Below, piece after piece: positions 1 to 64,000 of a stretch of 64,000 bases of DNA. The DNA comes from Pseudothioclava arenosa (GTDB lineage: Bacteria > Pseudomonadota > Alphaproteobacteria > Rhodobacterales > Rhodobacteraceae). Location: the NCBI RefSeq assembly GCF_002358085.1, contig NZ_NTJD01000001.1:124001-188000 (forward strand), in the 5' to 3' direction. Made by a program: the position numbers and the translations under genes. The notes beneath the pieces are model-generated. The model did no database searches. It saw only the letters and a program-made list of their open reading frames with translations, and had not been told where the DNA came from. Positions within the stretch are counted from its first letter, which is position 1, and each line of letters begins with the position of its first letter.

Positions 1-858
1 GACACGCCCCATGACAGTTTGCAGTTTTTCGATCATCGCGGGATCGCGTTTCGCCGGCGCGGTCATGATCGCGCCGTCCAGCGCCTGGCCGCAGCCCTCG
101 TCGCAGCCCTTCGATGCCGCCAAAAGCTCGGGCAGGGCCGCGACCAGCGCGCGCGCCTTGTCGGCATTCTTCATCGCCGTGGCGACGACCTGCGCCACGT
201 CGACCGCATCGTGATCGGGATGCCAGCAATCGTAATCGGTAATCATCGCCACGCAAGCATAGCACAATTCGGCCTCGCGGGCGAGCTTGGCCTCGGGCAT
301 GCCGGTCATGCCGATCACATCCGCGCCCCAGCTGCGATAGAGCCGGCTCTCGGCCAGCGTCGAGAATTGCGGCCCCTCCATCGCGACATAGGTGCCGCCT
401 TCATGCACCGCAGTGCCGGTGCCGCGCGCGGCCTCGGCGCATAGCGCAGAGAGCTGCGCGCAGGTCGGGTGCGCAAACGGCACATGGCCCACAAGCCCTG
501 GACCAAAAAAGGTTTTCTCGCGCGCGAAGGTGCGGTCGATATATTGATCGACGATCAGGAAATCGCCCGGCGCATAGGCCTCTTTCAGCGAGCCCACCGC
601 CGAGACCGCGACAAGGTCGGTCACGCCAAGCTCCTTCATCGCGAAGATATTCGCGCGGTACGGCACGGTCGAGGGCGTGTGCACATGGCCCCGCCCGTGA
701 CGCGGCAGAAAGGCGATCTGCCGCCCATTCAGGCGCCCGGTCAGGATCTGGTCTGAGGGCGCGCCGAAGGGGGTTTCCACATCGACCCATTCCGCCTCTT
801 CCAGCCCGTCGATCTGATAGACCCCCGAGCCGCCGATCACCCCGATCATCCGTTCCAT
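1..858 (-). CDS. mtnP: S-methyl-5'-thioadenosine phosphorylase (3' end beyond the window)
   Basis: Phosphorolytic cleavage of 5'-methylthioadenosine to adenine and 5-methylthioribose-1-phosphate (methionine and purine salvage, cytosol). 286 codons are visible with no stop before the left edge, close to the usual full length of about 290. Seen: phosphate-binding GVIGGSG (residues 6-12), RHGRGHVHTPSTVPYRAN (53-70), MEGPQFSTLAES (160-171), GMTGMPEAKLARE (183-195) and TDYDCW (207-212). The Asp-rich TDYDCW is the element that recognises the 6-amino group in methylthioadenosine phosphorylases, which argues against an inosine or guanosine phosphorylase. A second in-frame Met lies at residue 4, so the start could be 849. 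Confidence 0.9.
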   Translation of the reverse strand, partial: MERMIGVIGGSGVYQIDGLEEAEWVDVETPFGAPSDQILTGRLNGRQIAFLPRHGRGHVHTPSTVPYRANIFAMKELGVTDLVAVSAVGSLKEAYAPGDFLIVDQYIDRTFAREKTFFGPGLVGHVPFAHPTCAQLSALCAEAARGTGTAVHEGGTYVAMEGPQFSTLAESRLYRSWGADVIGMTGMPEAKLAREAELCYACVAMITDYDCWHPDHDAVDVAQVVATAMKNADKARALVAALPELLAASKGCDEGCGQALDGAIMTAPAKRDPAMIEKLQTVMGRV

Positions 859-977
859 CGCCCTCTCCGTTTCTGCTTCGGGGCGAGCTTAGGCCCGGCC
901 CGCTCTGCTGAAAAGGGCATATTCATTTCCGCGCTTTCCCCGCATAGTCGCGCGGAACGGGGCCGGAGGGGCAGCAA

Positions 978-1829
978 ATGGAAAACCTGCGCGGGGCGCT
1001 GTTGATGGTCTTGGCGATGGCGCTTTTCGCGCTGGAAGACATGTGGCTGAAGCGCGCCGCGCAAAGCCTGCCGGTGGGCGAGGTGCTGATGATCTTCGGC
1101 TTCGGCGGGCTGATCGGCTTTGCCCTGCTGACCGCATCGCGGCGCCAGCGGCTGGTGCATCCGGCGATGCTGTCACGGCCCCTGCTTGCCAAGGCCGGGC
1201 TCGAGGTGGTGGGGCGGCTGGGCTACACGCTTGGGATCGCACTGACGCCTCTGTCGAACGCCTCGGCGATCTTGCAGGCGACGCCGCTGGTCGTCGTGGT
1301 AGGTGCGGCGCTGATCTTCAAGGAACGCGTGGGCCGGGCCCGCTGGGCGGCGATCGGCGTCGGGTTTATGGGCGTGCTGATCGTGCTGCGCCCGGGCGTG
1401 GCGGGGTTTTCGCCCGCCGCGCTCTGGACGGTGCTGGGGCTGCTGGGCTTCGCCGGGCGCGACCTTGCAACCCGCGCGGCGCCGCGGGTGCTGTCGAATT
1501 TTCAGCTCGGCCTGCATGGCTTCGCCGCGCTGATCCCGGCGGGCGCCATCATCCTGATTGCAACGGGGGGCGCCAAGATCCCGAGCCTCGAAACGCTCGG
1601 GCTGATTGCGCTGGCCACCTGCGTCGGCGTTACCGCCTATTGGGCGCTGACCTCGGCGATGCGGATCGGCGAGGTCTCGGTGGTCACCCCCTTCCGCTAC
1701 ACGCGGCTGATCTTTGGCGTGGCGCTCGGCGTCATCGTTTTTCACGAAAGCATCGACACGGCCACGATCGCGGGGTCGCTGCTGATCATCGCCTCGGGCC
1801 TCTACACGCTCGCGCGGCGCAGGCGTTAG
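978..1829 (+). CDS. DMT-superfamily (EamA) inner-membrane transporter
   Basis: A 283-residue, very hydrophobic protein with about ten predicted membrane helices and two EamA-type halves, as in drug/metabolite transporters. The second half holds typical short charged loops such as FKERVGRARWAAI near residue 115. Charged residues at the C terminus (LARRRR) fit a cytoplasmic tail. The start is supported by a GGAGGGG Shine-Dalgarno nine bases upstream. It is divergent from mtnP and convergent with the flavin reductase. The substrate cannot be read from sequence; amino-acid or metabolite export is the family norm. Confidence 0.85.
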   Translation: MENLRGALLMVLAMALFALEDMWLKRAAQSLPVGEVLMIFGFGGLIGFALLTASRRQRLVHPAMLSRPLLAKAGLEVVGRLGYTLGIALTPLSNASAILQATPLVVVVGAALIFKERVGRARWAAIGVGFMGVLIVLRPGVAGFSPAALWTVLGLLGFAGRDLATRAAPRVLSNFQLGLHGFAALIPAGAIILIATGGAKIPSLETLGLIALATCVGVTAYWALTSAMRIGEVSVVTPFRYTRLIFGVALGVIVFHESIDTATIAGSLLIIASGLYTLARRRR

Positions 1830-1860
1830 GGGCTCCGCCCCCGTCTGCCTCCGGCAGCCT

Positions 1861-1925
1861 CCCCCGGAGTATTTAGGGCTCAGTGAAAGATCGTGGCTTT
1901 CATCGAGCTGCAAATACTCTGGGGG
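1861..1925. repeat. Inverted pair of GTATTT dispersed repeats (subfamily A)
   Basis: Forward copy 1861-1889 (CCCCCGGAGTATTT, then CTCAGTGAAAG) and reverse copy 1897-1925 (CTTTCATCGAG, then AAATACTCTGGGGG). The two arms can pair into one long imperfect hairpin with a 7-base loop. Each arm is flanked on its outer side by a GC-rich mini-hairpin (GGGGCTCCGCCCC; GGGGGCAAGGCCCCC). The pair sits between the ends of the convergent DMT transporter and flavin reductase genes, so a bidirectional terminator or mRNA 3'-end stabiliser is plausible. Confidence 0.8.
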
Positions 1926-1950
1926 TCCGGGGGCAAGGCCCCCGGCGCGA

Positions 1951-2550
1951 TCAGCCGCCAGGCGGGCGGTCGAGGGTAAAGAGCTGCTCGATCAGCGCAT
2001 AATCGCGATAGCCCAGCCGGGTCAGCCGGGCGGGCGGCTCAAAGCGGCCGTCTTTCAGGCAGTCGGGGCGGATATGGATGCCGGTGACTTCGCCATGGAC
2101 CAGGAAATTCGCCTCCCCCAAAAGCGTGATGACCTGCACCAGCCTGCATTCGAGCGTCGCGGGCGCCGTCGCCACGCGCGGGCAGTCGATGGTTTCGCAC
2201 TCGGCCTTGGCAACGCCGGCATGGATGAACTCATCGGCGCCCGCCGGCAGCGGGGCAGAGCTTGCGTTCATCGCGGCGAGGTCTTCGGGCGCGACAAGGT
2301 TGATCGAGAACACCCCGCCCTCGCGGATTTGCGAAAGCGTGTCTTTCGTTCCGTCCCGGTCGGCCTTTGCCGAAGTCGAGCCGAAGACGACCTGCGGCGG
2401 GGTATAGGCCACGGCGTTGAAAAACGAGTAGGGGGCGAGGTTGTCACCCAGGGCGCCGCGCGTGCCGATCCAGGCAATGGGGCGCGGGGCGACGATTGCG
2501 TTGAACGGGTTATGTGGCAGGGGGTGGCCATCGGCAGGTCGATAGAACAT
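1951..2550 (-). CDS. Flavin reductase family protein (FMN-binding split barrel)
   Basis: A 199-residue protein of the flavin reductase-like domain family, which binds FMN and reduces it with NAD(P)H or uses it as cofactor. Seen: N-terminal FNAIVAPRPIAWIGTRG (about residues 14-30) and NLAPYSFFNAVAYTPP (about 36-51), the usual FMN-contacting stretches. The Met at 2550 is preferred over upstream starts because GGAG lies seven bases before it and because longer versions would run deep into the opposite-strand acetyltransferase gene. Divergent from that gene with a 75-base gap. The physiological partner oxygenase, if any, is not in the neighbourhood. Confidence 0.85.
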   Translation of the reverse strand: MFYRPADGHPLPHNPFNAIVAPRPIAWIGTRGALGDNLAPYSFFNAVAYTPPQVVFGSTSAKADRDGTKDTLSQIREGGVFSINLVAPEDLAAMNASSAPLPAGADEFIHAGVAKAECETIDCPRVATAPATLECRLVQVITLLGEANFLVHGEVTGIHIRPDCLKDGRFEPPARLTRLGYRDYALIEQLFTLDRPPGG

Positions 2551-2625
2551 TCGCGCTCCATGAGGTTTGAACACGAGCCTAGCGCGTGCTAGGCGCGTGA
2601 TGAAGGTGAATCGGGGGCGCGCCGG

Positions 2626-3111
2626 ATGTATCAGCTCGAGGAAGAGACCGAGGCGGACTGGTGGGAGGTGGAGGCGCTTTACGATCTCTGCTTTGCGCCG
2701 GGGCGCACGGCGCTTTCCTCCTACCGGCTGCGCGAAGGTGTAGCCAAGGTCGCGCCGCTCTGCCTGACGCTGCGCGAAGATGGCATTCTGGCCGCCGTGA
2801 TCCGCTATTGGCCGGTGACGGTCGGGGGGCAGCGCGTGCTGCTTCTGGGGCCGGTCGCGGTGCACCCGACGCGGCAGGGCGAAGGGCTCGGCGGGCTCCT
2901 GATGCATGAAAGCCTCGCCGAGGCGCGCCGCCTTGGCTGGGAGCGGGTGCTGCTGGTCGGCGACGCCCCCTATTACGCGCGGTTCGGCTTTGAAAAACTA
3001 GACGGGGTCGAGATGCCGCCCCCCACCAACCCCGACCGGGTTCTGGGTCTTGAACTGGTGCCGGGCGCCTGGGAAGGCGTGCGCGGCAAGGTCGAAAAAG
3101 CCGACGCCTGA
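2626..3111 (+). CDS. GNAT-family N-acetyltransferase (YhbS-like)
   Basis: 161 residues, the normal size for a single GNAT domain transferring an acetyl group from acetyl-CoA to an amine. Seen: motif A GPVAVHPTRQGEGLG at residues 75-89, with the Q/R-x-x-G-x-G/A acetyl-CoA pyrophosphate loop as RQGEGLG, and the motif-B-like YYARFGF at 116-122. That combination resembles the YhbS/predicted acetyltransferase subgroup. The acceptor substrate is unknown. Upstream ATG/GTG triplets are out of frame, so 2626 is the likely start, although no strong Shine-Dalgarno precedes it. Confidence 0.85.
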   Translation: MYQLEEETEADWWEVEALYDLCFAPGRTALSSYRLREGVAKVAPLCLTLREDGILAAVIRYWPVTVGGQRVLLLGPVAVHPTRQGEGLGGLLMHESLAEARRLGWERVLLVGDAPYYARFGFEKLDGVEMPPPTNPDRVLGLELVPGAWEGVRGKVEKADA

Positions 3112-3156
3112 TCTGGCGCGCGGGCTGCACGGCCCCCATATCTTCGGGAAACGGAG

Positions 3157-3915
3157 ATGCCGATGCCCGAGATTCTCTTGCCCGTGACCGACCCCGCTAC
3201 CGTCGAGGCGCTGAACGCGCTGGCCAAACGGCATCGCTCTGCCGCAGGCCCCGCGATGCAGGTGCTGGGCTATCTGGGCGGCTCGGCCGAGACGCTGCTG
3301 GGCAAACTGCCAAGCCCGGTCCGGGGCGGTCTCGAAGACGCCACGGCCCGCGCGCTTGAAATCGCTTTTGGCGCCGCCGAGCGCTCGCGCGGGCTGGTCG
3401 AGGACCGCCCCGATTGGGTCAACCGCACGCTGGCCTCGGCAATGGGGGCGGCGGGGGGCTTTGCCGGCCTGCCCGGCGCGCTGGCCGAGCTGCCGTTCAC
3501 TGTCACGCTCCTGATGCGCGCGATCCAGGGCATCGCCGCCGAACATGGGTTTGACCCGGCCTCGGACGAGGTGCGCCTCGAATGCCTGCGGGTCTTTGCC
3601 TCGGCCGGGCCGCTTTCAAAGGATGACGGCACCGACATGGCCTTCATGGCGACGCGCGTCACGGTCACGGGCGCCAGCCTGCAAGGGCTGATCGCGCGCG
3701 TCGCGCCGAAACTGGCCGCGGTGCTCGGCCAGAAACTCGCCGCGCAGGCCGCGCCGGTTCTGGGTGCGATCGCGGGGGCGGGGATCAACTTCGCCTTCAC
3801 CAGCTATTATCAGGAAATTGCGCGGGTCCATTTCGGGCTCAAGCGCCTCGCACGCGACACCGATCGGGACGAAGGCCTCTTGCGCGAAGAGCTGATCGCC
3901 CGGATCGCGCGTTAA
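3157..3915 (+). CDS. EcsC family protein
   Basis: 252 residues matching the EcsC family by its alternating amphipathic helices, the Ala/Gly-rich central segment (about residues 90-115: SAMGAAGGFAGLPGALAELP), and the FASAGPLSKDDG stretch (about 148-159) followed by helices near the C terminus. EcsC was named from the Bacillus ecs operon, where the transporter genes ecsAB affect secretion; the biochemical role of EcsC itself is unclear. Here no ecsAB genes are adjacent. The start ATG has a GGAAACGGAG leader; an in-frame ATG two codons on (3163) is an alternative. Confidence 0.75.
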   Translation: MPMPEILLPVTDPATVEALNALAKRHRSAAGPAMQVLGYLGGSAETLLGKLPSPVRGGLEDATARALEIAFGAAERSRGLVEDRPDWVNRTLASAMGAAGGFAGLPGALAELPFTVTLLMRAIQGIAAEHGFDPASDEVRLECLRVFASAGPLSKDDGTDMAFMATRVTVTGASLQGLIARVAPKLAAVLGQKLAAQAAPVLGAIAGAGINFAFTSYYQEIARVHFGLKRLARDTDRDEGLLREELIARIAR

Positions 3916-3917
3916 CC

Positions 3918-3939
3918 TTTCTTCTTGGCGAAAATACGC
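3918..3939 (-). repeat. GTATTT dispersed repeat, subfamily B
   Basis: Reads GCGTATTTTCGCCAAGAAG on the minus strand, a single copy lying just after the ptsP stop in the direction of ptsP transcription and between the convergent EcsC and ptsP genes. Same subfamily as the copies at 27108, 27136, 44484, 50265 and 55888. Confidence 0.7.
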
Positions 3940-3961
3940 AAATTCCGCCCGCGTCGCCCGC

Positions 3962-6205
3962 TCAGAGCGTCGCGAGGTAATGCGTGACCGCGGGGCGCGC
4001 CGATTGCACGCCCGAGGCGCGCGCCTCGTGGATGATTGCCCGCAGCTCGGCCAGATCGGCGCGGCGGATCAGATGCTTGACCGGCCCGATCGAGGCCGGG
4101 CGCATGCTCAGGATCCGCAGGCCGAGTGCCGCGAAGGCCAGCGCCTCGATCGGGCGACCTGCGTCCTCGCCGCAGAAGCTCAGCGGCGTGCCCGCCGCAT
4201 CGCAGCGCGCCACGATCTGTTCGAGGAAAGTCAGGAACGAGCAATCCAGCGTGTCATAGCGCCGCCGCACGCGCTCGTTTTCGCGGTCGGCGGCAAAGAA
4301 GAATTGCTTCAGGTCGTTGCCGCCGATCGAGATGAAATCGCAGCTCTGGAAGAAACTGTCGGGCGCATAGGCGAGCGAAGGGGTTTCCAGCATGGCGCCG
4401 ATGCGCAGGTCCTCGGGCACCTGGCGGCCAAACGCCAGTTCGCGGTCGCGCTGGCGCAGAACCTCGCCGCGGGCCTCGCGGAATTCCTCGGCGGTGGCGA
4501 CGAAGGGGAACATGATCGACAGGGGGCGGTCACCGGCCGCGCGCAAAAGCGCCTGCAGCTGCATCCGCAACACGCCGCGCTTGTCGAGCCCAACCCGCAG
4601 CGCGCGCCAGCCCATCGCGGGGTTCGGCTCGTCTTGCGGCTTCATGTAAGGCAGAACCTTGTCGGAGCCGATATCGAGCGTGCGGAAATGCACGCGCTTG
4701 CCCTGAGCGGCATCCATCACACGGGCATAGAGCGCGGCCAGCTCGTCGCGGCGCGGCACGCGGGTGCGGGTCAGGAATTGCAGCTCGGTGCGGAACAGCC
4801 CCACGCCATCCGCGCCCGACCCCGCAAGGGAGGGCAGATCGGCCATCAGGCCCGCGTTCATCATCAGGCTGATCTCGGTGCCCGAGCGGTCACGCGCCGC
4901 CTTGTCACGCAGGTCGGCATAGCGCTTCTGCGCTTCGGCCTGCATCGCGACCTTGTCCTGGAACGCCTTGGCCACCGATTCCTCGGGGCGCAGGTGTACG
5001 ATTCCCTGATCACCATCGACCAACACCGGGTCGCCGTTCAGCGCCTCGGTGGTGATGCGGCTCGCGTGGATCACCAGCGGGATCGAGAGCGCCCGCGCGA
5101 CGATCGCCGCATGGCTGCCGACCGAGCCTTCTTCCAGCACCACGCCCTTGAGCGCTCGCCCGTATTCCAGAAGTTCGGCAGGCCCGATATTGCGCGCCAC
5201 CAGCACCGGATCGGGCGGCAGCTCGGCGCCCGTGTCCGAGCCCTGCCCGGTCAGGATCCGCAGCAGCCGGTTCGACAGGTCGTCAAGGTCGTTCAGCCGC
5301 TCACGCAGATAGGGGTCGGGCGAGCGTTCAAGCCGCGCGCGCGCCAGCGATTGTTCCTTTTCCACCGCAGCTTCGGCCGAGAGGCCTAGCCCGATATCCT
5401 CGGACATCCGGCGCGTCCAGCCGCGCGAGCGCGCCAGCATGCGGTAGGTTTCCAGCACCTGGCGATGGTCCTTGTCCATCGTCGCGGCACCTTCGAGCAT
5501 GCCGTCGATCTGCGCACGCAGCGCCTCGACGGCGCGTTCGAGCCGCTGCAATTCCGCCTCGGGGTCGTCGCCGACAGGGTTGGTGACCACGACGCGCGGC
5601 TCGTGCAGCCAGACATGGCCGATCGCCGCGCCTTCCTGCCCGGTGCCGCCCCGGAACATCACCGGGAAGCGGTGCGCCGCGCCGATGCCGTTCTGTTCAT
5701 TGGCGACGAAGGCGCCCAGCTCGGTCATCTCGGCCAGCACCATCGCGACGACCTCGAGGCCATAGACCTCGTCATCCGAAAACTCACGCGCCTCGCGCGA
5801 CTGCACGACCAGAACGCCGAGCTTTTCGCCCACGCGCTGGATCGGCACGCCGAGGAAGCTGGAGTAAATTTCTTCCCCGGTTTCCGGCATGTAGCGGAAA
5901 CCCGGCTCGGTCGGCGCATCGCCGGTGTTGATCGGCTGGCCGGTGCGCGCGACGCGGCCGACAAGGCCCTCGCCAAGGCGCATCCGGGTCTGGTGGACCG
6001 ACTCGGGCTTCAGGCCCTCGGTGGCGCAAAGCTCAAGCGTTTCGGGGTCACGGAACAGGTAGATCGAGCACACCTGCGTGCCCAGCGAATCCGCGATCAG
6101 ATGCGTGATATGGTCAAGCCGGTCCTGGCCGCTGCCCGTGGTCGCAAGCGTATCGCGCAGGCGCCGCAGCAGGCTGCGGCTGTCGCTTTCGCTCCGGTCC
6201 ATCAT
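3962..6205 (-). CDS. ptsP: PtsP, enzyme I-Ntr (PEP-protein phosphotransferase with GAF domain)
   Basis: First enzyme of the nitrogen phosphotransferase system: autophosphorylates from PEP and passes phosphate to NPr, then EIIA-Ntr. 747 residues. Domain order: GAF sensor (about 20-165), PEP-utiliser N-terminal domain (about 190-310), swivelling phosphohistidine domain with EGSVGSHAAIVARAL (active His near 365), then the PEP-binding barrel with GAMLETPSLAYAP, SIGGNDLKQFFFAADREN and the catalytic-Cys segment SFCGEDAGRP. In the His motif the Thr of the classical T-S-H is Gly. The start could be ATG 6205, ATG 6202 or TTG 6217; ATG is preferred. Only 39 bases after lysC, so probably cotranscribed with it. 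Confidence 0.93.
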   Translation of the reverse strand: MMDRSESDSRSLLRRLRDTLATTGSGQDRLDHITHLIADSLGTQVCSIYLFRDPETLELCATEGLKPESVHQTRMRLGEGLVGRVARTGQPINTGDAPTEPGFRYMPETGEEIYSSFLGVPIQRVGEKLGVLVVQSREAREFSDDEVYGLEVVAMVLAEMTELGAFVANEQNGIGAAHRFPVMFRGGTGQEGAAIGHVWLHEPRVVVTNPVGDDPEAELQRLERAVEALRAQIDGMLEGAATMDKDHRQVLETYRMLARSRGWTRRMSEDIGLGLSAEAAVEKEQSLARARLERSPDPYLRERLNDLDDLSNRLLRILTGQGSDTGAELPPDPVLVARNIGPAELLEYGRALKGVVLEEGSVGSHAAIVARALSIPLVIHASRITTEALNGDPVLVDGDQGIVHLRPEESVAKAFQDKVAMQAEAQKRYADLRDKAARDRSGTEISLMMNAGLMADLPSLAGSGADGVGLFRTELQFLTRTRVPRRDELAALYARVMDAAQGKRVHFRTLDIGSDKVLPYMKPQDEPNPAMGWRALRVGLDKRGVLRMQLQALLRAAGDRPLSIMFPFVATAEEFREARGEVLRQRDRELAFGRQVPEDLRIGAMLETPSLAYAPDSFFQSCDFISIGGNDLKQFFFAADRENERVRRRYDTLDCSFLTFLEQIVARCDAAGTPLSFCGEDAGRPIEALAFAALGLRILSMRPASIGPVKHLIRRADLAELRAIIHEARASGVQSARPAVTHYLATL

Positions 6206-6244
6206 GTCAGCGGCCAAGCCCCCGTCTTGAAGGCCTGAAACGGA

Positions 6245-7507
6245 TCAGGCCGATTTCTCGAGTTCGAAGGTATCATGGAGGGCCTGCACGGCCAGTTCCA
6301 TATATTTCCGGTCGATCAGCACCGAAATCTTGATTTCGGAGGTCGAGATCACCTTGATGTTCACGTTTTCATCAGAGAGCGCCTTGAACATCTGCGCGGC
6401 GACCCCGGCGTGCGAACGCATGCCGATCCCCACGACCGAGACCTTGGCGACATCGGTGTCGATGATCAGGTCGTCGTAGTTGATCTTGCCCTCGGCCTTG
6501 GCGGCCTCAAGCGCCTTCTGGGCGCGCGCGACCTGGTTGATCGGGCAGGAGAAGGTCATGTCGGTAACGGCGCCCGGATGCGCCTCGTCATAGTCCTTTT
6601 CCGAGATGTTCTGGACGATCATATCCACGTTCACGCCGGCATCGGCGAGCGGGCCGAAGATGGCCGAAGCGACGCCGGGGCGGTCTTCGATGGTGAAGAG
6701 CGTGATCTTCGCTTCATCGCGCGAATAGGCGACGCCCGAGACGACTTTCGATTCCATGATTTCATCCTCACCGCAGACAAGGGTTCCAGAAGTTTCGTCG
6801 GTGTCCTCGAAGGACGACAGCACCCGCAGGCGCACATTGTAACGCATCGCCAGCTCGACCGAGCGGGTCTGCAGGACCTTGGCGCCGAGCGAGGCGAGTT
6901 CGAGCATCTCCTCGAAGGCGATCTTGTTGAGCTTGCGCGCCTTGGCCGAGATCCGCGGGTCGGTCGTGTAGACGCCGTCCACGTCGGTGTAGATGTCGCA
7001 ACGCTCCGCGCCGAAGGCGGCGGCGAAGGCCACCGCGGTCGTGTCCGAGCCGCCGCGGCCCAGCGTGGTGATCCGGCCCTCTTCCGAGACGCCCTGGAAG
7101 CCCGCGACGACCGCGACCTTCATGCCTTCGGCGAATTTCGCGTCGATATTCTCGCGCGGGATTTCCACGAAGCGCGCGGCGGAATGCGCCGAGGTGGTCT
7201 TGATCGGCACCTGCCAGCCCTGCCAGCTGCGCGCGGGCACGCCCATTTCCTGCAGGCGCAGCGACATCAGACCGGCGGTCACGTTCTCGCCCGAGGCCAC
7301 GACCGCGTCATATTCGCGCGCATCGTAGAGCGGCGAGGTCGTCTCGACCCAGCCGACGAGTTCGTTGGTCTTGCCCGACATGGCCGAGACGATGACGATC
7401 ACGTCGTAGCCACGTTCGACCTCGCGTTTGACCTTGGCCGCCGCGTTCGCGATGCGGTCGAGGTCGGCAACCGAGGTGCCCCCGAATTTCATGACAAGAA
7501 GCGGCAT
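6245..7507 (-). CDS. lysC: Aspartate kinase
   Basis: Phosphorylates L-aspartate, the committed step to lysine/diaminopimelate, threonine and methionine. 420 residues, normal for a monofunctional class. Seen: kinase signature KFGGTSVAD (residues 6-14), GRGGSDTTAVAFAAAFGA (about 170), TDVDGVYTTDPRI, and two C-terminal ACT domains (about 265-420) for feedback control by lysine and/or threonine. Start Met at 7507 (MPLLVMKFGG) is supported by the AGGGGGG stretch just upstream; the reading frame extends further but without family similarity. Upstream partner of ptsP on the same strand. Confidence 0.95.
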   Translation of the reverse strand: MPLLVMKFGGTSVADLDRIANAAAKVKREVERGYDVIVIVSAMSGKTNELVGWVETTSPLYDAREYDAVVASGENVTAGLMSLRLQEMGVPARSWQGWQVPIKTTSAHSAARFVEIPRENIDAKFAEGMKVAVVAGFQGVSEEGRITTLGRGGSDTTAVAFAAAFGAERCDIYTDVDGVYTTDPRISAKARKLNKIAFEEMLELASLGAKVLQTRSVELAMRYNVRLRVLSSFEDTDETSGTLVCGEDEIMESKVVSGVAYSRDEAKITLFTIEDRPGVASAIFGPLADAGVNVDMIVQNISEKDYDEAHPGAVTDMTFSCPINQVARAQKALEAAKAEGKINYDDLIIDTDVAKVSVVGIGMRSHAGVAAQMFKALSDENVNIKVISTSEIKISVLIDRKYMELAVQALHDTFELEKSA

Positions 7508-7640
7508 TGGCCCCCCCTGAGCTGGCCGGCCGAAGACGGCGATTGAATCGGTTCGGGTGTTATCGCCCATGGGCCGCGCGCGCAAGAGTAGAAGGGATTT
7601 GGCCCCCCGAAAGCCTGATTGTTGCGCGGGCGTTTGCGGC

Positions 7641-8084
7641 TCAGTTGGTGCGGCGCTTGGGTGCGAAGGGCAGGGGCATCACCGGCACGCCGTCTTCCAG
7701 AAGCGCGCGCGCCTCGTCGAGCCGCGCCTCACCATGGATCGCGCGCTCGGGCGCCTCGCCGTTATGCATCGCGCGGGCCTCGCGGGCGAAATCATCCCCC
7801 ACGTAATCCGAGCTTTCCTCGATCTTGCGGCGCATCTCGGCGAGCGCCTCTTCGGCGGGGCTGGCGGGCTGCGTCAGCGCGCCCGGGGTCGCGGCGGGCT
7901 CGGCGCTGTCGGCCTTGCGCGCGGGACGCACGGCGGGCGCCATCAGCGCCTTTTTTACTTGGCTCGAGCCACAGATCACACAGCCGACATGCCCCCCCGC
8001 CAGAAGCGCATCGAAGGCTTCGGCGGATTTGAACCAGCTTTCGAAAGCGTGGCCCTGGTCGCATTTCAAGGCATAGCGGATCAT
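7641..8084 (-). CDS. DUF1178 family protein
   Basis: 147 residues. The N terminus MIRYALKCDQGHAFESWF with Cys8, followed by CVIC (Cys35, Cys38), looks like a small zinc-ribbon or rubredoxin-like knuckle, which is characteristic of the DUF1178 family widespread in alpha- and betaproteobacteria. A low-complexity Ala/Pro-rich linker (about residues 48-77) leads to a conserved acidic helical C-terminal part (RRKIEESSDYVGDDFAREARAMH, about 85-107). Function unknown. It follows waaA by 66 bases on the same strand. Confidence 0.85.
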   Translation of the reverse strand: MIRYALKCDQGHAFESWFKSAEAFDALLAGGHVGCVICGSSQVKKALMAPAVRPARKADSAEPAATPGALTQPASPAEEALAEMRRKIEESSDYVGDDFAREARAMHNGEAPERAIHGEARLDEARALLEDGVPVMPLPFAPKRRTN

Positions 8085-8150
8085 GGCGCCCGTCCGGATG
8101 GTGATAGGCGATGATCTAGCCAGCGCGGGAGGGAATGCAAGGGGAAGCCG

Positions 8151-9377
8151 TCAGGCGAGCCGATCCAGCAGCGCATCGACCAAAAGTGTCGGGCCGGTTC
8201 CGGCGCCAAGCGTGGCGAGCGTCCGATGGGCGGCCTGCCCCAGCGCCTCGGCCGCCTCGGGCGAAAGCGTCGCGAGCGCTTCGGCCAGCGCCTCGGCATC
8301 GGTCACCGGCATCGCGGCCCCCGCCGTATCGAGCGCGGCAAAGGCTTCGCGGAAATTCGCGGTGTCGGGGCCGTGCAGAAGCGCGCAATCGAAGCGCGCG
8401 GGCTCAAACGGTGTGTGCCCGCCCTTGGGCGCGAAAGTGCCGCCGATCACGCAGATCCCGGCCGAGGCATACCAGTTCGCCATCTCGCCCATCGTATCGG
8501 CCAGATAGACCGGCGCGCCCGGCGCCTCGTGGCGTGAGCGCGTCGCATGGCTCAGGCCCTGCGCGCGGATCAGCGCCTCGATCTCGGGGGTGCGGCGCGG
8601 GTGGCGCGGCGCGAGGATCAGCCGCAGCGCCGGGCGGCGCGTGCGCGCTTGGCGGAAGGCGCTCAGGATCAGCTCTTCCTCACCCTCATGGGTCGAGGCC
8701 GCCAGCACGGTCTGTTCGCGCGGCCAGGGCAGCATGTCGTCGGGCTCGGGCATCTGTACCGATTGCTTGAGGTTCACCCGCTCCAGCAGCCGCGCGCGCG
8801 GCAGGCCAAGGCGCAGGAACGCGGTCTCCGATCCGGCATCCTGCGCCGAAAGCGCGGTGATTGCGCCGGTGATCCCGGCAGCCAGGCCAAGGCGTTCCCA
8901 GAACGCGGCCGAGCGCTCGGACAGGCGCGCGCCGAACAGGAACACCGGCAGTCCGCGTTGCACCGCCATTGCGAAGCGGTTCGGCCATATCTCGTTCTCG
9001 ATCACGATCAGCGCGCGCGGGTGATGAAGGCGCAGGAACCGCGCCAGCACCCAGCGAAAATCCAAGGGCGCGAGGCGCGCGCTGATCCGCGGCTCGCGCC
9101 AGCTTTCGGCCAGTGCCTTGGCGGTGACGGTGTTGGTGGTCACAAGAATGTCGATCTCGGGCGCGCGGGCCAGGAGCGCATCGATGAAGGGGCGCGCCGA
9201 GGTCAGCTCGCCGTTCGAGGCGGCATGCAGCCAGATCGAGCCCTCGGGCGCGGGTTCGCCGCCGCCCAGCCGCTCGGCCAGATCCGCGCCCTCCTCCTGG
9301 CCGCCGAGGCTGCGCCAGAGAAAGCGCAGGATCAGCGCGGGCGCGACAAGCGCGATGAGAAGGCGGTAGAGGGCCAA
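8151..9377 (-). CDS. waaA: 3-deoxy-D-manno-octulosonic acid (Kdo) transferase
   Basis: Transfers Kdo from CMP-Kdo to lipid A precursor at the inner membrane. 408 residues. An N-terminal membrane helix (about 2-20) anchors two GT-B Rossmann halves. Seen: IWLHAASNGE (48-57, the Glu is the catalytic base of the family), VTTNTVTAKAL, IENEIWPNRF (126-135), and the C-terminal GGTFAPKGGHTPFEPA donor-binding segment. The start is TTG at 9377: GGAG lies six bases before it and the translated N terminus (MALYRLLIA) matches the family, while no ATG gives a full membrane anchor. Probably cotranscribed with the DUF1178 gene. Confidence 0.92.
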   Translation of the reverse strand: MALYRLLIALVAPALILRFLWRSLGGQEEGADLAERLGGGEPAPEGSIWLHAASNGELTSARPFIDALLARAPEIDILVTTNTVTAKALAESWREPRISARLAPLDFRWVLARFLRLHHPRALIVIENEIWPNRFAMAVQRGLPVFLFGARLSERSAAFWERLGLAAGITGAITALSAQDAGSETAFLRLGLPRARLLERVNLKQSVQMPEPDDMLPWPREQTVLAASTHEGEEELILSAFRQARTRRPALRLILAPRHPRRTPEIEALIRAQGLSHATRSRHEAPGAPVYLADTMGEMANWYASAGICVIGGTFAPKGGHTPFEPARFDCALLHGPDTANFREAFAALDTAGAAMPVTDAEALAEALATLSPEAAEALGQAAHRTLATLGAGTGPTLLVDALLDRLA

Positions 9378-9556
9378 GGGCTGCTCCGGTCGGTTTCTTC
9401 CATTAGGCGCAGCCGCCCGCGCGATGCAAGCCTCGGGCGTGGAAGCCGCGCAAAGTTCGTTTTGCGGAATTGCCTGTATCTAATGCGAGCAATGCCGGGA
9501 TATACCTGAGAAAAGTCCAAGCTCGAGGAGGGGCGCGGGCAGCGGAGGAGGGGCCG

Positions 9557-11155
9557 ATGGAGGATCATTACGATTTCATCGTGGTGGGGGCCGGAAGCGC
9601 GGGCTGCGTTCTGGCGAACCGCCTGTCGGAGGATCCGCGCAACCGCGTCTTGCTGCTTGAGGCGGGCGGGCGCGACAATTACCACTGGGTGCATATTCCG
9701 GTAGGGTATCTCTATTGCATCGGCAATCCGCGTACCGACTGGGGCTACAAGACCGAGCCCGATCCCGGGCTGAACGGGCGCCAGTTGCTCTATCCGCGCG
9801 GCAAGATCCTTGGCGGCTGTTCGTCGATCAACGGCATGATCTACATGCGCGGGCAGGCGCGCGATTACGATATGTGGGCGCAGGCGGGCTGCACCGGCTG
9901 GGGCTGGGACGATGTGCTGCCCTTGTTCAAGCGGCAGGAAGATTTCTTTGAGGGCGCCGACGATCTGCATGGCGCGGGCGGCGAGTTGCGGGTCGAACGT
10001 GCGCGCGTGCGCTGGGATGTGCTCGATGCCTTCCTTGATGCCGCCGAACAGGCCGGGATTCCGCGCACCAGCGATTTCAATCGCGGCGATAACGAAGGCG
10101 GCGGCTATTTCCACGTGACGCAAAAGAACGGCTGGCGCTGGAGCGCGCCCAAGGCCTTTCTGCGCCCGGCGAAACACCGCAAGAACCTGCGTATCGTCAC
10201 CGGCGCGCAGGTCGAGCGGCTGCTGATCGAAGAGGGCCGGGTGACCGGCGTGCGCTATCAGATCGACAATGCGCCGTTTGAAGCCCGCGCGGGCGAGACC
10301 GTGCTGTCTGCCGGTGCGGTCGGCTCGGTGCAGGTGCTGGAGCTGTCAGGCGTCGGGCGCGGCGATGTGCTCTTGGCCCATGGCATCACGCCAGTGGCCG
10401 AGGTCGCGGGCGTGGGTGAGAACCTGCAGGACCACCTGCAACTGCGCATGGTCTACAAGGTGAAGGGCGTGCAAAGCCTGAACACGATGGCGTCGTCCTG
10501 GTTCGGTCAGGCGAAGATCGGGCTCGAATACCTGCTGACGCGCTCGGGGCCGATGTCGATGTCGCCTTCGCAGGCCGGGATCTTCACGCGCTCTTTCCCG
10601 GAAAAGGAAACCGCCGATCTGGAGTATCACATCCAGCCGGTGAGCCTTGATAAGTTCGGCGACCCGGTTCACCCGTTCCCGGGGATGACGGCGAGCATCT
10701 GCAATCTGCGGCCCGAAAGCCGTGGCTCGATCCACATCAAATCGGGGAATTTCCGCGACGCCCCCGCGATCGCGCCGAATTACCTGAGCACCGAGGGCGA
10801 CCGGCGCGTCGCCGCGCAGGCGCTGCGGCTCACGCGCGAGATCGTGCGCCAGCCCGCCTTCGCGCAGTTCTCGCCCGAGGAATACCTGCCGGGGCCGCAG
10901 TATCAGACCGAAGACGATCTGGTGAAAGCCGCGGGCAATGTCGGCACCACGATTTTCCACCCGGTCGGCACCTGTCGGATGGGCGCGGATGAGGGCTCGG
11001 TCGTCGATCCGCGGCTGCGGCTGCGCGCGCTGAAGGGGCTACGGATCGCGGATGCCTCGGTGATGCCCACGATCACCTCGGGCAACACCAATGCGCCGAC
11101 GATGATGATCGCCGAGAAATGCGCGGCGATGATGCTTGAGGATGCGCGGGGCTAG
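9557..11155 (+). CDS. GMC-family FAD-dependent oxidoreductase (choline/alcohol dehydrogenase-like)
   Basis: Flavoenzyme oxidising an alcohol, 532 residues. Seen: dinucleotide fold FIVVGAGSAGCVLANRLSED (residues 6-25), the first GMC signature around YPRGKILGGCSSINGMIYMR (about 75-95), the second signature TVLSAGAVGSVQVLELSG (about 255-272), and the C-terminal catalytic pair HPVGTCRMG (His about 478) with ITSGNTNAPTMMIAEK (Asn about 518). The sequence is close to choline dehydrogenase/AlkJ-type enzymes; the substrate cannot be fixed, and no betaine genes are adjacent. Start chosen at 9557 because GGAGGAGGGG lies immediately upstream; the open frame continues upstream without family match. Confidence 0.9.
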   Translation: MEDHYDFIVVGAGSAGCVLANRLSEDPRNRVLLLEAGGRDNYHWVHIPVGYLYCIGNPRTDWGYKTEPDPGLNGRQLLYPRGKILGGCSSINGMIYMRGQARDYDMWAQAGCTGWGWDDVLPLFKRQEDFFEGADDLHGAGGELRVERARVRWDVLDAFLDAAEQAGIPRTSDFNRGDNEGGGYFHVTQKNGWRWSAPKAFLRPAKHRKNLRIVTGAQVERLLIEEGRVTGVRYQIDNAPFEARAGETVLSAGAVGSVQVLELSGVGRGDVLLAHGITPVAEVAGVGENLQDHLQLRMVYKVKGVQSLNTMASSWFGQAKIGLEYLLTRSGPMSMSPSQAGIFTRSFPEKETADLEYHIQPVSLDKFGDPVHPFPGMTASICNLRPESRGSIHIKSGNFRDAPAIAPNYLSTEGDRRVAAQALRLTREIVRQPAFAQFSPEEYLPGPQYQTEDDLVKAAGNVGTTIFHPVGTCRMGADEGSVVDPRLRLRALKGLRIADASVMPTITSGNTNAPTMMIAEKCAAMMLEDARG

Positions 11156-11186
11156 GGGGCGCTGCCCCCTCTGCCTGCGGCATTCA

Positions 11187-11215
11187 CCCCCGGAGTATTT
11201 TCCGCTCGATGAAAG
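11187..11215 (+). repeat. GTATTT dispersed repeat, subfamily A
   Basis: ACCCCCGGAGTATTT followed by GCTCGATGAAAG, preceded by the mini-hairpin GGGGGCGCTGCCCCC that begins at the GMC stop codon. Faces the copy at 11366 across a structured spacer. Confidence 0.75.
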
Positions 11216-11221
11216 GGTGCT

Positions 11222-11374
11222 GTTAACCGTGAATTAGGGTTAACGCAGGAAAGATGGGGCACGGCGCAGGCTGGAGAGCCGATGGCCGTGCTCGGTGAAA
11301 GCGCGCCCGTCCCGGACCTGTTGGGGTTCCGGCCCGCGGGAGGGAGGGGCGCGCGGCCGCCTCCCTTTCACTGA
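11222..11374 (+). other. Structured intergenic spacer with a possible 30-residue ORF
   Basis: Between two facing repeats. Seen: palindrome GTTAACC-N9-GGTTAAC (11222-11244); a two-tier hairpin with stem GCACGGC/GCCGTGC (11259-11265 with 11285-11291) and inner stem GGCT-GGAG-AGCC (11269-11280); and a second hairpin with stem CGCGCCC/GGGCGCG (11302-11308 with 11347-11353) enclosing CCGGA/TCCGG (11312-11316 with 11328-11332). The GGAG in the first apical loop is five bases before ATG 11282, which opens a 30-codon frame (MAVLGESAPVPDLLGF...) ending at 11374 inside the next repeat. It could be a small RNA, a small peptide gene or a long transcription terminator. I do not recognise an RNA family. 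Confidence 0.35.
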
Positions 11375-11389
11375 GCCGAAAATACTCCC
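11366..11389 (-). repeat. GTATTT dispersed repeat, subfamily A (diverged)
   Basis: Plus-strand CTTTCACTGAGC followed by AAATACTCCCG; the G-run is broken. It lies just downstream of the RND permease stop in that gene's direction and faces the copy at 11187. Confidence 0.65.
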
Positions 11390-11407
11390 GCCGGAGGCAA
11401 GCCGCCG

Positions 11408-14400
11408 CTAGTTGGCGGCGGCGACCGCGTCTTTATGGGCCTTCCAGGCTGCGTCCGAGGGCGCGATGAAGCTGTAGAACATCGGCACCACGAAGAGGGT
11501 GAACATCGTCCCGATCAGGAGCCCCGAGAAGATCACGACGCCCATTGCCTGACGGGCGGCCGCGCCCGCGCCTTCGGCGAGGATCAGCGGCACGACGGCC
11601 AGCGCCATCGCGGCGGTGGTCATCAGAATCGGCCGCAGGCGGATCGTGGCGGCCTTGGCGATCGCGGCGCGGCGGCCCAGACCTTCGGTTTCGCGCAGCT
11701 GGTTGGCGAATTCGACCATCAGGATGCCGTGCTTGGTGATCAGGCCGATCAGCGTGATCAGGCCCACCTGCGAGTAGATGTTCAGCGTGCCCAGCCCGAG
11801 GTTGAGCGGCAGCACTGCGCCGAAGATCGTCAGCGGCACCGACATCAGGATGACGAACGGGTCGCGGAAGCTTTCGAATTGCGCGGCGAGCACGAGGTAG
11901 ATCACCAGAATCGCCGCGCCGAAGGCCAGCAGGATCGTGTTGCCCTGCGTGACTTCAAGCCGCGACTGGCCCGAATAGTCGATGAAGAACCCTTCGGGCA
12001 GGACCTCGTTCGCAGCCTCGACCAGCGCGGTGAGCCCGTCGCCCGTCGATACGCCCGGCAGGGGCAGTGCCGAGAGCGTCGAGGCGTTGAGTTGGTTGAA
12101 CTGCTCGATCGCGGCAGCGGCCACGCCGGTCTCGATCGTCACCACCGACGAGAGCGGCACCATCTCGCCCGAGGCGGCGCGGACGAAATAGCCGCCGAGT
12201 TGCTCGGGATTGGCGCGGAACTCCTGCGGGACCTGGGTGATGATGTCATAGCTGTTCGAGTCGCGGTCGAATTGCGCCACGGCATTGCCGCCGACCAGCA
12301 GCCCCAGTGTCGTGCCGATATCCGAGATCGGCACGTTCAGCGAGGCGGCGCGGTCTCGGTCGATCGTCACGCGGACCTGCGGCGCGTCGAAGGCCAGCGA
12401 GTTCTGCACGATGATGAACTTGCCCGAGGCCATCGCGCGGCGCTTGATCTCGTCGGTGACCTCGGCCACGCGCTCGGGCGTGTGGATCGACTGCACTACC
12501 ATCGAGATCGGCAGGCCACCGCCCGTGCCGGGCAGCGTCGGAGGCGCGAAGACGAAGCCCTGCACGCCGGGGATCTTGTCGAGCCGGGCCTGGAGGTCGG
12601 TCTGGATTTCGGCCTGCGAGCGATCGCGATCGGCCCAGTCCTTCAGCGCCCAGATGTAGATGCCCTGATTTTCCTGCCCGCCGAAGCCCGCGATCGAGAA
12701 CGAGCGTTTCAGCTCGGGGATGTCCTGCGAGCGGGCAAAGATCTCGTCGGTGTAGATCTGGGTGTAATCCTTGGACGCATAGCGCGGCGCGTTCAGGAAG
12801 GCGAACAGCGCGCCTTGGTCCTCGTCGGGGGCAAGCTCGGTCGAGGTGCGCGGGAACATGAAGAGCGTGACCCCCACCAGCACCGCGACCACGAGGATCG
12901 TGATCGGACGGTACTTCAGCGAGCCTTCGACGCGGCGGCCATACCAAGCGGTCACGCTTTCCGAGATCGCATCGACCTTGGCCTGGAAGCCGGTGGCATG
13001 GCCGGGCTTGAGCAGCCGCGCCGACATCATCGGCGTGATCGTCAGCGCGATCACCCCGGACAGGATCACCGCGCCTGCCAGCGTGAAGGCGAACTCGCTG
13101 AACAGCGCTCCGGTCAGCCCACCGGTAAAGGCCAGGGGCGACAGCACTGCCGCCAGCGTGATCGTCATTGCGATCACCGGGCCGGTGATTTCGCGCATCC
13201 CCTGGATCGCGGCGGGCATCGGCTTCATGCCGTCTTCGATATGGCGGTGGATGTTTTCCACGACGACGATCGCGTCATCCACCACCAGCCCGATCGCCAG
13301 CACCATCGCCAGAAGCGTGAGCAGGTTGATCGAGTAGCCAAGCGCCAGCAGCACCGCCAGCACCCCCACCAGCGACAGCGGGATGGTGACGATCGGCATC
13401 GCCACCGAGCGGAGCGAGCCGAGGAACAGCAAGATCACCACGACCACGATCGCGACAGCCTCGCCGATGGTCTTGAACACCTCGGTGATCGAGGCCGAGA
13501 TCGTCTCGGTCGAGTCGTAGACGAGGTCGATCGCCATGCCTTCGGGCAGGGTGTTGTTGATCGCGGGCAGCTCGGCCAGAACGGCGGCGGCGGTATCCAG
13601 CGGGTTCGCTGCGGGCGTCGGGTAGATGCCGATGAAGGTGCCGGGCTGGCCGTTGAAGGTGACGATCTCGCCGCCCTCTTCCGAGGCCAGCTCGACCCGC
13701 GCGATATCGCGCAGCCGGATCACCGCGTCGCCCTCCGAACGGATCGGCAGGGCGCCGAAGGCCTCGGGGGTTTGCAGCGTCGATTTCAGCGTGATCGAGC
13801 GCAGCACATAGCTGTTCTCGGTCTTGCCCGGCGCCGACAGGAAGTTCGACGCGCGGATCGCGCCCAGCACCTCGGCGGCGGTCACGTTGCGCGCGGCCAG
13901 CCGGTTCGGATCAAGCCAGACCCGCATCGCGTAATTCGAGGCGCCGATGATGCTGATTTCCGCCACGCCCGGAATCGTCGACATTCGCGGGCGCACCACG
14001 CGTTCGAGATATTCGGTCAGCTGCTCGGCCGTCATGTTCGGGTTCAGCGCGCTCAGATACATCAGCGCGAAGGTCTGGCCCGTGCCTTTCACGATCACCG
14101 GATCTTCGGCATCCGAAGGTAGCTGCGAGCGCACCTGCTGCACCTTGGCCAGCACGTCGGTCAGCGCGACATCGGGGTCGGCGCCCAGCTTCATGTTGAC
14201 CGACACCACCGATGCCGAGGGCCGTGAAGACGAGGTCACGTAGTCGATATTCTCGGTCGTCGCCACGGCGGCGGCGATCGGTGCGGTGATGAAGCCCTGA
14301 ATCAGGTCGGCTGCGGCGCCCGGATAGACCGTGGTGATGGTGACGACGGTTTCGTCCACCTCGGGATATTCGCGCACGGCGAGGCTGAAGAAGGCCTGAA

Positions 14401-14476
14401 AGCCCAAGAGCAGCATGAAGGCGCCAACCACGGTCGAAAGCACGGGGCGGCGGATGAAAATCTCGGTGAAATGCAT
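11408..14476 (-). CDS. RND efflux transporter permease (AcrB/MexF-type, HAE family)
   Basis: Inner-membrane proton-driven drug exporter subunit of 1022 residues, the standard length. Seen: N-terminal MHFTEIFIRRPVLSTVVGAF helix, two large periplasmic porter domains, twelve membrane helices, and the conserved intramembrane Asp pair in VLAIGLVVDDAIVVVENIHRH (about 395-415) used in proton relay. The carbonyl-terminal half repeats the fold (IGLITKHGILMVEFANQLRE). It is translated after its adaptor gene (10-base gap), forming a two-gene operon; the outer-membrane channel is likely the TolC encoded at 17281. Confidence 0.94.
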   Translation of the reverse strand: MHFTEIFIRRPVLSTVVGAFMLLLGFQAFFSLAVREYPEVDETVVTITTVYPGAAADLIQGFITAPIAAAVATTENIDYVTSSSRPSASVVSVNMKLGADPDVALTDVLAKVQQVRSQLPSDAEDPVIVKGTGQTFALMYLSALNPNMTAEQLTEYLERVVRPRMSTIPGVAEISIIGASNYAMRVWLDPNRLAARNVTAAEVLGAIRASNFLSAPGKTENSYVLRSITLKSTLQTPEAFGALPIRSEGDAVIRLRDIARVELASEEGGEIVTFNGQPGTFIGIYPTPAANPLDTAAAVLAELPAINNTLPEGMAIDLVYDSTETISASITEVFKTIGEAVAIVVVVILLFLGSLRSVAMPIVTIPLSLVGVLAVLLALGYSINLLTLLAMVLAIGLVVDDAIVVVENIHRHIEDGMKPMPAAIQGMREITGPVIAMTITLAAVLSPLAFTGGLTGALFSEFAFTLAGAVILSGVIALTITPMMSARLLKPGHATGFQAKVDAISESVTAWYGRRVEGSLKYRPITILVVAVLVGVTLFMFPRTSTELAPDEDQGALFAFLNAPRYASKDYTQIYTDEIFARSQDIPELKRSFSIAGFGGQENQGIYIWALKDWADRDRSQAEIQTDLQARLDKIPGVQGFVFAPPTLPGTGGGLPISMVVQSIHTPERVAEVTDEIKRRAMASGKFIIVQNSLAFDAPQVRVTIDRDRAASLNVPISDIGTTLGLLVGGNAVAQFDRDSNSYDIITQVPQEFRANPEQLGGYFVRAASGEMVPLSSVVTIETGVAAAAIEQFNQLNASTLSALPLPGVSTGDGLTALVEAANEVLPEGFFIDYSGQSRLEVTQGNTILLAFGAAILVIYLVLAAQFESFRDPFVILMSVPLTIFGAVLPLNLGLGTLNIYSQVGLITLIGLITKHGILMVEFANQLRETEGLGRRAAIAKAATIRLRPILMTTAAMALAVVPLILAEGAGAAARQAMGVVIFSGLLIGTMFTLFVVPMFYSFIAPSDAAWKAHKDAVAAAN

Positions 14477-14486
14477 TTTTGGCCCC

Positions 14487-15605
14487 TTACTCGGCTTTCG
14501 CCGTGGCGTCGGGCGAGATCGAATTGTCGATCACGACGCTCGCGCCCGAGGTCAGTTTGTTCTGACCGGCATTCACGACCTTGTCGCCCGCCATCAGCCC
14601 CTCGGCGATCTCGACCAGCTCGCCCGAACGACGGCCGAGCTTGACGAAGACCTGACGCGCGATCAGCGCGGGGGCCTCGGCGCCCTCGGGGGTCTCTTCG
14701 CGGATCACAAAGACCGAGTCGCCATAGAGGTTCGAGGCGACCACCGTCTGCGGCAGCGCGATCACGCCGTCTTCGCTGGGCAGGTCGACGCGCACCTTGA
14801 GGAACTGGCCGGGGGTGAGCTGGCTGTCCGGGTTCTCGACCTCGGCGCGCAGCGACACGAGGCGCGAATTCGGGTCGATCTTGGGGTCGATGCCGACCAC
14901 GCTGCCGGTGGCCGAAACTTCGCCAACCTCAGAGGTCACGGTCAGGCTCTGACCGATCGAGACGAGCCCCGCATCCTGCTCGGACAGGGTGAAATCGACC
15001 CGCATCCGCGTGCGGTCCTGCAGCGTCGCATAGGCGGTGCCGGCGGTGACATATTGACCAAGCTCGATCTTGGGAATGCCGATGGTGCCCGAGAAGGGCG
15101 CAATCAGTTGCTTGGTTTCCAGCGCGGCCTTGAGCTTGGCGACCGTGGCACGCGCCTCGGCGGCGGCGGCTTCGGTCTCATCCAGCGCGGAAACCGCCGA
15201 AACACCGCGCGCGCTCAGTTCGCGCACGCGCTTCAGAGAGGTTTCGGCAAGGTCCAGCGCGGCCTCGGCGGCGGCAAGGTCGGCGCGCTCCATCCGGTCG
15301 TCGATCTGCACCAGAAGCTGGCCTTTCTCGACTTCGCTGTTGGCGGTGAAAAGAATCTCGCGCACGGTGCCTGCGGCTTCGGTCGACAGATCGACGCCGT
15401 GCCGTGCATGGGCCGTGCCGATCGCGTCGAGCCCCGGCGTCCAGGTGCCGGGGGTGACCTCACTGACCGATACCGTAGCCGGCGCAGGCGTCATCGTCGC
15501 AAAATATTGTGCGATCATCTTGGAGCGGAACAAGTTGTAGCCAACGATCCCACCGGCAACGAGGATCAGGGCGACAAGGGCAATCAGAAAACGCTTCAGC
15601 ATCAT
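14487..15605 (-). CDS. RND efflux periplasmic adaptor subunit (membrane fusion protein)
   Basis: Bridges the RND pump and outer-membrane channel. 372 residues. Seen: an N-terminal uncleaved helix (LKRFLIALVALILVAGGIVGY), the lipoyl half-motifs (GTVREILFTANSEVEKGQLLVQIDD about 80-105 and IAPFSGTIGIPKIELGQYVT about 165), an alpha-hairpin between them (about 105-160), then beta-barrel and membrane-proximal domains. ATG 15605 or 15602 are likely starts; the open frame begins at a TTG nine bases earlier. The dyad at 15643-15658 lies in its promoter region. Confidence 0.92.
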   Translation of the reverse strand: MMLKRFLIALVALILVAGGIVGYNLFRSKMIAQYFATMTPAPATVSVSEVTPGTWTPGLDAIGTAHARHGVDLSTEAAGTVREILFTANSEVEKGQLLVQIDDRMERADLAAAEAALDLAETSLKRVRELSARGVSAVSALDETEAAAAEARATVAKLKAALETKQLIAPFSGTIGIPKIELGQYVTAGTAYATLQDRTRMRVDFTLSEQDAGLVSIGQSLTVTSEVGEVSATGSVVGIDPKIDPNSRLVSLRAEVENPDSQLTPGQFLKVRVDLPSEDGVIALPQTVVASNLYGDSVFVIREETPEGAEAPALIARQVFVKLGRRSGELVEIAEGLMAGDKVVNAGQNKLTSGASVVIDNSISPDATAKAE

Positions 15606-15642
15606 GGCATCCAAATAGGCGCAGCAGGGGTGCTGCGGATTT

Positions 15643-15658
15643 TGAACCGAATGGTTCA
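15643..15658. promoter_or_regulatory. Dyad operator candidate upstream of the RND adaptor gene
   Basis: Perfect inverted repeat TGAACC-GAAT-GGTTCA, 38 bases before the adaptor start. The AACCG-NN-YGGTT pattern is of the kind bound by TetR-family repressors of efflux pumps. A closely similar dyad lies before tolC at 17201. No TetR gene is visible in the window. Confidence 0.5.
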
Positions 15659-15836
15659 GGAATTGACGGAAAGATCAAGCGCACACGTGCACAGGGGGGT
15701 CTGTCCGGAACGCGCAGAACTCAAGCGTTGACGTCTCGTCATGTCTCCCATGCCTTTCCTTTTGAGGTCGCTTGCCTCATCTGTAACTTCTTAACGAGTG
15801 TGCCTTAACCTCGGCCTAAAGTGAATGGAGACCGGT

Positions 15837-16142
15837 ATGATCGACCCCTTTGCCCCCCTGCGTGTGGCGCTGGAAGCCGCGCAGATCGGCGTGGATTCGT
15901 CTCTGGTCGTCGCGATGCGCGTGGCCGGGATGATGGGCCTGTGGGAGACCGATCCGGGCGAGGTGACGCGAATGGTCGCCGAAAAGCCCTATGCTGTTCA
16001 GGAATCCTTCTGGGCGGCGATGACGGCCGCGCAGCGCGGCGAAGCGCCCGACCGCGTGATGTCCGCGGGGATGGAGCCGATCCTGATCCGTACCACCGAC
16101 AACGTGCAGCGCCTCGGCCAACAAGGCCCGCGCTGGCTCTGA
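15837..16142 (+). CDS. Short phasin-like protein (family often labelled antifreeze in Rhodobacterales)
   Basis: 101 residues: helical, Met- and Ala-rich, with an N-terminal amphipathic helix (PLRVALEAAQIGVDSSLVVAMRVAGMMGLW, about residues 6-35) followed by PGEVTRMVAEKPYAVQESFWAAM. This pattern (short hydrophobic helix, then E-K-x-x-A-x-x-x-S-x-x-A) resembles the short proteins that automated annotation in Rhodobacteraceae calls antifreeze proteins, and polyhydroxyalkanoate phasins. Function is not established. The start at 15837 is chosen because GGAG lies six bases before it; ATG 15825 is in frame but has no such site. Confidence 0.65.
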   Translation: MIDPFAPLRVALEAAQIGVDSSLVVAMRVAGMMGLWETDPGEVTRMVAEKPYAVQESFWAAMTAAQRGEAPDRVMSAGMEPILIRTTDNVQRLGQQGPRWL

Positions 16143-16252
16143 GCGCCGGGAAACCCCGCAGCCATAACTCTGGATGAGGCCGTATCGGTCCCGGTCGCGC
16201 CTGGTGGCGGGCGGGGCCCTTGTCGTTGCAACGGACGGATCGGAAAGGGATT

Positions 16253-16326
16253 TGGAGGCGAGTACCGGAATCGAACCGGTGTACACGGATTTGCAATCCG
16301 CTGCGTCACCACTCCGCCAACTCGCC
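16253..16326 (-). tRNA. tRNA-Cys (anticodon GCA)
   Basis: On the minus strand the acceptor stem GGCGAGT pairs with ACTCGCC, followed by discriminator U and an encoded CCA. The anticodon stem GCGGA/TCCGT carries loop TTGCAAA with anticodon GCA. The T arm is ACCGG-TTCGATT-CCGGT. D loop, variable region and 74-base length are normal. Confidence 0.97.
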
Positions 16327-16344
16327 ATCCGTGGTGTGGCGTTC

Positions 16345-16373
16345 CGATTAGAGTATCGCGGGGCGGCGCGCAA
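16345..16373 (-). promoter_or_regulatory. Probable sigma-70-type promoter of tRNA-Cys
   Basis: On the minus strand TTGCGC (16373-16368) and TAATCG (16350-16345) are separated by 17 bases; the -10 element lies 18 bases before the mature tRNA 5' end, which fits a short leader. Confidence 0.4.
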
Positions 16374-16506
16374 GGGGGCGCGGGGGGCATCTCATCGGAT
16401 CGGTGAGGTTTTTGCATGGCTCACCCGCGCTGCGCAGTTGCCGTGGTCACGCATCTGTGGCAAAACGCCGCCTAGCCAGAGCCCGAGCAACGAAAGAGTG
16501 AGGACC

Positions 16507-17157
16507 ATGCAAGATTACGCCGCGCGCCGCACGATGATGGTCGATACCCAGGTTCGGCCTAATGACGTGACGAAATACCCGATCATCGAAGCGATGCTGA
16601 ATGTTCCGCGCGAGGCCTTCGTGCCCGACGCGCGCCGCGAGGCCGCTTACGTCAGCGAAGACGTCGAGATCGCTCCGGGCCGCGTTCTGCTCGAGCCGCG
16701 CAACTTCGCCAAGATGCTCGAGGTGCTCGATATCCAGCCCGGCGATCTGGTTCTGGATGTGGGCGCCGGTCTTGGCTACTCGGCGGCGGTGATCGCGCGC
16801 ATGGCCGAAGCCGTTGTCGCCATTGAAGAAGACGGGCTTGCCGCGCAGGCCGAGGCGACGCTCGCCGCGATGGGCGCCGACAATGTCGCCGTGGTGACTG
16901 GCGCGCTGACCGAAGGCGCCCCCAAGCACGGTCCCTATGACGCGATCCTGATCGAGGGTGGCGTTGCTCAGGTCCCCGAGGCGCTGCTGGCGCAGCTCAA
17001 GGAGGGCGGCCGGATCGTCGCGATCTTCATGGAGGGCCCGCTCGGCACGACCCGCGTCGGCCACAAGATCGACGGCATCGTCGCCTGGCGCTATGCCTTC
17101 AACGCCGCCGCGCCGGTGCTGCCGGGCTTTGCGGCAAAACAAGAATTCGTGCTCTGA
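16507..17157 (+). CDS. pcm: Protein-L-isoaspartate O-methyltransferase family protein
   Basis: SAM-dependent repair methylation of isoaspartyl residues in damaged proteins, cytosolic. 216 residues, the family length. Seen: [20 protein letters not shown] (about 62-81) and the SAM-binding loop [20 protein letters not shown] (about 82-101), then the acidic strand end VVAIEEDG. Start at 16507 is supported by an AGGA site; the open frame extends upstream through the tRNA-Cys region and is not credible there. It precedes tolC, the arrangement common in alphaproteobacteria. Confidence 0.9.
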
Positions 17158-17200
17158 ACGACGGCTTGCCTTCCCTGCCTCGTATCGGCAGTATTGAATG

Positions 17201-17216
17201 TGAACCGCGCGGTTTG
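17201..17216. promoter_or_regulatory. Dyad operator candidate upstream of tolC
   Basis: TGAACCGCGCGGTTTG, with perfect 12-base palindrome AACCGCGCGGTT at 17203-17214, sits 65-80 bases before the tolC start and just after a TATTGA hexamer (17192) that could be a -10 box. It shares TGAACCG-NN-YGGTT spacing with the dyad at 15643 before the RND adaptor gene. Confidence 0.5.
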
Positions 17217-17280
17217 CCCGCGTGGAAGGTGCCCTGCCGAAGAAGCGGGGCGCTTTCGCAAATAACCGAGGATGGCAGGC

Positions 17281-18660
17281 ATGATTCGCAATTCCATTAA
17301 ACCGTATCTGTTCGCGGTCGCGGCGACGCTCACGGCAATTCTTCCGCCGGTCTCTGCAAGCGCCGAGACGCTGGCGGATGCACTGGCTGCGGCCTATCGC
17401 AACTCGAACCTGCTTGAGCAGAACCGCGCGACTCTCCGCGCCGCCGACGAAGACGTGGCCGACGCGGTTTCGTCGCTGCGCCCGGTGGTCAGCTGGGTCG
17501 CGAAGGCCGTCCACACCGATTATCAGGCCAATGTGCCCACCGAAAACCTGACCGCGACGCTCTTGCTCAATGCCGAGCTGACGCTTCTGGATTTTGGCAA
17601 GTCGCGCACCTCGATCGACATCGCCAAGGAATCGGTTCTGGCGACGCGCGCAGCCCTTGTCGGGGTCGAGCAGAATGTGCTTCTGGCCGCGGTTCAGGCC
17701 TATGCCGATGTGAAATCCGCCTCCGAGCAGGTCGCGATCAACCAGAACTCGGTGCGCGTGTTGGCCGAAGAGCTGAAAGCCACCAAAGACCGTTTCGAGG
17801 TGGGCGAAGTGACCCGCACCGACGTGTCGCTGGCCGAGGCGCAGGTCGCGGCCGCGCGGGCGAAACTGGCTGCGGCACGGGGCGCGCTTTCGGTCGCGCG
17901 TGAGGCCTACAAGGCCGCGACGGGCCATTACCCGCAATCGCTCGCTGGCTTCCCCAAGGTGCCGAACCTGCCGCGTTCGCTTGATGCCGCCCGCGCCACG
18001 GCGCTGCAGGCGCATCCCTCGATCAAGCAGGCCCAGCATCTCGTCAGCGTGTCCGAGCTGCAGATGAAGCTGGCCGCGAAAAGCCGACTGCCCTCGGTGA
18101 CCGGCTCGGTCGTCGTGGGTGTGCCCGAGGGCGGCAACAACAACTACGCGCAGGCGACGGTTCAGGCCTCGCAGGCGATCTATTCGGGTGGGGCTTTGTC
18201 GGCGGCGCATCGCAAGGCCGTGGCCGGGCGCGACGCGTCGCGGGCGGGTCTCAACGAGGCTTCGGTCTCGGTGGTCGAGGCGGTGTCCAACGTCTGGTCG
18301 TCGCTCGATATCTACCGCGCGCAGATCAACGCCTATGACGAGCAGGTCCGCGCGGCGCGCATCGCCTATGACGGCGTGAAGGAAGAAGCGACGCTGGGCG
18401 CCCGCACGACGCTTGATGTGCTCGATGCGGAACAGACCCTGCTGGATGCCCAGGCCTCGCGCATTGATGCCGAAGCCGCGCTGCAAGTAGCGAATTATCA
18501 ACTTTTGGCCGCTATGGGTCTGTTGACGGTAGAAAACCTGAACCTCGGGATCCCGACCTATGACCCGACCGCTTATTACAACGCGGTGCGCACGGCGCCC
18601 TACACCAGCACGCAGGGCAAAAGCCTTGATCGCGTGCTGCGGGCGATCGGCAAGGAATAA
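17281..18660 (+). CDS. tolC: TolC-family outer-membrane channel protein
   Basis: Trimeric outer-membrane exit duct for RND pumps and type I secretion. 459 residues with a signal peptide (MIRNSIKPYLFAVAATLTAI..., cleavage after SASA near residue 28), mature start ETLADALAAAYRNS. Two internally repeated OEP domains, each with long amphipathic coiled-coil helices, are visible (about 30-230 and 235-440; TRTDVSLAEAQVAAARAKLA in the first, ARTTLDVLDAEQTLLDAQA in the second). ATG 17281 is preferred over ATG 17272 because GAGG lies nine bases before it. Likely partner of the RND pair at 11408-15605. Confidence 0.93.
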   Translation: MIRNSIKPYLFAVAATLTAILPPVSASAETLADALAAAYRNSNLLEQNRATLRAADEDVADAVSSLRPVVSWVAKAVHTDYQANVPTENLTATLLLNAELTLLDFGKSRTSIDIAKESVLATRAALVGVEQNVLLAAVQAYADVKSASEQVAINQNSVRVLAEELKATKDRFEVGEVTRTDVSLAEAQVAAARAKLAAARGALSVAREAYKAATGHYPQSLAGFPKVPNLPRSLDAARATALQAHPSIKQAQHLVSVSELQMKLAAKSRLPSVTGSVVVGVPEGGNNNYAQATVQASQAIYSGGALSAAHRKAVAGRDASRAGLNEASVSVVEAVSNVWSSLDIYRAQINAYDEQVRAARIAYDGVKEEATLGARTTLDVLDAEQTLLDAQASRIDAEAALQVANYQLLAAMGLLTVENLNLGIPTYDPTAYYNAVRTAPYTSTQGKSLDRVLRAIGKE

Positions 18661-18779
18661 GGTCGCTACGGAGCGGGCGGTTGATCGGTTCGCCCGCCCC
18701 GGCCTGTTCGGGGTCTGCCGCGAAAATCTCCAAGCCGGGGCTGGACTTGCGTGCGCCCTGACAGCAGGATGGGGGCATC

Positions 18780-19718
18780 ATGTCTGAACCCGGAACCAAC
18801 GCGCAAATCGAAGATGTACTGACGTCGATCCGGCGGCTGGTGTCGCAGGATGCGGCGTCGCAGCCGACGGGGGCGATCCACCGCGCGGCTCCTGCGCCGC
18901 GTCCGGAAAAGGCTGCGGAGCCTGACGCTGCCCTGCTGCTGACGCCCGCGCAGCGTATTGAGGCGCCTTTGGTGCGGGATGTCGCAGAGGCGTCCGAGCG
19001 CGCGCCTGCCGCGCCGCCGAAATCCGAGGTTCTGATTCTGCGCCCGGCTCCGGATCTGGGCGAGGAACTCTCGCGTCTCGAAACCACGATCGCCGAGATG
19101 GAAGCGGCGGTTGTCGCCTCGGACGGGGAGTTTGAGCCCGAGCAAGGCGATCCCTTCGAGCCGGAAGGGGCGGCCCCGCTGGAAGAGCTGCCGGAGCAGT
19201 TCGATGCGACGGTATTTACCCCGCAAGCCGAGGATCATGCAGAGGCCGTGCCGTCGGCGGAGGCCCTGCAGGATTTGAACGATAAAGTCTTGGAGCAGGT
19301 TGCTGCCGAGGTGACCGAAGCACTCGCGCCCGCAGTGGTTCCGGATGCCGAGGCCGAGCTCGCAGCCTGGGAGGCGGATCTGACCGCAGAAGTCGCGGCC
19401 GTCGATGTTGCGCCGGAACCCGGCGTCTGGCCCGGCCTGACCGAGGCGCGCATGGTCGCAGCGGTGAGCCCTGCCACGGCGCAAGGCGCTGCGGAGGCCG
19501 GCTTCAACAGCACCAGAGGTCACACGGGGGCCGAGACCGAGGCGGCGTCGGCCGCACTGTCGGCGGTGCCGCCGATGAATGAGGCGGAACTGCGCGCCCT
19601 CATCGCCGAGATCGTTCGTCAGGAACTTCAGGGAACGCTGGGTGAGCGGATTACCCGCAATGTGCGCAAGCTGGTGCGGCGCGAAATTCATCGGGCTCTG
19701 GGTTCCGAAGAAAGCTAG
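18780..19718 (+). CDS. PopZ-like polar organising protein (DUF2497-type), diverged
   Basis: 312 residues with the PopZ plan: a short N-terminal helix (IEDVLTSIRRLVSQD, residues 10-24, compare the family consensus EEILASIRRIISED), a long acidic Ala/Glu/Pro-rich disordered middle, and a C-terminal helical multimerisation segment (ELRALIAEIVRQEL and VRKLVRREIHRAL, about 270-308). Known PopZ proteins form pole-localised condensates that tether the chromosome origin and cell-cycle factors. The position after pcm and tolC matches the usual alphaproteobacterial neighbourhood of popZ, though valS here is 8 kb away. Inference from architecture and position; overall identity to Caulobacter PopZ is probably low. 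Confidence 0.6.
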   Translation: MSEPGTNAQIEDVLTSIRRLVSQDAASQPTGAIHRAAPAPRPEKAAEPDAALLLTPAQRIEAPLVRDVAEASERAPAAPPKSEVLILRPAPDLGEELSRLETTIAEMEAAVVASDGEFEPEQGDPFEPEGAAPLEELPEQFDATVFTPQAEDHAEAVPSAEALQDLNDKVLEQVAAEVTEALAPAVVPDAEAELAAWEADLTAEVAAVDVAPEPGVWPGLTEARMVAAVSPATAQGAAEAGFNSTRGHTGAETEAASAALSAVPPMNEAELRALIAEIVRQELQGTLGERITRNVRKLVRREIHRALGSEES

Positions 19719-19752
19719 GGCAGCGGCGCCGAGCGACGGAGCGCAATATACA

Positions 19753-19788
19753 AAACAAACGGCGCGCCAACTGGCGCGCCGTTTGTTT
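19753..19788. terminator. Strong bidirectional terminator
   Basis: Perfect 16-bp stem AAACAAACGGCGCGCC / GGCGCGCCGTTTGTTT with AACT loop. The stem ends in A-rich and T-rich flanks, so it can act for the PopZ-like gene (+) and for the convergent gene ending at 19808 (-). Confidence 0.85.
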
Positions 19789-19807
19789 GTCAGAAAGCGT
19801 TAAGCTC

Positions 19808-20128
19808 TCAGGCGGCTTCGGCCTCTTCCGCGGCCAGCCGACGTTCGCTCTCTTCGCGCGACAGGGCAACCGAGGTGCGGACGCCTTTCGAGACGAACTC
19901 CATCAGCCCCTTCACGACGCGCTCGTTCGGATCGATGCCGGCGCAGGACAGCACTTCACGGCCGTCGCGCGACCGCGCCCAACGCGCGATTTGCTCGGGA
20001 CCGTTGCCGTATTTCTTGTCGTCGGCGATCGCATCGTCCAGAGCCGCAAGCACCACGGCAGCAAAAAGCTTCCGCGCGCGTTGACCCTGTTCGTAGTTGA
20101 AGGCGGAGCCGTCAACGAAATCACGCAT
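19808..20128 (-). CDS. Conserved hypothetical protein (probably DUF6280)
   Basis: 106 residues, no signal peptide or membrane helix. Helical and charged: RARKLFAAVVLAALDDAIADDKKYG (about 18-42), GPEQIARWARSRDGREVLSCAGIDPNERVVKGL (about 44-76), then a charged tail ending EEAEAA. I recognise it as a small protein highly conserved in Rhodobacteraceae and believe it belongs to DUF6280; I know of no assigned function. The AAAGGA site eight bases upstream supports the start. It is a single-gene unit between a strong terminator and a 260-base upstream region. Confidence 0.7.
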   Translation of the reverse strand: MRDFVDGSAFNYEQGQRARKLFAAVVLAALDDAIADDKKYGNGPEQIARWARSRDGREVLSCAGIDPNERVVKGLMEFVSKGVRTSVALSREESERRLAAEEAEAA

Positions 20129-20390
20129 GAATTCCGTCCTTTATTCTTGCTCTTGAAGGTGGCGTGCAGGGCAACTAAGGCTTTTCACGACCGATTCGAT
20201 ATGCCCCCAGAGTCATGCCTGCCATGATCTGGGCGCATGGCTTGTTTCCCGTGCTACTTTATTTGTTCTCCCCAACCGGGCAGACAGACGAGATTTAGAC
20301 GCCCTCCCCCGTATTTCAAGGGTTTCAGGCGTATCTTTCCGAACTGACCCTAGGATAGGTAAATTCGGGATTTACCAGATGCGACAGTCA

Positions 20391-21155
20391 TTATGACGCA
20401 AATGTGAACTGCGCGGGCAGGCTTACTGCGGCCTCGCCCGCCCGCAGGGTTCCCTGCGCCTTGTCAAAACGCAGATGCGCGAGCCCCTTGCCCTGTGCCT
20501 GCGTGTAAAGCGTACCGATTTCGCGCCAGTCGTCGCCCAGCTGAACCTCGATCGGGGAGCCGACGGGTACCGCCTCCGAGACCTCGACGCGGGCCAGGCC
20601 TTTGCGCAGCTCCGTCTTGTGCTTCATGCGGGCGGTAACTTCCTGACCGACATAACAACCCTTTCGGAAATCGACACCGTGCAGGGCCTCGAAGCCAGCT
20701 TCGAGGATATAGGTCTCGGGCGTCAGCTCGATCCCGGTCTCGGGAATGCAATGCGCGACGCGGAGCGCGTCCCAGTCGCTGCCGTCATCGCCCGCCGTCT
20801 CGCCGTAGAGCCGCCAGCCAAGATCGGGGTGGCGCGGGTCGGGCAGGGCGCCTTCGGGCACCGGGCCGGTGCCGCGATAGACCTGCAAGGCCGAAGGCGT
20901 GATCGTCACCTCGGCGCGCAGCTTGTACATCGAGAGCCGCTTGACCGTGGCCTCGGCGATGGTCGCGTCGATATCCAGCAGGATCGTTTCGCCCCGCGGC
21001 ACGAGGAAGAAGTCGGCCAGATACTTGCCCTGCGGCGTCAGCAGTGCGGCATAGATCGGCCCCTCCGCCAGCTTGCGGACATCGTTCGTCACCAGCCCCT
21101 GAAGGAAATGCTCCCGGTCGTTGCCCGAAATTTCATAGATCGCGCGCGTGCTCAT
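20391..21155 (-). CDS. ygfZ: Folate-binding protein YgfZ/CAF17 (Fe-S cluster maintenance)
   Basis: GcvT-like tetrahydrofolate-binding protein needed for maturation or repair of some iron-sulfur enzymes. 254 residues. Seen: N-terminal FLQGLVTNDVRKLAEG (about 17-32), LTPQGKYLADFFL (about 39-51), and the family-defining KGCYVGQEVTARMKHK (about 180-195) whose Cys is essential in YgfZ. The start has an AGGAGG site seven bases upstream. Single gene. The region before it (20129-20390) holds an AT-rich dyad GGTAAAT-N5-ATTTACC at 20358-20376 beyond the stop. Confidence 0.92.
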   Translation of the reverse strand: MSTRAIYEISGNDREHFLQGLVTNDVRKLAEGPIYAALLTPQGKYLADFFLVPRGETILLDIDATIAEATVKRLSMYKLRAEVTITPSALQVYRGTGPVPEGALPDPRHPDLGWRLYGETAGDDGSDWDALRVAHCIPETGIELTPETYILEAGFEALHGVDFRKGCYVGQEVTARMKHKTELRKGLARVEVSEAVPVGSPIEVQLGDDWREIGTLYTQAQGKGLAHLRFDKAQGTLRAGEAAVSLPAQFTFAS

Positions 21156-21218
21156 GGGCGCCTCCTGTCCTGTTCGGAACCGATATAGGGCGACCAGGCG
21201 GTGGCGACCAGCCTGCGG

Positions 21219-22961
21219 CTAGTCGACCAGCTGCATCCGGCAAAGCTGCGCATAGGCGCCACCGGCGGCAAGCAGGCTGTCATGGGTGCCTTCCTCGACC
21301 ACGCGGCCTTCGGTGATCACCACGATCTTGTCGGCATTGCGCACGGTGGAGAGGCGATGCGCGATGACCAGCGTGGTGTGCCCCTTGCGCAGGGTCTCCA
21401 GCGCCTCGGCCACGCGCGCCTCCGAAGTCGTGTCGAGCGCCGAGGTCGCCTCGTCCAGCAAAAGGACGGGCGCATCGCGCAGCAGCGCGCGGGCGATGGC
21501 GACGCGTTGGCGCTGCCCGCCCGAGAGGGCCGAGCCGCGCGGCCCGGCGGCGGTTTCGAGCCCGGCCGGAAGCTGGGCGACGAAATCGCTTAGATGCGCG
21601 GCCTCGATCACGGCTGCGACATGTTCGGCCGAGACATCGGTGCGGCCCAGAACGATATTCTCGCGGATGGTTTCGTCGAAGAGCGCCGCGTCCTGCGAGA
21701 CCGAAGCAAAGCGTGCACGCAGCTCGGCCAAGTCGAGATCCTGCAGCGCGGTGCCGCCCAGCGTGATCCGTCCGGAATCCGGGTCGATCATCCGCGTGAG
21801 CAGATTGAAAACCGTGCTTTTGCCCGCGCCCGAGGGGCCGACCAGCGCAGTCGTCTGCCCCGCCTCGGCGGTAAAGCTGAGGCCGCGCAGCACCGGCGTG
21901 TCGCCATAGGACAGGCGCACATCTTCGAGCCGGATCTCGGAGCTGGCGGGCATCGGTTTCGGTGTGGCGGGCGAGGTGACCGAGGGCTTCGTGTCCATCA
22001 GCCCGTAGATCCGCTCAAGGCTGGCTGCCGCCGACTGCCACGAGCCAGAGATATTGCCGAGCCTGCGCAGCGGCTGGAAGGCGAGCGACAGCGCGGTGAA
22101 GAACGACATGAATTCGCCCACCGTGCGCTCGCCCGAGATGATCTGATGGCCGCTGAGCGCGAGCACGATGAAAAAGCCAAGCCCGGTCACGATATCGACC
22201 AGCGCCGGGATCGCCGCGTTGGACGCCGCCATCTTGATCTGCGACACCCGCACCGCGCGCACGATCCGCGCGAAACGACCGACCTGATAATCCTCAAGCC
22301 GGTTCAGCTTGATCGCGTTGACGCCGTGGAACATCTCGTCGAGATGGGTGGCGCGGTCGCTCGATTGCGCGCGCATCTGGCGGGTTTTCTTGCGGATATA
22401 GCGCTGCGCCATGATTGCGGGCGCGATCAGCAGCGGTACACCGACCAGCGCGGCCAGCGTCCAGAGCGGGTCGATCGAGAGCGCCACCCCGAACAGCGCG
22501 ATCAGCGCGATCGCATCGCGTCCACCGCCGGTGATGAACACCTGCCAGGTGCCCTGGACGGCGGCGGTATCGCCTTGCAGCCGCTCAATCAGCGCGCCGG
22601 GCGGGTTGGCCAGAAAGAAGGATTGATCGAGCCGCAGCACATGCGCCAGCAGGTCGACCTGCATCGCCGAGGACGAACCCAGCGAGATATTGGTCATCAC
22701 CGTGCGCGAGGCGATCGAGGTCACCGCCCGGATCAGGAACAGCCCGAAGATGCCTGCGCCGACCCAGAGCACCAGATCGCCGCGCCCGCCGGTAAACACC
22801 TTGTCGAACAGGGGCTCCAGCAGCCAGCTCAGCGCGCCCAGCGTCGAGCCTTCGATCACCATCAGCAACAACGCCAGCGCCATCATCCAGCGATGCGGGC
22901 GCAGGTAGTCACGCCAGAGCCGGCCAAGCAGCATGCGGGAGGAGGCAGGGCTATGTGCCAC
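21219..22961 (-). CDS. ABC exporter, fused permease-ATPase (MsbA-like)
   Basis: Half-transporter acting as a dimer; six N-terminal membrane helices (about 25-320) followed by the nucleotide-binding domain. Seen: Walker A VGPSGAGKSTVFNLL, Q-loop SVSQDAALFDETIREN, signature LSGGQRQRVAIARALL, Walker B VLLLDEATSALD and switch His in IAHRLSTV. Resembles the MsbA/lipid A-core flippase group, but no lipid A genes are adjacent, so the substrate is uncertain. Start is uncertain: GTG 22961 (580 residues) or ATG 22934 (571 residues); an open frame continues to 23042 without family match. Confidence 0.88.
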   Translation of the reverse strand: MAHSPASSRMLLGRLWRDYLRPHRWMMALALLLMVIEGSTLGALSWLLEPLFDKVFTGGRGDLVLWVGAGIFGLFLIRAVTSIASRTVMTNISLGSSSAMQVDLLAHVLRLDQSFFLANPPGALIERLQGDTAAVQGTWQVFITGGGRDAIALIALFGVALSIDPLWTLAALVGVPLLIAPAIMAQRYIRKKTRQMRAQSSDRATHLDEMFHGVNAIKLNRLEDYQVGRFARIVRAVRVSQIKMAASNAAIPALVDIVTGLGFFIVLALSGHQIISGERTVGEFMSFFTALSLAFQPLRRLGNISGSWQSAAASLERIYGLMDTKPSVTSPATPKPMPASSEIRLEDVRLSYGDTPVLRGLSFTAEAGQTTALVGPSGAGKSTVFNLLTRMIDPDSGRITLGGTALQDLDLAELRARFASVSQDAALFDETIRENIVLGRTDVSAEHVAAVIEAAHLSDFVAQLPAGLETAAGPRGSALSGGQRQRVAIARALLRDAPVLLLDEATSALDTTSEARVAEALETLRKGHTTLVIAHRLSTVRNADKIVVITEGRVVEEGTHDSLLAAGGAYAQLCRMQLVD

Positions 22962-23115
22962 AGGGAGCCTGTTTCTTGGGCGCAAGGCGCGCGGTTTCAC
23001 CGGGTCTAGCGCGAATGGCAGGGCCTGCGCAAGCCGCGCCACCGTGCCCGATTGACCGCGCTGGCGCCGGGTTTTACCGATAGGTCAAATCAATGCAGCC
23101 CTCAGGAGCAAACGG

Positions 23116-24321
23116 ATGCCTCTTTCCCACGGTCGGCCCTATCTTGCCATTCCCGGCCCCTCGGTGATGCCCGACCGGGTGCTGCGCGCGATGCACCGCG
23201 CCTCGCCCAATATCTACGCGGGCGAGCTGGTCGAGGTGACCGCGCGGGTGGTGGCGGACCTGCGCCGGGTGGCCTGCACCACCGGCCATGTAGCGATCTA
23301 CATGGCGAACGGGCATGGCGCCTGGGAGGCCTCGATCGCCAATATGTTTTCACGCGGGGACAAGGCTTTGGTGCTGGTGACCGGCCGTTTCGGCGCGCAA
23401 TGGTCGCTGCATGCCCGCGCGATGGGCGTCGAGACGCAAGAGATCGACTTCGGCACCGCCTCGCCCGCAGACCCGGCGCGGCTTGAGGCCGCTTTGCGCG
23501 CCGACACGCGCCATGAAATTCGTGCCGTTCTGGTCAGCCATGTCGATACCGCCACCTCGGTGTGCAACGATATCGCCGCGATCCGGGCGGCTATGGATGC
23601 GGCGGGGCATCCGGCGCTTTTGGCGGTGGACGGTGTGGCGTCGCTGGGCTGCGATCCGTTCCATATGGACGATTGGGGCGTCGATGTTTTCGTATCGGCC
23701 AGCCAGAAGGGGCTGATGGTGCCACCGGGGCTGGGCTTTGTCTGGTTCTCCGACAAGGCGCTTGAGGCGGGCCGGAAATCCGATCTGCGCACGCCTTACT
23801 GGGATTGGACCGCGCGCGCCCTGCCGCAGATGTTCTATCAGCATTTCGGTGGCACGGCGCCGACGCATCACCTCTATGGGCTGTCGGAATCGCTGCCGAT
23901 GATCCTTGACGAAGAGGGGCTGTCGGCGACCTGGGATCGGCATGCGACGCTGGCGCGGGCGGTCTGGGCGGCCTTCGACGCGTGGTCTCAAGAGGGAGAT
24001 ATCGCGCTCAATGTGCCCGATCCGGCCTATCGCGCGCATTGCGTGACGGCGGTGCGGATCGGGGATGGCGGGGCGGGGCGGCTGCGCCAGTGGTGCGAAG
24101 AGGTGGCCGGTGTGACCCTTGGTATCGGGCTCGGCATGGTGCCTTTTGGCGACCCGCGCGAAGGTGATTTCCTGCGCGTGGCACATATGGGCCATGTGAA
24201 CGCCCATATGACGCTGGGCGTTCTGGGGGTGATGGAGGCCGGGATGCAGGCGCTGAGGATCCCGCATGGCCGGGGCGGCATCGCGGCGGCGGCGGGTGCG
24301 CTGGCGGTGTCGGCCTCGTAA
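23116..24321 (+). CDS. Class V aminotransferase, serine-glyoxylate / alanine-glyoxylate type
   Basis: PLP enzyme of 401 residues. Seen: N-terminal PYLAIPGPSVMPDRVLRAM (about 8-26) typical of the AGAT/SGAT group, VDGVASLGCDPFHMDDWGVDVF (about 173-194) with the PLP-ring Asp, and the Schiff-base Lys in SASQKGLMVPPGLGF (about 196-210). It likely interconverts glyoxylate and glycine using Ser or Ala. In methylotrophic-type metabolism it would feed the serine cycle, but no serine-cycle genes are adjacent. The open frame ends seven bases before the convergent small gene at 24329. Confidence 0.88.
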   Translation: MPLSHGRPYLAIPGPSVMPDRVLRAMHRASPNIYAGELVEVTARVVADLRRVACTTGHVAIYMANGHGAWEASIANMFSRGDKALVLVTGRFGAQWSLHARAMGVETQEIDFGTASPADPARLEAALRADTRHEIRAVLVSHVDTATSVCNDIAAIRAAMDAAGHPALLAVDGVASLGCDPFHMDDWGVDVFVSASQKGLMVPPGLGFVWFSDKALEAGRKSDLRTPYWDWTARALPQMFYQHFGGTAPTHHLYGLSESLPMILDEEGLSATWDRHATLARAVWAAFDAWSQEGDIALNVPDPAYRAHCVTAVRIGDGGAGRLRQWCEEVAGVTLGIGLGMVPFGDPREGDFLRVAHMGHVNAHMTLGVLGVMEAGMQALRIPHGRGGIAAAAGALAVSAS

Positions 24322-24328
24322 CGCGCGC

Positions 24329-24514
24329 CTAGATCTGCGCGAGCCTCTCGCTCCAGTCGATCATCCAGCGGGCTTCGGCGTTTGGCGCGCCCGAGATGGT
24401 CTCGGCGGCCTGCATCCGCACATGCTGAGTCCGGGGCGAATAGGCCCCGGCGAGCAAAGCATAGGCCAAGGGGCTAAGGGTCGCGGCGCGGCGGGCGCGG
24501 GCGTTGCGGGTCAT
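24329..24514 (-). CDS. Small hypothetical protein, 61 residues
   Basis: Short frame with a credible GGGAG Shine-Dalgarno seven bases before ATG 24514. The product is basic at the N terminus (TRNARARRAATLSP), then LAYALLAGAYSP and a C-terminal stretch rich in Trp and charged residues (ARWMIDWSERLAQI). No recognisable domain, no clear signal peptide. It sits between convergent aminotransferase and the DUF6858-like gene. Reality as a gene is likely but unproven. Confidence 0.45.
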   Translation of the reverse strand: MTRNARARRAATLSPLAYALLAGAYSPRTQHVRMQAAETISGAPNAEARWMIDWSERLAQI

Positions 24515-24622
24515 GTGTCGTCTCCCTGACTGTTCGGTCAGAGGATGGGCATGCACGCCCCGAACGACAAATCACCGATGGGAGAGCCGCTTGTGATCGG
24601 CGGCTCTCCGCAAGATCGGGGC

Positions 24623-25015
24623 TCAGGCCTTGTCGGCCAGCGCCTTGCACCAGGCTTCCATTTCCTTGGTCGCCACTTCCATCGGCGGTTCAAGGAAGGT
24701 CAGGTGGAACGCATCGCCCATGTCGGCCACGCCGATCGCGCGCGGGCGCACGGCCAGAACATGCGGATTGGGCAGGGCGATGCCAAAGCAGAACACGATG
24801 TTCTTGGCGTCGCGGATGCCTTCGGCCACGGTGCCGCCGATCGACTGGGTATGCGCGTAATGGTTGAAGGTGGCGATATAGGCGACCTTGGGATGGGCGT
24901 CGATCTTCGCCTTCAGAGCGGAGATCACCGCGTCGACATCGGCGCAAGAGGTCTCGGCCTTGGGCAGGGTCAGGTCGAAAACCGGGTATTTTTCCATCAA
25001 GAGCGATTGTTTCAT
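24623..25015 (-). CDS. Conserved hypothetical protein (possibly DUF6858)
   Basis: 130 residues, cytosolic. N-terminal MKQSLLMEKYPVFDLTLPKAETSC and middle KAKIDAHPKVAYIATFNHYAHT (about 38-59), followed by a hydrophobic core (IVFCFGIALPNPHVLAVRPRAIGVAD). I believe this belongs to a small alpha/beta family of unknown function found in Rhodobacteraceae (DUF6858), but this is from memory. Start at 25015 is preferred to an upstream frame because AGGA precedes it and the N terminus then begins with the conserved part. Gene before it on the same strand: the aminotransferase ending at 25075. Confidence 0.6.
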   Translation of the reverse strand: MKQSLLMEKYPVFDLTLPKAETSCADVDAVISALKAKIDAHPKVAYIATFNHYAHTQSIGGTVAEGIRDAKNIVFCFGIALPNPHVLAVRPRAIGVADMGDAFHLTFLEPPMEVATKEMEAWCKALADKA

Positions 25016-25074
25016 CGGGCGTGTCCTGTTTCGGGTAAGTGATGTGTCCTGCTTGCCGCGATGCGGCGGCGGGT

Positions 25075-26193
25075 TCAACGCGACGAAGCGGCGCGGGCGC
25101 GGGCCAGCGCGCGCGGCAGCGCCTCGGCCAGAATCTCCAGCTCGGGCTCGGGCGCGCAGGAGATGCGGATACAGCGGTTCAGCGGCGCGACGCCCGGCAT
25201 GCGTACGAACACACCCTCGTCGGTCAGCGCCTCAAGGACCGCGCGGGCGAAATCACCATCGCCACCGCAATCGACCGCGACGAAATTCGTGGCCGAAGAC
25301 AGGGGCGTCAGCCCGTTCTCGCGCGCGATTGCCCCGATCTTGTCGCGCGCCGCCCCGATCAGCCGCTGCATATAGGCCGCCCAGGTCCGGTCCTGCAGCG
25401 CCGCCAGCGCGCCTGCCTGCGAGATCCGGCTCATGCCGAAATGGTTGCGGACCTTGTCGAAGGCGCGGATCAGATCGGGCGCGCCGATCGCATAGCCCAC
25501 GCGCGCGCCGGCCATCCCATGTGCCTTGGAAAAGGTCCGCATCCGGATCACCCGCGGGTCCGAGGGCGCGATCAAAGGGGCCGTGCCCTCGGGCGCCATC
25601 TCGATATAGGCCTCGTCCAGCACCAGAAGGCTGCCCTCGGGCACCGCCTCGATCATCGCGGCAATCGTCTCGGCCGGGTGATGCGAGCCCATCGGATTGT
25701 CGGGATTGGCGATGTAGATCAGCTTGGGGGCAACCTCGCGCGCCTTCGCGATCAGGGCCTCGGGGTTTTCGTGATCGCCCGCATAGGGTACGCGGTGCAG
25801 CACGCCGCCAAAGCCCTCGACATGAAAGCTAAACGTCGGATAGGCGCCCGCCGAGGTCACCACCGCATCGCCCGGCCCCACCATCAGCCGCACGAGATAG
25901 CCCAGAAGCCCGTCGATCCCTTCGCCGACCACGATATTCTCGGCCGCGCAGCCGTGATGCGCCGCCAGTGCGGCACGCAGATCGTGGTTTTCCGGGTCGC
26001 CGTATTTCCACGCCTCGCCCGCCGCCGCCGCCATCGCGGCAATCGCGTGGGGGCTCGGGCCGAAGCCGTTCTCGTTCGCGCCGAGGCGTGCGCGAAAGGC
26101 CTGGCCGCGCGCGCGTTCCTGCGCCTCCGGCCCGACGAAGGGCACGGTTGCGGGAAGGCTTGCGGCGAGGGGCGTGAAACGGGGTCCGGTCAT
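25075..26193 (-). CDS. Class I/II PLP-dependent aminotransferase (histidinol-phosphate aminotransferase-like)
   Basis: 372 residues. Seen: RLGANENGFGPSPHAI (about 35-50), the HisC-like N-terminal substrate loop; YIANPDNPMGSHHPAE (about 164-179) with the PLP Asn; VLDEAYIEMAP (about 200-210) with Asp/Tyr ring contacts; Schiff-base Lys in RTFSKAHGMAGARVGY (about 230-245); and the C-terminal RISCAPEPE Arg that holds the carboxylate or phosphate. Likely a HisC paralogue or an aromatic amino acid aminotransferase; no his genes are nearby, so hisC is not assigned. The Shine-Dalgarno is weak. Confidence 0.8.
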   Translation of the reverse strand: MTGPRFTPLAASLPATVPFVGPEAQERARGQAFRARLGANENGFGPSPHAIAAMAAAAGEAWKYGDPENHDLRAALAAHHGCAAENIVVGEGIDGLLGYLVRLMVGPGDAVVTSAGAYPTFSFHVEGFGGVLHRVPYAGDHENPEALIAKAREVAPKLIYIANPDNPMGSHHPAETIAAMIEAVPEGSLLVLDEAYIEMAPEGTAPLIAPSDPRVIRMRTFSKAHGMAGARVGYAIGAPDLIRAFDKVRNHFGMSRISQAGALAALQDRTWAAYMQRLIGAARDKIGAIARENGLTPLSSATNFVAVDCGGDGDFARAVLEALTDEGVFVRMPGVAPLNRCIRISCAPEPELEILAEALPRALARARAASSR

Positions 26194-26313
26194 GCCTCTT
26201 GGCTAGGGCGAAACCCGTGGTCTGGCAAGGCGGTTTCGTCGCGTCACGGCGGCGCAGAGGGCCTTCGGCCGCAGCGCCACGCGCGCTAGTCTGGCCCAAA
26301 TCAGGAGGAAACC

Positions 26314-27099
26314 ATGACCCGCGTTCACACCGAGATCACCGAAGGCATCGCCACCGTCACGCTGTCGCGCCCCGACAAGATGAATGCCGTCGACATGAAG
26401 ATGATCGACGCGGTTCTTGAGGCGGGTACGGCGCTGGCCGCGCGAGATGACCTGCGCGCGGTGGTTCTGGCGGGCGAGGGGCGCGCCTTTTGCGCCGGGC
26501 TCGACGTGATGAGCTTCGCGCAGCTGGCCGCGGGCGACCCCGAGGCGCTGATCATGCCGCGCGAATTTGGCGATGCAAACCGGTTTCAGCAATTCTCGCT
26601 GATCTGGCGCGACCTGCCCGTGCCGGTGATCGCGGCCTTGCACGGCGTGGCCTTTGGCGCGGGGTTTCAGCTGGCGCTCGGCGCCTGCATGCGGATTGCG
26701 GCGCCCGGCACGAGGTTGGCGGTGATGGAGATGAAATGGGGGCTGATCCCGGACATGGGCGGCATGGTCACCCTGCCCGAACTGGCTCGCGCCGACGTGA
26801 TCCGTCGCATGACCTACACCGCCGAAGAGGTGCTGGCCGAGCAGGCGCTGGACTGGGGGCTGGTGACCGAGATCGCCGAAGACCCGCTGGCCCGCGCGCA
26901 GGAGCTGGCCCGTGCTATCGCTGGCCGCAGCCCGTCTGCGATCCGCGCCGCGAAACGGCTGGTCACGCGGGCCTTCAATGGCACCCGCGCCGATGTGCTG
27001 CTGGCCGAGAGTCGCGAACAGACCGACCTGATCGGCAAGCCCGACCAGATGGAGGTGATCGCCGCCAACATGGCGGGCCGCGCGCCGGTTTTCGGTTGA
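26314..27099 (+). CDS. Crotonase / enoyl-CoA hydratase family protein
   Basis: Hydration of 2-enoyl-CoA or a related crotonase reaction. 261 residues. Seen: LSRPDKMNAVDMKM (about 18-31), the oxyanion-hole segment AGEGRAFCAGLDVMSFA (about 54-70), and ALHGVAFGAGFQLALGACMRIA (about 109-130) with the second oxyanion Gly. Catalytic Glu residues are replaced by less typical positions (MEMKWGLIPDMGGM), so it may be an isomerase or an atypical hydratase. A strong GGAGGA Shine-Dalgarno precedes the start. Convergent with the DUF1992 gene through a repeat pair. Confidence 0.85.
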   Translation: MTRVHTEITEGIATVTLSRPDKMNAVDMKMIDAVLEAGTALAARDDLRAVVLAGEGRAFCAGLDVMSFAQLAAGDPEALIMPREFGDANRFQQFSLIWRDLPVPVIAALHGVAFGAGFQLALGACMRIAAPGTRLAVMEMKWGLIPDMGGMVTLPELARADVIRRMTYTAEEVLAEQALDWGLVTEIAEDPLARAQELARAIAGRSPSAIRAAKRLVTRAFNGTRADVLLAESREQTDLIGKPDQMEVIAANMAGRAPVFG

Positions 27100-27107
27100 G
27101 GGATCTC

Positions 27108-27157
27108 GCGTATTTGGACCAAGAAGAAGCAGGGGTTTCTTCTTGGCGAAAATACGC
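27108..27157. repeat. Inverted pair of GTATTT repeats, subfamily B
   Basis: Forward copy 27108-27129 (GCGTATTTGGACCAAGAAG) and reverse copy 27136-27157 (TTTCTTCTTGGCGAAAATAC). They pair as an 8-bp stem, a 3x3 internal loop, and a 10-bp stem. Located between the convergent enoyl-CoA hydratase and DUF1992 genes, where it may act as a two-way terminator. Confidence 0.8.
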
Positions 27158-27178
27158 CTGCCTGCGTTCGCCGCCAGG

Positions 27179-27514
27179 CTAGCCCTTGAGGAACTTGCGC
27201 CGCGCTTCCTCGGCGATCGCCTGTTTCATCATCAGCTCGGAGAGGCGCGCCATCGCCGCCTTCTCGCCCTCGGTGCCCCGCACTGCGGCGAGCTGGGCGC
27301 GCGCTTCCTCGACCTGCTTCTTCAGCACGATCTCCTCGGGGAGCACGCCCGCCGCCGCCATCATGCGAAAGCCCACCGCCTCGCCCGCGCTCAGATGTGC
27401 CTCCCCGGAGCGGTCGGGGAGGGGTTTGCCCTCCCCTTCGAGATGCTCGAGCTGGCCCTCGGCGCGTGCCTTGAGCATCCTCCGCTCCGCCATCCGCTCA
27501 AGCGAGCCCGCCAT
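27179..27514 (-). CDS. DUF1992 (DnaJ-homologue C28-like) family protein
   Basis: 111 residues, all helix and highly charged. The N-terminal RMAERRMLKARAEGQLEHLEGEGKPLP (about 7-33) is the DUF1992 signature found in bacterial small proteins and in the mitochondrial DNAJC28. Function unknown. Its ATG shares the A of the valS stop codon (TGATG), so it is probably translated by coupling after valS. Confidence 0.85.
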   Translation of the reverse strand: MAGSLERMAERRMLKARAEGQLEHLEGEGKPLPDRSGEAHLSAGEAVGFRMMAAAGVLPEEIVLKKQVEEARAQLAAVRGTEGEKAAMARLSELMMKQAIAEEARRKFLKG

Positions 27515-30500
27515 CAGCCGAGTTCCGCCAGGCGTTTCACCGCATCGGTGACCTTGCCGGCCTCTTCCTCTTTCAGGGCGAGTTGATCGCGGGTTTCCGT
27601 GACCACCTCTTCATCGGCTTTTTCCAGGAATTTCGGGTTCGACAGGCGCCCTTTCAGCCCGCCGATTTCCTTTTCCATCTTGGCCAGCGCCTTTTCGAGC
27701 CGCGCCTTTTCCGCGCCGATGTCGATCACGCCTTCGAGCGGCAGGCCAAACAGCGCGCCGGGCGCGGGCACCGAGATCGCGCCTTTCGGCACGGCGGTTT
27801 CGGTGATGCTGTCGATCCGCGCGAGGCGGAAGATCAGCGCCTCGTTGCGCGCCAGCGCCGCGCGCGCGGCGTCATCGGCCTCGGCCAGCACCATCGGCAG
27901 CTTCAGCCCCACCGGCACGCCCATCTGCGTGCGCGAAGACCGGATCGTCTCGATCAGCTCGATCACCCAGTTCATCTCGCGGTCGGCCTCGGCGTCGATC
28001 AGATCGCTGCCGTAGACGGGCCAGTCGGCATGCACCAGCATCTTGGCGCGCGCGCCCTCGGACGCGGTCAGATCCCAGAGCTCTTCGGTGATGAAGGGCA
28101 TGATCGGGTGCAAGAGGATGTAGCACTGGTCAAGCACCCAGCGCATGGTTTCGCGGGTCTCGGCGGCGTCCTCGGTATCGAAAAGCGGTTTCGCGAATTC
28201 GACATACCAGTCGCAGACCTTGCCCCAGACAAAGCCGTAAAGCGCCTGCGCCGCCTCATTGAAACGGTAGCTTTCAAAGGCCGCGTCCACCGCCTCGCGC
28301 ACGCGGGCGGTTTCGCCGATGATCCACTTGTTCACGGTATGGTTGGGCTGCGGAATGCCCGCCACCGGCGCGCCTTCAAAGACGCCGTTCATTTCGGCGA
28401 AGCGCGTGGCGTTCCAGATCTTGGTGCCGAAGTTGCGATAGCCGGCGATGCGGTCTTTCGAGAGTTTCAGCACGCCACCCAGCGCCGCCATCGAGGTGTT
28501 GGTGAAGCGCAGCGCGTCGGCGCCGTATTCGTCGATGATTTCCAGCGGGTCGATCACATTGCCCGCGGTTTTCGACATTTTCTTGCCCTTCTCGTCGCGC
28601 ACGAGCTGGTGCAGGTAGACGGTGTGGAAGGGGATCTGGTCGGTCACGGCGAGCTGCATCATCATCATCCGCGCCACCCAGAAGAACAGGATGTCGAAGC
28701 CGGTGACGAGCACATCGGTGGGGAAGTATTTCGAGGTGCTCTCGTCCCAGTTCGGCCAGCCGAGCGTGCCGATCGGCCAGAGGCCGGACGAGAACCAGGT
28801 GTCGAGCACGTCGGGGTCGCGGTAGATTTTCAGAGAGCGACCGTCTTGGGAGATTACCCAAGGCCGCGAGTCTTCCAGTCGCTCGGCTGTTGTGCCGGTG
28901 ACGCGCTCGATAATGCCGCTGCTTTTTTCGTGCGCAGAGAGCGCACCATCGCGGTCCAACTCTTCGATTGCTGCGAAGCTCTTACCTTTGGCGGCGTAGT
29001 AGTCGGCTGCACTTTTTCTAGCTTCTTCGAAACTGCTTGCGCAGAACGGCTGGTTCTCACCGAAAACCAGTTTCCCATCATCATCAAATTTCGGCCCATA
29101 CCACACCGGGATCTGGTGACCCCACCAGAGCTGGCGCGAGATGCACCAGGGCTCGATGTTTTCCAGCCAGTGGTAATAGGTCTTCTCGCCCGCCTCGGGC
29201 AGGATCACGGTATCGCCGTTGCGCACCGCGTCCAGCGCCTTGCCGACGATCTTCTCGGCATCGACATACCATTGGTCGGTCAGCATCGGCTCGATCACCA
29301 CCTTCGAGCGGTCGCCGAAGGGCTGCATGATCGGTTTGTTCTCGACATAGGGCACGAGGGTTTCAACTTCGTTGCCCTCGTCGTCCTTGACCATTTCCGT
29401 GGTCATCACCGCGAGACCCTCGGCGTTGATCTGGGCGACCACGGCCTTGCGGGCCTCGAACCGGTCAAGGCCGCGCAGTTCCTCGGGGATCAGGTTGAGC
29501 GTGTCGATCTCGGCCTCGGTGAACTCCGCGCCCTTCGAGATTTCCATCGCGCGCGCGGCGCAGTCTTCGTAGCTCGCGCCATCGGCGCGCATATGGCCGC
29601 GGGTGTCCATCAGGCGATACATCGGCAGGTTGCCGCGCTTGGCCACCTGATAGTCGTTGAAATCATGCGCGCCGGTGATCTTCACCGCGCCCGAGCCAAA
29701 GGTCGGGTCCGGGTATTCATCGGTGATGATCGGGATCAGGCGGCGATGCTCTTTCGGGCCCACCGGGATTTCGCAGAGCATGCCGACGATGGGCGCATAG
29801 CGTTCGTCCGTCGGGTGCACCGCCACCGCGCCATCGCCCAGCATGGTTTCGGGCCGCGTGGTCGCGATCGAGATATAGTCGCGCGTCTCGCGCAGGGTCA
29901 CATTCCCGTCTTCGTCTTTCTCGACATATTCATAGGTGGCCCCACCCGCGAGCGGGTATTTGAAGTGCCACATATGGCCCGCGACTTCGATATTCTCGAC
30001 CTCGAGGTCGGAAATCGCGGTCTCGAAATGGGGGTCCCAGTTCACCAGCCGCTTGCCGCGATAGATCAGGCCCTTGTTATACATCTCCACAAAGACCTTA
30101 ATCACGGCATCGTGGAAATTGCCCTCTTCGCCAGCGGGGGCACCCGGCGCCCCCGACATGGTGAAGGCGTTGCGCGACCAGTCGCAGCTGGAGCCAAGGC
30201 GCTTGAGCTGGTTGATGATGGTCGAGCCGTATTTGCCCTTCCATTCCCAGACCTTCTCAAGAAAGGCCTCGCGGCCCATCTCGGTGCGCTTGGGCTGGCC
30301 GGTTTTCGCCAGCTCGCGTTCGACCATCAGCTGGGTCGCGATGCCCGCGTGGTCCTGTCCGGGCTGCCAGAGCGTGTCGAAGCCGCGCATCCGGTGCCAG
30401 CGCACGAGGATGTCCTGAATGGTGTTGTTGAAGGCGTGGCCCACATGCAGCGCGCCGGTGACGTTGGGCGGCGGGATCATCACGCAGAAGGTGTCCTCGC

Positions 30501-30600
30501 GCGAGGCATTGGCGCCGGCCTTGAAGGCGCCGGCCTCTTCCCATTTCGCGTAGATCCGCGCCTCGGCATCCTGCGCGTTGAAAGTCTTGTCCATCGTCAT
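27514..30600 (-). CDS. valS: Valyl-tRNA synthetase
   Basis: Charges tRNA-Val. 1028 residues, longer than the usual 880-1000. Seen: class I HIGH element [15 protein letters not shown] (residues 43-57), CP1 editing domain (about 200-430), KMSKS element [12 protein letters not shown] (about 668-679), anticodon-binding helices and a C-terminal coiled coil ending LAELG. Residues about 505-590 (bases 28830-29096) hold an extra segment before the conserved [16 protein letters not shown], with visibly lower G+C and less biased codons than the flanks. MTMDK start; the third-codon ATG is an alternative. Translation is coupled to the DUF1992 gene. Confidence 0.95.
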
Positions 30601-30722
30601 CGGTCTGGTCCCTTATCGGCTTGGCGCTGTTTAGCGCGCGCGCCCTGCAAGGAAAAGCCTTTCCGGCTGCGAATGCGGGGGCAGGAGGGGGCGCTGCCCC
30701 CTCTGCGCGTGCCGCGCATTCA

Positions 30723-30752
30723 CCCCCGGAGTATTTGCGGGCTCGATGAAGG
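30723..30752 (+). repeat. GTATTT dispersed repeat, subfamily A
   Basis: CCCCCGGAGTATTT followed by GCTCGATGAAGG, with the upstream mini-hairpin AGGGGGCGCTGCCCCCT. It lies between the valS start and the Lrp stop, both minus-strand genes, so its orientation is opposite to the one seen behind other 3' ends. Confidence 0.75.
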
Positions 30753-30755
30753 GGG

Positions 30756-31187
30756 TCAGACGGCGCGATCGAGCTTGGTCGTGAGGTGGATCAGGCTTTC
30801 GGAATTCTGCACGCCGGGCAGGCCGCCGACCTCGTCGAGCACCTTGTCGAGCTGTTGCGTGGAGTTTGCCGCGACCTGCAGCAAGAGGTCGACGCGGCCC
30901 GAGGTGGTCGAGACCCGCTCGATCTCGGGGATGGATTTGAGGCGGGCAAGAATGGCGGGCTGGGATTTGAGGTCGATCTCCAGCAACACGGTCGCGCGCA
31001 GCCGCCCCGCGCGCGCCGCCTCGCCGAGTTTCACGGTGTAGCCCGCGATCACGCCCGAGGTTTCGAGCCGCTCCAGCCGGGCCTGCACGGTCGAGCGCGC
31101 GACCTTGAGCCGGCGCGCCATCGTCGCCAGCGAAATCCGTGCATCCCCCGACAGGAGGCCGAGAAGGGCGCGATCGAGTTCATCCAT
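30756..31187 (-). CDS. Lrp/AsnC-family transcriptional regulator
   Basis: 143 residues: an N-terminal helix-turn-helix (LDRALLGLLSGDARISLATMARRLKVARSTVQARLERL, about 3-40) and a C-terminal RAM/ACT ligand domain (about 65-143). Divergent from the ornithine decarboxylase gene, so a regulator responding to a basic amino acid is a reasonable inference. Start at 31187 has AAGG six bases upstream; the reading frame stays open far upstream antisense to the decarboxylase, which is a high-G+C artefact. Confidence 0.9.
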   Translation of the reverse strand: MDELDRALLGLLSGDARISLATMARRLKVARSTVQARLERLETSGVIAGYTVKLGEAARAGRLRATVLLEIDLKSQPAILARLKSIPEIERVSTTSGRVDLLLQVAANSTQQLDKVLDEVGGLPGVQNSESLIHLTTKLDRAV

Positions 31188-31215
31188 GCGGCACCTTGCA
31201 AAATGACCGGGTATT

Positions 31216-31230
31216 TCGTTATTGTAACGA
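31216..31230. promoter_or_regulatory. Candidate Lrp operator
   Basis: 15-base dyad TCGTTA-TTG-TAACGA, 29 bases before the Lrp start and in the shared region with the decarboxylase gene. Lrp-family sites are usually 15-base dyads with an AT-rich centre. Confidence 0.4.
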
Positions 31231-31289
31231 GATTTCGCGTCGTTTTTGTTCTTTCGTTCAGTGCATTTGTGCCGCATATGCCGAAGAAT

Positions 31290-31412
31290 GAAAAGACAGG
31301 AAAAGGGCGGCTCATACGTACCTTCCCTGGGATTGGATAAACCGCGTAAGCGCTTTCCCAACCCGGCACGGGGCAAGAGGTGGCTGCCACTCATTGGGCA
31401 AGGAGCACGCCA
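31290..31412 (+). promoter_or_regulatory. Structured 5' leader of ornithine decarboxylase, speF-like candidate
   Basis: About 120 bases with TGGGA/TCCCA (31328-31332 with 31356-31360), CCCG-GCA-CGGG (about 31363-31373) and GGTGG-CTG-CCACT (31379-31391) hairpins directly before the AGGAG of the decarboxylase. TTTCCCAA (31354-31361) could alternatively pair with TTGGGCAA in front of the Shine-Dalgarno. Position and gene context fit the alphaproteobacterial speF RNA element known upstream of ornithine decarboxylase genes; I have not been able to match the consensus base by base. Confidence 0.35.
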
Positions 31413-32558
31413 ATGGGACTGTCGAAGACCATCTGGTCGAACCCGGTCGAATTGATCCGCGCCAAGCGGCCCGAACACCCCGTTCTGGTCTGTGCGCCCA
31501 CGGTTCTGCAGGCCAGCGCGCGCCGGTTCCTGAAAGGGTTTCCGGGGCTGGTGACCTATGCGGTCAAGTCGAACCCCGAGGAGATGGTGATCCAGAACCT
31601 CGTTGCGGCGGGCATTCGCGGCTTCGACGTGGCCTCGTCCGCCGAGATCGAACTGGTCTCGCGGCTCGCGCCGGGGGCGGCGCTGCATTACCACAACCCC
31701 GTGCGCTCGCGCGCCGAGATCGCCTTTGCGGTGTCGAAAGGGGTCAAGACCTGGTCGGTCGATTCGATCTCGGAGCTGGAGAAGCTGATTGAACTCGTCC
31801 CCGCCGAGGGGCGCGAGATTTCGGTGCGCTTCAAGCTGCCGGTGGCGGGCGCGGCCTATAACTTCGGCGCGAAATTCGGCGCGACCGCCGAGCTGGCGGC
31901 GGTGCTCCTGTCGCGGGCGGCGGCGGCGGGGTTCATTCCCTCGCTCACCTTCCATCCGGGCACGCAATGCGTCGATCCCTCCGCCTGGGAGACCTATATC
32001 CGCAGTGCCGCCGAGATCTGCCGCAATGCGGGCGTGCGCGCGGCGCGGCTGAATGTGGGGGGCGGGTTTCCGAACCACCGTACGGTCGGGCCGGCGCCGG
32101 CGCTTGAGGAGATCTTTGCGCTGATCGACCGTGTTGCGACCGAGGCTTTTGGCGCGGATCGTCCGGCGCTGGTCTGTGAGCCGGGGCGCGGCCTTGTCGG
32201 CGATTCCTGCAGCCTGGTCACCCGCGTGAAGGCGCTGCGCGATGGCCAGCATGTGTTCCTGAATGACGGGGTGTATGGCGCGCTGGCCGAGCTGCCGCTG
32301 ATCGGCAATATCGACCGCATCGAGGTTTATTCGCCCGAGGGCGCGCGCCGCATCGGCGAGGTGCTGCCGCGCATCGTCTTTGGCCCGACCTGCGATTCGG
32401 TCGACCGGCTGCCCGGTGAGCTGCCGCTGCCCGAAGACCTGCGCGAGGATGATTTCATCGTATTCCGCGCGATGGGCGCCTATTCGACGGCGACCAACAC
32501 CCGCTTCAACGGCTTCGGCCAGCTTGAAATCGCCACCGCGCTGAGCCTCGGCGCCTGA
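31413..32558 (+). CDS. Ornithine decarboxylase, fold-type III PLP (alanine-racemase-like)
   Basis: Decarboxylates ornithine (possibly lysine) to putrescine (cadaverine), the entry to polyamines. 381 residues. Seen: Schiff-base Lys in TYAVKSNPEEMV (about 47-58), SFHPGTQ-like LTFHPGTQCVD (about 180-190), glycine-rich LNVGGGFPNH (about 213-222), CEPGRGLVGDS (about 257-267) for PLP phosphate, and the catalytic Cys in FGPTCDSVDRL (about 328-338). The start follows AGGAG by seven bases. Divergent from the Lrp gene. Small bacterial ornithine/lysine decarboxylases of this length are typical of alphaproteobacteria. Confidence 0.9.
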   Translation: MGLSKTIWSNPVELIRAKRPEHPVLVCAPTVLQASARRFLKGFPGLVTYAVKSNPEEMVIQNLVAAGIRGFDVASSAEIELVSRLAPGAALHYHNPVRSRAEIAFAVSKGVKTWSVDSISELEKLIELVPAEGREISVRFKLPVAGAAYNFGAKFGATAELAAVLLSRAAAAGFIPSLTFHPGTQCVDPSAWETYIRSAAEICRNAGVRAARLNVGGGFPNHRTVGPAPALEEIFALIDRVATEAFGADRPALVCEPGRGLVGDSCSLVTRVKALRDGQHVFLNDGVYGALAELPLIGNIDRIEVYSPEGARRIGEVLPRIVFGPTCDSVDRLPGELPLPEDLREDDFIVFRAMGAYSTATNTRFNGFGQLEIATALSLGA

Positions 32559-32686
32559 CCTCGCCAAGCTTTGATGAAAACGCCATAATTTCGGTAAGGA
32601 TGCTGCTGTATACTGGCAGGGTCCTTTTTCTTTGCGGGCGGTCGGATGGCTGAATGCGCGTCACGTCGCCGCCGAGGAGGGCCACG

Positions 32687-33868
32687 ATGCGGGGCCTGAT
32701 CGAGCGGCTTTCGCTGGCGCTGCGGCGGCGCTTGCCCGGTTGGGCTGTGCCGCCTGCGCCCAGCCCGCGACTGGGGCGTGAGCCGCTGGATCATGTGATC
32801 TTGCTCGACGGCACGCTTGGGTCGCTGAAGCCCGGGCAGATGACCTCGATCGGGTTGATCTATCGGTTCTTGCGCAGCGCCCATCCGCGGGCCTCGCTGT
32901 ATTATGGCAAGGGGCTGCAATGGCGCGAGTGGCGCGAGCTCTCCGAGCTGTGGTTCGGCTGGGGGGTCGAGGCGCAGATCGAGCGCGCCTATGGATGGCT
33001 GGCCTCGCGCTACCGGCCCGGCGACCGGATTTTCATCATCGGCTATTCGCGGGGCGCCTTTGCGGCGCGTTCGCTGGCGGGGATGATCGGGCGGGTCGGG
33101 CTGCTGACTGCCGAGGCCGCGATCGAGCGCAACGTGCGCAGCGCCTGGCGGCTTTATCAGGGCACCGCGCAGGCGCAGGGGGCGGAGGCGTTTCATCGCG
33201 CGCTGTGCCATCCCGACTGCCCGATCGAGTTTGTCGGCGTCTTCGACACGGTGATGGGGCTGGGGTTCCAGCTGCCGGTTCTCTGGATGCTCTCCGAGCC
33301 GCGCTATCGTTTCCATGACCACCATCTGGGCGCGCATGTGCGCCACGGCTGCCAGGCGTTGGCGCTTGATGAAACCCGCTCGATCTTCGAACCGCTGATC
33401 TGGGAGAGCGAGGCCACCGCCGCGGGCCGGATCGAGCAATGCTGGTTTCGCGGCACGCATGGCGACATTGGCGGGCAGCTTGTTGATTTCGAAGAGGCGC
33501 GGCCTTTGGCGAACATCCCGCTGGTCTGGATGCTTGAACGGGCGCAGGCGGCGGGGCTTGATCTGCCGGAAGGCTGGGCGGCGGCTTTCCCGACCGATCC
33601 CGGGGCGCCTTCGATCGGGTCGTGGCGGCGCTTCGGCAAGATGTTCCTGCTGCGTGCGCCGCGCGTGGTGGGGCGCGATGCCTCGGAATGCCTGCACCCC
33701 AGCGTGCCCGAGACCTATCGCAAACGCCTGACGCGGCGGTTGCGAGCGGCCTCGCCGCCGGACGGCTCAGTCGAGGGGCGCGCCCATGACGAAGCACGTG
33801 GCCGATCCGGTCGCGTAGAGGCGACCGTCCTGCACGCCGCGGATCTCACCGCGCGCGACCCCGGTTGA
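32687..33868 (+). CDS. DUF2235 alpha/beta-hydrolase-like protein
   Basis: 393 residues. Seen: LDGTLGSLKPGQMTSIGLIYRFL (about 40-62), the usual DUF2235 N-terminal Asp-Gly-Thr element, and nucleophile elbow IIGYSRGAFAARSLAG (Ser121), followed by VGVFDTVMGLG and a C-terminal FRGTHGDIGGQ His-Asp segment. Some family members are type VI secretion phospholipases (Tle1), but no secretion genes or immunity gene lie nearby. Start at 32687 has GAGGAGG six bases upstream. The last 34 codons run antisense into the thioesterase gene, an unusual 102-base tail-to-tail overlap. Confidence 0.8.
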   Translation: MRGLIERLSLALRRRLPGWAVPPAPSPRLGREPLDHVILLDGTLGSLKPGQMTSIGLIYRFLRSAHPRASLYYGKGLQWREWRELSELWFGWGVEAQIERAYGWLASRYRPGDRIFIIGYSRGAFAARSLAGMIGRVGLLTAEAAIERNVRSAWRLYQGTAQAQGAEAFHRALCHPDCPIEFVGVFDTVMGLGFQLPVLWMLSEPRYRFHDHHLGAHVRHGCQALALDETRSIFEPLIWESEATAAGRIEQCWFRGTHGDIGGQLVDFEEARPLANIPLVWMLERAQAAGLDLPEGWAAAFPTDPGAPSIGSWRRFGKMFLLRAPRVVGRDASECLHPSVPETYRKRLTRRLRAASPPDGSVEGRAHDEARGRSGRVEATVLHAADLTARDPG

Positions 33869-34261
33869 CCGGCCGAGGTGGTCGATCTCTCCGATGCCGA
33901 TGACCTCGGCGCCCAGCGGAATCGCCCGGATCATGTTGATCTTGTATTCGAGCGTCGTCTGATACTGTCCGCGCGGCAGGCCGGTGATGATCGCGCAGGT
34001 CATGCAGGTGTCGAGCACCGCCCCGTACCAGCCGCCATGCACCCCGCCAAAGGCGTTGGTCTGTTCGTGGCCGGGGCAGCCCAGCACCTCGACGCGGCCC
34101 GCCTCGGCCTTGGAAACGCGGTAGTTCAACGACCGCGCAAGCGTCGTCGTCGGCACTTCTCCGTCCACAAGCTTCTGCATGAACTGCAGCCCGGTCATCT
34201 CGCGCAGCTGGTCGAGCGTAAGGAAATCTGACGGGCCGTCGGCGAAAAACGGATCGGGCAT
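33767..34261 (-). CDS. PaaI-family hotdog thioesterase
   Basis: 164 residues with one hotdog domain. Seen: NAFGGVHGGWYGAVLDTCMTCA (about 87-108), the usual catalytic Asn/Gly helix of PaaI-type acyl-CoA thioesterases, followed by beta strands TTLEYKINMIRAIPLGAEVIGIG and GRLYATGSATCFV. Likely hydrolyses an aryl- or acyl-CoA; the substrate is unknown. The start has AAAGGA upstream. It is the minus-strand partner of the overlap with the DUF2235 gene. Confidence 0.85.
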   Translation of the reverse strand: MPDPFFADGPSDFLTLDQLREMTGLQFMQKLVDGEVPTTTLARSLNYRVSKAEAGRVEVLGCPGHEQTNAFGGVHGGWYGAVLDTCMTCAIITGLPRGQYQTTLEYKINMIRAIPLGAEVIGIGEIDHLGRSTGVARGEIRGVQDGRLYATGSATCFVMGAPLD

Positions 34262-34334
34262 ATGGGGTCCTTTCGTGGTCAGGCCCTAAGTTATCGCCGT
34301 GGTTCGGAAAGGAAAGAGGGAAGCTGGGGGGCGG

Positions 34335-34811
34335 TTAGCCGTCGAAAAACCCGCCAAAGAGATCGCCCAGGCTATCGCGCAGCGCATAGATGATCGACGA
34401 AATCAGGAGGGCGCCGACGACCAGCATGACGGTCCAGGCAAAAAGCTGAAAGCCAACGGCCAGACCGCCCAATGCGATCCCGGACAGAGCGGCCGGTTTA
34501 TGCTCGTTGCGGATGATCGAGGCGACGCCGATGACGATGGCAATGCCGGCCAACACGCCGACGCCGATGTTGAGGTAGTCGTCAATATCCCGCGCGGGCG
34601 CCATCGGCGCGGGTTGCGGTTTGCCCGCCACCGAGCGTGCGGCGGATTTCGCGATGTCGGCGGCAAGCTCTCCAAGGCTGACCCCCGCGCTTTGCTGGGG
34701 GGCGAATGGCCCCGCCCAGAACACCACGATCGTCAAAATGAGAGCTGCTGCGCCGGTGAAGAAGCCGATCCATCCGAAAGGGGAGCTTTGGGGGGCACCT
34801 ACGTCGGACAT
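34335..34811 (-). CDS. Hypothetical inner-membrane protein, four helices
   Basis: 158 residues with probable membrane segments at about 14-33 (GWIGFFTGAAALILTIVVFW), 83-105 (IGVGVLAGIAIVIGVASII), 112-130 and 133-152. A Ser/Ala/Pro-rich loop between the first and second helices carries GKPQPAPMAPARDIDDYL. It resembles small inner-membrane proteins of the YidI type, but I do not recognise a defined family. ATG 34811 is preferred to an upstream GTG because AAGGAG lies eight bases before it. Confidence 0.65.
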   Translation of the reverse strand: MSDVGAPQSSPFGWIGFFTGAAALILTIVVFWAGPFAPQQSAGVSLGELAADIAKSAARSVAGKPQPAPMAPARDIDDYLNIGVGVLAGIAIVIGVASIIRNEHKPAALSGIALGGLAVGFQLFAWTVMLVVGALLISSIIYALRDSLGDLFGGFFDG

Positions 34812-34924
34812 GCGTCTCACTCCTTTGCTACATCGAGAAACTGGCTACCCGGTCAGGGTCTCATAAACTTCGCGATGTGGCAACGCGACCCGGATCGCCG
34901 ATGTTTCCGCCTGACCGGCGCAAG

Positions 34925-34950
34925 AGAAAAGGGGCCCGATTGGGCCCCTC
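34925..34950 (-). terminator. Rho-independent terminator of metF
   Basis: On the minus strand GGGGCCC-AATC-GGGCCCC followed by TTTT, 25 bases after the metF stop. Confidence 0.85.
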
Positions 34951-34974
34951 CGCTCAGTTCGATGCGCTGGTTCT

Positions 34975-35841
34975 TCACGCCACGTTTTCCAGCACGACAT
35001 CGGGCGTCACGCCCAGCGCATGGCAGACGTCGCGGGTCAGGCCCGGGCGGTTCAGCGTGTAGAAATGCAGGTCTTCGACGCCACCCGCGATCAGGTCGTC
35101 GCAGAGTTCCGTGCACAGCGCCGTCGACAGCAGTTGCTCGCGGTCGTCGCGGATCGCGGCCTCATAGGCCTCTTCGACCCAGGTCGGAATCGAGGTGCCG
35201 CAGCGGCGCGCGAAGTTCTTGGCGCCCTTCCACGACTGGATCGGCAGGATGCCCGGGATAATTTTCGCGGTGATCCCTTCCTTCACGCAGGCATCGCGGA
35301 AGCGGAAGAAGGTGTCGGCCTCGAAGAAGAACTGGGTGATCGCCGACGTCGCGCCCGCCTCGCATTTCCGCTTGAGCCAGCGCACGTCGGCCAGCGTATC
35401 GGCGGCCTCGGGGTGCGGCTCGGGGTAAGCGCCGCAGCGCAGGGTGAAGCGGCCATCCTCGGCCAGCCATTCGATCAGCTCGACCGAGCTGGCGAACCCC
35501 TCGGGATGGGGCGTGAAGCGCGTCGCGCCTTTCGGCGGGTCGCCGCGCAGCGCCACGATCTCGGTCACGCCGGCCTCGGCATAGGCGTCGATGATCTCTT
35601 TGGTCTCGGCGCGGGTCGCTTCGACGCAGGTCAGGTGCGCGGCGACGTTCAGGCCGTAATTCTTGTGGATCGCGCCGACCGCCTCGTGGGTCAGCTTGCG
35701 GGTGGTGCCGCCCGCGCCATAGGTGACCGAGACGAAGTTCGGTTTCAGGGGCGCCAGCGCCTGCGCGGTCTCCCACAGCCGGAACGACGCGTCCAGCGTC
35801 TGCGGCGGGAAGAATTCGAAGCTGATATTCGGTTTGCTCAT
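34975..35841 (-). CDS. metF: 5,10-methylenetetrahydrofolate reductase
   Basis: FAD enzyme making 5-methyl-THF for methionine synthesis. 288 residues. Seen: SFEFFPPQT (about 7-15), SVTYGAGGTTRKLT (about 38-51), AHLTCVEATRAE (about 68-79), VALRGDPPKG (about 96-105), and the ASAITQFFF-like GATSAITQFFFEADTFF (about 163-179). Start at 35841 has AAGGA eight bases upstream (ATG 35850 is in frame but lacks spacing). Divergent from a LysR gene, with two interleaved dyads between them, so control by a MetR-like activator using homocysteine is likely. Confidence 0.94.
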   Translation of the reverse strand: MSKPNISFEFFPPQTLDASFRLWETAQALAPLKPNFVSVTYGAGGTTRKLTHEAVGAIHKNYGLNVAAHLTCVEATRAETKEIIDAYAEAGVTEIVALRGDPPKGATRFTPHPEGFASSVELIEWLAEDGRFTLRCGAYPEPHPEAADTLADVRWLKRKCEAGATSAITQFFFEADTFFRFRDACVKEGITAKIIPGILPIQSWKGAKNFARRCGTSIPTWVEEAYEAAIRDDREQLLSTALCTELCDDLIAGGVEDLHFYTLNRPGLTRDVCHALGVTPDVVLENVA

Positions 35842-35884
35842 GGCGGGCATCCTTTCGTTGAGGCTCTTGTGTCAGAAAGTCGGA

Positions 35885-35922
35885 TGTGAGACAAACTCAT
35901 AATTCTCACAATGGTTATGAGT
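35885..35922. promoter_or_regulatory. Two interleaved dyads in the metF-LysR divergent region
   Basis: Dyad 1: ACTCATAA (35895-35902) and TTATGAGT (35915-35922), perfect 8 bp, 12-base gap. Dyad 2: TGTGAG (35885-35890) and CTCACA (35905-35910), perfect 6 bp. Both lie within 90 bases of both start codons. LysR proteins bind such interrupted dyads. The second dyad's right half lies in the gap of the first, so binding at the two could be exclusive. Confidence 0.6.
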
Positions 35923-35933
35923 CCGGCAACAAG

Positions 35934-36839
35934 ATGCACCTCGAGTTCCGCCATCTGCGCACGATCAAGGCGATTCACGACGCGGGTGGTTTGGCGCGGG
36001 CGGCCGATATCCTGCACATCACGCAATCGGCGCTGTCGCATCAGATCAAGGGGCTTGAGGATCAGGCCGGGGTCGAGTTGTTCGTGCGCCGCTCGAAGCC
36101 GCTGAAACTCTCGGCGGCGGGGATGAAGCTGTTGCGGCTGGCCGAACGCATCCTGCCCGAGATCGAGGCCACCGAAGAGGAATTCCGGGCGCTCCGCGAG
36201 GGCCGCGCCGGGCGGCTGCATATCGCGATCGAGTGTCATGCCTGTTTCGACTGGCTCTTTCCGGTGCTCGAACAGTTCCGCCGCGCCTGGCCCGAGATCG
36301 ACGTCGATATCCGCCCGGGGCTGGCCTTCAACGCGCTGCCCGCGCTGGAACGCGAAGAGGTGGATCTGGTGATTTCCTCGGACCCAGAACAGATCGCGGG
36401 TGTCACCTTCAACCCGCTCTTCGATTACCATCCGACCTTCGTTGCCGCCGCCACCAATCCGCTGGCGCAGAAACCCTTCGTTGTGGCCGAGGATTTTGCC
36501 GATCAGACGCTGATTACCTATCCGGTGGATCGTGGTCGCATCGACATCTTTACCAAGCTGCTGACGCCCGCGCGGGTCGAGCCGAGGGCGCATCGCCAGG
36601 TCGAGCTGACGGCGGTGATCCTGATGCTGGTGGCCTCGAACCGGGGCGTCGCGGTGCTGCCCGACTGGGTGCTGCGCGAGGTGAAATACCGCCCCGATTA
36701 CGTCACTCGTCCGGTGACCGAAGGGGGGCTGACCAAGCGTCTCTATGCCGCCACCCGCACCGAGGACGCGACCGAGCCCTTCATGGCGCATTTCCTGCGC
36801 TTGGCCCGGACCGAGCCGGTCAAGCTGCAACGCGCCTAA
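35934..36839 (+). CDS. LysR-family transcriptional regulator, MetR-like
   Basis: 301 residues. Seen: N-terminal winged helix (FRHLRTIKAIHDAGGLARAADILHITQSALSHQIKGLED, about 4-42) with the LysR recognition-helix pattern, and a C-terminal two-lobed effector domain with HACFDWLFPVLEQFR (about 102-116). The domain wording and the gene position beside metF fit MetR, the methionine biosynthesis activator sensing homocysteine. Start at 35934 (MHLEFRHL) is the usual LysR beginning; an upstream in-frame ATG adds a non-conserved tail that would cover the dyads. Confidence 0.85.
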   Translation: MHLEFRHLRTIKAIHDAGGLARAADILHITQSALSHQIKGLEDQAGVELFVRRSKPLKLSAAGMKLLRLAERILPEIEATEEEFRALREGRAGRLHIAIECHACFDWLFPVLEQFRRAWPEIDVDIRPGLAFNALPALEREEVDLVISSDPEQIAGVTFNPLFDYHPTFVAAATNPLAQKPFVVAEDFADQTLITYPVDRGRIDIFTKLLTPARVEPRAHRQVELTAVILMLVASNRGVAVLPDWVLREVKYRPDYVTRPVTEGGLTKRLYAATRTEDATEPFMAHFLRLARTEPVKLQRA

Positions 36840-36900
36840 ACCTCTTGGAATCCCGCGCCTGCGCGTGTAAGGCACGCGCTTGAACCGAAGGAGCCATCCC

Positions 36901-37692
36901 ATGCAAGGCAGCGCAAACCTCAACCTGATGATCAAGGCCGCTCGCAAGGCCGGCCGTTCGCTGGTCAAGGACTTCCGCGAGGTGGAAAACCTGCAGGTCT
37001 CGGCGAAAGGCCCGGGCGATTTCGTCTCGAAGGCCGACCGCGAGGCCGAGCGCATCATCAAGGAAGAGCTGCGCGGCGCCCGCCCGAGCTATGGCTGGCT
37101 CGGCGAGGAAACCGGCGAAGAGGCGGGCGAGGACCCGACCCGTCGCTGGATCGTCGATCCGCTCGATGGCACCACCAACTTCCTGCACGGCCTGCCGCAT
37201 TGGGCGGTCTCGATCGCGCTGGAACACAAGGGCGAAGTGGTTGCCGGCGTGATCTTCGACGCCGCCAAGGATGAGCTCTATTACGCCGAAAAGGGCCTTG
37301 GCGCCTATATGAACGAGACCCGCCTGCGTGTTTCGGGTCGGCGCAACATGATCGAGGCGATCTTTGCCACGGGCGTTCCGTTCGGCGGCAAATCGACCCT
37401 GCCCGCGACGCTGCAAGACCTCGCGCGGCTGATGCCGCAATGCGCGGGCGTGCGCCGCTTCGGCTCGGCCGCGCTCGATCTGGCCTATGTCGCCGCCGGT
37501 CGCTACGACGGCTATTGGGAACGTGGCATCCACGCCTGGGACATGGCCGCGGGGCTGATTCTGGTCAAGGAAGCGGGCGGCTTTATCGGCCCCGTGCGCG
37601 AAGGCCGCGAGATTTTCGAAACTGGCTCGGTCATTGCCGCGAATGCGGAACTCTTTGAACCGCTTGGGAAAATCCTGCGCCAGCCGGCCTGA
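36901..37692 (+). CDS. suhB: Inositol monophosphatase family protein (SuhB)
   Basis: Mg-dependent phosphatase of 263 residues. Seen: DFVSKADREAERIIKEEL (about 40-57), GEETGEE (about 67-73, metal Glu), WIVDPLDGTTNFLHGLPHWA (about 83-102, the metal-binding DPxDGT motif), and the C-terminal WERGIHAWDMAAGLILVKEAGG (about 206-227). A good AGGAG site lies seven bases upstream. SuhB also affects ribosomal RNA transcription in E. coli; whether it does so here is unknown. Follows the LysR gene by 61 bases on the same strand. Confidence 0.9.
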   Translation: MQGSANLNLMIKAARKAGRSLVKDFREVENLQVSAKGPGDFVSKADREAERIIKEELRGARPSYGWLGEETGEEAGEDPTRRWIVDPLDGTTNFLHGLPHWAVSIALEHKGEVVAGVIFDAAKDELYYAEKGLGAYMNETRLRVSGRRNMIEAIFATGVPFGGKSTLPATLQDLARLMPQCAGVRRFGSAALDLAYVAAGRYDGYWERGIHAWDMAAGLILVKEAGGFIGPVREGREIFETGSVIAANAELFEPLGKILRQPA

Positions 37693-37817
37693 TCCGATAG
37701 ATCGCGCCGGTTTTGGTCGGGGCGACGAAACAAATATAGAACACTCGGATTTCCCGTTCACTCCTTGTTCACTATGTCGTGACAGTCTGAACCCCATCAG
37801 AACATGGGGATGTCAGG

Positions 37818-38453
37818 ATGTTTCAGGATGTGAAATGGACGCGGCTTAGCGATTTCTTCATGCCGCAGGGCGAAGGCGCCGGGTTTTTCGTAATCGAAGA
37901 GGCGCTGGATCAGCTTGGTCGCGCCGCGCGCGATGTCGCCTTTGTCGAGGCGGCGGAGGCCATGGCCGAAGAGCGTGTCGCCCAGACCCGGCGCATGCTG
38001 TGGGCCTGCGAGGAAGAGCTTGATCTGCAAGAGGGCGAGGCGTTCGCCGAGCTTGACGCCGCGATTGACGGGCTGCGTGAGGACCTTGGCAGCCTGATGG
38101 CGACCCTACCGCTCGAACGCGCCTTTCATGCCGATCAGCGCGACGCGGCGCGGGCGCGGATGGCCTCTGCGCAGGATCGTCTGGCGCGTTTCCTGCTGGG
38201 TCCGGCGCAAGATGCGCAGGCTTTTAATCCGGCATTCCCGCGCGCCGAAGTTGTCGCGCTGGCACAGCAGGCCCTGCAGCGATCGCCCGACGAGATCATC
38301 GCCGCCGCCCGGCTTGAGGTGCGGGCCCGCCTGCGTGGTGCGCCGCTTCCCGACCCGCAGGATGGCCCCTATCACCTGTCTCAGCCCGAGGGGTGGTCGG
38401 CCTGGCTTGCGGCGGATCTGGCGGCAAGGGGCGCTGCAGGCCGCCCGCACTAA
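37818..38453 (+). CDS. Unrecognised hypothetical protein, 211 residues
   Basis: No family recognised. The protein is almost entirely alpha-helical and acidic, with no signal peptide or membrane span: AARDVAFVEAAEAMAEERVAQTRRML (about 31-56), LDLQEGEAFAELDAAIDGLREDLGSLMA (about 62-89) and RDAARARMASAQDRLARFLLG (about 102-122) look like coiled-coil or helical-bundle segments; the C terminus is PYHLSQPEGWSAWLAADLAARG. The codon use is typical of the window. A weak AGG site precedes the start. Between suhB and mscL, spaced from both by over 120 bases, so probably an independent unit. Confidence 0.55.
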   Translation: MFQDVKWTRLSDFFMPQGEGAGFFVIEEALDQLGRAARDVAFVEAAEAMAEERVAQTRRMLWACEEELDLQEGEAFAELDAAIDGLREDLGSLMATLPLERAFHADQRDAARARMASAQDRLARFLLGPAQDAQAFNPAFPRAEVVALAQQALQRSPDEIIAAARLEVRARLRGAPLPDPQDGPYHLSQPEGWSAWLAADLAARGAAGRPH

Positions 38454-38586
38454 ACCCTGCCGGTGTCGTCGCGTCAGTCGCATTTGGCGGCGCAGGATTG
38501 CGCGCTTGAGGGGGTGCGAGCCCTCAGAGGCCATGCTAATCTGCCCCTAGCCCGGACGGTGCCGGGTCCTGTCTAGGGGACAAGGA

Positions 38587-39018
38587 ATGATCAAAGAGTT
38601 CAAGGATTTCATCGCCAAGGGCAATGTCATGGACATGGCCGTCGGCATCATCATCGGCGCGGCCTTCACGGCCATTGTCACCTCGCTTGTCGGGGATCTT
38701 ATCAACCCGATCATCGGGCTCGTGCTTGGGGGGATCGACTTCTCCAACATGTATGTCGTGATGTCGGGTGAGGTTGCCGAGGGGGCGAGCCTTGAAGCCG
38801 CGCGTGAGGCTGGTGCGGCGGTTTTCGCCTATGGCGCCTTCCTGACGGCGGTCATCAACTTCCTGCTGATTGCCTTCGTGGTGTTCATGCTGGTGAAGAT
38901 GGTGAATCGGGTAAAGTCGCTGGCCGAAGAGGAAGCCGCGGAACCCGCTCCGGCTGCACCCGCAGGCCCGAGCGAGCTGGATGTTCTGCTTGAGATTCGC
39001 GATGCGCTGAAAAAGTGA
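38587..39018 (+). CDS. mscL: Large-conductance mechanosensitive channel
   Basis: Osmotic safety valve of the inner membrane, pentameric. 143 residues, normal length. Seen: N-terminal amphipathic helix and first membrane helix [20 protein letters not shown] (residues 3-22) with the glycine-rich gate [19 protein letters not shown] (about 21-39), periplasmic loop with [10 protein letters not shown], second helix [19 protein letters not shown] (about 86-104), and a charged C-terminal helix bundle ([12 protein letters not shown]). AAGGA five bases upstream. Followed by a strong terminator. Confidence 0.96.
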
Positions 39019-39038
39019 TCTCGCCGTATGGCGGTTCG

Positions 39039-39063
39039 GGCCCGGCCAATGGCCGGGCCTTTT
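39039..39063 (+). terminator. Rho-independent terminator of mscL
   Basis: GGCCCGGCC-AAT-GGCCGGGCC followed by TTTT, 20 bases after the mscL stop; it abuts the 3' end of the convergent ald gene. Confidence 0.9.
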
Positions 39064-39066
39064 GCG

Positions 39067-40185
39067 TCAGAGTCCCAGCGCCTGCTCGGGGGTGATCGTC
39101 GGCAGCCCCAGCGCCGCGCCCACGGGCGGGCAGGTCAACTGCCCCGCATGAACGTTCAACCCCGCGCGCAGATGCGGATCTTCGGTGCAGGCGCGCTGCC
39201 ACCCCTTGTCGGCCAGCGCCAGAACGAAGGGCAGGGTGGCATTGCCCAGCGACAGGGTCGCCGTGCGCGCCGCCGCGCCGGGCATGTTCGCGACGCAGTA
39301 ATGGATGATGCCATCGACCTCATAGATCGGGTCTTGGTGGGTCGTGGCGTGCGAGGTTTCAAAGCAGCCGCCCTGATCGATCGCCACATCGACGACCACC
39401 GCGCCGGGCTTCATCGTGCCCAGCATCGCGCGCGTCACCAGCTTGGGCGCGGCGGCCCCCGGGATCAGCACCGCGCCGACCACCATGTCAGCCTCTGCAA
39501 CCAGATCCGCCAGCAACTTGCCCGAAGAATAGCCTGTACGGAATTGCCCGCCGAACAGGTCGTCAAGCTGGCGCAGCCGCGGCAGCGAGCGGTCGAGCAC
39601 CGTGACATCGGCGCCCATCCCGGCGGCGACCCGCGCGGCATGCGTGCCCACGACACCACCACCGATCACGACGACTTTGGCCGGTGCCACGCCCGGCACA
39701 CCGCCCATCAGAACGCCGCGCCCGCCATTGGCTTTCTGCAATGCCCAAGCGCCCATCTGCGGCGCAAGCTTGCCGGCCACCTCGGACATCGGCGCAAGCA
39801 AGGGCAGCCCGCCCGCCCGATCCGTCACGGTCTCGAAGGCGATGCAGGTCGCCCCCGAGGCCAGCAGGTCCTGCGTTTGCGCCGGGTCGGGCGCGAGGTG
39901 CAGATAGGCGAACAGAACCTGCCCGGGGCGCAGCATCTTGCGCTCGGCGGGCTGCGGCTCTTTCACCTTCACCACCAGCTCGGCCTCGGCAAAGATCTGC
40001 GCGGCGTCCTGCGCGATCCGCGCCCCGACCGCCACGTAATCGGCATCCTCGAAGCCCGAACCAACCCCGGCGCCCGCTTCGATCAGCACATCGTGCCCAT
40101 GCCCGACCAACTCATGCGCGGCTTCGGGCGTCAGCCCGACGCGAAATTCCTGCGGTTTGATTTCCTTCACGCATCCGACCTTCAT
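39067..40185 (-). CDS. ald: Alanine dehydrogenase
   Basis: Reversible NAD-dependent deamination of L-alanine to pyruvate and ammonia. 372 residues, the family length. Seen: MKVGCVKEIKPQEFRVGLTP (1-20), with Lys74-type segment LVVKVKEPQPAE (about 70-81), HLAPD, NAD-binding VVVIGGGVVGTHAARVAAGMGA (about 170-191), and the C-terminal CVANMPGAAARTATLSLGNATLPF (about 296-319). Divergent from an Lrp/AsnC gene that is probably its alanine-sensing activator. Confidence 0.95.
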   Translation of the reverse strand: MKVGCVKEIKPQEFRVGLTPEAAHELVGHGHDVLIEAGAGVGSGFEDADYVAVGARIAQDAAQIFAEAELVVKVKEPQPAERKMLRPGQVLFAYLHLAPDPAQTQDLLASGATCIAFETVTDRAGGLPLLAPMSEVAGKLAPQMGAWALQKANGGRGVLMGGVPGVAPAKVVVIGGGVVGTHAARVAAGMGADVTVLDRSLPRLRQLDDLFGGQFRTGYSSGKLLADLVAEADMVVGAVLIPGAAAPKLVTRAMLGTMKPGAVVVDVAIDQGGCFETSHATTHQDPIYEVDGIIHYCVANMPGAAARTATLSLGNATLPFVLALADKGWQRACTEDPHLRAGLNVHAGQLTCPPVGAALGLPTITPEQALGL

Positions 40186-40330
40186 CGCTCTCTCCCTTCG
40201 GCTGCAATCCTTCTCCCCCTCTAGAGTGCCTCGAATTCGCAGGTAATGCTTTGAAAGATTTCGACCAAATCACTTGATGGATGAAAGCTTCTGCGTCATT
40301 TTTGTAAAAATAGCGAAGGAACTTGCGCAA

Positions 40331-40789
40331 ATGACCCTGGATGCCACAGATCGCCGGATTCTGACCGTGATGCAGAAGCAGGGCCGGATTTCCAATGCCG
40401 AGCTGGCCGAGCGGGTGAACCTGTCGGCCTCGGCCTGCCACCGCCGGGTGCAGCGGCTTGAGGAAGAGGGGTTCATTCGCGATTATGTCGCGCTTCTGGA
40501 TCGACGCAAGCTTGGACGACCGACGACGGTGTTTGTCGAGATCACGCTGTCGACCCAGGCCGATGAGGTGCTTGATGCGTTCGAGCGCGAGGTGCGCAAA
40601 ATTCCGGACATCCTCGAATGCCACCTGATGGCGGGGACGGCGGATTACCTGCTCAAGGTGGTGGCGCGCGATTCGGAGGATTTCGCGCGCATTCACCGTT
40701 CCAAGCTGGCGCGGTTGCCGGGGGTGGCGCAGATGAAGTCGAGCTTCTCGTTGAAATCGGTTTCGGACAGCACCGCGCTGCCGGTCTGA
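40331..40789 (+). CDS. Lrp/AsnC-family regulator (AldR-like)
   Basis: 152 residues. Seen: helix-turn-helix TLDATDRRILTVMQKQGRISNAELAERVNLSASACHRRVQRLEEEGFIRDY (about 2-52) and RAM/ACT domain with IPDILECHLMAGTADYLLKV (about 90-110), the usual amino-acid-binding segment. Adjacent and divergent to ald, matching AldR-type regulators that respond to alanine. Start 40331 is preferred (it fits family length); an in-frame ATG at 40274 would give 19 extra residues. A perfect ATTTTT-GT-AAAAAT dyad at 40298-40311 lies just upstream. Confidence 0.88.
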   Translation: MTLDATDRRILTVMQKQGRISNAELAERVNLSASACHRRVQRLEEEGFIRDYVALLDRRKLGRPTTVFVEITLSTQADEVLDAFEREVRKIPDILECHLMAGTADYLLKVVARDSEDFARIHRSKLARLPGVAQMKSSFSLKSVSDSTALPV

Positions 40790-40830
40790 GGCAGACCCAC
40801 ACCCCCCGCGGACGCCTGTCGCAAGGCACG

Positions 40831-40861
40831 AAAAAACCCCCAGTGGCACGCCACGGGGGTT
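40831..40861 (-). terminator. Rho-independent terminator of rpsU
   Basis: On the minus strand AACCCCC-GTGG-CGTGC-CCAC(T)-GGGGGTT followed by TTTTTT; 38 bases after the rpsU stop. It may also stop plus-strand transcripts from the Lrp gene, though the T-tail on that side is weak. Confidence 0.9.
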
Positions 40862-40898
40862 CCTCGGTGCGGGCGAACCCGCCAGCATTTCCAAACGC

Positions 40899-41105
40899 TT
40901 AGAGAGCGCCTTCGCGCTGGGCCTTCTTGCGCGCCAGTTTACGGGCACGGCGGACGGCTTCAGCTTTCTCGCGCGCTTTCTTGACGGACGGCTTCTCGAA
41001 ATGTTGCTTGAGCTTCATTTCACGAAACACACCCTCGCGCTGAAGTTTTTTCTTCAGAGCACGAAGCGCCTGTTCGACGTTGTTGTCGCGAACGCTGACC
41101 TGCAT
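40899..41105 (-). CDS. rpsU: 30S ribosomal protein S21
   Basis: 68 residues, very basic, full family length. Seen: [40 protein letters not shown] (1-40) and the Arg/Lys/Ala C-terminal tail [23 protein letters not shown]. Single gene with its own promoter (41158-41186) and terminator. Its start has AGGAAGG about 13 bases upstream, separated by a GTGGTG-T-CACCAC hairpin that would shorten the effective distance. Confidence 0.97.
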
Positions 41106-41157
41106 GTGGTGTCACCACCTTCCTAAGTTAGAGTTGCATCAGATTGCAGGAAGCGGC

Positions 41158-41186
41158 CATATAGCAGGGGGCGGGCGGTTTGTCTA
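41158..41186 (-). promoter_or_regulatory. Sigma-70-type promoter of rpsU
   Basis: On the minus strand TAGACA (41186-41181), a 17-base spacer, and TATATG (41163-41158). Transcription would begin about 45 bases before the start codon. Confidence 0.7.
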
Positions 41187-41210
41187 CTCTCGCAGCGCGG
41201 GGAAAATGCC

Positions 41211-41879
41211 ATGAAAAACGACCATTTGGACATTGCGCGGATGCGTGCGGATCTGCTTGAGGCGATTAAGCCGCATGTGGCCTTCGATGGCTGGTCGGAG
41301 CCTGCGTTTCAGGCTGCGGTCGACGAGGTCGGGCTGGAGCCGGCGCTGGCGCGGGTGATCTGCCCGCGGGGCGCGGTCGATCTGGCGGTGGAGTATCACC
41401 GTGCGGGCGACCGGGCGATGCTGGCGGCGCTGACCGAAGAGGCGCTGGGCGGGCTGAAGTTCCGCGAAAAGGTGGCTTTTGCGGTCAGGGTGCGGCTCGA
41501 GGCCGCAGACCCCGAGCTGGTACGGCGCGGCGCCAGCCTCTTTGCCCTGCCGCAACATGCCGCCACCGGCTCCAAGCTGGTCTGGGAGACTTGCGACCTG
41601 ATCTGGCGCACGCTGGGCGACACCAGCGAGGATTACAACTGGTACACCAAGCGGCTCACACTGTCGGGGGTTTATAGCTCGACCGTTCTTTATTGGATCG
41701 GCGACGAAAGCGAGGATCACCAAGACAGCTGGGCCTTCCTCGATCGCCGTATCGAGGACGTGATGCGCTTTGAAAAGGTCAAGGGCAACCTGCTGAAGCT
41801 GCCCTTCGTGCCGGGGCTTTTGGGCGCGATCCGCCCGCCGCGCGGCACCGATGACCTCCCCGGAAAGGACCACCGCTGA
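41211..41879 (+). CDS. COQ9 family protein (ubiquinone biosynthesis)
   Basis: 222 residues of the TetR-fold COQ9 family, known to bind lipids and support Coq7-type hydroxylation of ubiquinone precursors. Seen: LEAIKPHVAFDGWSEPAFQAAVDEVGLEP (about 15-43) and the COQ9 lipid-binding C-terminal helices SEDYNWYTKRLTLSGVYSSTVLYWIGDES (about 140-168). Reads as an operon with the quinone oxidoreductase: the stop codon and next start share a base (TGATG). Divergent from rpsU. Weak Shine-Dalgarno. Confidence 0.9.
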   Translation: MKNDHLDIARMRADLLEAIKPHVAFDGWSEPAFQAAVDEVGLEPALARVICPRGAVDLAVEYHRAGDRAMLAALTEEALGGLKFREKVAFAVRVRLEAADPELVRRGASLFALPQHAATGSKLVWETCDLIWRTLGDTSEDYNWYTKRLTLSGVYSSTVLYWIGDESEDHQDSWAFLDRRIEDVMRFEKVKGNLLKLPFVPGLLGAIRPPRGTDDLPGKDHR

Positions 41880-42865
41880 TGACTTTGCCGCAAACGATGC
41901 GCGCCGTTGAAATTTCCGCCCCGGGCGGCCCCGAAGTTCTGCACGAGGTCGAACGCCCTGTGCCGCAGCCCGCGGCGGGCGAGATCCTGATCAAGATCGC
42001 CTATGCCGGGGTGAACCGCCCCGATGCGTTGCAACGCGCGGGTGCCTACCGCGCCCCGCTCGGGGCCTCGGACTTGCCGGGGCTGGAATGTTCGGGCCAT
42101 GTGGCGGCGTTGGGCGACGGAGTTTCGGGCTGGGAGTTGGGCGACGAGGTCTGTGCCCTTCTGCCCGGCGGGGGCTATGCCGAATATGCCACCTGCCCCG
42201 CGGCCCATGCGCTGCCGGTGCCGGTCGGGCTTGACCTGAAATCGGCGGCCTGCCTGCCGGAAACCTGCTTTACCGTCTGGTCCAACGTGGTGCAGCGCGG
42301 CGGGCTGAAGGCGGGCGAGACGTTCCTCGTGCATGGCGGCTCCAGCGGCATCGGCACCACCGCGATCCAGATTGCGCGCGCGCTGGGCGCTCGCGTCTTC
42401 GCCACCGCCGGATCGGCCGAGAAATGCGCCGCCTGCGCCGAGCTTGGTGCCGTCGCGATCAATTATCGCGAGGCGGATTTCGTCGAGCTCCTGCGTGCGG
42501 ATGGCGGCGCCGATGTCATTCTGGACATGGTGGGCGGCAGCTATATCGCTCGTAATATCAAGGCTTTGGCAGATGATGGGCGGATGGTGTTCATCGCCTT
42601 CCTCGAAAGCCCCAAGGCCGAGATCAACTTTGCGCAGGTGATGCTGCGCCGGCTCACGATCACCGGCTCGACGCTGCGCCCGCAATCGGATGCCGCCAAG
42701 GCGCGGATCGCCGAGGAAATCCGCGCGCAGGTCTGGCCGATGGTCGAGGCGGGCAAGCTGCGCGTGGTTCACGACAGCACTTTCCCGCTGGCCGAGGCCG
42801 CCCGGGCCCATGCCCGGATGGAGACCAACGCCCATATCGGCAAGATCGTGCTGGAAATCGGCTGA
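41879..42865 (+). CDS. NAD(P)H quinone oxidoreductase (zinc-free MDR family)
   Basis: 328 residues. Seen: GroES-like start MRAVEISAPGGPEVL (about 7-21), VNRPDALQRAGAYRAP (about 47-62) of the quinone oxidoreductase group, LPGGGYAEYATCPA (about 96-109), and NADPH fold ETFLVHGGSSGIGTTAIQIARALGA (about 146-170). Zinc-ligand cysteines of alcohol dehydrogenases are absent. Its start overlaps the COQ9 stop by one base, so the two are translationally coupled, which fits quinone metabolism. Confidence 0.9.
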   Translation: MTLPQTMRAVEISAPGGPEVLHEVERPVPQPAAGEILIKIAYAGVNRPDALQRAGAYRAPLGASDLPGLECSGHVAALGDGVSGWELGDEVCALLPGGGYAEYATCPAAHALPVPVGLDLKSAACLPETCFTVWSNVVQRGGLKAGETFLVHGGSSGIGTTAIQIARALGARVFATAGSAEKCAACAELGAVAINYREADFVELLRADGGADVILDMVGGSYIARNIKALADDGRMVFIAFLESPKAEINFAQVMLRRLTITGSTLRPQSDAAKARIAEEIRAQVWPMVEAGKLRVVHDSTFPLAEAARAHARMETNAHIGKIVLEIG

Positions 42866-42872
42866 GGGGCCG

Positions 42873-43511
42873 TTATCGGATCCCCTCGATCAGCGCGTTG
42901 GTCATCGTGCAGTCGCGAACCGTGTCGGCACTGCAGTCGCGCGGCTTCAGATCGCGGGTCAGGCACAGGCGCACTTCCTGAATGCGCCCGGCCTTGCAGG
43001 TCACCGTAAGCATGTCTGGCTCCAGTCCGGGATTGACCTCTAGGAACGCCTCTTCGATCACCTTCGCGGGCAGCTTGTAATCGCGGTCGAGCCCGGCAAG
43101 GACCGGTGGAATGGTCACCGCCTCAAAGGCCGCGCGGGCGGTCTCGAAATAGGCGCTGGCCGACAGGCCCGAGCAACGGCCATGCTTTTTCCACTGATAC
43201 CAGGCGGTGCCGGGTGCGCCCATGATGTCTTCCATCGCGGCGGTTTGCGCGCGCGAGGGATCGCGCTGCGGCGTGCGGCAATAGCTGGGCCAGCCCTCTT
43301 CATATTGCGGCCAGAGCCCGTGCAGGACGAACCCGTAATCCGCGCGCGGATCGCATTGCGGCGAGTTGCGCGCATCGCCCTCCAGCGCGCACCATGTCGG
43401 CGACCAGCTCAGTGCCAGCACGTAATAGTCGAAATCGCCCGCCCGCTCGCCCTCGGCAAGAACCGGCGCAGTGAACAGGGCAAGGGCGGCGGCAAGCAGC
43501 ACAGCTTTCAT
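42873..43511 (-). CDS. Secreted ribonuclease T2 family protein
   Basis: Periplasmic or secreted acid RNase. 212 residues with signal peptide MKAVLLAAALALFTAPVLA (1-19). Seen: YYVLALSWSPTWCA (29-42), the first active-site block FVLHGLWPQ (His64), and second block WYQWKKHGRC (104-113) with His110. In canonical enzymes the residue at the Gln106 position is the catalytic Glu, so activity may be reduced. Six Cys suggest disulfides. The GAGGAAAG site and signal peptide fix the start at 43511; the open frame continues upstream, antisense to trcR. Divergent from trcR. Confidence 0.88.
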   Translation of the reverse strand: MKAVLLAAALALFTAPVLAEGERAGDFDYYVLALSWSPTWCALEGDARNSPQCDPRADYGFVLHGLWPQYEEGWPSYCRTPQRDPSRAQTAAMEDIMGAPGTAWYQWKKHGRCSGLSASAYFETARAAFEAVTIPPVLAGLDRDYKLPAKVIEEAFLEVNPGLEPDMLTVTCKAGRIQEVRLCLTRDLKPRDCSADTVRDCTMTNALIEGIR

Positions 43512-43643
43512 TTTCTCTTTCCTCTCGCCGCAATCGGCACTATATACGGGCGCAATTCCCCTTCCAGAAATGGACCGCGGCAGGGAATTCCCGAGCCGCA
43601 GCCGATTTCTCGGCACGGGAGAGATTTGTAAAGGATGGCTGCA

Positions 43644-44387
43644 ATGACGAACAAGCCCCTGATGGCCAAGGCAACCGCCGTGTGGCTGGTGGACAATACG
43701 ACGCTCACCTTCAAGCAGATCGCGGATTTCTGCGGCATGCACGAGCTTGAGGTGCAGGGCATCGCCGATGGCGACGTGGCGACCGGCGTGAAGGGCTTTG
43801 ACCCGATCGCCTCGAACCAGCTCGACGAAGAGGAAATCAAGCGCGCCGAGTCCGACCCGCTGCGCAAGCTCAAGCTCAAGTTCAACGCCGCCGCGCTGGG
43901 CGAAGACAAGCGCCGCGGCCCGCGCTACACGCCCCTGTCGAAGCGTCAGGACCGCCCGAACGCGATCCTCTGGCTGGTCAAGTTCCACCCCGAGCTGGCC
44001 GATGCCCAGATCGCGCGTCTTGTCGGCACCACCAAGCCGACCATCGCCTCGATCCGCGAGCGCACGCACTGGAACATCCAGAGCATGACCCCGATCGACC
44101 CGGTCGCGCTGGGGCTGTGCCGCCAGTCGGAACTGGATGCCGAAGTGCAAAAAGCCGCGAAGAAGCGCGCCGCCGAAGGCGTGATGTCGGATGACGAGCG
44201 TCGTAAACTGGTCTCGACCGAACAGTCGCTCGGCATGACCGATGAGCCGCGCCTGCCGACCGCGATCGCCGGGCTCGAGAATTTCTCGCTCTCGGACGAC
44301 AAGCCGGAAGAGGATAACAAGGACTATTCGGACGCCGAAAGCTTCTTCAACCTGCCCAAGGGCGAGGACGAGGAAGACGAGGAATAA
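43644..44387 (+). CDS. trcR: Cell-cycle transcriptional regulator TrcR (DUF1013)
   Basis: 247 residues of the alphaproteobacterial DUF1013 family. Seen: MTNKPLMAKATAVWLVDNTTLTFKQIADFCGMH (1-33) with an N-terminal helix-turn-helix-like segment, ARLVGTTKPTIASIRERTHWN (about 124-144) that resembles a second DNA-contacting helix, and a strongly acidic tail ending GEDEEDEE. The family name in public annotation is TrcR, a regulator linked to the cell cycle. ATG 43644 is chosen because AAGG lies before it at a normal distance; ATG 43635 has no room. Ends with a strong terminator. Confidence 0.92.
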   Translation: MTNKPLMAKATAVWLVDNTTLTFKQIADFCGMHELEVQGIADGDVATGVKGFDPIASNQLDEEEIKRAESDPLRKLKLKFNAAALGEDKRRGPRYTPLSKRQDRPNAILWLVKFHPELADAQIARLVGTTKPTIASIRERTHWNIQSMTPIDPVALGLCRQSELDAEVQKAAKKRAAEGVMSDDERRKLVSTEQSLGMTDEPRLPTAIAGLENFSLSDDKPEEDNKDYSDAESFFNLPKGEDEEDEE

Positions 44388-44411
44388 TCCTCGCCTATCG
44401 CGCTAAATGCC

Positions 44412-44437
44412 AAGGCCGCCTCTCGGGGCGGCCTTTT
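44412..44437 (+). terminator. Rho-independent terminator of trcR
   Basis: AAGGCCGCC-TCTCGG-GGCGGCCTT followed by TT, 25 bases after the trcR stop. Confidence 0.88.
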
Positions 44438-44483
44438 GCTTTGGGGGCGCTGCCCCCGTCTTCCGTGCCGGAAGCCTCCCCCG

Positions 44484-44542
44484 GCGTATTTGCACCAAGA
44501 AGAAGCCCGATGGCTTTCACTGAGCCCGAAATACTCCGGGGG
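44484..44542. repeat. Mixed pair of GTATTT repeats (B forward, A reverse)
   Basis: Forward subfamily B 44484-44505 (GCGTATTTGCACCAAGAAG) and reverse subfamily A 44514-44542 (CTTTCACTGAGC, then AAATACTCCGGGGG), between the convergent trcR and gabD-like genes. Only the GTATTT cores and GC-rich flanks pair, unlike same-subfamily pairs. Confidence 0.78.
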
Positions 44543-44570
44543 TCCGGGGGCGGCGCCCCCGGCCTTGGCC

Positions 44571-46049
44571 TCAGACCGAGAGGCAGATGTATTTCATCTC
44601 GAGGTAATCCTCGGTGCCGTGATGCGAGCCCTCGCGCCCGAGCCCGGATTGCTTGACCCCGCCGAAGGGTGCCACCTCGGTCGAGATAATGCCGGTGTTG
44701 ACGCCGACAATCCCGTACTCGAGCCCCTCCTGCACGCGGGTGATCCGGCCGATGTCGCGGGCATAGAAATAGGAAGCGAGGCCGAAGATCGTGGCATTGG
44801 CCTTCTCGATCACCTCGTCCTCGGTGTCGAACTTGAACAGCGGCGCGACCGGCCCGAAGGTTTCCTCGGTCGAGACTTTCATGTCCTGCGTGACGCCGGT
44901 CAGCACGGTGGGTTCAAAGAAGGTGCCGCCGAGCGCATGGCGTTTGCCCCCTGTCAGCACCTTGCCGCCATGGGACACCACGTCGTCGATATGGTCCTCG
45001 ACCTTGTCGACAGCCTTGGCCGAGATCAGCGGGCCGGCTTCGGTCCCCGTTTCCAGCCCGTCGCCGACCTTCAGCGCGCGCACCGCAGCGGCGAGCTTTT
45101 CGGCGAAGGCGTCATAGACGCCCGCCTGCACGTAGATCCGGTTCGCGCAGACGCAGGTCTGGCCGTTGTTGCGGAATTTCGAGGCCATCGCACCCGCGAC
45201 CGCCGCATCGAGATCCGCGTCGTCAAAAACGATGAAGGGCGCGTTGCCGCCCAGTTCCATCGAGCATTTCATCACCTGATCGGCGGCCTGACGCAGCAGG
45301 ATGCGGCCCACCTCGGTCGAGCCGGTGAAGGTCAGTTTGCGCACGGCATGATTTTCGCAGAACTCCTTGCCGATCGCCGAGGCCTGCGTCGAGGTGATCA
45401 CCGACAAGATACCCTTGGGCAGGCCCGCACGCTCGCCCAGCACCGCCATCGCGAGTGCGGACAGCGGGGTTTCCGCCGCCGGGCGCGCGACAAAGCCGCA
45501 GCCCACCGCGAGCGCCGGCCCTGCCTTGCGCGCGATCATCGCGTTGGGGAAGTTCCAGGGCGTGATCGAGCCGACAACGCCGATCGGCTGCTTGATCACG
45601 GTGATGCGCTTGTCGCGCATGTGGCCGGGGATGGTCTCGCCATAGATGCGCTTGGCTTCCTCGCCGAACCACTCGATGAACGAGGCGCCATAGGCGATCT
45701 CGCCGCGCGCTTCGGCCAGAGGCTTGCCCATCTCGGCGGTCAGGATCAGCGCGAGGTCCTCCTGATTTTCCATCATCAGGTCGAACCATTTGCGCATCAC
45801 GGCGGCACGTTCCTTGCCCGTGTGCGCGGCCCAGTCCTTCATCGCGACTTGCGCGGCGGCAACTGCACGGGCGGTTTCGGCGCGACCCAGATCGGGCACG
45901 GTGCAGATCACGTCGCCGCGCGCGGGGTTCAGCACCTCAAAGCGCGCGCCGTCATCGGCCTCGACCCACTCGCCCGCAACAAAGGCCTGCGTGGCCAAAA
46001 GCGTCGGGTCCTTGAGCAGCGATTTCAGATCGGTCGATGCGGCGTTCAT
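44571..46049 (-). CDS. gabD: NAD(P)-dependent succinate-semialdehyde dehydrogenase (GabD-like)
   Basis: 492 residues. Seen: EWVEADDGARFEVLNPA (about 27-43), GVVGSITPWNFPNAMIARK (about 153-171), the glutamate motif SMELGGNAPFIVFDDAD (about 257-273), and the catalytic Cys in NNGQTCVCANRIY (about 286-298). The wording matches GabD: succinic semialdehyde to succinate in 4-aminobutyrate breakdown, although other semialdehydes are possible. Last gene of the minus-strand block 52831-44571. Good GGAGG site. Confidence 0.88.
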   Translation of the reverse strand: MNAASTDLKSLLKDPTLLATQAFVAGEWVEADDGARFEVLNPARGDVICTVPDLGRAETARAVAAAQVAMKDWAAHTGKERAAVMRKWFDLMMENQEDLALILTAEMGKPLAEARGEIAYGASFIEWFGEEAKRIYGETIPGHMRDKRITVIKQPIGVVGSITPWNFPNAMIARKAGPALAVGCGFVARPAAETPLSALAMAVLGERAGLPKGILSVITSTQASAIGKEFCENHAVRKLTFTGSTEVGRILLRQAADQVMKCSMELGGNAPFIVFDDADLDAAVAGAMASKFRNNGQTCVCANRIYVQAGVYDAFAEKLAAAVRALKVGDGLETGTEAGPLISAKAVDKVEDHIDDVVSHGGKVLTGGKRHALGGTFFEPTVLTGVTQDMKVSTEETFGPVAPLFKFDTEDEVIEKANATIFGLASYFYARDIGRITRVQEGLEYGIVGVNTGIISTEVAPFGGVKQSGLGREGSHHGTEDYLEMKYICLSV

Positions 46050-46121
46050 GATGTCCTCCGGCTGGTTAGGCGCGCAGGGAAGCACGCGCGCCCGGGCTTG
46101 TCCATCCCGACGCGACCGGGC

Positions 46122-47111
46122 CTATCCAAAACGCGACATCCAGCTGGGTTGCAGATCGCCGGGGCAGGGACGGGCGGCATGGACCGCGCGGGCAATGGCG
46201 CGCGCGAGGCAGCAGGCTGCGGCATGGCCCAGCTGGAACGTGTCGCGCAGCGGCTCTGCCAAGGGGCGCGCCCCGGTCGCCGCGGCAAAGATCAGATCGC
46301 CATCCAGAGGCGTGTGCGAGGGCAGGATCGCGCGCGCCATCCCGTCATGGGCCGCCGTGGCAAGCCGCGTGCATTGCGCCTGTGTCAGCGCGGCATCGGT
46401 CGCGACAATGGCGATGGTCGTGGCCTCGCCCGGGCGCTTTTCGGGCAGGGGCTCGAACCCGGGCGCAAAACCCCGGCCGATCCCGCGCCCGCCGAATTCG
46501 TCGTCCATCTCGAAGGGCGCGGCCCAGAACTCGGGGCCATCGCCCACGGTCACCGACCCCAGCGCGTTCACCGCGACCAGCGCCCCCACCATAAGCCCGC
46601 TTTCCAGAACCGCCGAGGCCGAGCCGAGCCCGCCCTTGAGGCTCCCCGTCATCGCGCCGAAACCCGCGCCCGCGGTGCCGATCCGGAACTCGGCCCCGGC
46701 AGCCTCCAGCGCGGCGCGGCCCAGTGCGGGGTAGGGGTTCTCCGCCCAGTCCTTTTCACCGCCATTCAGCAGATCGAACAGGATCGCGCCGGGCACGATC
46801 GGCACGCGCACGTCGCCCACGGCAAAGCCCCGCCTCGCCGCGCGCAGCCCCGCCATCACCCCATCGGCCGCAGCCAGCCCGAAGGCAGATCCACCAGAGA
46901 GCACCAGCGCATCCACCTCCTGCACCAGCTTGTCGGGCGCCAGAAGGTCGCTCTCGCGGGTGCCGGGCGCGCCGCCCATCACATGGACCCCTGCGGTGAA
47001 CGGGCGCTCTCCGACAAGCACGCTGACCCCGCTGCGCAACCGCGCATCCTCGGCATTGCCCACGTGAAGGCCAGCGACATCGGTAATCAGGTTTCTCGGG
47101 CCCGGCTTCAT
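46122..47111 (-). CDS. P1-family peptidase (DmpA / L-aminopeptidase D-esterase type)
   Basis: 329 residues of the Ntn-like P1 family, whose precursor cleaves itself into two chains. Seen: N-terminal ITDVAGLHVGNAED (about 9-22), LVLSGGSAFGLAAADGVM (about 69-86), and GSLKGGLGSASAVL (about 159-172), which resembles the family's self-cleavage/nucleophile region. Enzymes of this family release N-terminal residues from peptides, amides or esters, including beta-alanyl and D-residues. The reading frame stays open upstream of 47111. A diverged repeat at 47111-47140 supplies its apparent Shine-Dalgarno. Confidence 0.85.
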   Translation of the reverse strand: MKPGPRNLITDVAGLHVGNAEDARLRSGVSVLVGERPFTAGVHVMGGAPGTRESDLLAPDKLVQEVDALVLSGGSAFGLAAADGVMAGLRAARRGFAVGDVRVPIVPGAILFDLLNGGEKDWAENPYPALGRAALEAAGAEFRIGTAGAGFGAMTGSLKGGLGSASAVLESGLMVGALVAVNALGSVTVGDGPEFWAAPFEMDDEFGGRGIGRGFAPGFEPLPEKRPGEATTIAIVATDAALTQAQCTRLATAAHDGMARAILPSHTPLDGDLIFAAATGARPLAEPLRDTFQLGHAAACCLARAIARAVHAARPCPGDLQPSWMSRFG

Positions 47112-47140
47112 TTCACTTTGCTCCAAATATCCCACGGGGG
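47111..47140 (-). repeat. Diverged GTATTT repeat at the P1 peptidase start
   Basis: Plus strand TTTCACTTTGCTCCAAATATCCCACGGGGG differs from the usual arm at several positions. On the minus strand it reads GGATATTTGGAGCAAAGTGAA before the start codon, so GGAG inside it serves as the likely ribosome-binding site. Confidence 0.5.
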
Positions 47141-47203
47141 TCCGGGGGTGTGAAACCCCCGGGTGAATGCGGCGGGTCCGGGGGTGCCCCCCTCCGGGCG
47201 CGC

Positions 47204-47944
47204 TCAGATGCAGCGCCCGCCATCGACTTCCATCGCCACGCCAGTGATCATCGAGGCCTCGTCCGAACACAGGAACAGCGCGGCACTGGCCATGTCCTCA
47301 GGCGTCGAAAACCGCCCCAACGGGATCGTCGAAAGGAACTTCGCGCGAATCTCGGGGGTGTCTTCACCCATGAAGCTTTTCAGCAGCGGCGTCTCGCCCG
47401 CGACCGGGTTGATCGCGTTGACGCGGATGCCTGCGGGCGCGAGCTCGACCGCCATCGCGCGGGTTGCGGTGATCATCCAGCCCTTCGAGGCGTTGTACCA
47501 GTTCAGCCGCGGCCGGGGCGAGACCCCCGCCGTCGAGGCCACGTTCAGGATCGCGCCGCGCCCGGCCGCCTTCATCGCCGGCACGAGATGGCGCGCGGTC
47601 AGGAAGACGGATTTTGCATTGACCGCCAGCACCCGGTCGAACTCTGCCTCCGAGACCTCTTCCATCGGCTGCGGCAGATGGGTGATGCCGGCGTTGTTCA
47701 CCAGAATGTCGACCCGGCCCCAGGCCGCCAGCGCCGCCTCGGCCATAGCCTTGACCGAGGCATCGCTCGCCACATCGACCGCACAGGCAATCCCGCCGAT
47801 CTCGGCGGCCAGCGCCTCGGCGGCCGCGGCGTTGATATCGGCCACCATTACCTGCGCGCCCTCAGCGGTGAACCGGCGCGCGATCCCCGCCCCGAAGCCC
47901 GAGGCGCCGCCGGTGATGATCGCGGTCTTGTCCTTCAGTCGCAT
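47204..47944 (-). CDS. SDR-family NAD(P)-dependent oxidoreductase
   Basis: 246 residues, classical short-chain dehydrogenase. Seen: cofactor loop GGASGFGAGIA (residues 12-22), acidic ADIN after beta-2 (preference for NAD), NNAGITHL (about 87-94), catalytic Ser in NVASTAGVSP and YNASK (about 150-154), and the C-terminal PVAGETPLLKSFMG. Belongs to the FabG-like/glucose dehydrogenase subgroup; substrate unknown. Strong AGGAGG site. Middle gene of the minus-strand operon. Confidence 0.9.
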   Translation of the reverse strand: MRLKDKTAIITGGASGFGAGIARRFTAEGAQVMVADINAAAAEALAAEIGGIACAVDVASDASVKAMAEAALAAWGRVDILVNNAGITHLPQPMEEVSEAEFDRVLAVNAKSVFLTARHLVPAMKAAGRGAILNVASTAGVSPRPRLNWYNASKGWMITATRAMAVELAPAGIRVNAINPVAGETPLLKSFMGEDTPEIRAKFLSTIPLGRFSTPEDMASAALFLCSDEASMITGVAMEVDGGRCI

Positions 47945-47997
47945 TCTGTCCTCCTGTCGTGCGGAAGGGGGGCTTTGCCCCCCGGCGCGGCGCGCCT

Positions 47998-48027
47998 CCC
48001 CCCAGAGTATTTTCGGCTCGATGAAAG
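47998..48027 (+). repeat. GTATTT dispersed repeat, subfamily A, inside an operon
   Basis: CCCCCCAGAGTATTTT followed by GCTCGATGAAAG, with the mini-hairpin GGGGGGCTTTGCCCCCC to its left. It lies between the aldehyde dehydrogenase stop and the SDR start, both minus-strand, and in the opposite orientation to copies behind convergent genes. Confidence 0.75.
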
Positions 48028-48028
48028 C

Positions 48029-49474
48029 CTAGCCATGCCAGGCCGCCACGGTTTTCAGGGCCGAGAAGCCGTAGAGCGCCTCGAAGCCCTTTTCGCGGCC
48101 ATGGCCGGATTTTCCGGTGCCGCCGAAGGGCAGTTCGACCCCGCCGCCAGCGCCGTAATTGTTCAGGAAGACCTGCCCCGCGCGCAGCCGTTTCGCCATC
48201 CGCAGGCAGCGCGCGCCGTTTTCCGACCAGACTGCGGCGACCAGCCCGTATTCTGTGCCATTGGCGATGGCGACGGCTTCGTCTTCGTCGTCGAAGGGGA
48301 TGACGATCTGGGCGGGGCCGAAGATTTCCTCTTGCGCGAGGCGATGCGCCGCGTGGCCGCCGCCGATCAGCACGGGGGCGACGTAATGGCCGGTCTCGGG
48401 GGCGTCCGGGGCGATCTGGCCGGTGGCCGCGATCTCGAGGTCGGCGGCGAGGCGCAGATAGCCCTGCACGACCTGTTTCTGCCGCGCCGAGATCAGCGGC
48501 CCGAGGTCGCGATCGGCAAGCGCGGGCCCGGCGGTAAAGCCGCGATAGGCCTCGGCCATGCGCGCAAGCACCGCGTCACAGACCGGGCGCTGCACGAGGA
48601 TGCGCGAGGCGGCCGAGCAGGTCTGCCCGGCGTTCTGGATGCCCGCGTTGACGAGGAAGGGCAGCGCGCGATCGAGATCGGCGTCGGCAAAGACGATCTG
48701 GGGCGACTTGCCGCCCAGCTCGAGCGTGACAGGCACGGCATTCGCCGCCGCTGCCGCCTGGATCAATTGTCCCACGGCCACCGATCCGGTGAAGGAGATA
48801 TGGTTCACGCCCGGATGCGAGGACAGCCCCGCGCCCACCTCTTCGCCAAGCCCGGGCACGATGTTCAGCGCGCCGGGCGGCAGGCCGGCTTCGGTCGCGA
48901 TGCGGGCAAAGGCCAGCGCCGTCAGCGAGGCTTCCTCGGCCGGTTTCAGAACGGCCGCATTGCCCATCGCCAGCGCCGCCCCGACCGAGCGCCCGATGAT
49001 CTGCATCGGGTAGTTCCATGGCACGATATGGCCGGTCACGCCATGCGGCTCGCGCAAGGTGTAGGCGGTGTAGCCGGGCTGGAAGGGAATGGTCTCGCCC
49101 ATCACCTTGTCGGCGGCGCCGCTGTAGAATTCCAGATAACGCGCCAGCGCCACCACATCGGCACGCGCCTGTTTCAGCGGCTTGCCGACATCCAGCGCCT
49201 CAAGGGTCGCGAGCGCCTCGGCATGCTCGGTAACCAGCGCCGACATCCGCATCAGCACCCGCCCTCGGTCAACCGCCGCCAGCGCACCCCACTCGCCCTC
49301 CAACGCCCCTTGCGCGGCGGCGACGGCGGCGTCGATATCGGCGCGAGAGCCGCGCGCGATCTCGGCGATGGTCTTGCCGTCCGAGGGGTTCTCCACCTCC
49401 AGCCGTTCGGGCGCGGCACGCCAATGGCCGCCGATCAGAATTTCGGCCGGGTCGAACCAGAGCGGAAGGGTCAT
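48029..49474 (-). CDS. Aldehyde dehydrogenase family protein
   Basis: 481 residues. Seen: GHIVPWNYPMQIIGRSVGAALA (about 148-169), the glutamate motif LELGGKSPQIVFADADLD (about 244-261), and catalytic Cys in NAGQTCSAASRI (about 275-286). Closest in wording to betaine-aldehyde/gamma-glutamyl-aminobutyraldehyde-type enzymes. Its ATG overlaps the stop of the ABC ATPase gene by four bases (ATGA), so it is cotranscribed with the importer, implying that the imported compound yields an aldehyde. Confidence 0.88.
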   Translation of the reverse strand: MTLPLWFDPAEILIGGHWRAAPERLEVENPSDGKTIAEIARGSRADIDAAVAAAQGALEGEWGALAAVDRGRVLMRMSALVTEHAEALATLEALDVGKPLKQARADVVALARYLEFYSGAADKVMGETIPFQPGYTAYTLREPHGVTGHIVPWNYPMQIIGRSVGAALAMGNAAVLKPAEEASLTALAFARIATEAGLPPGALNIVPGLGEEVGAGLSSHPGVNHISFTGSVAVGQLIQAAAAANAVPVTLELGGKSPQIVFADADLDRALPFLVNAGIQNAGQTCSAASRILVQRPVCDAVLARMAEAYRGFTAGPALADRDLGPLISARQKQVVQGYLRLAADLEIAATGQIAPDAPETGHYVAPVLIGGGHAAHRLAQEEIFGPAQIVIPFDDEDEAVAIANGTEYGLVAAVWSENGARCLRMAKRLRAGQVFLNNYGAGGGVELPFGGTGKSGHGREKGFEALYGFSALKTVAAWHG

Positions 49475-51078
49475 GCGGGGTTCCTCCAATGCGCCGGGAT
49501 CTGCGGCGCGGCGGCGATCAGCGCCTGCGTGTAGGGGTGGCGCGGAGCATCGAACAGCGCCTCGGTCGGCCCCTCCTCGACGATCCGCCCGGCCCGCATC
49601 ACGAGACAGCGCGTGGTGACGTTGCGCACGACCGACAGGTCATGCGAGATGAAAAGGTAGGCCAGCCGGTGGCTCTCCTGCAAGGCGGCAAGCAGGTCCA
49701 GCACCTGCGCCCGCACCCGCACATCGAGCGCCGAGACGGCCTCGTCCAGAACGATCAGCTTGGGTCGGATGATCAGCGCGCGCGCAATCGCCAATCGCTG
49801 GCGCTGCCCGCCGGAAAACTCGTGGATATACTTGCCCATGTCGTCGGGCGACAAGTCGACCTCGCGCAGCGCTTCGGCCACGCGCGCGCGCCAGTCCTCG
49901 GGGCGGCCGGTCAGGTGGAAAGGCTCGGCCAGAAGCCGATCGACCCGTTGGCGGGGATTGAACGAGCCGTAGGGGTCCTGAAACACGACCTGCACATCGG
50001 CGCGCAGGGGCGCGGGCATTTCGGGGCTGACGGGGTGGCCCGACAGCGTGATCTGGCCGCCCTGTAGCGGATCGAGGCCAAGGATCGCGCGGGTCAGCGT
50101 GGATTTGCCGCAACCCGATTCGCCCACCAGCCCCAGCGACTCGCCGGGGTTCAGCGCGAACGACACGTCATCGACCGCACGCAACTCGGGATGGGGCGCA
50201 AACGGATGCGGACGCGCGAGCGGATAGATCCGCGTGGCGCCCGCAACCTGCAAAAGCGGCGCGGTTTCTTCTTGGTCCAAATACGCAGATCCCGCCGTCT
50301 CGGCTGGGCGCGTGCGGTGGGTCGATGCCTCGAGAAGTGCGCGGGTGTAAGCCTCGCGCGGCGTGCGAAACAGCGCCTCGGTCGCGCCGGTCTCCACGAC
50401 GCGCCCCGCCTTCATCACCGCGACCCGGTCAGCGAGGCCTGCGACCACGGCGAGGTCATGGGTGATCAGGATCAGCCCCATCCCCTCTTCGCGCGCAAGC
50501 GCCCCGATCAACGACAGCACTTCGGCCTGGGTCGTGACATCGAGCGCGGTGGTCGGCTCGTCCGCGATCAGAAGCTTGGGGCGCAGCGCGATCGCCATCG
50601 CGATCGCGACCCGCTGGCGTTGCCCGCCGGACAGTTCATGCGGGTAGAGTGATAGCGGAAAGCGCGGCGCGGTCAGGCCAACGCGATCAAGTTTCTGCCG
50701 TGCGGCATCAAGGGCTTCGCCGCGCAGCATTCTGCGATGCAGCATCAGGGTTTCCGCCACCTGATCGCCAATCGTCATCAGCGGGTTCAGTGCCGTCATC
50801 GGCTCCTGAAAGATCATCGCGATCTCGTTGCCGCGCAGCGCGCAACGCTGATTTTCAGACAGGGCCAGAAGGTTCTCGCCATCCAGCGCGATCCGTCCCG
50901 AGGCCCGCGCCCGATGCGGCAAGAGCCCCATCATCGCCAGCGCGGTCATCGACTTGCCCGAGCCGCTTTCGCCGACAAGGCCCAGAATCTCGCCGGGCGC
51001 CAGATCAAGCGAAACCTCGCGCAGGATCGGCGCGCCGCCGATCTCGACCGACAGCGTTTCAAGGCGCAGAAGGCTCAT
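49471..51078 (-). CDS. Double ABC ATPase of a peptide/opine-type importer (DppD-DppF fusion)
   Basis: 535 residues carrying two complete nucleotide-binding domains. First: Walker A GLVGESGSGKSMTALA (about 33-48), LSGGQRQRVAIAMAIA, LLIADEPTTALDVT. Second: GLVGESGCGKSTLTRA (about 320-335), FSGGQRQRLAIARALI, IVLDEAVSALDVR. Each ends in the oligopeptide-type tail (PREAYTRALL; PRHPYTQALI). The linker between them carries AYLDQEET, encoded by an in-frame copy of the subfamily B repeat. Overlaps its neighbours by four bases on both sides, so it belongs to the importer operon. Confidence 0.9.
   Translation of the reverse strand: MSLLRLETLSVEIGGAPILREVSLDLAPGEILGLVGESGSGKSMTALAMMGLLPHRARASGRIALDGENLLALSENQRCALRGNEIAMIFQEPMTALNPLMTIGDQVAETLMLHRRMLRGEALDAARQKLDRVGLTAPRFPLSLYPHELSGGQRQRVAIAMAIALRPKLLIADEPTTALDVTTQAEVLSLIGALAREEGMGLILITHDLAVVAGLADRVAVMKAGRVVETGATEALFRTPREAYTRALLEASTHRTRPAETAGSAYLDQEETAPLLQVAGATRIYPLARPHPFAPHPELRAVDDVSFALNPGESLGLVGESGCGKSTLTRAILGLDPLQGGQITLSGHPVSPEMPAPLRADVQVVFQDPYGSFNPRQRVDRLLAEPFHLTGRPEDWRARVAEALREVDLSPDDMGKYIHEFSGGQRQRLAIARALIIRPKLIVLDEAVSALDVRVRAQVLDLLAALQESHRLAYLFISHDLSVVRNVTTRCLVMRAGRIVEEGPTEALFDAPRHPYTQALIAAAPQIPAHWRNPA
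50265..50286 (-). repeat. Subfamily B GTATTT repeat in frame inside the double ATPase gene
   Basis: Plus strand TTTCTTCTTGGTCCAAATAC; minus-strand reading adds residues AYLDQEE in the linker between the two ATPase domains. Same element as the intergenic copies at 3918, 27108-27157 and 55888. Confidence 0.7.
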
Positions 51079-51890
51079 GTCACGCGCCCCCGCAGCCGCG
51101 GATCGAGCGCATCGCGCAGCCCGTCGCCCAAGAGGTTCAGTCCCAGCACCGTGGCCACGATCGCCAGCCCCGGCGCCAGCGCTACATGCGGCGCCATCAC
51201 CACGAGCGTCTGCGCCTCGGCCAACATCCGGCCCCAGGAGGCGGTCGGCGGCTGTGCACCCAGACCGACGTAGCTCAGGCCCGCCTCGGCCAGAATGCCC
51301 AGTGAAAACTGGATCGTGCCCTGCACGATCAGCAGGCTCGCGATATTGGGCAGGATGTGCTCGACCGAAATACGTGCGCGGCCCTTGCCCGCGACCCGCG
51401 CCGCGCGGATGAAATCCAGCGTCCAGATCGACAGCGCCCCGGCACGCGCGACGCGCGCAAAAACAGGGATGTTGAAGATGCCGATGGCGATGATCGCATT
51501 GGTGGCCGAGGGCCCGAAGCTCGCGGTTATCAGGATCGCGGTCACCAGCGAGGGAAAGGCAAAGATCAGGTCGTTGCCGCGCCCGATCAGCTCGTCGATC
51601 CAGCTGCCGCGATGGGCCGCCGCCGCCAGTCCGAGCGGTACGCCGAGCCCCGCGCCGATCCCCACCGCAACCAGCGCGACCGCCAGAGAGACCTGCGCGC
51701 CGGCCATCAGCATCGACAGGATGTCGCGTCCGTAAAGATCGGTGCCGGCCCAATGCGCGGGCGAGGGCGGCTGCAGGCGCTGGGCAATCGCGTGCTGGGT
51801 GATGTCATAAGGCAACCACACCAGCGAAAGCGCCGCCGCCAGCAGCGCCAGCGCCGAAAGCGCCGCGCCGAGGAGCAGCAAGGGCCTCAT
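51075..51890 (-). CDS. ABC importer permease, DppC-type
   Basis: 271 residues with an N-terminal helix (LLLLGAALSALALLAAALSLVWLP, about 3-26) and five further membrane helices. The oligopeptide permease loop ARVARAGALSIWTLDFIRAARVAGKGRARI (about 140-169) contains the EAA-like coupling motif. It carries the short N-terminal segment AHWAGTDLYGRDILSMLMAGAQ (about 45-66) typical of DppC/OppC. Overlaps the DppB-type gene and the ATPase gene by four bases each. The substrate follows the binding protein, probably the one at 55912. Confidence 0.92.
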   Translation of the reverse strand: MRPLLLLGAALSALALLAAALSLVWLPYDITQHAIAQRLQPPSPAHWAGTDLYGRDILSMLMAGAQVSLAVALVAVGIGAGLGVPLGLAAAAHRGSWIDELIGRGNDLIFAFPSLVTAILITASFGPSATNAIIAIGIFNIPVFARVARAGALSIWTLDFIRAARVAGKGRARISVEHILPNIASLLIVQGTIQFSLGILAEAGLSYVGLGAQPPTASWGRMLAEAQTLVVMAPHVALAPGLAIVATVLGLNLLGDGLRDALDPRLRGRVT

Positions 51891-52831
51891 CCGCGCCTCC
51901 GCAACCGCGGGTCGATCGCGGCATAGGTCAGGTCGGTGACGAAGGTCACGAGGATCACGGCGCAGACCAGCACCATCACCGCCGATTCCACGACGATCAG
52001 ATCGCGCTGGGTGATCGCCTGAAAGATCAGCCGCCCCAGTCCCGGCAGGTAGAACACGTTCTCGATGATGATCGCGCCCGCCAGCAGAAAGGAAAACTGC
52101 ATGCCGAGGATCGTCAGCACCGGGATCAGCGCATTGCGCAGCGCGTGGCGCGAGAGCGCCTGCGCCCGGCTCAGCCCCTTGGCGCGCGCGGTGCGGATAT
52201 AGTCGCGCCCCAAGGTCTCGATCAGGGCCGATCGCAGCACCCGCGCAAGGATCGCCGCCTGCGGCAAGGCTAGCGCCACCGCCGGCAAGGCCAGCGATTT
52301 CAGCGCCGCGAGCGGATCGCTCCAGCCCGCGAAACCGCCCGCTGGCAACAGCCGCCATTTTACCGCGAACACCAGCACCAGCAGCATCGCGAACCAGAAA
52401 TTCGGCAGCGCGATCCCAAGCTGCGCCATCCCCATCAACGCCACCTCCGACGGCCGTCCGCGCCGTGCCGCCGCCCAAAGCCCCACCGGCAGCGCGATCG
52501 CTGAAGCCAGCGCCAAGGCCAGCAAGGCGAGCGGCAGCGACACCTGCAACCGCGCCGCCAACAGCTCGGTCACCGGCACCTTGTAGGTAAAGCTCTGCCC
52601 GAAATCGCCCTGCATCAGCCCCGCGACCCAGCGCAGGTAGCGCAGCCACACCGGGTCATCGAGCCCCATCTGCTCGCGCAGCGCGGCCAGCGTGTCGGGG
52701 GCTGCGTTGATCCCCAGCATGAAGCTCGCCGGGTCTCCGGGCACCACTTCGATCAGCGCGAATATGACCAGACTGGCCACCGCCAGCGAGGCGAACAGCG
52801 TCGCGATCCGTTTGAGAAAATAGCGGCCCAT
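51887..52831 (-). CDS. ABC importer permease, DppB-type
   Basis: 314 residues. Seen: MGRYFLKRIATLFASLAVASLVIF (1-24, first helix), the long periplasmic loop with GLDDPVWLRYLRWV (about 55-68) and GDFGQSFTYKVPV, five further helices, and the coupling loop RDYIRTARAKGLSRAQALSRHALRNALIPVL (about 210-240). First gene of the importer operon; its 3' end overlaps the DppC-type gene by four bases. Start at 52831 is the usual family start; the open frame continues far upstream without similarity. Confidence 0.9.
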   Translation of the reverse strand: MGRYFLKRIATLFASLAVASLVIFALIEVVPGDPASFMLGINAAPDTLAALREQMGLDDPVWLRYLRWVAGLMQGDFGQSFTYKVPVTELLAARLQVSLPLALLALALASAIALPVGLWAAARRGRPSEVALMGMAQLGIALPNFWFAMLLVLVFAVKWRLLPAGGFAGWSDPLAALKSLALPAVALALPQAAILARVLRSALIETLGRDYIRTARAKGLSRAQALSRHALRNALIPVLTILGMQFSFLLAGAIIIENVFYLPGLGRLIFQAITQRDLIVVESAVMVLVCAVILVTFVTDLTYAAIDPRLRRRG

Positions 52832-52905
52832 CCCCGGCAGGTTCGACTGCGCCGCGCGCGGGGTCAAGGGGGGCGATGCATACCGTCGAAAATCCGGGCC
52901 CCGGC

Positions 52906-52934
52906 CTTTCATCGAGCATGAAATACTCTGGGGG
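52906..52934 (-). repeat. GTATTT dispersed repeat, subfamily A, in a divergent region
   Basis: Plus strand CTTTCATCGAGC, then AAATACTCTGGGGG, with mini-hairpin GGGGGCAAAGCCCCC to its right. It lies between the divergent importer operon and the creatinase gene, so it is not a 3'-end element here. Confidence 0.75.
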
Positions 52935-52983
52935 AGGCGCATGGTGCCGGGGGCAAAGCCCCCTTCGCAAATCTGTTGCGCAG

Positions 52984-53127
52984 ACGCGCCCCTTGCGGCA
53001 CCATCAGGCCGAGCGTGGCGATGGCGTCGCCGCAGGGGCGTCCCCCCAAGCTTGCGGCCTGGCCCGCATTCGTCCTGTACGCCGGGATCTTTCAGGTCCC
53101 GCGCAGCCCGTGGGATCGCCCACGGAG
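52984..53127 (+). promoter_or_regulatory. Structured 5' leader of the creatinase gene (candidate regulatory RNA)
   Basis: The 302-base stretch 52832-53133 has no gene. After the repeat it holds: a long nested hairpin 52984-53041 (13 base pairs between 52984-52999 and 53029-53041 with two bulges, then CCATC/GATGG 53001-53005 with 53020-53024, then GCC/GGC); CGGGA/TCCCG (about 53083-53101); and a perfect 7-bp hairpin CCGTGGG-ATCG-CCCACGG (53108-53125) whose last bases are part of the GGAG Shine-Dalgarno (53124-53127). The arrangement (aptamer-like domain, then a site that can hide the ribosome-binding site) resembles a riboswitch. No known family recognised. Confidence 0.45.
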
Positions 53128-53133
53128 ATGACG

Positions 53134-54339
53134 ATGACTCGACCCGAATTCTACACCTGCGAAAACGGCCACAAGGCGGTGCTGCCCTTTGCGGCGGCCG
53201 AATATGAGGCGCGGCTTGCCGGGCTGCGCGCAGCGATGGCGGCCGAGGGGCTGGGCGCCTGCCTGCTGACCTCGATGCAGAACATCGCCTATTACTCGGG
53301 GTTTCTCTATTGCAGTTTCGGCCGGCCCTACGGGCTGGTGGTGACGGCGGATCGCTCGGTGGTGATTTCCGCCGGGATCGACGCGGGCCAGCCCTGGCGG
53401 CGCTGCTTTGGCGAGGCGCTGACCTATACCGACTGGGCGCGCGACAATTTCTGGCGCGCGGCGCGGCACCTGATCGGGCCGGGTGCGGCGCTCGGCGTCG
53501 AGGCCGATCACCTGACACTGCAAGCGGCGGAAAAGCTTGTTCATTTCCTCGCCCCGGCACGGCAGCTCGATATTGCCCCCGCCACGATGCGCCAGCGCAT
53601 GGTGAAAAGCCCGGCCGAGATTGCGCTGATCCGTCATGGCGCGGCGGTGGCCGATGTCGGCGGCTACGCGATCCGCGACACGTTGCGCGAAGGCATCCGC
53701 GAGATCGACGTGGCGATGGCCGGGCGCGACGCGATGGAGGCCGAGATCGCGCGCCGTTTCCCAGAGGCCGAGTATCGCGACACCTGGGTCTGGTTTCAGT
53801 CGGGGATCAATACGGATGGCGCGCATAACCCGGTGACGGGGCGCGCCTTGCGCCGCGGCGATATCCTCAGCCTGAACTGTTTCCCGATGATCTCGGGCTA
53901 TTACACGGCGCTCGAACGCACGATGTTCCTGGGCGAAGTCGATGACGCGAGCCTGCGCATTTGGGAGGCCAATGTCGCCGCGCATGAGCTGGGGCTGAGC
54001 CTGCTGCAGCCCGGCGCGCGCTGCGATGAGGTCACCCATCAGATCAACGCCTTCTTCGCCGAGCGCGACCTCTTGCAATATCGCAGCTTCGGCTACGGCC
54101 ACAGCTTCGGCGTCCTGTCGCATTACTACGGGCGCGAGGCGGGGCTTGAGCTGCGCGAGGATATCGACACGGTGCTTGAACCCGGCATGGTGGTTTCGAT
54201 GGAGCCGATGCTGACCCTGCCCGAGGGCCTGCCCGGCGCGGGCGGCTACCGCGAGCACGACATTCTGGTGATCGGGGCAGAAGGCGCCGAGAATATCACC
54301 GGATATCCTTACGGACCTGCCTTCAACGTGGTCGGATAA
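53134..54339 (+). CDS. Creatinase (creatine amidinohydrolase)
   Basis: Hydrolyses creatine to sarcosine and urea. 401 residues, the size of Pseudomonas creatinase (about 403), with long stretches that match it from memory: FLYCSFGRPY (57-66), GQPWRR (85-90), DTWVWFQSGINTDGAHNPVT (216-235) with catalytic His231 (His232 in Pseudomonas), DILSLNCFPMISGYYTALER with Glu261 (Glu262), and FGYGHSFGVLSHYYGREAGL followed by VVSMEPM near 357. These are creatinase-specific and fit poorly to aminopeptidase P or ectoine hydrolase, the pita-bread relatives. Start 53134 has GGAG six bases upstream. Divergent from the importer operon. Confidence 0.92.
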   Translation: MTRPEFYTCENGHKAVLPFAAAEYEARLAGLRAAMAAEGLGACLLTSMQNIAYYSGFLYCSFGRPYGLVVTADRSVVISAGIDAGQPWRRCFGEALTYTDWARDNFWRAARHLIGPGAALGVEADHLTLQAAEKLVHFLAPARQLDIAPATMRQRMVKSPAEIALIRHGAAVADVGGYAIRDTLREGIREIDVAMAGRDAMEAEIARRFPEAEYRDTWVWFQSGINTDGAHNPVTGRALRRGDILSLNCFPMISGYYTALERTMFLGEVDDASLRIWEANVAAHELGLSLLQPGARCDEVTHQINAFFAERDLLQYRSFGYGHSFGVLSHYYGREAGLELREDIDTVLEPGMVVSMEPMLTLPEGLPGAGGYREHDILVIGAEGAENITGYPYGPAFNVVG

Positions 54340-54481
54340 CCCTAGGCAGGGGCGGTTTTGGCAACAGGACCGCCCCGGATGCAGGCTGGCGGGCGCTTCG
54401 GGCTTGACGCGGGCGCGCCGGGCGCGGAGTTATCGGGGAACCCCGTTTTTCATGACAGGAAAAGACCTTGGAGATGTGTTC

Positions 54482-55489
54482 GTGCCTGTTTCGACCCTGA
54501 GTTCCGCGGTGCTGCCGCGCCTGCGCCACCTTGTTTGCGCCGCTGCCGCGCTGGGCCTACTGGCCGCCTGTGAACCTGTTCCGACCGATTCGGATGCGCC
54601 CGCTGCTGCCCCGGTTCAGGGCGCGGCCTGGGTTTCCTCGCGCAGTGTGCCGGTCGAATACCGCGCCCGCCCCGATGGCGAGATCGTCGTGCCCGAGATT
54701 TCCGCGGTCTTCCTGACCGAGCGCAACCGCCGGCAATGGGTCGATTATTCCGGCCCCGAAGAGGCCAACACGCTGGTCGTCGACCCCTATGCGCGGCTGC
54801 TTTATCACGTGACCGAGCCGGGCCGCGCGATGCGTTTCGGCATCGCCGTGGGGCGTGCGGGCAAGGGCTTTTCTGGCGATGCGGTGGTGCGCGTGAAAAA
54901 GGAATGGCCGGGCTGGACGCCCACCGCCAACATGATCCGCAATGATCCCGATCTGTATGGGCCGCTCGCGGGGGGCTTGCAGGGCGGGCTGGATAACCCG
55001 CTGGGCGCGCGGGCGCTTTATCTTTATCGCAATGGCCGCGATACCCGCTATCGCATCCACGGCACGATGGACCCGGCCTCGATCGGGCGGGCGACCAGCG
55101 CGGGCTGCATCCGCCTGTTCAATCAGGATGTGATGGACCTTTATGATGAGATGGAACTGGGCGCGCATGTAAAGGTGCGCAGCCGCGCCGAGAGCCTCGA
55201 ATACGAGGGCGAGGTGGTCGAGCTGAAATCGGGCTATGTCGTCTCGGCCAAGGATCTGGCGGCGATCGAAGCCGATCAGAAGGCCTTTGAAGAGGGCCGG
55301 ATCAAGGACCAGAAGCTGCTGGAAGAAGAGGCCCATGTGCGCGCCGTTGCCGCCGCCGAGGCGCAGGCCGCGGGCCTCAGCCCCGCCGAGATCGCCGAAG
55401 CCGCCAAAGCCGCGAGCGAGGCCTTCTGGCTCAAGCATCAGCCCGCCGATGCGGGCGATGCGCGCGACGCCGAACTGGAGGGCCGCTGA
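54482..55489 (+). CDS. L,D-transpeptidase, probable lipoprotein
   Basis: Cell-wall cross-linking or lipoprotein-anchoring enzyme of the YkuD family. About 335 residues. Seen: hydrophobic signal with lipobox LLAACEP (Cys about 29), YkuD domain (about 90-240) with RIHGTMDPASIGRATSAGCIR (catalytic His and the S-x-G-C-I-R Cys), and a long charged helical C-terminal extension (about 255-335, EADQKAFEEGRIKDQKLLEEEAHV). Start is uncertain: GTG 54482 has GGAG eight bases upstream and gives a short lipoprotein signal; ATG 54452 is in frame and would lengthen it. Confidence 0.85.
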   Translation: MPVSTLSSAVLPRLRHLVCAAAALGLLAACEPVPTDSDAPAAAPVQGAAWVSSRSVPVEYRARPDGEIVVPEISAVFLTERNRRQWVDYSGPEEANTLVVDPYARLLYHVTEPGRAMRFGIAVGRAGKGFSGDAVVRVKKEWPGWTPTANMIRNDPDLYGPLAGGLQGGLDNPLGARALYLYRNGRDTRYRIHGTMDPASIGRATSAGCIRLFNQDVMDLYDEMELGAHVKVRSRAESLEYEGEVVELKSGYVVSAKDLAAIEADQKAFEEGRIKDQKLLEEEAHVRAVAAAEAQAAGLSPAEIAEAAKAASEAFWLKHQPADAGDARDAELEGR

Positions 55490-55492
55490 GCC

Positions 55493-55831
55493 CTAGCGGT
55501 AGAGGATCACGTAATCCTTGCGGGTGGTCTCGATCACCCGCCAGATGCCGGTGAAGCCCGGGCGGATCACGAAGGCGTCGCCCGTGGTGATGTCGAGACG
55601 CGAGCCGTCATCGCCTTCGAGCACCGAGCGGCCCGCGAGGATGCGGCAATATTCCCATTCGTCATAGCTGACGCGCCAGGCGCCCGGCGTGCTCTCCCAG
55701 ATGCCGCAGTAAAGCCCGCGGTCGTCTTCGAGGTTCCAGGTGCGGTGCACGGGGTCGCCCTCGATCAGGCGGTCGGGGGCGGGGCGGGAGAGTTCGGGCT
55801 CGCCCTTGGCGATCAGGCGTTCGGTCAGCAT
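55493..55831 (-). CDS. Cupin domain protein (DUF861/cupin_3 type)
   Basis: 112 residues, one small beta-barrel. Seen: YDEWEYCRILAGRSVLEGDDG (about 57-76) and ITTGDAFVIRPGFTGIWRVIETTRKDYV (about 81-108), the cupin_3 pattern found in ureidoglycine aminohydrolase and ethanolamine-utilisation proteins. Metal ligands are not all clear. Same strand as the substrate-binding protein upstream, 80 bases after it, so probably in that transcript; a role in nitrogen-compound handling is an inference. A GGAGG site precedes the start. Confidence 0.8.
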   Translation of the reverse strand: MLTERLIAKGEPELSRPAPDRLIEGDPVHRTWNLEDDRGLYCGIWESTPGAWRVSYDEWEYCRILAGRSVLEGDDGSRLDITTGDAFVIRPGFTGIWRVIETTRKDYVILYR

Positions 55832-55887
55832 GGGGCCTCCGGGTGGGAGAAACGGAAAGGGCCGGGGGCGTTGCCCCCGGACCCCGA

Positions 55888-55909
55888 GCGTATTTCAGCC
55901 AAGAAGAAG
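55888..55909 (+). repeat. GTATTT dispersed repeat, subfamily B
   Basis: GCGTATTTCAGCCAAGAAG ending next to the stop codon of the substrate-binding protein gene, with mini-hairpin GGGGGCGTTGCCCCC to its left. It separates that gene from the cupin gene on the same strand. Confidence 0.7.
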
Positions 55910-55911
55910 CC

Positions 55912-57384
55912 CTAGTCGAGCCATTTCACGCCGGTCAGGTCATTGGCCTGCGTCGGCGCATTGGCCCAGAGCCCCTCGATCTTGGCATTGGCGACGCCGG
56001 TTTTCGCGAGCTGGAACAGGAAGCCGTTGGCATAATCCTTGGCGAGGATCTCCTGGGCCTGTTTCAGCAGCGCCGAGCGTTCGCCCGCCTCGCTCGTGGT
56101 TTCGAGCTGCTCCATCACCGCGTTGAAGGCCTCGTTCTGGTAGCCGAAATAGTAGTCGGGCCGGGCGTAGATGCCGATGTCCATCGGTTCGGTATGGCTG
56201 ACGATGGTCAGGTCGAAATCATGGCCCTTGAACACGGTTTCCAGCCAGCCCGCCCATTCGAGATTGGTGATCTCGGTCTGGATGCCGACGGTGGCAAGTT
56301 GGGCCGCAAGGATTTCCCCGCCGCGCCGGGCATAGGTCGGCGGCGGCAGCGCGAGGCGCAGCTTGAGGTCGCTTTGCCCGGCCTCGGCCAGAAGCGCCTT
56401 GGCGGCCTCGGGGTCGAAGGCGGAAAGCCCGGTCAGGTCGATGTAATCGGGGTTGTGCGGGGCGAAATGCGACCCGATCGGCGTGCCATAACCGAACATC
56501 GCACCGTCGATGATGTCCTGGCGGTTGATCGCATGGGCGATGGCTTCGCGCACGCGGATATCGGCCAGTGCCGGCGTGCGCTGGTTCATCGACAGGATCG
56601 TCTCGCCCTCGGTCGAGCCGACGATCACGGCAAAGCGCGGGTCGGCCTCGAATTGCATCAGGGTCTCGGGCGCGGGGAAGTTCGGGAAGGCATCGACGTC
56701 ACCCGCCATCATCGCGGCAAAGGCCGCGGTCGGGTCCGAGATGAAACGGAACGTCGCCTTGGATAGTGCGGGCTTGTCGCCCCAGTAGCCGTCGAAAGCG
56801 GCGAGAGTGACGTGATCGCCCTGCACCCAATCGGCGAAGGCAAAGGGCCCGGTGCCAACCGGATGGGTCGCGGCCTCGGCCACGCTTTCGGGCGCGACGA
56901 TCACCGCATCGCCCCAGGCCATCTTGAACGGGAACGCCCCGTCGGGCGCCTTGAGCATGACCTTGACCGTCGCGGGGTCGACCACCTCGACCGCCTCGAT
57001 CCCGGCGAACAGCGCCTTTTGCGCATTGGCGCTGTCTTCGGCGCGTGCGCGGTCGAGCGAGAACTTCACGTCCTCGGCGTCAAAGGCGGTGCCATCGTGG
57101 AACTGTGCCCCCTCGACGAGGTGGAACGTATAGCTCAGCCCGTCTTCGGCCACGTCCCAGCTGCGCGCGAGCGCGGGCTGCACCGAGCCGTCGGGGCCAA
57201 AGCGGGTCAGGCCTTCGAAGAGGTTCGCATAGACCACCTCGTCGATCGCGGCGGCTGCGCCCGCCGTCGGGTCGAGGTTCGGCGGCTCCAGCACCATGCC
57301 GAGCGTGATCGCGTCGGGTGCTGCGAGCGCGGGGCCCGCGATCAGCGCCAGAACGGCGGCCGAGGTCAGGAAACGATGGGTCAT
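55912..57384 (-). CDS. ABC importer substrate-binding protein (family 5, DppA/OppA type)
   Basis: 490 residues. Signal peptide MTHRFLTSAAVLALIAGPALA (1-21), mature part begins APDAITLGMVLEPPNLDPTAGA. Seen: VVYANLFEGLTRFGPDGSVQPALARSWDV (about 49-77) and GTAFDAEDVKFSLDRA, the family-5 core, and DIRVREAIAHAINRQDIID (about 275-293). Family members bind peptides, opines, nickel complexes or other small molecules. It is the only binding protein near the ATPase/permease operon and so its likely partner, though 3 kb of other genes separate them. GGGAGG site seven bases before ATG 57384. Confidence 0.9.
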   Translation of the reverse strand: MTHRFLTSAAVLALIAGPALAAPDAITLGMVLEPPNLDPTAGAAAAIDEVVYANLFEGLTRFGPDGSVQPALARSWDVAEDGLSYTFHLVEGAQFHDGTAFDAEDVKFSLDRARAEDSANAQKALFAGIEAVEVVDPATVKVMLKAPDGAFPFKMAWGDAVIVAPESVAEAATHPVGTGPFAFADWVQGDHVTLAAFDGYWGDKPALSKATFRFISDPTAAFAAMMAGDVDAFPNFPAPETLMQFEADPRFAVIVGSTEGETILSMNQRTPALADIRVREAIAHAINRQDIIDGAMFGYGTPIGSHFAPHNPDYIDLTGLSAFDPEAAKALLAEAGQSDLKLRLALPPPTYARRGGEILAAQLATVGIQTEITNLEWAGWLETVFKGHDFDLTIVSHTEPMDIGIYARPDYYFGYQNEAFNAVMEQLETTSEAGERSALLKQAQEILAKDYANGFLFQLAKTGVANAKIEGLWANAPTQANDLTGVKWLD

Positions 57385-57597
57385 CAAGATGCCTCCCTTT
57401 GGTTGGGGCAAGGAACGGGGCGCGGCCCGAAGCGTCATGATCGGCGCGATCCCTGTTTCGATCAAGGGATTCATCGGCTTTGGAAAAAGGGGGAAATCGG
57501 GCGGAAATCTCCCCCGAAACGCTGCGTTGCGGCATGAATAAATTGCGGATCGGGGCGCGGAACGCTATGCAATGCGCCAGGGAGAGGGGAGGCGCCG

Positions 57598-58422
57598 ATG
57601 AGTGCAACCGGATTTACGAAGCGGCTGATGCCCGCAGATATCGCGGCGATGAAGGGGGGCGATCCGATCGTCTGCCTGACCGCCTACACCACGCCGATGG
57701 CGCAGATGATGGACAGCCATGCCGATCTGGTGCTGGTGGGCGACTCGGTGGGGATGGTGCTGCACGGGCTGCCTTCGACGCTGGGCGTGACGATGGAGAT
57801 GATGATCCTGCATGGTCAGGCGGTGGCGCGCGGGCTGCACCGGGCGCTGATGGTCGTGGACATGCCCTTTGGCAGCTACGAGGAAAGCCCCGCGCAGGCG
57901 TTTCGCAATGCCGCGCGGCTGATGGCCGAGACCGGCGCGGGCGCGGTCAAGCTCGAGGGTGGGGTGCATATGGCCGAGACCATCGGCTTTCTCGTCAAGC
58001 GTGGCATCCCGGTGATGGCGCATATCGGGCTGACGCCGCAATCGGTGAACACGCTGGGCGGCTACAAGGTGCAGGGCCGGGGCGCCGATGCCGAGCGGCT
58101 GCATGCGGATGCGCGCGCTGTGGCCGAGGCGGGGGCTTTTTCTGTCGTTCTGGAAAAGGTGCCGGCGAAACTGGCCGATGCGATTACTGCGGAACTGCCG
58201 ATTCCCACCGTGGGTATCGGCGCCAGCGCGGGCTGCGACGGTCAGGTTCTGGTGGTCGATGACATGCTGGGCCTGTTCACCGCCTTCAAGCCGAAATTCG
58301 TGAAACGCTTTGCCCAGCTGGGCGAGGCCGCCGAGGTCGGGATTGCCGCCTATGCCGCCGAAGTGCGCGCGCGCAGCTTCCCCGCCGCCGAACATGTCTT
58401 TGACGACGAGGTGAAGAAATGA
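57598..58422 (+). CDS. panB: 3-methyl-2-oxobutanoate hydroxymethyltransferase
   Basis: First step of pantothenate synthesis: transfers a hydroxymethyl group from methylene-THF to ketoisovalerate. 274 residues. Seen: [19 protein letters not shown] (about 17-35), [19 protein letters not shown] (about 42-60) with metal Asp, [33 protein letters not shown] (about 117-149), and [22 protein letters not shown] (about 202-223). Overlaps panC by four bases (ATGA). An AGGCG/GGGAGGGG region lies upstream. Divergent from the substrate-binding protein gene. Confidence 0.95.
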
Positions 58423-59258
58423 CCGAAGTGATCCGCACCTCCGCCGAGCTGCGCGACAAGGTGGCCGCGTGGAAACGCTCAGGCATGCTGGTGGGCGTGG
58501 TGCCGACGATGGGCGCGCTCCATGACGGGCACCTGAGCCTCGCGCGCGCCGCCCGCGAGCAATCCGACCGGGTGATCGTGACGATCTTCGTCAACCCGAT
58601 GCAGTTCAACAATGCCGACGACCTCGCGAAATACCCGCGCGACGAGGCACATGACCTCGCGCTTCTCGATGCCGAGGGGGTCGATGTGCTCTTCGCGCCC
58701 GGCGTGGACGAGGTCTATCCCGAGGGCTTCGCCTCCAAGGTCTCGGTTGCGGGCGTCTCCGAGCCGCTCGAAGGCGCGATGCGCCCGGGCCATTTCGACG
58801 GCGTGGCGACGGTGGTGTCGAAGCTCTTCGGCATGACCCAGGCAGGGCGCGCGTTCTTTGGCGAAAAGGACTGGCAGCAATTGCAGGTGGTCCAGCGCTT
58901 GGTCGAAGACCTGAACATCCCCGTCCGCGTCATGGGCTGCCCGACGATCCGCGAACCCGACGGGCTGGCGATGTCCTCGCGCAATGTGCGCCTCTCGCCC
59001 GAGGAGCGCGCCGCCGCGCCGGTCCTCTACGCACAGATGCAACAGGCCGCGCAGGCGATCCGCGACGGCGCCGATGCCGGGGCCGCGCTGGCGACTGCCA
59101 AGGCCGCGATCCTTGCCGGCGGGTTCCGCGAGGTCGAATACCTCGAATTGCGCAGCATCGACGGTTTCCTGCAGGTCAGCGACCTTGCCACCCCCGCGCG
59201 TCTGCTTGCCGCCGCCTGGATGGGCGATGTGCGCCTGATCGACAATATCGCGGTGTGA
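58419..59258 (+). CDS. panC: Pantothenate synthetase
   Basis: ATP-dependent joining of pantoate and beta-alanine. 279 residues. Seen: [20 protein letters not shown] (about 27-46, HIGH-like), [11 protein letters not shown] (about 55-65), [20 protein letters not shown] (about 146-165), [12 protein letters not shown] (about 179-190, KMSKS-like), and the C-terminal dimerisation region. Operon with panB (4-base overlap). Convergent with the deacylase gene through a repeat pair. Confidence 0.95.
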
Positions 59259-59286
59259 TACAGGCCGGGGGCTGTCTGCCCCCGGA

Positions 59287-59346
59287 CCCCCGAGAGTATT
59301 TGAAGCTCGATGAAAGCCCTTTCACTGAGCGGGAAATACTCCGGGG
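59287..59346. repeat. Inverted pair of GTATTT repeats, subfamily A
   Basis: Forward 59287-59316 (CCCCCGAGAGTATTT, then GCTCGATGAAAG) and reverse 59319-59346 (CTTTCACTGAGC, then AAATACTCCGGGG) with only two bases between them, forming a near-complete long hairpin between the convergent panC and deacylase genes. Confidence 0.82.
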
Positions 59347-59374
59347 TGAGGCCGCAGGCCGAGGGGCGGCGCCC

Positions 59375-60655
59375 CTATTTCCCCAACAGCTCCGCCAGCA
59401 CCAGCGCCATTACCTTGGCGCTGTCTTCCATGTCGGTGATGCCGATCCATTCGTCGGGCTGATGCGCCAGCGCCAGCACGCCCGGCCCGTAGGCGATGCA
59501 ATTCTTCAGCCGGCCGATCCGGTCGATATGTTTCTGGTCATAGGTGCCGGGCGAGACGACATAGGCGGCCTCGCGGCCCAGAACGGCCGCGATCGCGGCG
59601 GCGGTCGAGCGCACGACGGGCGCGTCGCGGTCGGTCATCGTGGGCTGCACCTCGAAGAGGTCGCGGATCTCGTAGGTGAAATTCGCGCGCCGCGCCTTGA
59701 CCCGTTCCATCAGCGCCGAGACCTCGGATTTCACCTCGTCGATCTGTTCCTCGATCAGGAAGCGGCGGTCGATGATGATGCGGCAGCGGTCGGGCACGCA
59801 GGGCGCGGGCAGGCCGGTGTAGCCGGGGTCTTGTTCGGGTTCGCCGCCGTGGATCGAATTGATGTTCAGCGTCGATTGCCGCGCGCCTTCGGGGATCACC
59901 GGCATCGCGGTGTGCTTGGTCGTTAGGAGCGGAAACAGCGTTTCTTCCATCTCGGCCAGCACCGCGCCCATGTGGCGCACGGCCGAGTCGCCAAGGAATG
60001 GCATCGAGCCATGGGCGATGCGGCCATGGGTCTCGATTTCCGCCCACCAGACGCCGCGATGGCCGAGGCAGATCTGGTCCTTGTGGAGGGGTTCGGGGAT
60101 GATGACATGCTGCACGCGCTCGGGCGCAAAGCGGCCTTGCGCGGCCAGATAGGCCACCCCGCCATAACCGCCGGTTTCCTCGTCGGCGGTGGCGGAAATC
60201 TCGATCGCGCCGGCGTAATCGGGGCAGGCGGTGATTAAGGCCTCGGCGGCGATGACCGAGGCGGCCAGGCCCCCCTTCATGTCGCAGGCGCCGCGGCCAT
60301 AGATGCGGTCGCCCTCGATCTCGGCGCCGAAAGGGTCGCGGGTCCAGCCGTGGCCGACTTCGACGACATCGTGATGGCTGTTGAAATGCACGCAGTCGCC
60401 CGGGCGCGTTCCTTCGCGCCGTGCGACCATGTTCCAGCGCGGGTATGTGTCGCTGTCGCCCGGCGCGTCATGGGCGCGGATCAGTTCAACCTCGAAGCCC
60501 TCGGCCAGAAGCCGCTCGGCGAGGTAATCGCAGATCTCGCGGTAATGCCGTCCGGGCGGGTTGAGTGTGGGAATGCGGATCAGGTCCTGCGTCAGCGCGA
60601 TCAGATCGTCGCGCCGTGCCCGAATTTCATGCGTTATGCGGTCTTCCAGCTTCAT
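59375..60655 (-). CDS. M20-family deacylase (ArgE/DapE type)
   Basis: Two-zinc amidohydrolase removing an acyl group from an amino acid or peptide. 426 residues. Seen: HFNSHHDVVEVG (about 91-102; metal His and catalytic Asp), GRGACDMKGGLAASVIAAEAL (about 120-140; bridging Asp), SATADEETGGYGG (about 153-165; catalytic and metal Glu), dimerisation lid (about 205-325) and the final metal His in GVLALAHQPDEWI (about 395-407). Public names include acetylornithine deacetylase/succinyl-diaminopimelate desuccinylase. Not clearly either, so no symbol. No good Shine-Dalgarno precedes ATG 60655. Confidence 0.88.
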   Translation of the reverse strand: MKLEDRITHEIRARRDDLIALTQDLIRIPTLNPPGRHYREICDYLAERLLAEGFEVELIRAHDAPGDSDTYPRWNMVARREGTRPGDCVHFNSHHDVVEVGHGWTRDPFGAEIEGDRIYGRGACDMKGGLAASVIAAEALITACPDYAGAIEISATADEETGGYGGVAYLAAQGRFAPERVQHVIIPEPLHKDQICLGHRGVWWAEIETHGRIAHGSMPFLGDSAVRHMGAVLAEMEETLFPLLTTKHTAMPVIPEGARQSTLNINSIHGGEPEQDPGYTGLPAPCVPDRCRIIIDRRFLIEEQIDEVKSEVSALMERVKARRANFTYEIRDLFEVQPTMTDRDAPVVRSTAAAIAAVLGREAAYVVSPGTYDQKHIDRIGRLKNCIAYGPGVLALAHQPDEWIGITDMEDSAKVMALVLAELLGK

Positions 60656-60803
60656 GACCGGAGGCTAGCGCCGGGCGGGGGCGACTGTCCATCGAAAGCG
60701 GTGGCGGTGGGGGAACGATTTCGTTAGCTTTTCGAAGGACGAGGGCTTGCGCGCAGGGCGGGGGCTCCCCAGATTGTGAATAAGATTAACATTGGAGGGC
60801 GCA

Positions 60804-61880
60804 ATGGCCGGTTTGGAAACCCAGATCGCGGAAAGCCAGAAGCAGGTGGCCGAGGCTCAGGCAAAGATTTCCGAGATCACCAGCCGGATCGAGGCCGCGC
60901 GCGGCAAGATGGCGGCCGGGCAGGATATCGGGCTGGATATCGAGAACGCCTCGCTCGCGGATGTGCAGGCCCATGCCGATGCGATGAACGCCAATATCGC
61001 CGAGCTGATCATGGGGCTCGACGATGTGACGGCCGGGTTCTCGAAGGATTTCGAGGGGCTGCGGACCAAGACCGGCTGGGAAAGTGTCGTCGGCTTCTTT
61101 GCTAAGGGCAAATCCGAGGCGATGCGGGCCGAGCGCCTGCGCGCCGCCTCGATCGATTCGAAGTTGCAGGACCTGATTTCCAAGTCGGACACGATCGTGA
61201 AGCTGCTGGAAGGCCAGCTGGCGTTGCTGAACGAGCAGAAGGCCAAGGTGGAAACCAACCTGACCGGCACGCTCGATGAGCGTGAGGCGACGGTGGCGGG
61301 CCTTGAGGCGCTGCGCGCCGAGATCCTTGCGATGGACCCGAAGATCATCGAGCTGGAAAACAAGATCGCGGTCGAGCAGGACGCGGCCGCGCGCACCCGG
61401 CTGGAGACCGAGCTTGCCGACCTGAACGTGCGCTACAACGCGCTGGTGCAGGACGAGCAGGTGAAGCTTGCGAAAAGCCAGACGCTCGAACGCTATATCG
61501 AAAAGGGCAAGACCTGGGTCGACAGCCTGCAGAACCAGGCGGCGACGCAGATGGTGCTGATCAACAAGCTTTCGACCGACACGCAGCAGCGCGTGGTGCT
61601 GTATGATGCGCTGACCAAATCGCTGAAAACCGCACAGCAGCAGGATGTCGCGCACCGGATCAACGAGATCGGGGTGCAGACCGACAAGGAGGCGCAGACC
61701 GCGATGGCCGGCATTGGCGCCGCGACCAACACGCGCATGGCCGAGATGCTGGAGGCGCACGAAGATCACATGGTCTTTGCCCGCAAGGTGCTGGAACAGA
61801 AGGCCAAGGCCGACGAGCGCTTCATGCGGCGGTTTCAGGCGATCGTCGAGAAGCACGACAAGAACCTTTACGGCGGCTGA
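60804..61880 (+). CDS. Unrecognised long coiled-coil protein
   Basis: 358 residues, no signal peptide or membrane span. The whole protein is predicted helical and heptad-rich: LETQIAESQKQVAEAQAKISEITSRIEAAR (4-33), VKLLEGQLALLNEQKAKVE (about 133-151), LEALRAEILAMDPKIIELENKIAVEQDAAA (about 167-196) and a C-terminal helix ending RRFQAIVEKHDKNLYGG. A conserved-looking hinge RTKTGWESVVGFFAKGKSEAMRAERLR (about 88-114) breaks the coils. A perfect GGAGG-GCGCA-ATG context fixes the start. First gene of a three-gene unit with the next two. Known coiled-coil stress families such as TelA lack the same C-terminal motif. Confidence 0.7.
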   Translation: MAGLETQIAESQKQVAEAQAKISEITSRIEAARGKMAAGQDIGLDIENASLADVQAHADAMNANIAELIMGLDDVTAGFSKDFEGLRTKTGWESVVGFFAKGKSEAMRAERLRAASIDSKLQDLISKSDTIVKLLEGQLALLNEQKAKVETNLTGTLDEREATVAGLEALRAEILAMDPKIIELENKIAVEQDAAARTRLETELADLNVRYNALVQDEQVKLAKSQTLERYIEKGKTWVDSLQNQAATQMVLINKLSTDTQQRVVLYDALTKSLKTAQQQDVAHRINEIGVQTDKEAQTAMAGIGAATNTRMAEMLEAHEDHMVFARKVLEQKAKADERFMRRFQAIVEKHDKNLYGG

Positions 61881-61901
61881 GGACGGCCCGGAGGCAAGCC
61901 C

Positions 61902-63029
61902 GTGGTTGAAACCGACCTGACCAACGATCATCGCGCGCTCGATGATGAATTCGCCGCGCGGCGTTACTTCGCCAAGTTCGAGCGGATCACCCGGATCCTC
62001 GCGCGGCTCGCCGAGAGCCCCGAGATTGACGGGGTTCTGGGCGAGGCCGAGGCGGGGATTCTGGGCGGCTACATCCAGGGCGTCGCGGCAAGCTTCAAGG
62101 CGCTGTCGATGAAATACCTGGTCTCGGGACGAATCTCGGGGCCGGCGCGCAAGCACCTGACGATCGACCTGCATGAAAGCGGTTTCCCGATCTATCAGGA
62201 GCTGGTCGCGATGGCCAATGACGCGGCGCAGGCCGCGCAACACTTGCGCGGCATGGCCTCGGCCGAGGATCTGCGCGACCGGATGCTGCGCCGCATTCTG
62301 GGCGAGCGTGAAGTGCCGACTGACCTGCAATATGCGATGAGCCAGCGCCTCTATTTCGAGGCGCTGGGGGCGGGGCAGGGCAGCCTGTTCTGGGCGCAGA
62401 TGCATCCCACGATCGAGCCGCTGGGCGAGATCGGCGGCGAGCGGCGGCGCTACCTGCTGCATTGGGCGGTCTATGACAGCCAGCTCAATGTGCCGGTGAT
62501 CTACCTGCTCGATCTTGAGGACAGCGGGCGCCGCGCCCTGCCGCGCGACGAAGGGCGCTGGGAACAGGCCAAGGCGCATCTGATGGCGCAATCGGTGGCG
62601 GGGCTGAAGCTGATTACCATCGCCAAGGGGTTCGACACCGATTTCGACGACCTGCACCCCAAGCGGCTGCGCAGGCTGTTCCTCGGGCCGATGTATTCCA
62701 ACGCCTTCACCTTGCAGAGCGGGCCGATCCGCGAGGTTCTGGACGAGGCGCGCGCGCCCGCAGGCGAGGATTGGGCACTGGCCTGGACCCTCGAGGAGCT
62801 GGAATCGGCGCGGGTCGAGGTGGAAAAGGGCTGGTTTTCGGCGACCGAGCGCGAGGTGTTCGACCTCGATCCGCTGGCCGCGCAGAACAGCGGTGCCTCG
62901 CGGGTGAGCCGGGCGCTGATCTTGCCGCAGCGCCCGTTTCAGGTGCTCGCGGAAAAGGATCCGCGCGGGTTTCGCGATGTGCGCAAATTCGTGGTGGGGC
63001 AGGATGACCGGGTGCTGGTTTATGGCTGA
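61902..63029 (+). CDS. Unrecognised protein, 375 residues
   Basis: GTG start with GGAGG seven bases upstream, 21 bases after the coiled-coil gene, so certainly cotranscribed. Mostly alpha/beta: an N-terminal helical part (RRYFAKFERITRILARLAESPEIDGVLGEAEAGILGGYIQGVA, about 20-62), a beta-rich middle with LLHWAVYDSQLNVPVIYLLDLEDSGRR (about 186-212), LITIAKGFDTDFDDLHPKRLRRLFLGPMYSN (about 240-270), and a C-terminal RALILPQRPFQVLAEKDPRG. No domain recognised; no signal peptide. Probably works with the neighbours. Confidence 0.7.
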   Translation: MVETDLTNDHRALDDEFAARRYFAKFERITRILARLAESPEIDGVLGEAEAGILGGYIQGVAASFKALSMKYLVSGRISGPARKHLTIDLHESGFPIYQELVAMANDAAQAAQHLRGMASAEDLRDRMLRRILGEREVPTDLQYAMSQRLYFEALGAGQGSLFWAQMHPTIEPLGEIGGERRRYLLHWAVYDSQLNVPVIYLLDLEDSGRRALPRDEGRWEQAKAHLMAQSVAGLKLITIAKGFDTDFDDLHPKRLRRLFLGPMYSNAFTLQSGPIREVLDEARAPAGEDWALAWTLEELESARVEVEKGWFSATEREVFDLDPLAAQNSGASRVSRALILPQRPFQVLAEKDPRGFRDVRKFVVGQDDRVLVYG

Positions 63030-63070
63030 GACCGGGGACGGGGGCGCTGCCCCCGGGGGCTGGCGCCCCT

Positions 63071-63099
63071 CCCCCGGAGTATTTCTGGCTCGATGAAAG
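63071..63099 (+). repeat. GTATTT repeat, subfamily A, inside an operon before a start codon
   Basis: CCCCCGGAGTATTT then GCTCGATGAAAG, preceded by mini-hairpin GGGGGCGCTGCCCCC. It lies between two genes of the same operon; its 3' end is 10 bases before the next ATG and the ribosome-binding site GGTAAGG follows immediately. Confidence 0.78.
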
Positions 63100-63109
63100 G
63101 GTAAGGCGG

Positions 63110-64000
63110 ATGAGTGCACCGCGCGACGAGATGGAACTTCGGGAAGAGGCGATCCGCGCACATTACGGGGCGGCGGCGGCGCTGTTGACCGGGTTCGACC
63201 ATGCGCCGCGTCTGGCGAAGGCGCGGGCAGTGGAGCCTGCGCCGGTGGAACGCTCGCCGGGGATCGCGGCGACGGGGCGGCGGTTTCGTTCGACCACGCC
63301 GGGGCTGGTGACGCGCGCGCTCGGGCGCCCCGACGGGGTGCGGCTGGCCGACCGGATCGAGGCGGTGGGCGAGGATGACCTGCCGACGCCCGCGCAGGCG
63401 CAGGTCTTGCAGGCGCTGCGCCGGGCCTTGGCGATTGCGCTGGCGGTGGGAGAGGCGGTGGCCGAAGCGACCGGCACGGCCGAGTTGAAGCGTGCCAATC
63501 TGGAGGGGCGGTTGCCCGAGGTGCGGCGCGCCGAGTTCTCGGAACTGCTGGCGGCCGAGGCGCTGGCGGTGCTGTCGGTCTTTGCCAATGCGACGGTGTT
63601 TCTGTTGGCGCCCCATGCGGGCGAGCAAAGCGCCGAGATCGGTGAGATCGACGAGGTTCTGGCCGACAATCCGCTCTTGGCGCTGCACGGGGCGTTGTGG
63701 GAGCTTGACCAGATCATCGCCGAGCGCGCCGGGGACGATGGCGCGCTGATCGCCACGGTTCTGGCCTATGCCGAAACGCTGAGCGCGAGGGCGCGCGCCC
63801 GCGGTGAAAACGCGCCGCGGATCGGGGCGTTTACCGGCACGGCCTGGCGGGTCGAGGCCGACGACCTGCCGATCGCCGGCTTTGCGCCGGCGCTGAAGGC
63901 GCGCGGCACGACCCTGGTGATGCAGTTCAAGAAGCCACATGAGGTGGTGGGTAACCATATCGCGAAATATCAGGCGATGCGTCTGGCCAAGATGCTGATG
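63110..64000 (+). CDS. Unrecognised protein, probably AAA+ ATPase (3' end beyond the window)
   Basis: 297 codons visible, cut by the right edge. Residues 1-270 are helical and Ala/Glu-rich with no recognised domain (VQAL-type helices, e.g. QAQVLQALRRALAIALAVGEAVAEA about 98-122). From about residue 270 the sequence becomes ALKARGTTLVMQFKKPHEVVGNHIAKYQAMRLAKMLM, in which PHEVVGNHIAKYQAMRLAKML resembles the element that precedes the Walker A loop in Vps4/ClpX-like AAA+ ATPases. A Walker motif is not yet inside the window, so this is an inference. Start ATG 63110 has AAGG. Confidence 0.55.
   Translation, partial: MSAPRDEMELREEAIRAHYGAAAALLTGFDHAPRLAKARAVEPAPVERSPGIAATGRRFRSTTPGLVTRALGRPDGVRLADRIEAVGEDDLPTPAQAQVLQALRRALAIALAVGEAVAEATGTAELKRANLEGRLPEVRRAEFSELLAAEALAVLSVFANATVFLLAPHAGEQSAEIGEIDEVLADNPLLALHGALWELDQIIAERAGDDGALIATVLAYAETLSARARARGENAPRIGAFTGTAWRVEADDLPIAGFAPALKARGTTLVMQFKKPHEVVGNHIAKYQAMRLAKMLM

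Follow-up and report, generated by a model that had tools for sequence, protein, structure and literature searches.

The stretch of Pseudothioclava arenosa DNA analysed here, 64,000 nucleotides long and called the window, carries a creatinase (creatine amidinohydrolase) gene preceded by a structured leader (Table 1). In the PDB, the gene product is matched best by three creatine amidinohydrolases (E 5e-159 to 2e-148), and the first of them, 1CHM (E 5e-159), covers residues 4-400, which indicates full-length homology. The Pfam domains of the protein are Creatinase_N and Peptidase_M24. The catalytic residues of creatinase, which we take to be Phe62, Arg64, His232, Tyr258, Glu262, Arg335, Glu358 and His376, are all identical in the alignment with 1CHM (eight of eight, counted by eye). 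Creatine is the substrate of creatinase, and sarcosine and urea are its products. A preliminary description of this DNA had assigned the gene to an enzyme for a guanidino compound, and both the PDB matches and a gene context of guanidino metabolism bear this out. The divergent neighbour on the 5' side is an oligopeptide-type ABC transporter operon.

The conserved element upstream of the gene is built by two short hairpins, A and B, which are separated by a linker of variable length. The stem of hairpin A can be extended to 53015/53033. Its loop, UGGCG (5 nt), is identical in 115 of 115 creatinase leaders, and the loop of hairpin B, UGNACGCCN (9 nt), has seven of nine positions identical in the same 115 leaders and varies at the third and the last. 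The distance between the 11-nt core of hairpin A and the CTG of hairpin B is 22 to 68 nt in the 115 leaders and 45 nt in the window, and the matched coding start lies 68-202 nt from hairpin A and 34-139 nt from hairpin B. The GGCG of the first loop and the CGCC of the second are complementary in 69 of 69 sequences and never vary, so that covariation is no test of a kissing helix; we infer that the two loops may pair in the RNA.

Table 1. Features of the creatinase gene and its leader (positions in the window)
Feature	Position	Strand	Details and basis
Predicted -35 element, TTGCGC	52976..52981	+	43 nt before the hairpin A anchor
Predicted -10 element, CACCAT	52999..53004	+	Weak, 3/6 to TATAAT; spacing 17 from -35
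Hairpin A, GGCGA-UGGCG-UCGCC	53017..53031	+	Stem 53017-53021 with 53027-53031, loop 53022-53026; invariant loop, covarying stem
Possible loop-loop (kissing) helix	53023..53083	+	GGCG 53023-53026 with CGCC 53080-53083; inferred
Linker of variable length	53034..53071	+	Length differs among 115 leaders
Hairpin B, GUCC-UGUACGCCG-GGAU	53072..53088	+	Stem 53072-53075 with 53085-53088, loop 53076-53084; nearly invariant loop, covarying stem
Predicted anti-B hairpin	53084..53100	+	GGGAUC 53084-53089 with GGUCCC 53095-53100; probability 1.0 in the free RNA of the window
Shine-Dalgarno-covering stem, CCGTGGG/CCCACGG	53108..53125	+	53108-53114 with 53119-53125; fold z -4.40; GG of GGAG covered
Shine-Dalgarno sequence, GGAG	53124..53127	+	Sequence; 6 nt before the ATG at 53134
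Creatinase (creatine amidinohydrolase) gene, 401 aa	53134..54339	+	PDB match and Pfam

Creatinase homologues at E <= 1e-50 are found in 135 of 198 genomes of the same family, and 130 creatinase upstream regions (30 + 100 loci) were examined, with 11 further rows, mostly fragments, left out. The preliminary description had proposed to look for conservation upstream of orthologous creatinase genes. The two-part motif is present by pattern in 115 of the 130 regions, and the covariance model adds L089 and L118, which gives 117 of 130. In L089 the stem of hairpin A is fully altered (GGCCG/CGGUC) and the loop UGGCG is retained. The 13 regions without the motif belong to 11 paralogues at 55-59% identity (L129-L139) and to the divergent L127 (66%) and L128 (63%). 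The leader is absent from 11 of 11 members of this second creatinase group, L129-L139, and the RNA therefore tracks one orthologue group. Model R1 has hits in 277 of 394 family genomes (E <= 0.01). In an order draw, some of whose genomes also belong to the family set, it has hits in 273 of 390 (E <= 1e-5). Matches of R1 between 1e-5 and 0.01 were excluded as members, and some of them (L188, L190) resemble decayed or doubtful leaders. Searches spanning more than 40 genomes used stricter filters, and L287 is a duplicate of the L178 leader.

The letters of the loops are fixed in the 115 leaders and the stems vary with compensation. Among 69 distinct sequences, changes on both sides are found in seven of the eight pairs of hairpin A and in all four of hairpin B; overall they are found in 11 of 16 tested pairs. 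The covariation score of these 69 sequences is 0.183, against at most 0.081 in slid-partner controls, and is reached by none of 500 shuffles. A second alignment, with 32 rows in common and nine additional leaders from other genes, scores 0.260 against at most 0.099 in its controls. Covariation had also been suggested as a check in the preliminary description. When the 1,081 column pairs from 114 distinct leaders are ranked by covariation, predicted stem pairs take the first seven places, and hairpin A stands at the head of this list. A tree-based null in which all pairs were pooled gives these seven expected counts of 0.075 to 8.9, so each single pair is modest and the ranking carries the argument.

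Outside the family, nine matches at E <= 4.3e-6 are found in 385 + 398 genomes (class and phylum draws); they come from five other alphaproteobacterial families and all stand before creatinase. Among the carriers from beyond Rhodobacteraceae, record titles name Granulosicoccus, a Granulosicoccaceae bacterium, a SAR116 bacterium and Thalassospira. Weaker matches outside the family are found in 29 genomes (E 7.8e-6 to 0.001): the seven examined are in-frame chance matches or have no recognisable linked gene downstream, and the same holds for L236 and L338. This distribution bears on the possibility that a regulatory protein or a trans-acting small RNA, and not a small molecule, is bound by the two hairpins. 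Two short hairpins with fixed loops and varying stems would suit such recognition. Yet the unit recurs before creatinase in the five other families and in the four kinds of record just named, as a self-contained switch would, and its two loops match each other. We consider a protein or small RNA site unlikely; the leader RNA is likely to be a riboswitch.

The genes downstream of the motif give its chemical context. Besides creatinase, they encode L-arginine:glycine amidinotransferase-like proteins, EamA transporters and SDR proteins. The best PDB match of the amidinotransferase relative is 1JDX/1JDW (E 1.6e-84). Pfam EamA is found in three of four tested transporters; the fourth, L186, lacks a Pfam hit but shares 64% identity with one of the others. 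A GTDB pattern scan gave at least 118 stretches, of which 80 were taken as loci. Among the GTDB matches listed, 82 occurrences in these 80 loci stand before creatinase (72), EamA (5), amidinotransferase (3) and an SDR remnant (1), and one is a chance match; the 72 creatinase cases consist of 69 found by tblastn (62-84% identity) and three at locus ends, assigned by eye. A further 96 motif loci comprise 85 creatinase genes (one remnant, one broken), six EamA, three amidinotransferase and one SDR gene, and one chance match. These 96 come from L140-L269 minus nine long loci, with 25 of 121 dropped because the motif search pattern did not fit them and L270 and L271 outside the count; 38 of the 96 repeat cores present among the 115 leaders. 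The dropped loci include L171, a creatinase leader whose loop is a variant. The linkage to the other genes is partial, as among the homologues in 100 genomes the motif is present before four of 17 amidinotransferase genes (absent from 13) and two of four EamA genes (absent from two).

In the genome G073, creatinase and amidinotransferase genes lie one gene apart and each has its own leader. Five genomes with a leader (G047, G107, G170, G183, G134) have no creatinase at E <= 1e-50; the leader stands before EamA in the first four, in G183 also before SDR, and before amidinotransferase in G134. Genome G080 likewise has no creatinase match at E <= 1e-50. Its locus L161 has a high-scoring intact leader followed by an apparently truncated creatinase, of which a C-terminal piece is left (61 residues matched), and the front of the gene has seemingly been lost and the leader kept. 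At L196 (in G183) and in the first copy of L320 (Litoreibacter halocynthiae) the motif stands before SDR, which is an apparent remnant in L320, and a similar second protein comes next in both.

A conserved, covarying leader RNA is thus linked to guanidino-acid genes across several families. L-arginine:glycine amidinotransferase uses arginine and glycine and makes guanidinoacetate. A guanidino acid is suggested as the ligand because it is the chemistry common to this enzyme and creatinase. Creatine itself is a testable guess drawn from the linked genes, and it is weakened by the amidinotransferase, which is not an obvious target for creatine induction. Export of this guanidino acid would be a fitting role for an EamA transporter in genomes that lack creatinase. 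Alternatively, the leader could sense a ligand of another kind, such as sarcosine, urea, glycine or arginine. The first two are the products of creatinase and the last two the substrates of the amidinotransferase, and an amidinotransferase gene with a leader (L215) lies near apparent dimethylglycine dehydrogenase and Rieske oxygenase genes (by eye). Against this, the chemistry that the two enzymes appear to have in common is that of the guanidino acid, and such a ligand is rather improbable, slightly more so than the protein or small RNA site; a guanidino acid is preferred.

The leader reaches the cut-off of none of the RNA families of Rfam 15. At gathering score, nothing is found in the window except a tRNA elsewhere, and membership of the leader in any Rfam family was rejected. 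Five sub-threshold matches of the leader have E 0.84 to 9.3, and the best of them, an integron leader on the + strand, is taken as chance. For guanidine-II, matches are lacking in the window at gathering score, within 52950-53180 up to E 10 and in 16 relatives up to E 1. The preliminary description had seen no guanidine-sensing motif that it knew, in agreement with the absence of such a family at cut-off.

Guanidine-II (mini-ykkC) is nevertheless the closest in layout. It is described as two connected stem-loops whose loop-loop pairing forms the guanidinium pocket and activates the gene, with a linker of 14 nt in one example (PMC5486947). The creatinase leader also has two loop-complementary hairpins before a gene for a guanidino compound. 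In contrast to the similar stem-loops of guanidine-II with ACGR tetraloops, its loops, UGGCG and UGNACGCCN, are unlike each other in 115 of 115 leaders. The creatinase leader motif is therefore laid out like guanidine-II and is not a member of it. Guanidine-IV (mepA) and the GGAM candidates are leaders of guanidine-related genes, for which a two-hairpin kissing form is discussed in PMC7736828. These are terminator-based, whereas the creatinase leader has no Rfam match to them and an intrinsic terminator platform was rejected, no terminator-like site being found in 52600-53400. The SAM/SAH riboswitch is another small class found in Rhodobacterales (PMC2864571). It differs in standing upstream of metK and in forming an H-type pseudoknot on one stem-loop (PMC7367207), and the creatinase leader has no Rfam match to it. 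No published account of the motif or of a bacterial creatine-sensing RNA was found in the open-access literature, which was covered mostly by titles. Terms beginning with creatin- or amidino- are absent from PMC8632094, PMC2864571, PMC11109978 and PMC7736828, and PMC7266159 has only 'Creating'.

A promoter-like signal lies upstream of the motif. In 80 of 115 leaders one of the pentamers TTGCC, TTGCG, TTGAC, TTGAT and TTGTC lies 30-50 nt upstream of the anchor of hairpin A, and such -35-like pentamers are found in 0 to 21 leaders in other 20-nt bins. A scan by promoter consensus gives no promoter-like site at the window leader. The family signal suggests a transcription start at about 53010-53012, a few bases before hairpin A, and the conserved motif is probably part of the transcribed leader, because the promoter-like signal lies upstream of it. 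A start downstream of 53100 had been named earlier as the finding that would speak against a leader RNA; the signal instead points to a start upstream of the motif.

The same position near a promoter-like signal (80 of 115 leaders) raises the question of whether the palindrome GGCGATGGCGTCGCC, an inverted repeat, acts at the DNA level as an operator bound by a transcription factor. The outer letters of its arms vary with compensation and its centre is fixed, which is unlike a typical operator. Moreover, hairpin B covaries too, and G-U pairs outnumber A-C pairs (43 vs 22), a modest sign of a + strand RNA. An operator is accordingly very improbable.

A repeat with AATACTCnGGGGGAGG is found ten times in the window at <=3 mismatches (1.2 expected), at 52922-52963 and in nine other places, for example 1858, 11184, 30720, 44475, 47996 and 63068. 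A GGGGGC..GCCCCC hairpin, which itself has 18 matches on both strands (1.1 expected), is found no more than 40 bases from nine of the ten copies. One copy of the repeat lies just 5' of the predicted creatinase promoter.

The preliminary description had drawn the leader differently, with a long nested hairpin (52984-53041), a 7-bp stem over the Shine-Dalgarno sequence and the layout of a translation-controlling riboswitch. Both hairpins do fold, the first at -36.2 kcal/mol where shuffled sequences average -26.8 (z -3.64) and the second, in 53105-53130, at -13.8 (z -4.40), both stretches having been picked post hoc. Taken whole, the leader (52984-53160) folds unremarkably for a sequence of its composition (z -1.01, with 33 of 200 shuffles equally good), and the same goes for 53011-53136 (z -1.17, 26 of 200). 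The 7-bp stem can form over the GG of the GGAG in the window but has no counterpart in L003, the sole same-genus relative compared, or in the next nearest, L004; in some relatives the Shine-Dalgarno sequence is covered by other pairings. The 5' arm of the long hairpin lies over the spacer and the -10 region of the family-inferred promoter, so it is probably absent from the RNA. That these two hairpins, which fold better than shuffles, are the functional element is hardly credible given the missing stem in L003 and L004, the promoter overlap and the whole-leader z of -1.0, and they were rejected as the conserved element. The observation of a structured leader before creatinase is thus confirmed in part and its interpretation is supported in part: conserved, covarying RNA structure does precede creatinase in many genera, but it is carried by other hairpins, which lie between the two first named.

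How the conserved hairpins could act on the gene is suggested by the predicted folds. The two hairpins with their nearly invariant loops would form a compact receptor, probably through the GGCG:CGCC helix, and binding of a guanidino acid, with creatine as first and guanidinoacetate as second candidate, would stabilise this loop-loop helix. Without ligand, the 3' strand of hairpin B would take up an alternative pairing downstream, covering the Shine-Dalgarno sequence in some leaders. With ligand, hairpin B would be kept, the alternative pairing blocked and translation of creatinase raised.

Folding calculations support the competing pairing of the 3' strand of hairpin B. This strand (GGGAYC/GGAYC) is predicted to pair downstream with a mean probability of 0.775, against 0.518 in shuffled sequences (115 leaders), and with more than 0.8 in 68 of 115 leaders. 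In the window its partner is the anti-B strand, and the anti-B pairing and hairpin B are mutually exclusive. The Shine-Dalgarno sequence itself takes this partner role in some short leaders, as in L011, where GACCUUU pairs with AAAGGAGGGUC. With hairpin B formed, the calculated opening of the Shine-Dalgarno sequence changes by a mean of +0.075, against +0.023 in shuffled sequences (115 leaders counted as independent). The change exceeds 0.1 in 44 of 115 leaders, against 12 of 115 shuffled means, and is below -0.1 in nine of 115. These values lend modest support to an ON switch on translation in creatinase leaders, which is the preferred direction. The shift is absent from amidinotransferase leaders (mean +0.018, n=8) and EamA leaders (mean -0.04, n=8).

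The window leader itself has a calculated opening change of nil (-0.016), because the 7-bp stem stays. In its free fold hairpin A has a probability of 0.16 and hairpin B of 0.00. Forcing both hairpins to form costs 11.5 kcal/mol relative to the free fold, before loop pairing or ligand is considered. By eye, the GGUCCC of the window (53095-53100) could also pair with GGGAUC (53112-53117), which is part of the anti-Shine-Dalgarno strand; such a relay is possible, and the constrained fold does not favour it.

Some leaders of other arrangement were also noted. In eight of eight amidinotransferase leaders examined (L183, L192, L193, L280, L317, L346, L392, L395) a stable hairpin with a GGGA or GCAA tetraloop follows hairpin B and takes in its 3' strand, and the creatinase leader L350 (Neomegalonema) has a sequence resembling this tetraloop hairpin after B. 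In L298 (Hyphomicrobiales MAG) the Shine-Dalgarno sequence follows directly after hairpin B (GGAUCAGGAG) and matches its 5' strand UCCUG, and this leader is a minimal form of the competition between the Shine-Dalgarno sequence and hairpin B.

The leader combines a conserved, covarying structure with a place before functionally related genes, which is one of the features expected of a riboswitch. We consider it reasonably probable that it represents a class of cis-regulatory RNA not described before, most likely riboswitches, in which a two-hairpin receptor for a guanidino acid would raise creatinase translation. Ligand identity, ON direction and translational control are suggested here by sequence and predicted folds. 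In a bolder and more tentative reading, it may be the first natural riboswitch class that senses creatine or guanidinoacetate, with two hairpins joined by their loops, independent of guanidine-II, and controlling creatinase, amidinotransferase and probably EamA export.

The motif is a candidate riboswitch class that is ready to test, is unmatched in Rfam 15, has well over 100 representatives and comes with a ligand guess based on its genes. Should creatine or guanidinoacetate prove to be its ligand, bacteria would be seen to monitor such compounds directly by RNA, and the class would be a second RNA design that reads guanidinium groups through paired loops, would hint at what the EamA transporters and amidinotransferases behind this leader do, and could serve as a genetically encoded creatine sensor.
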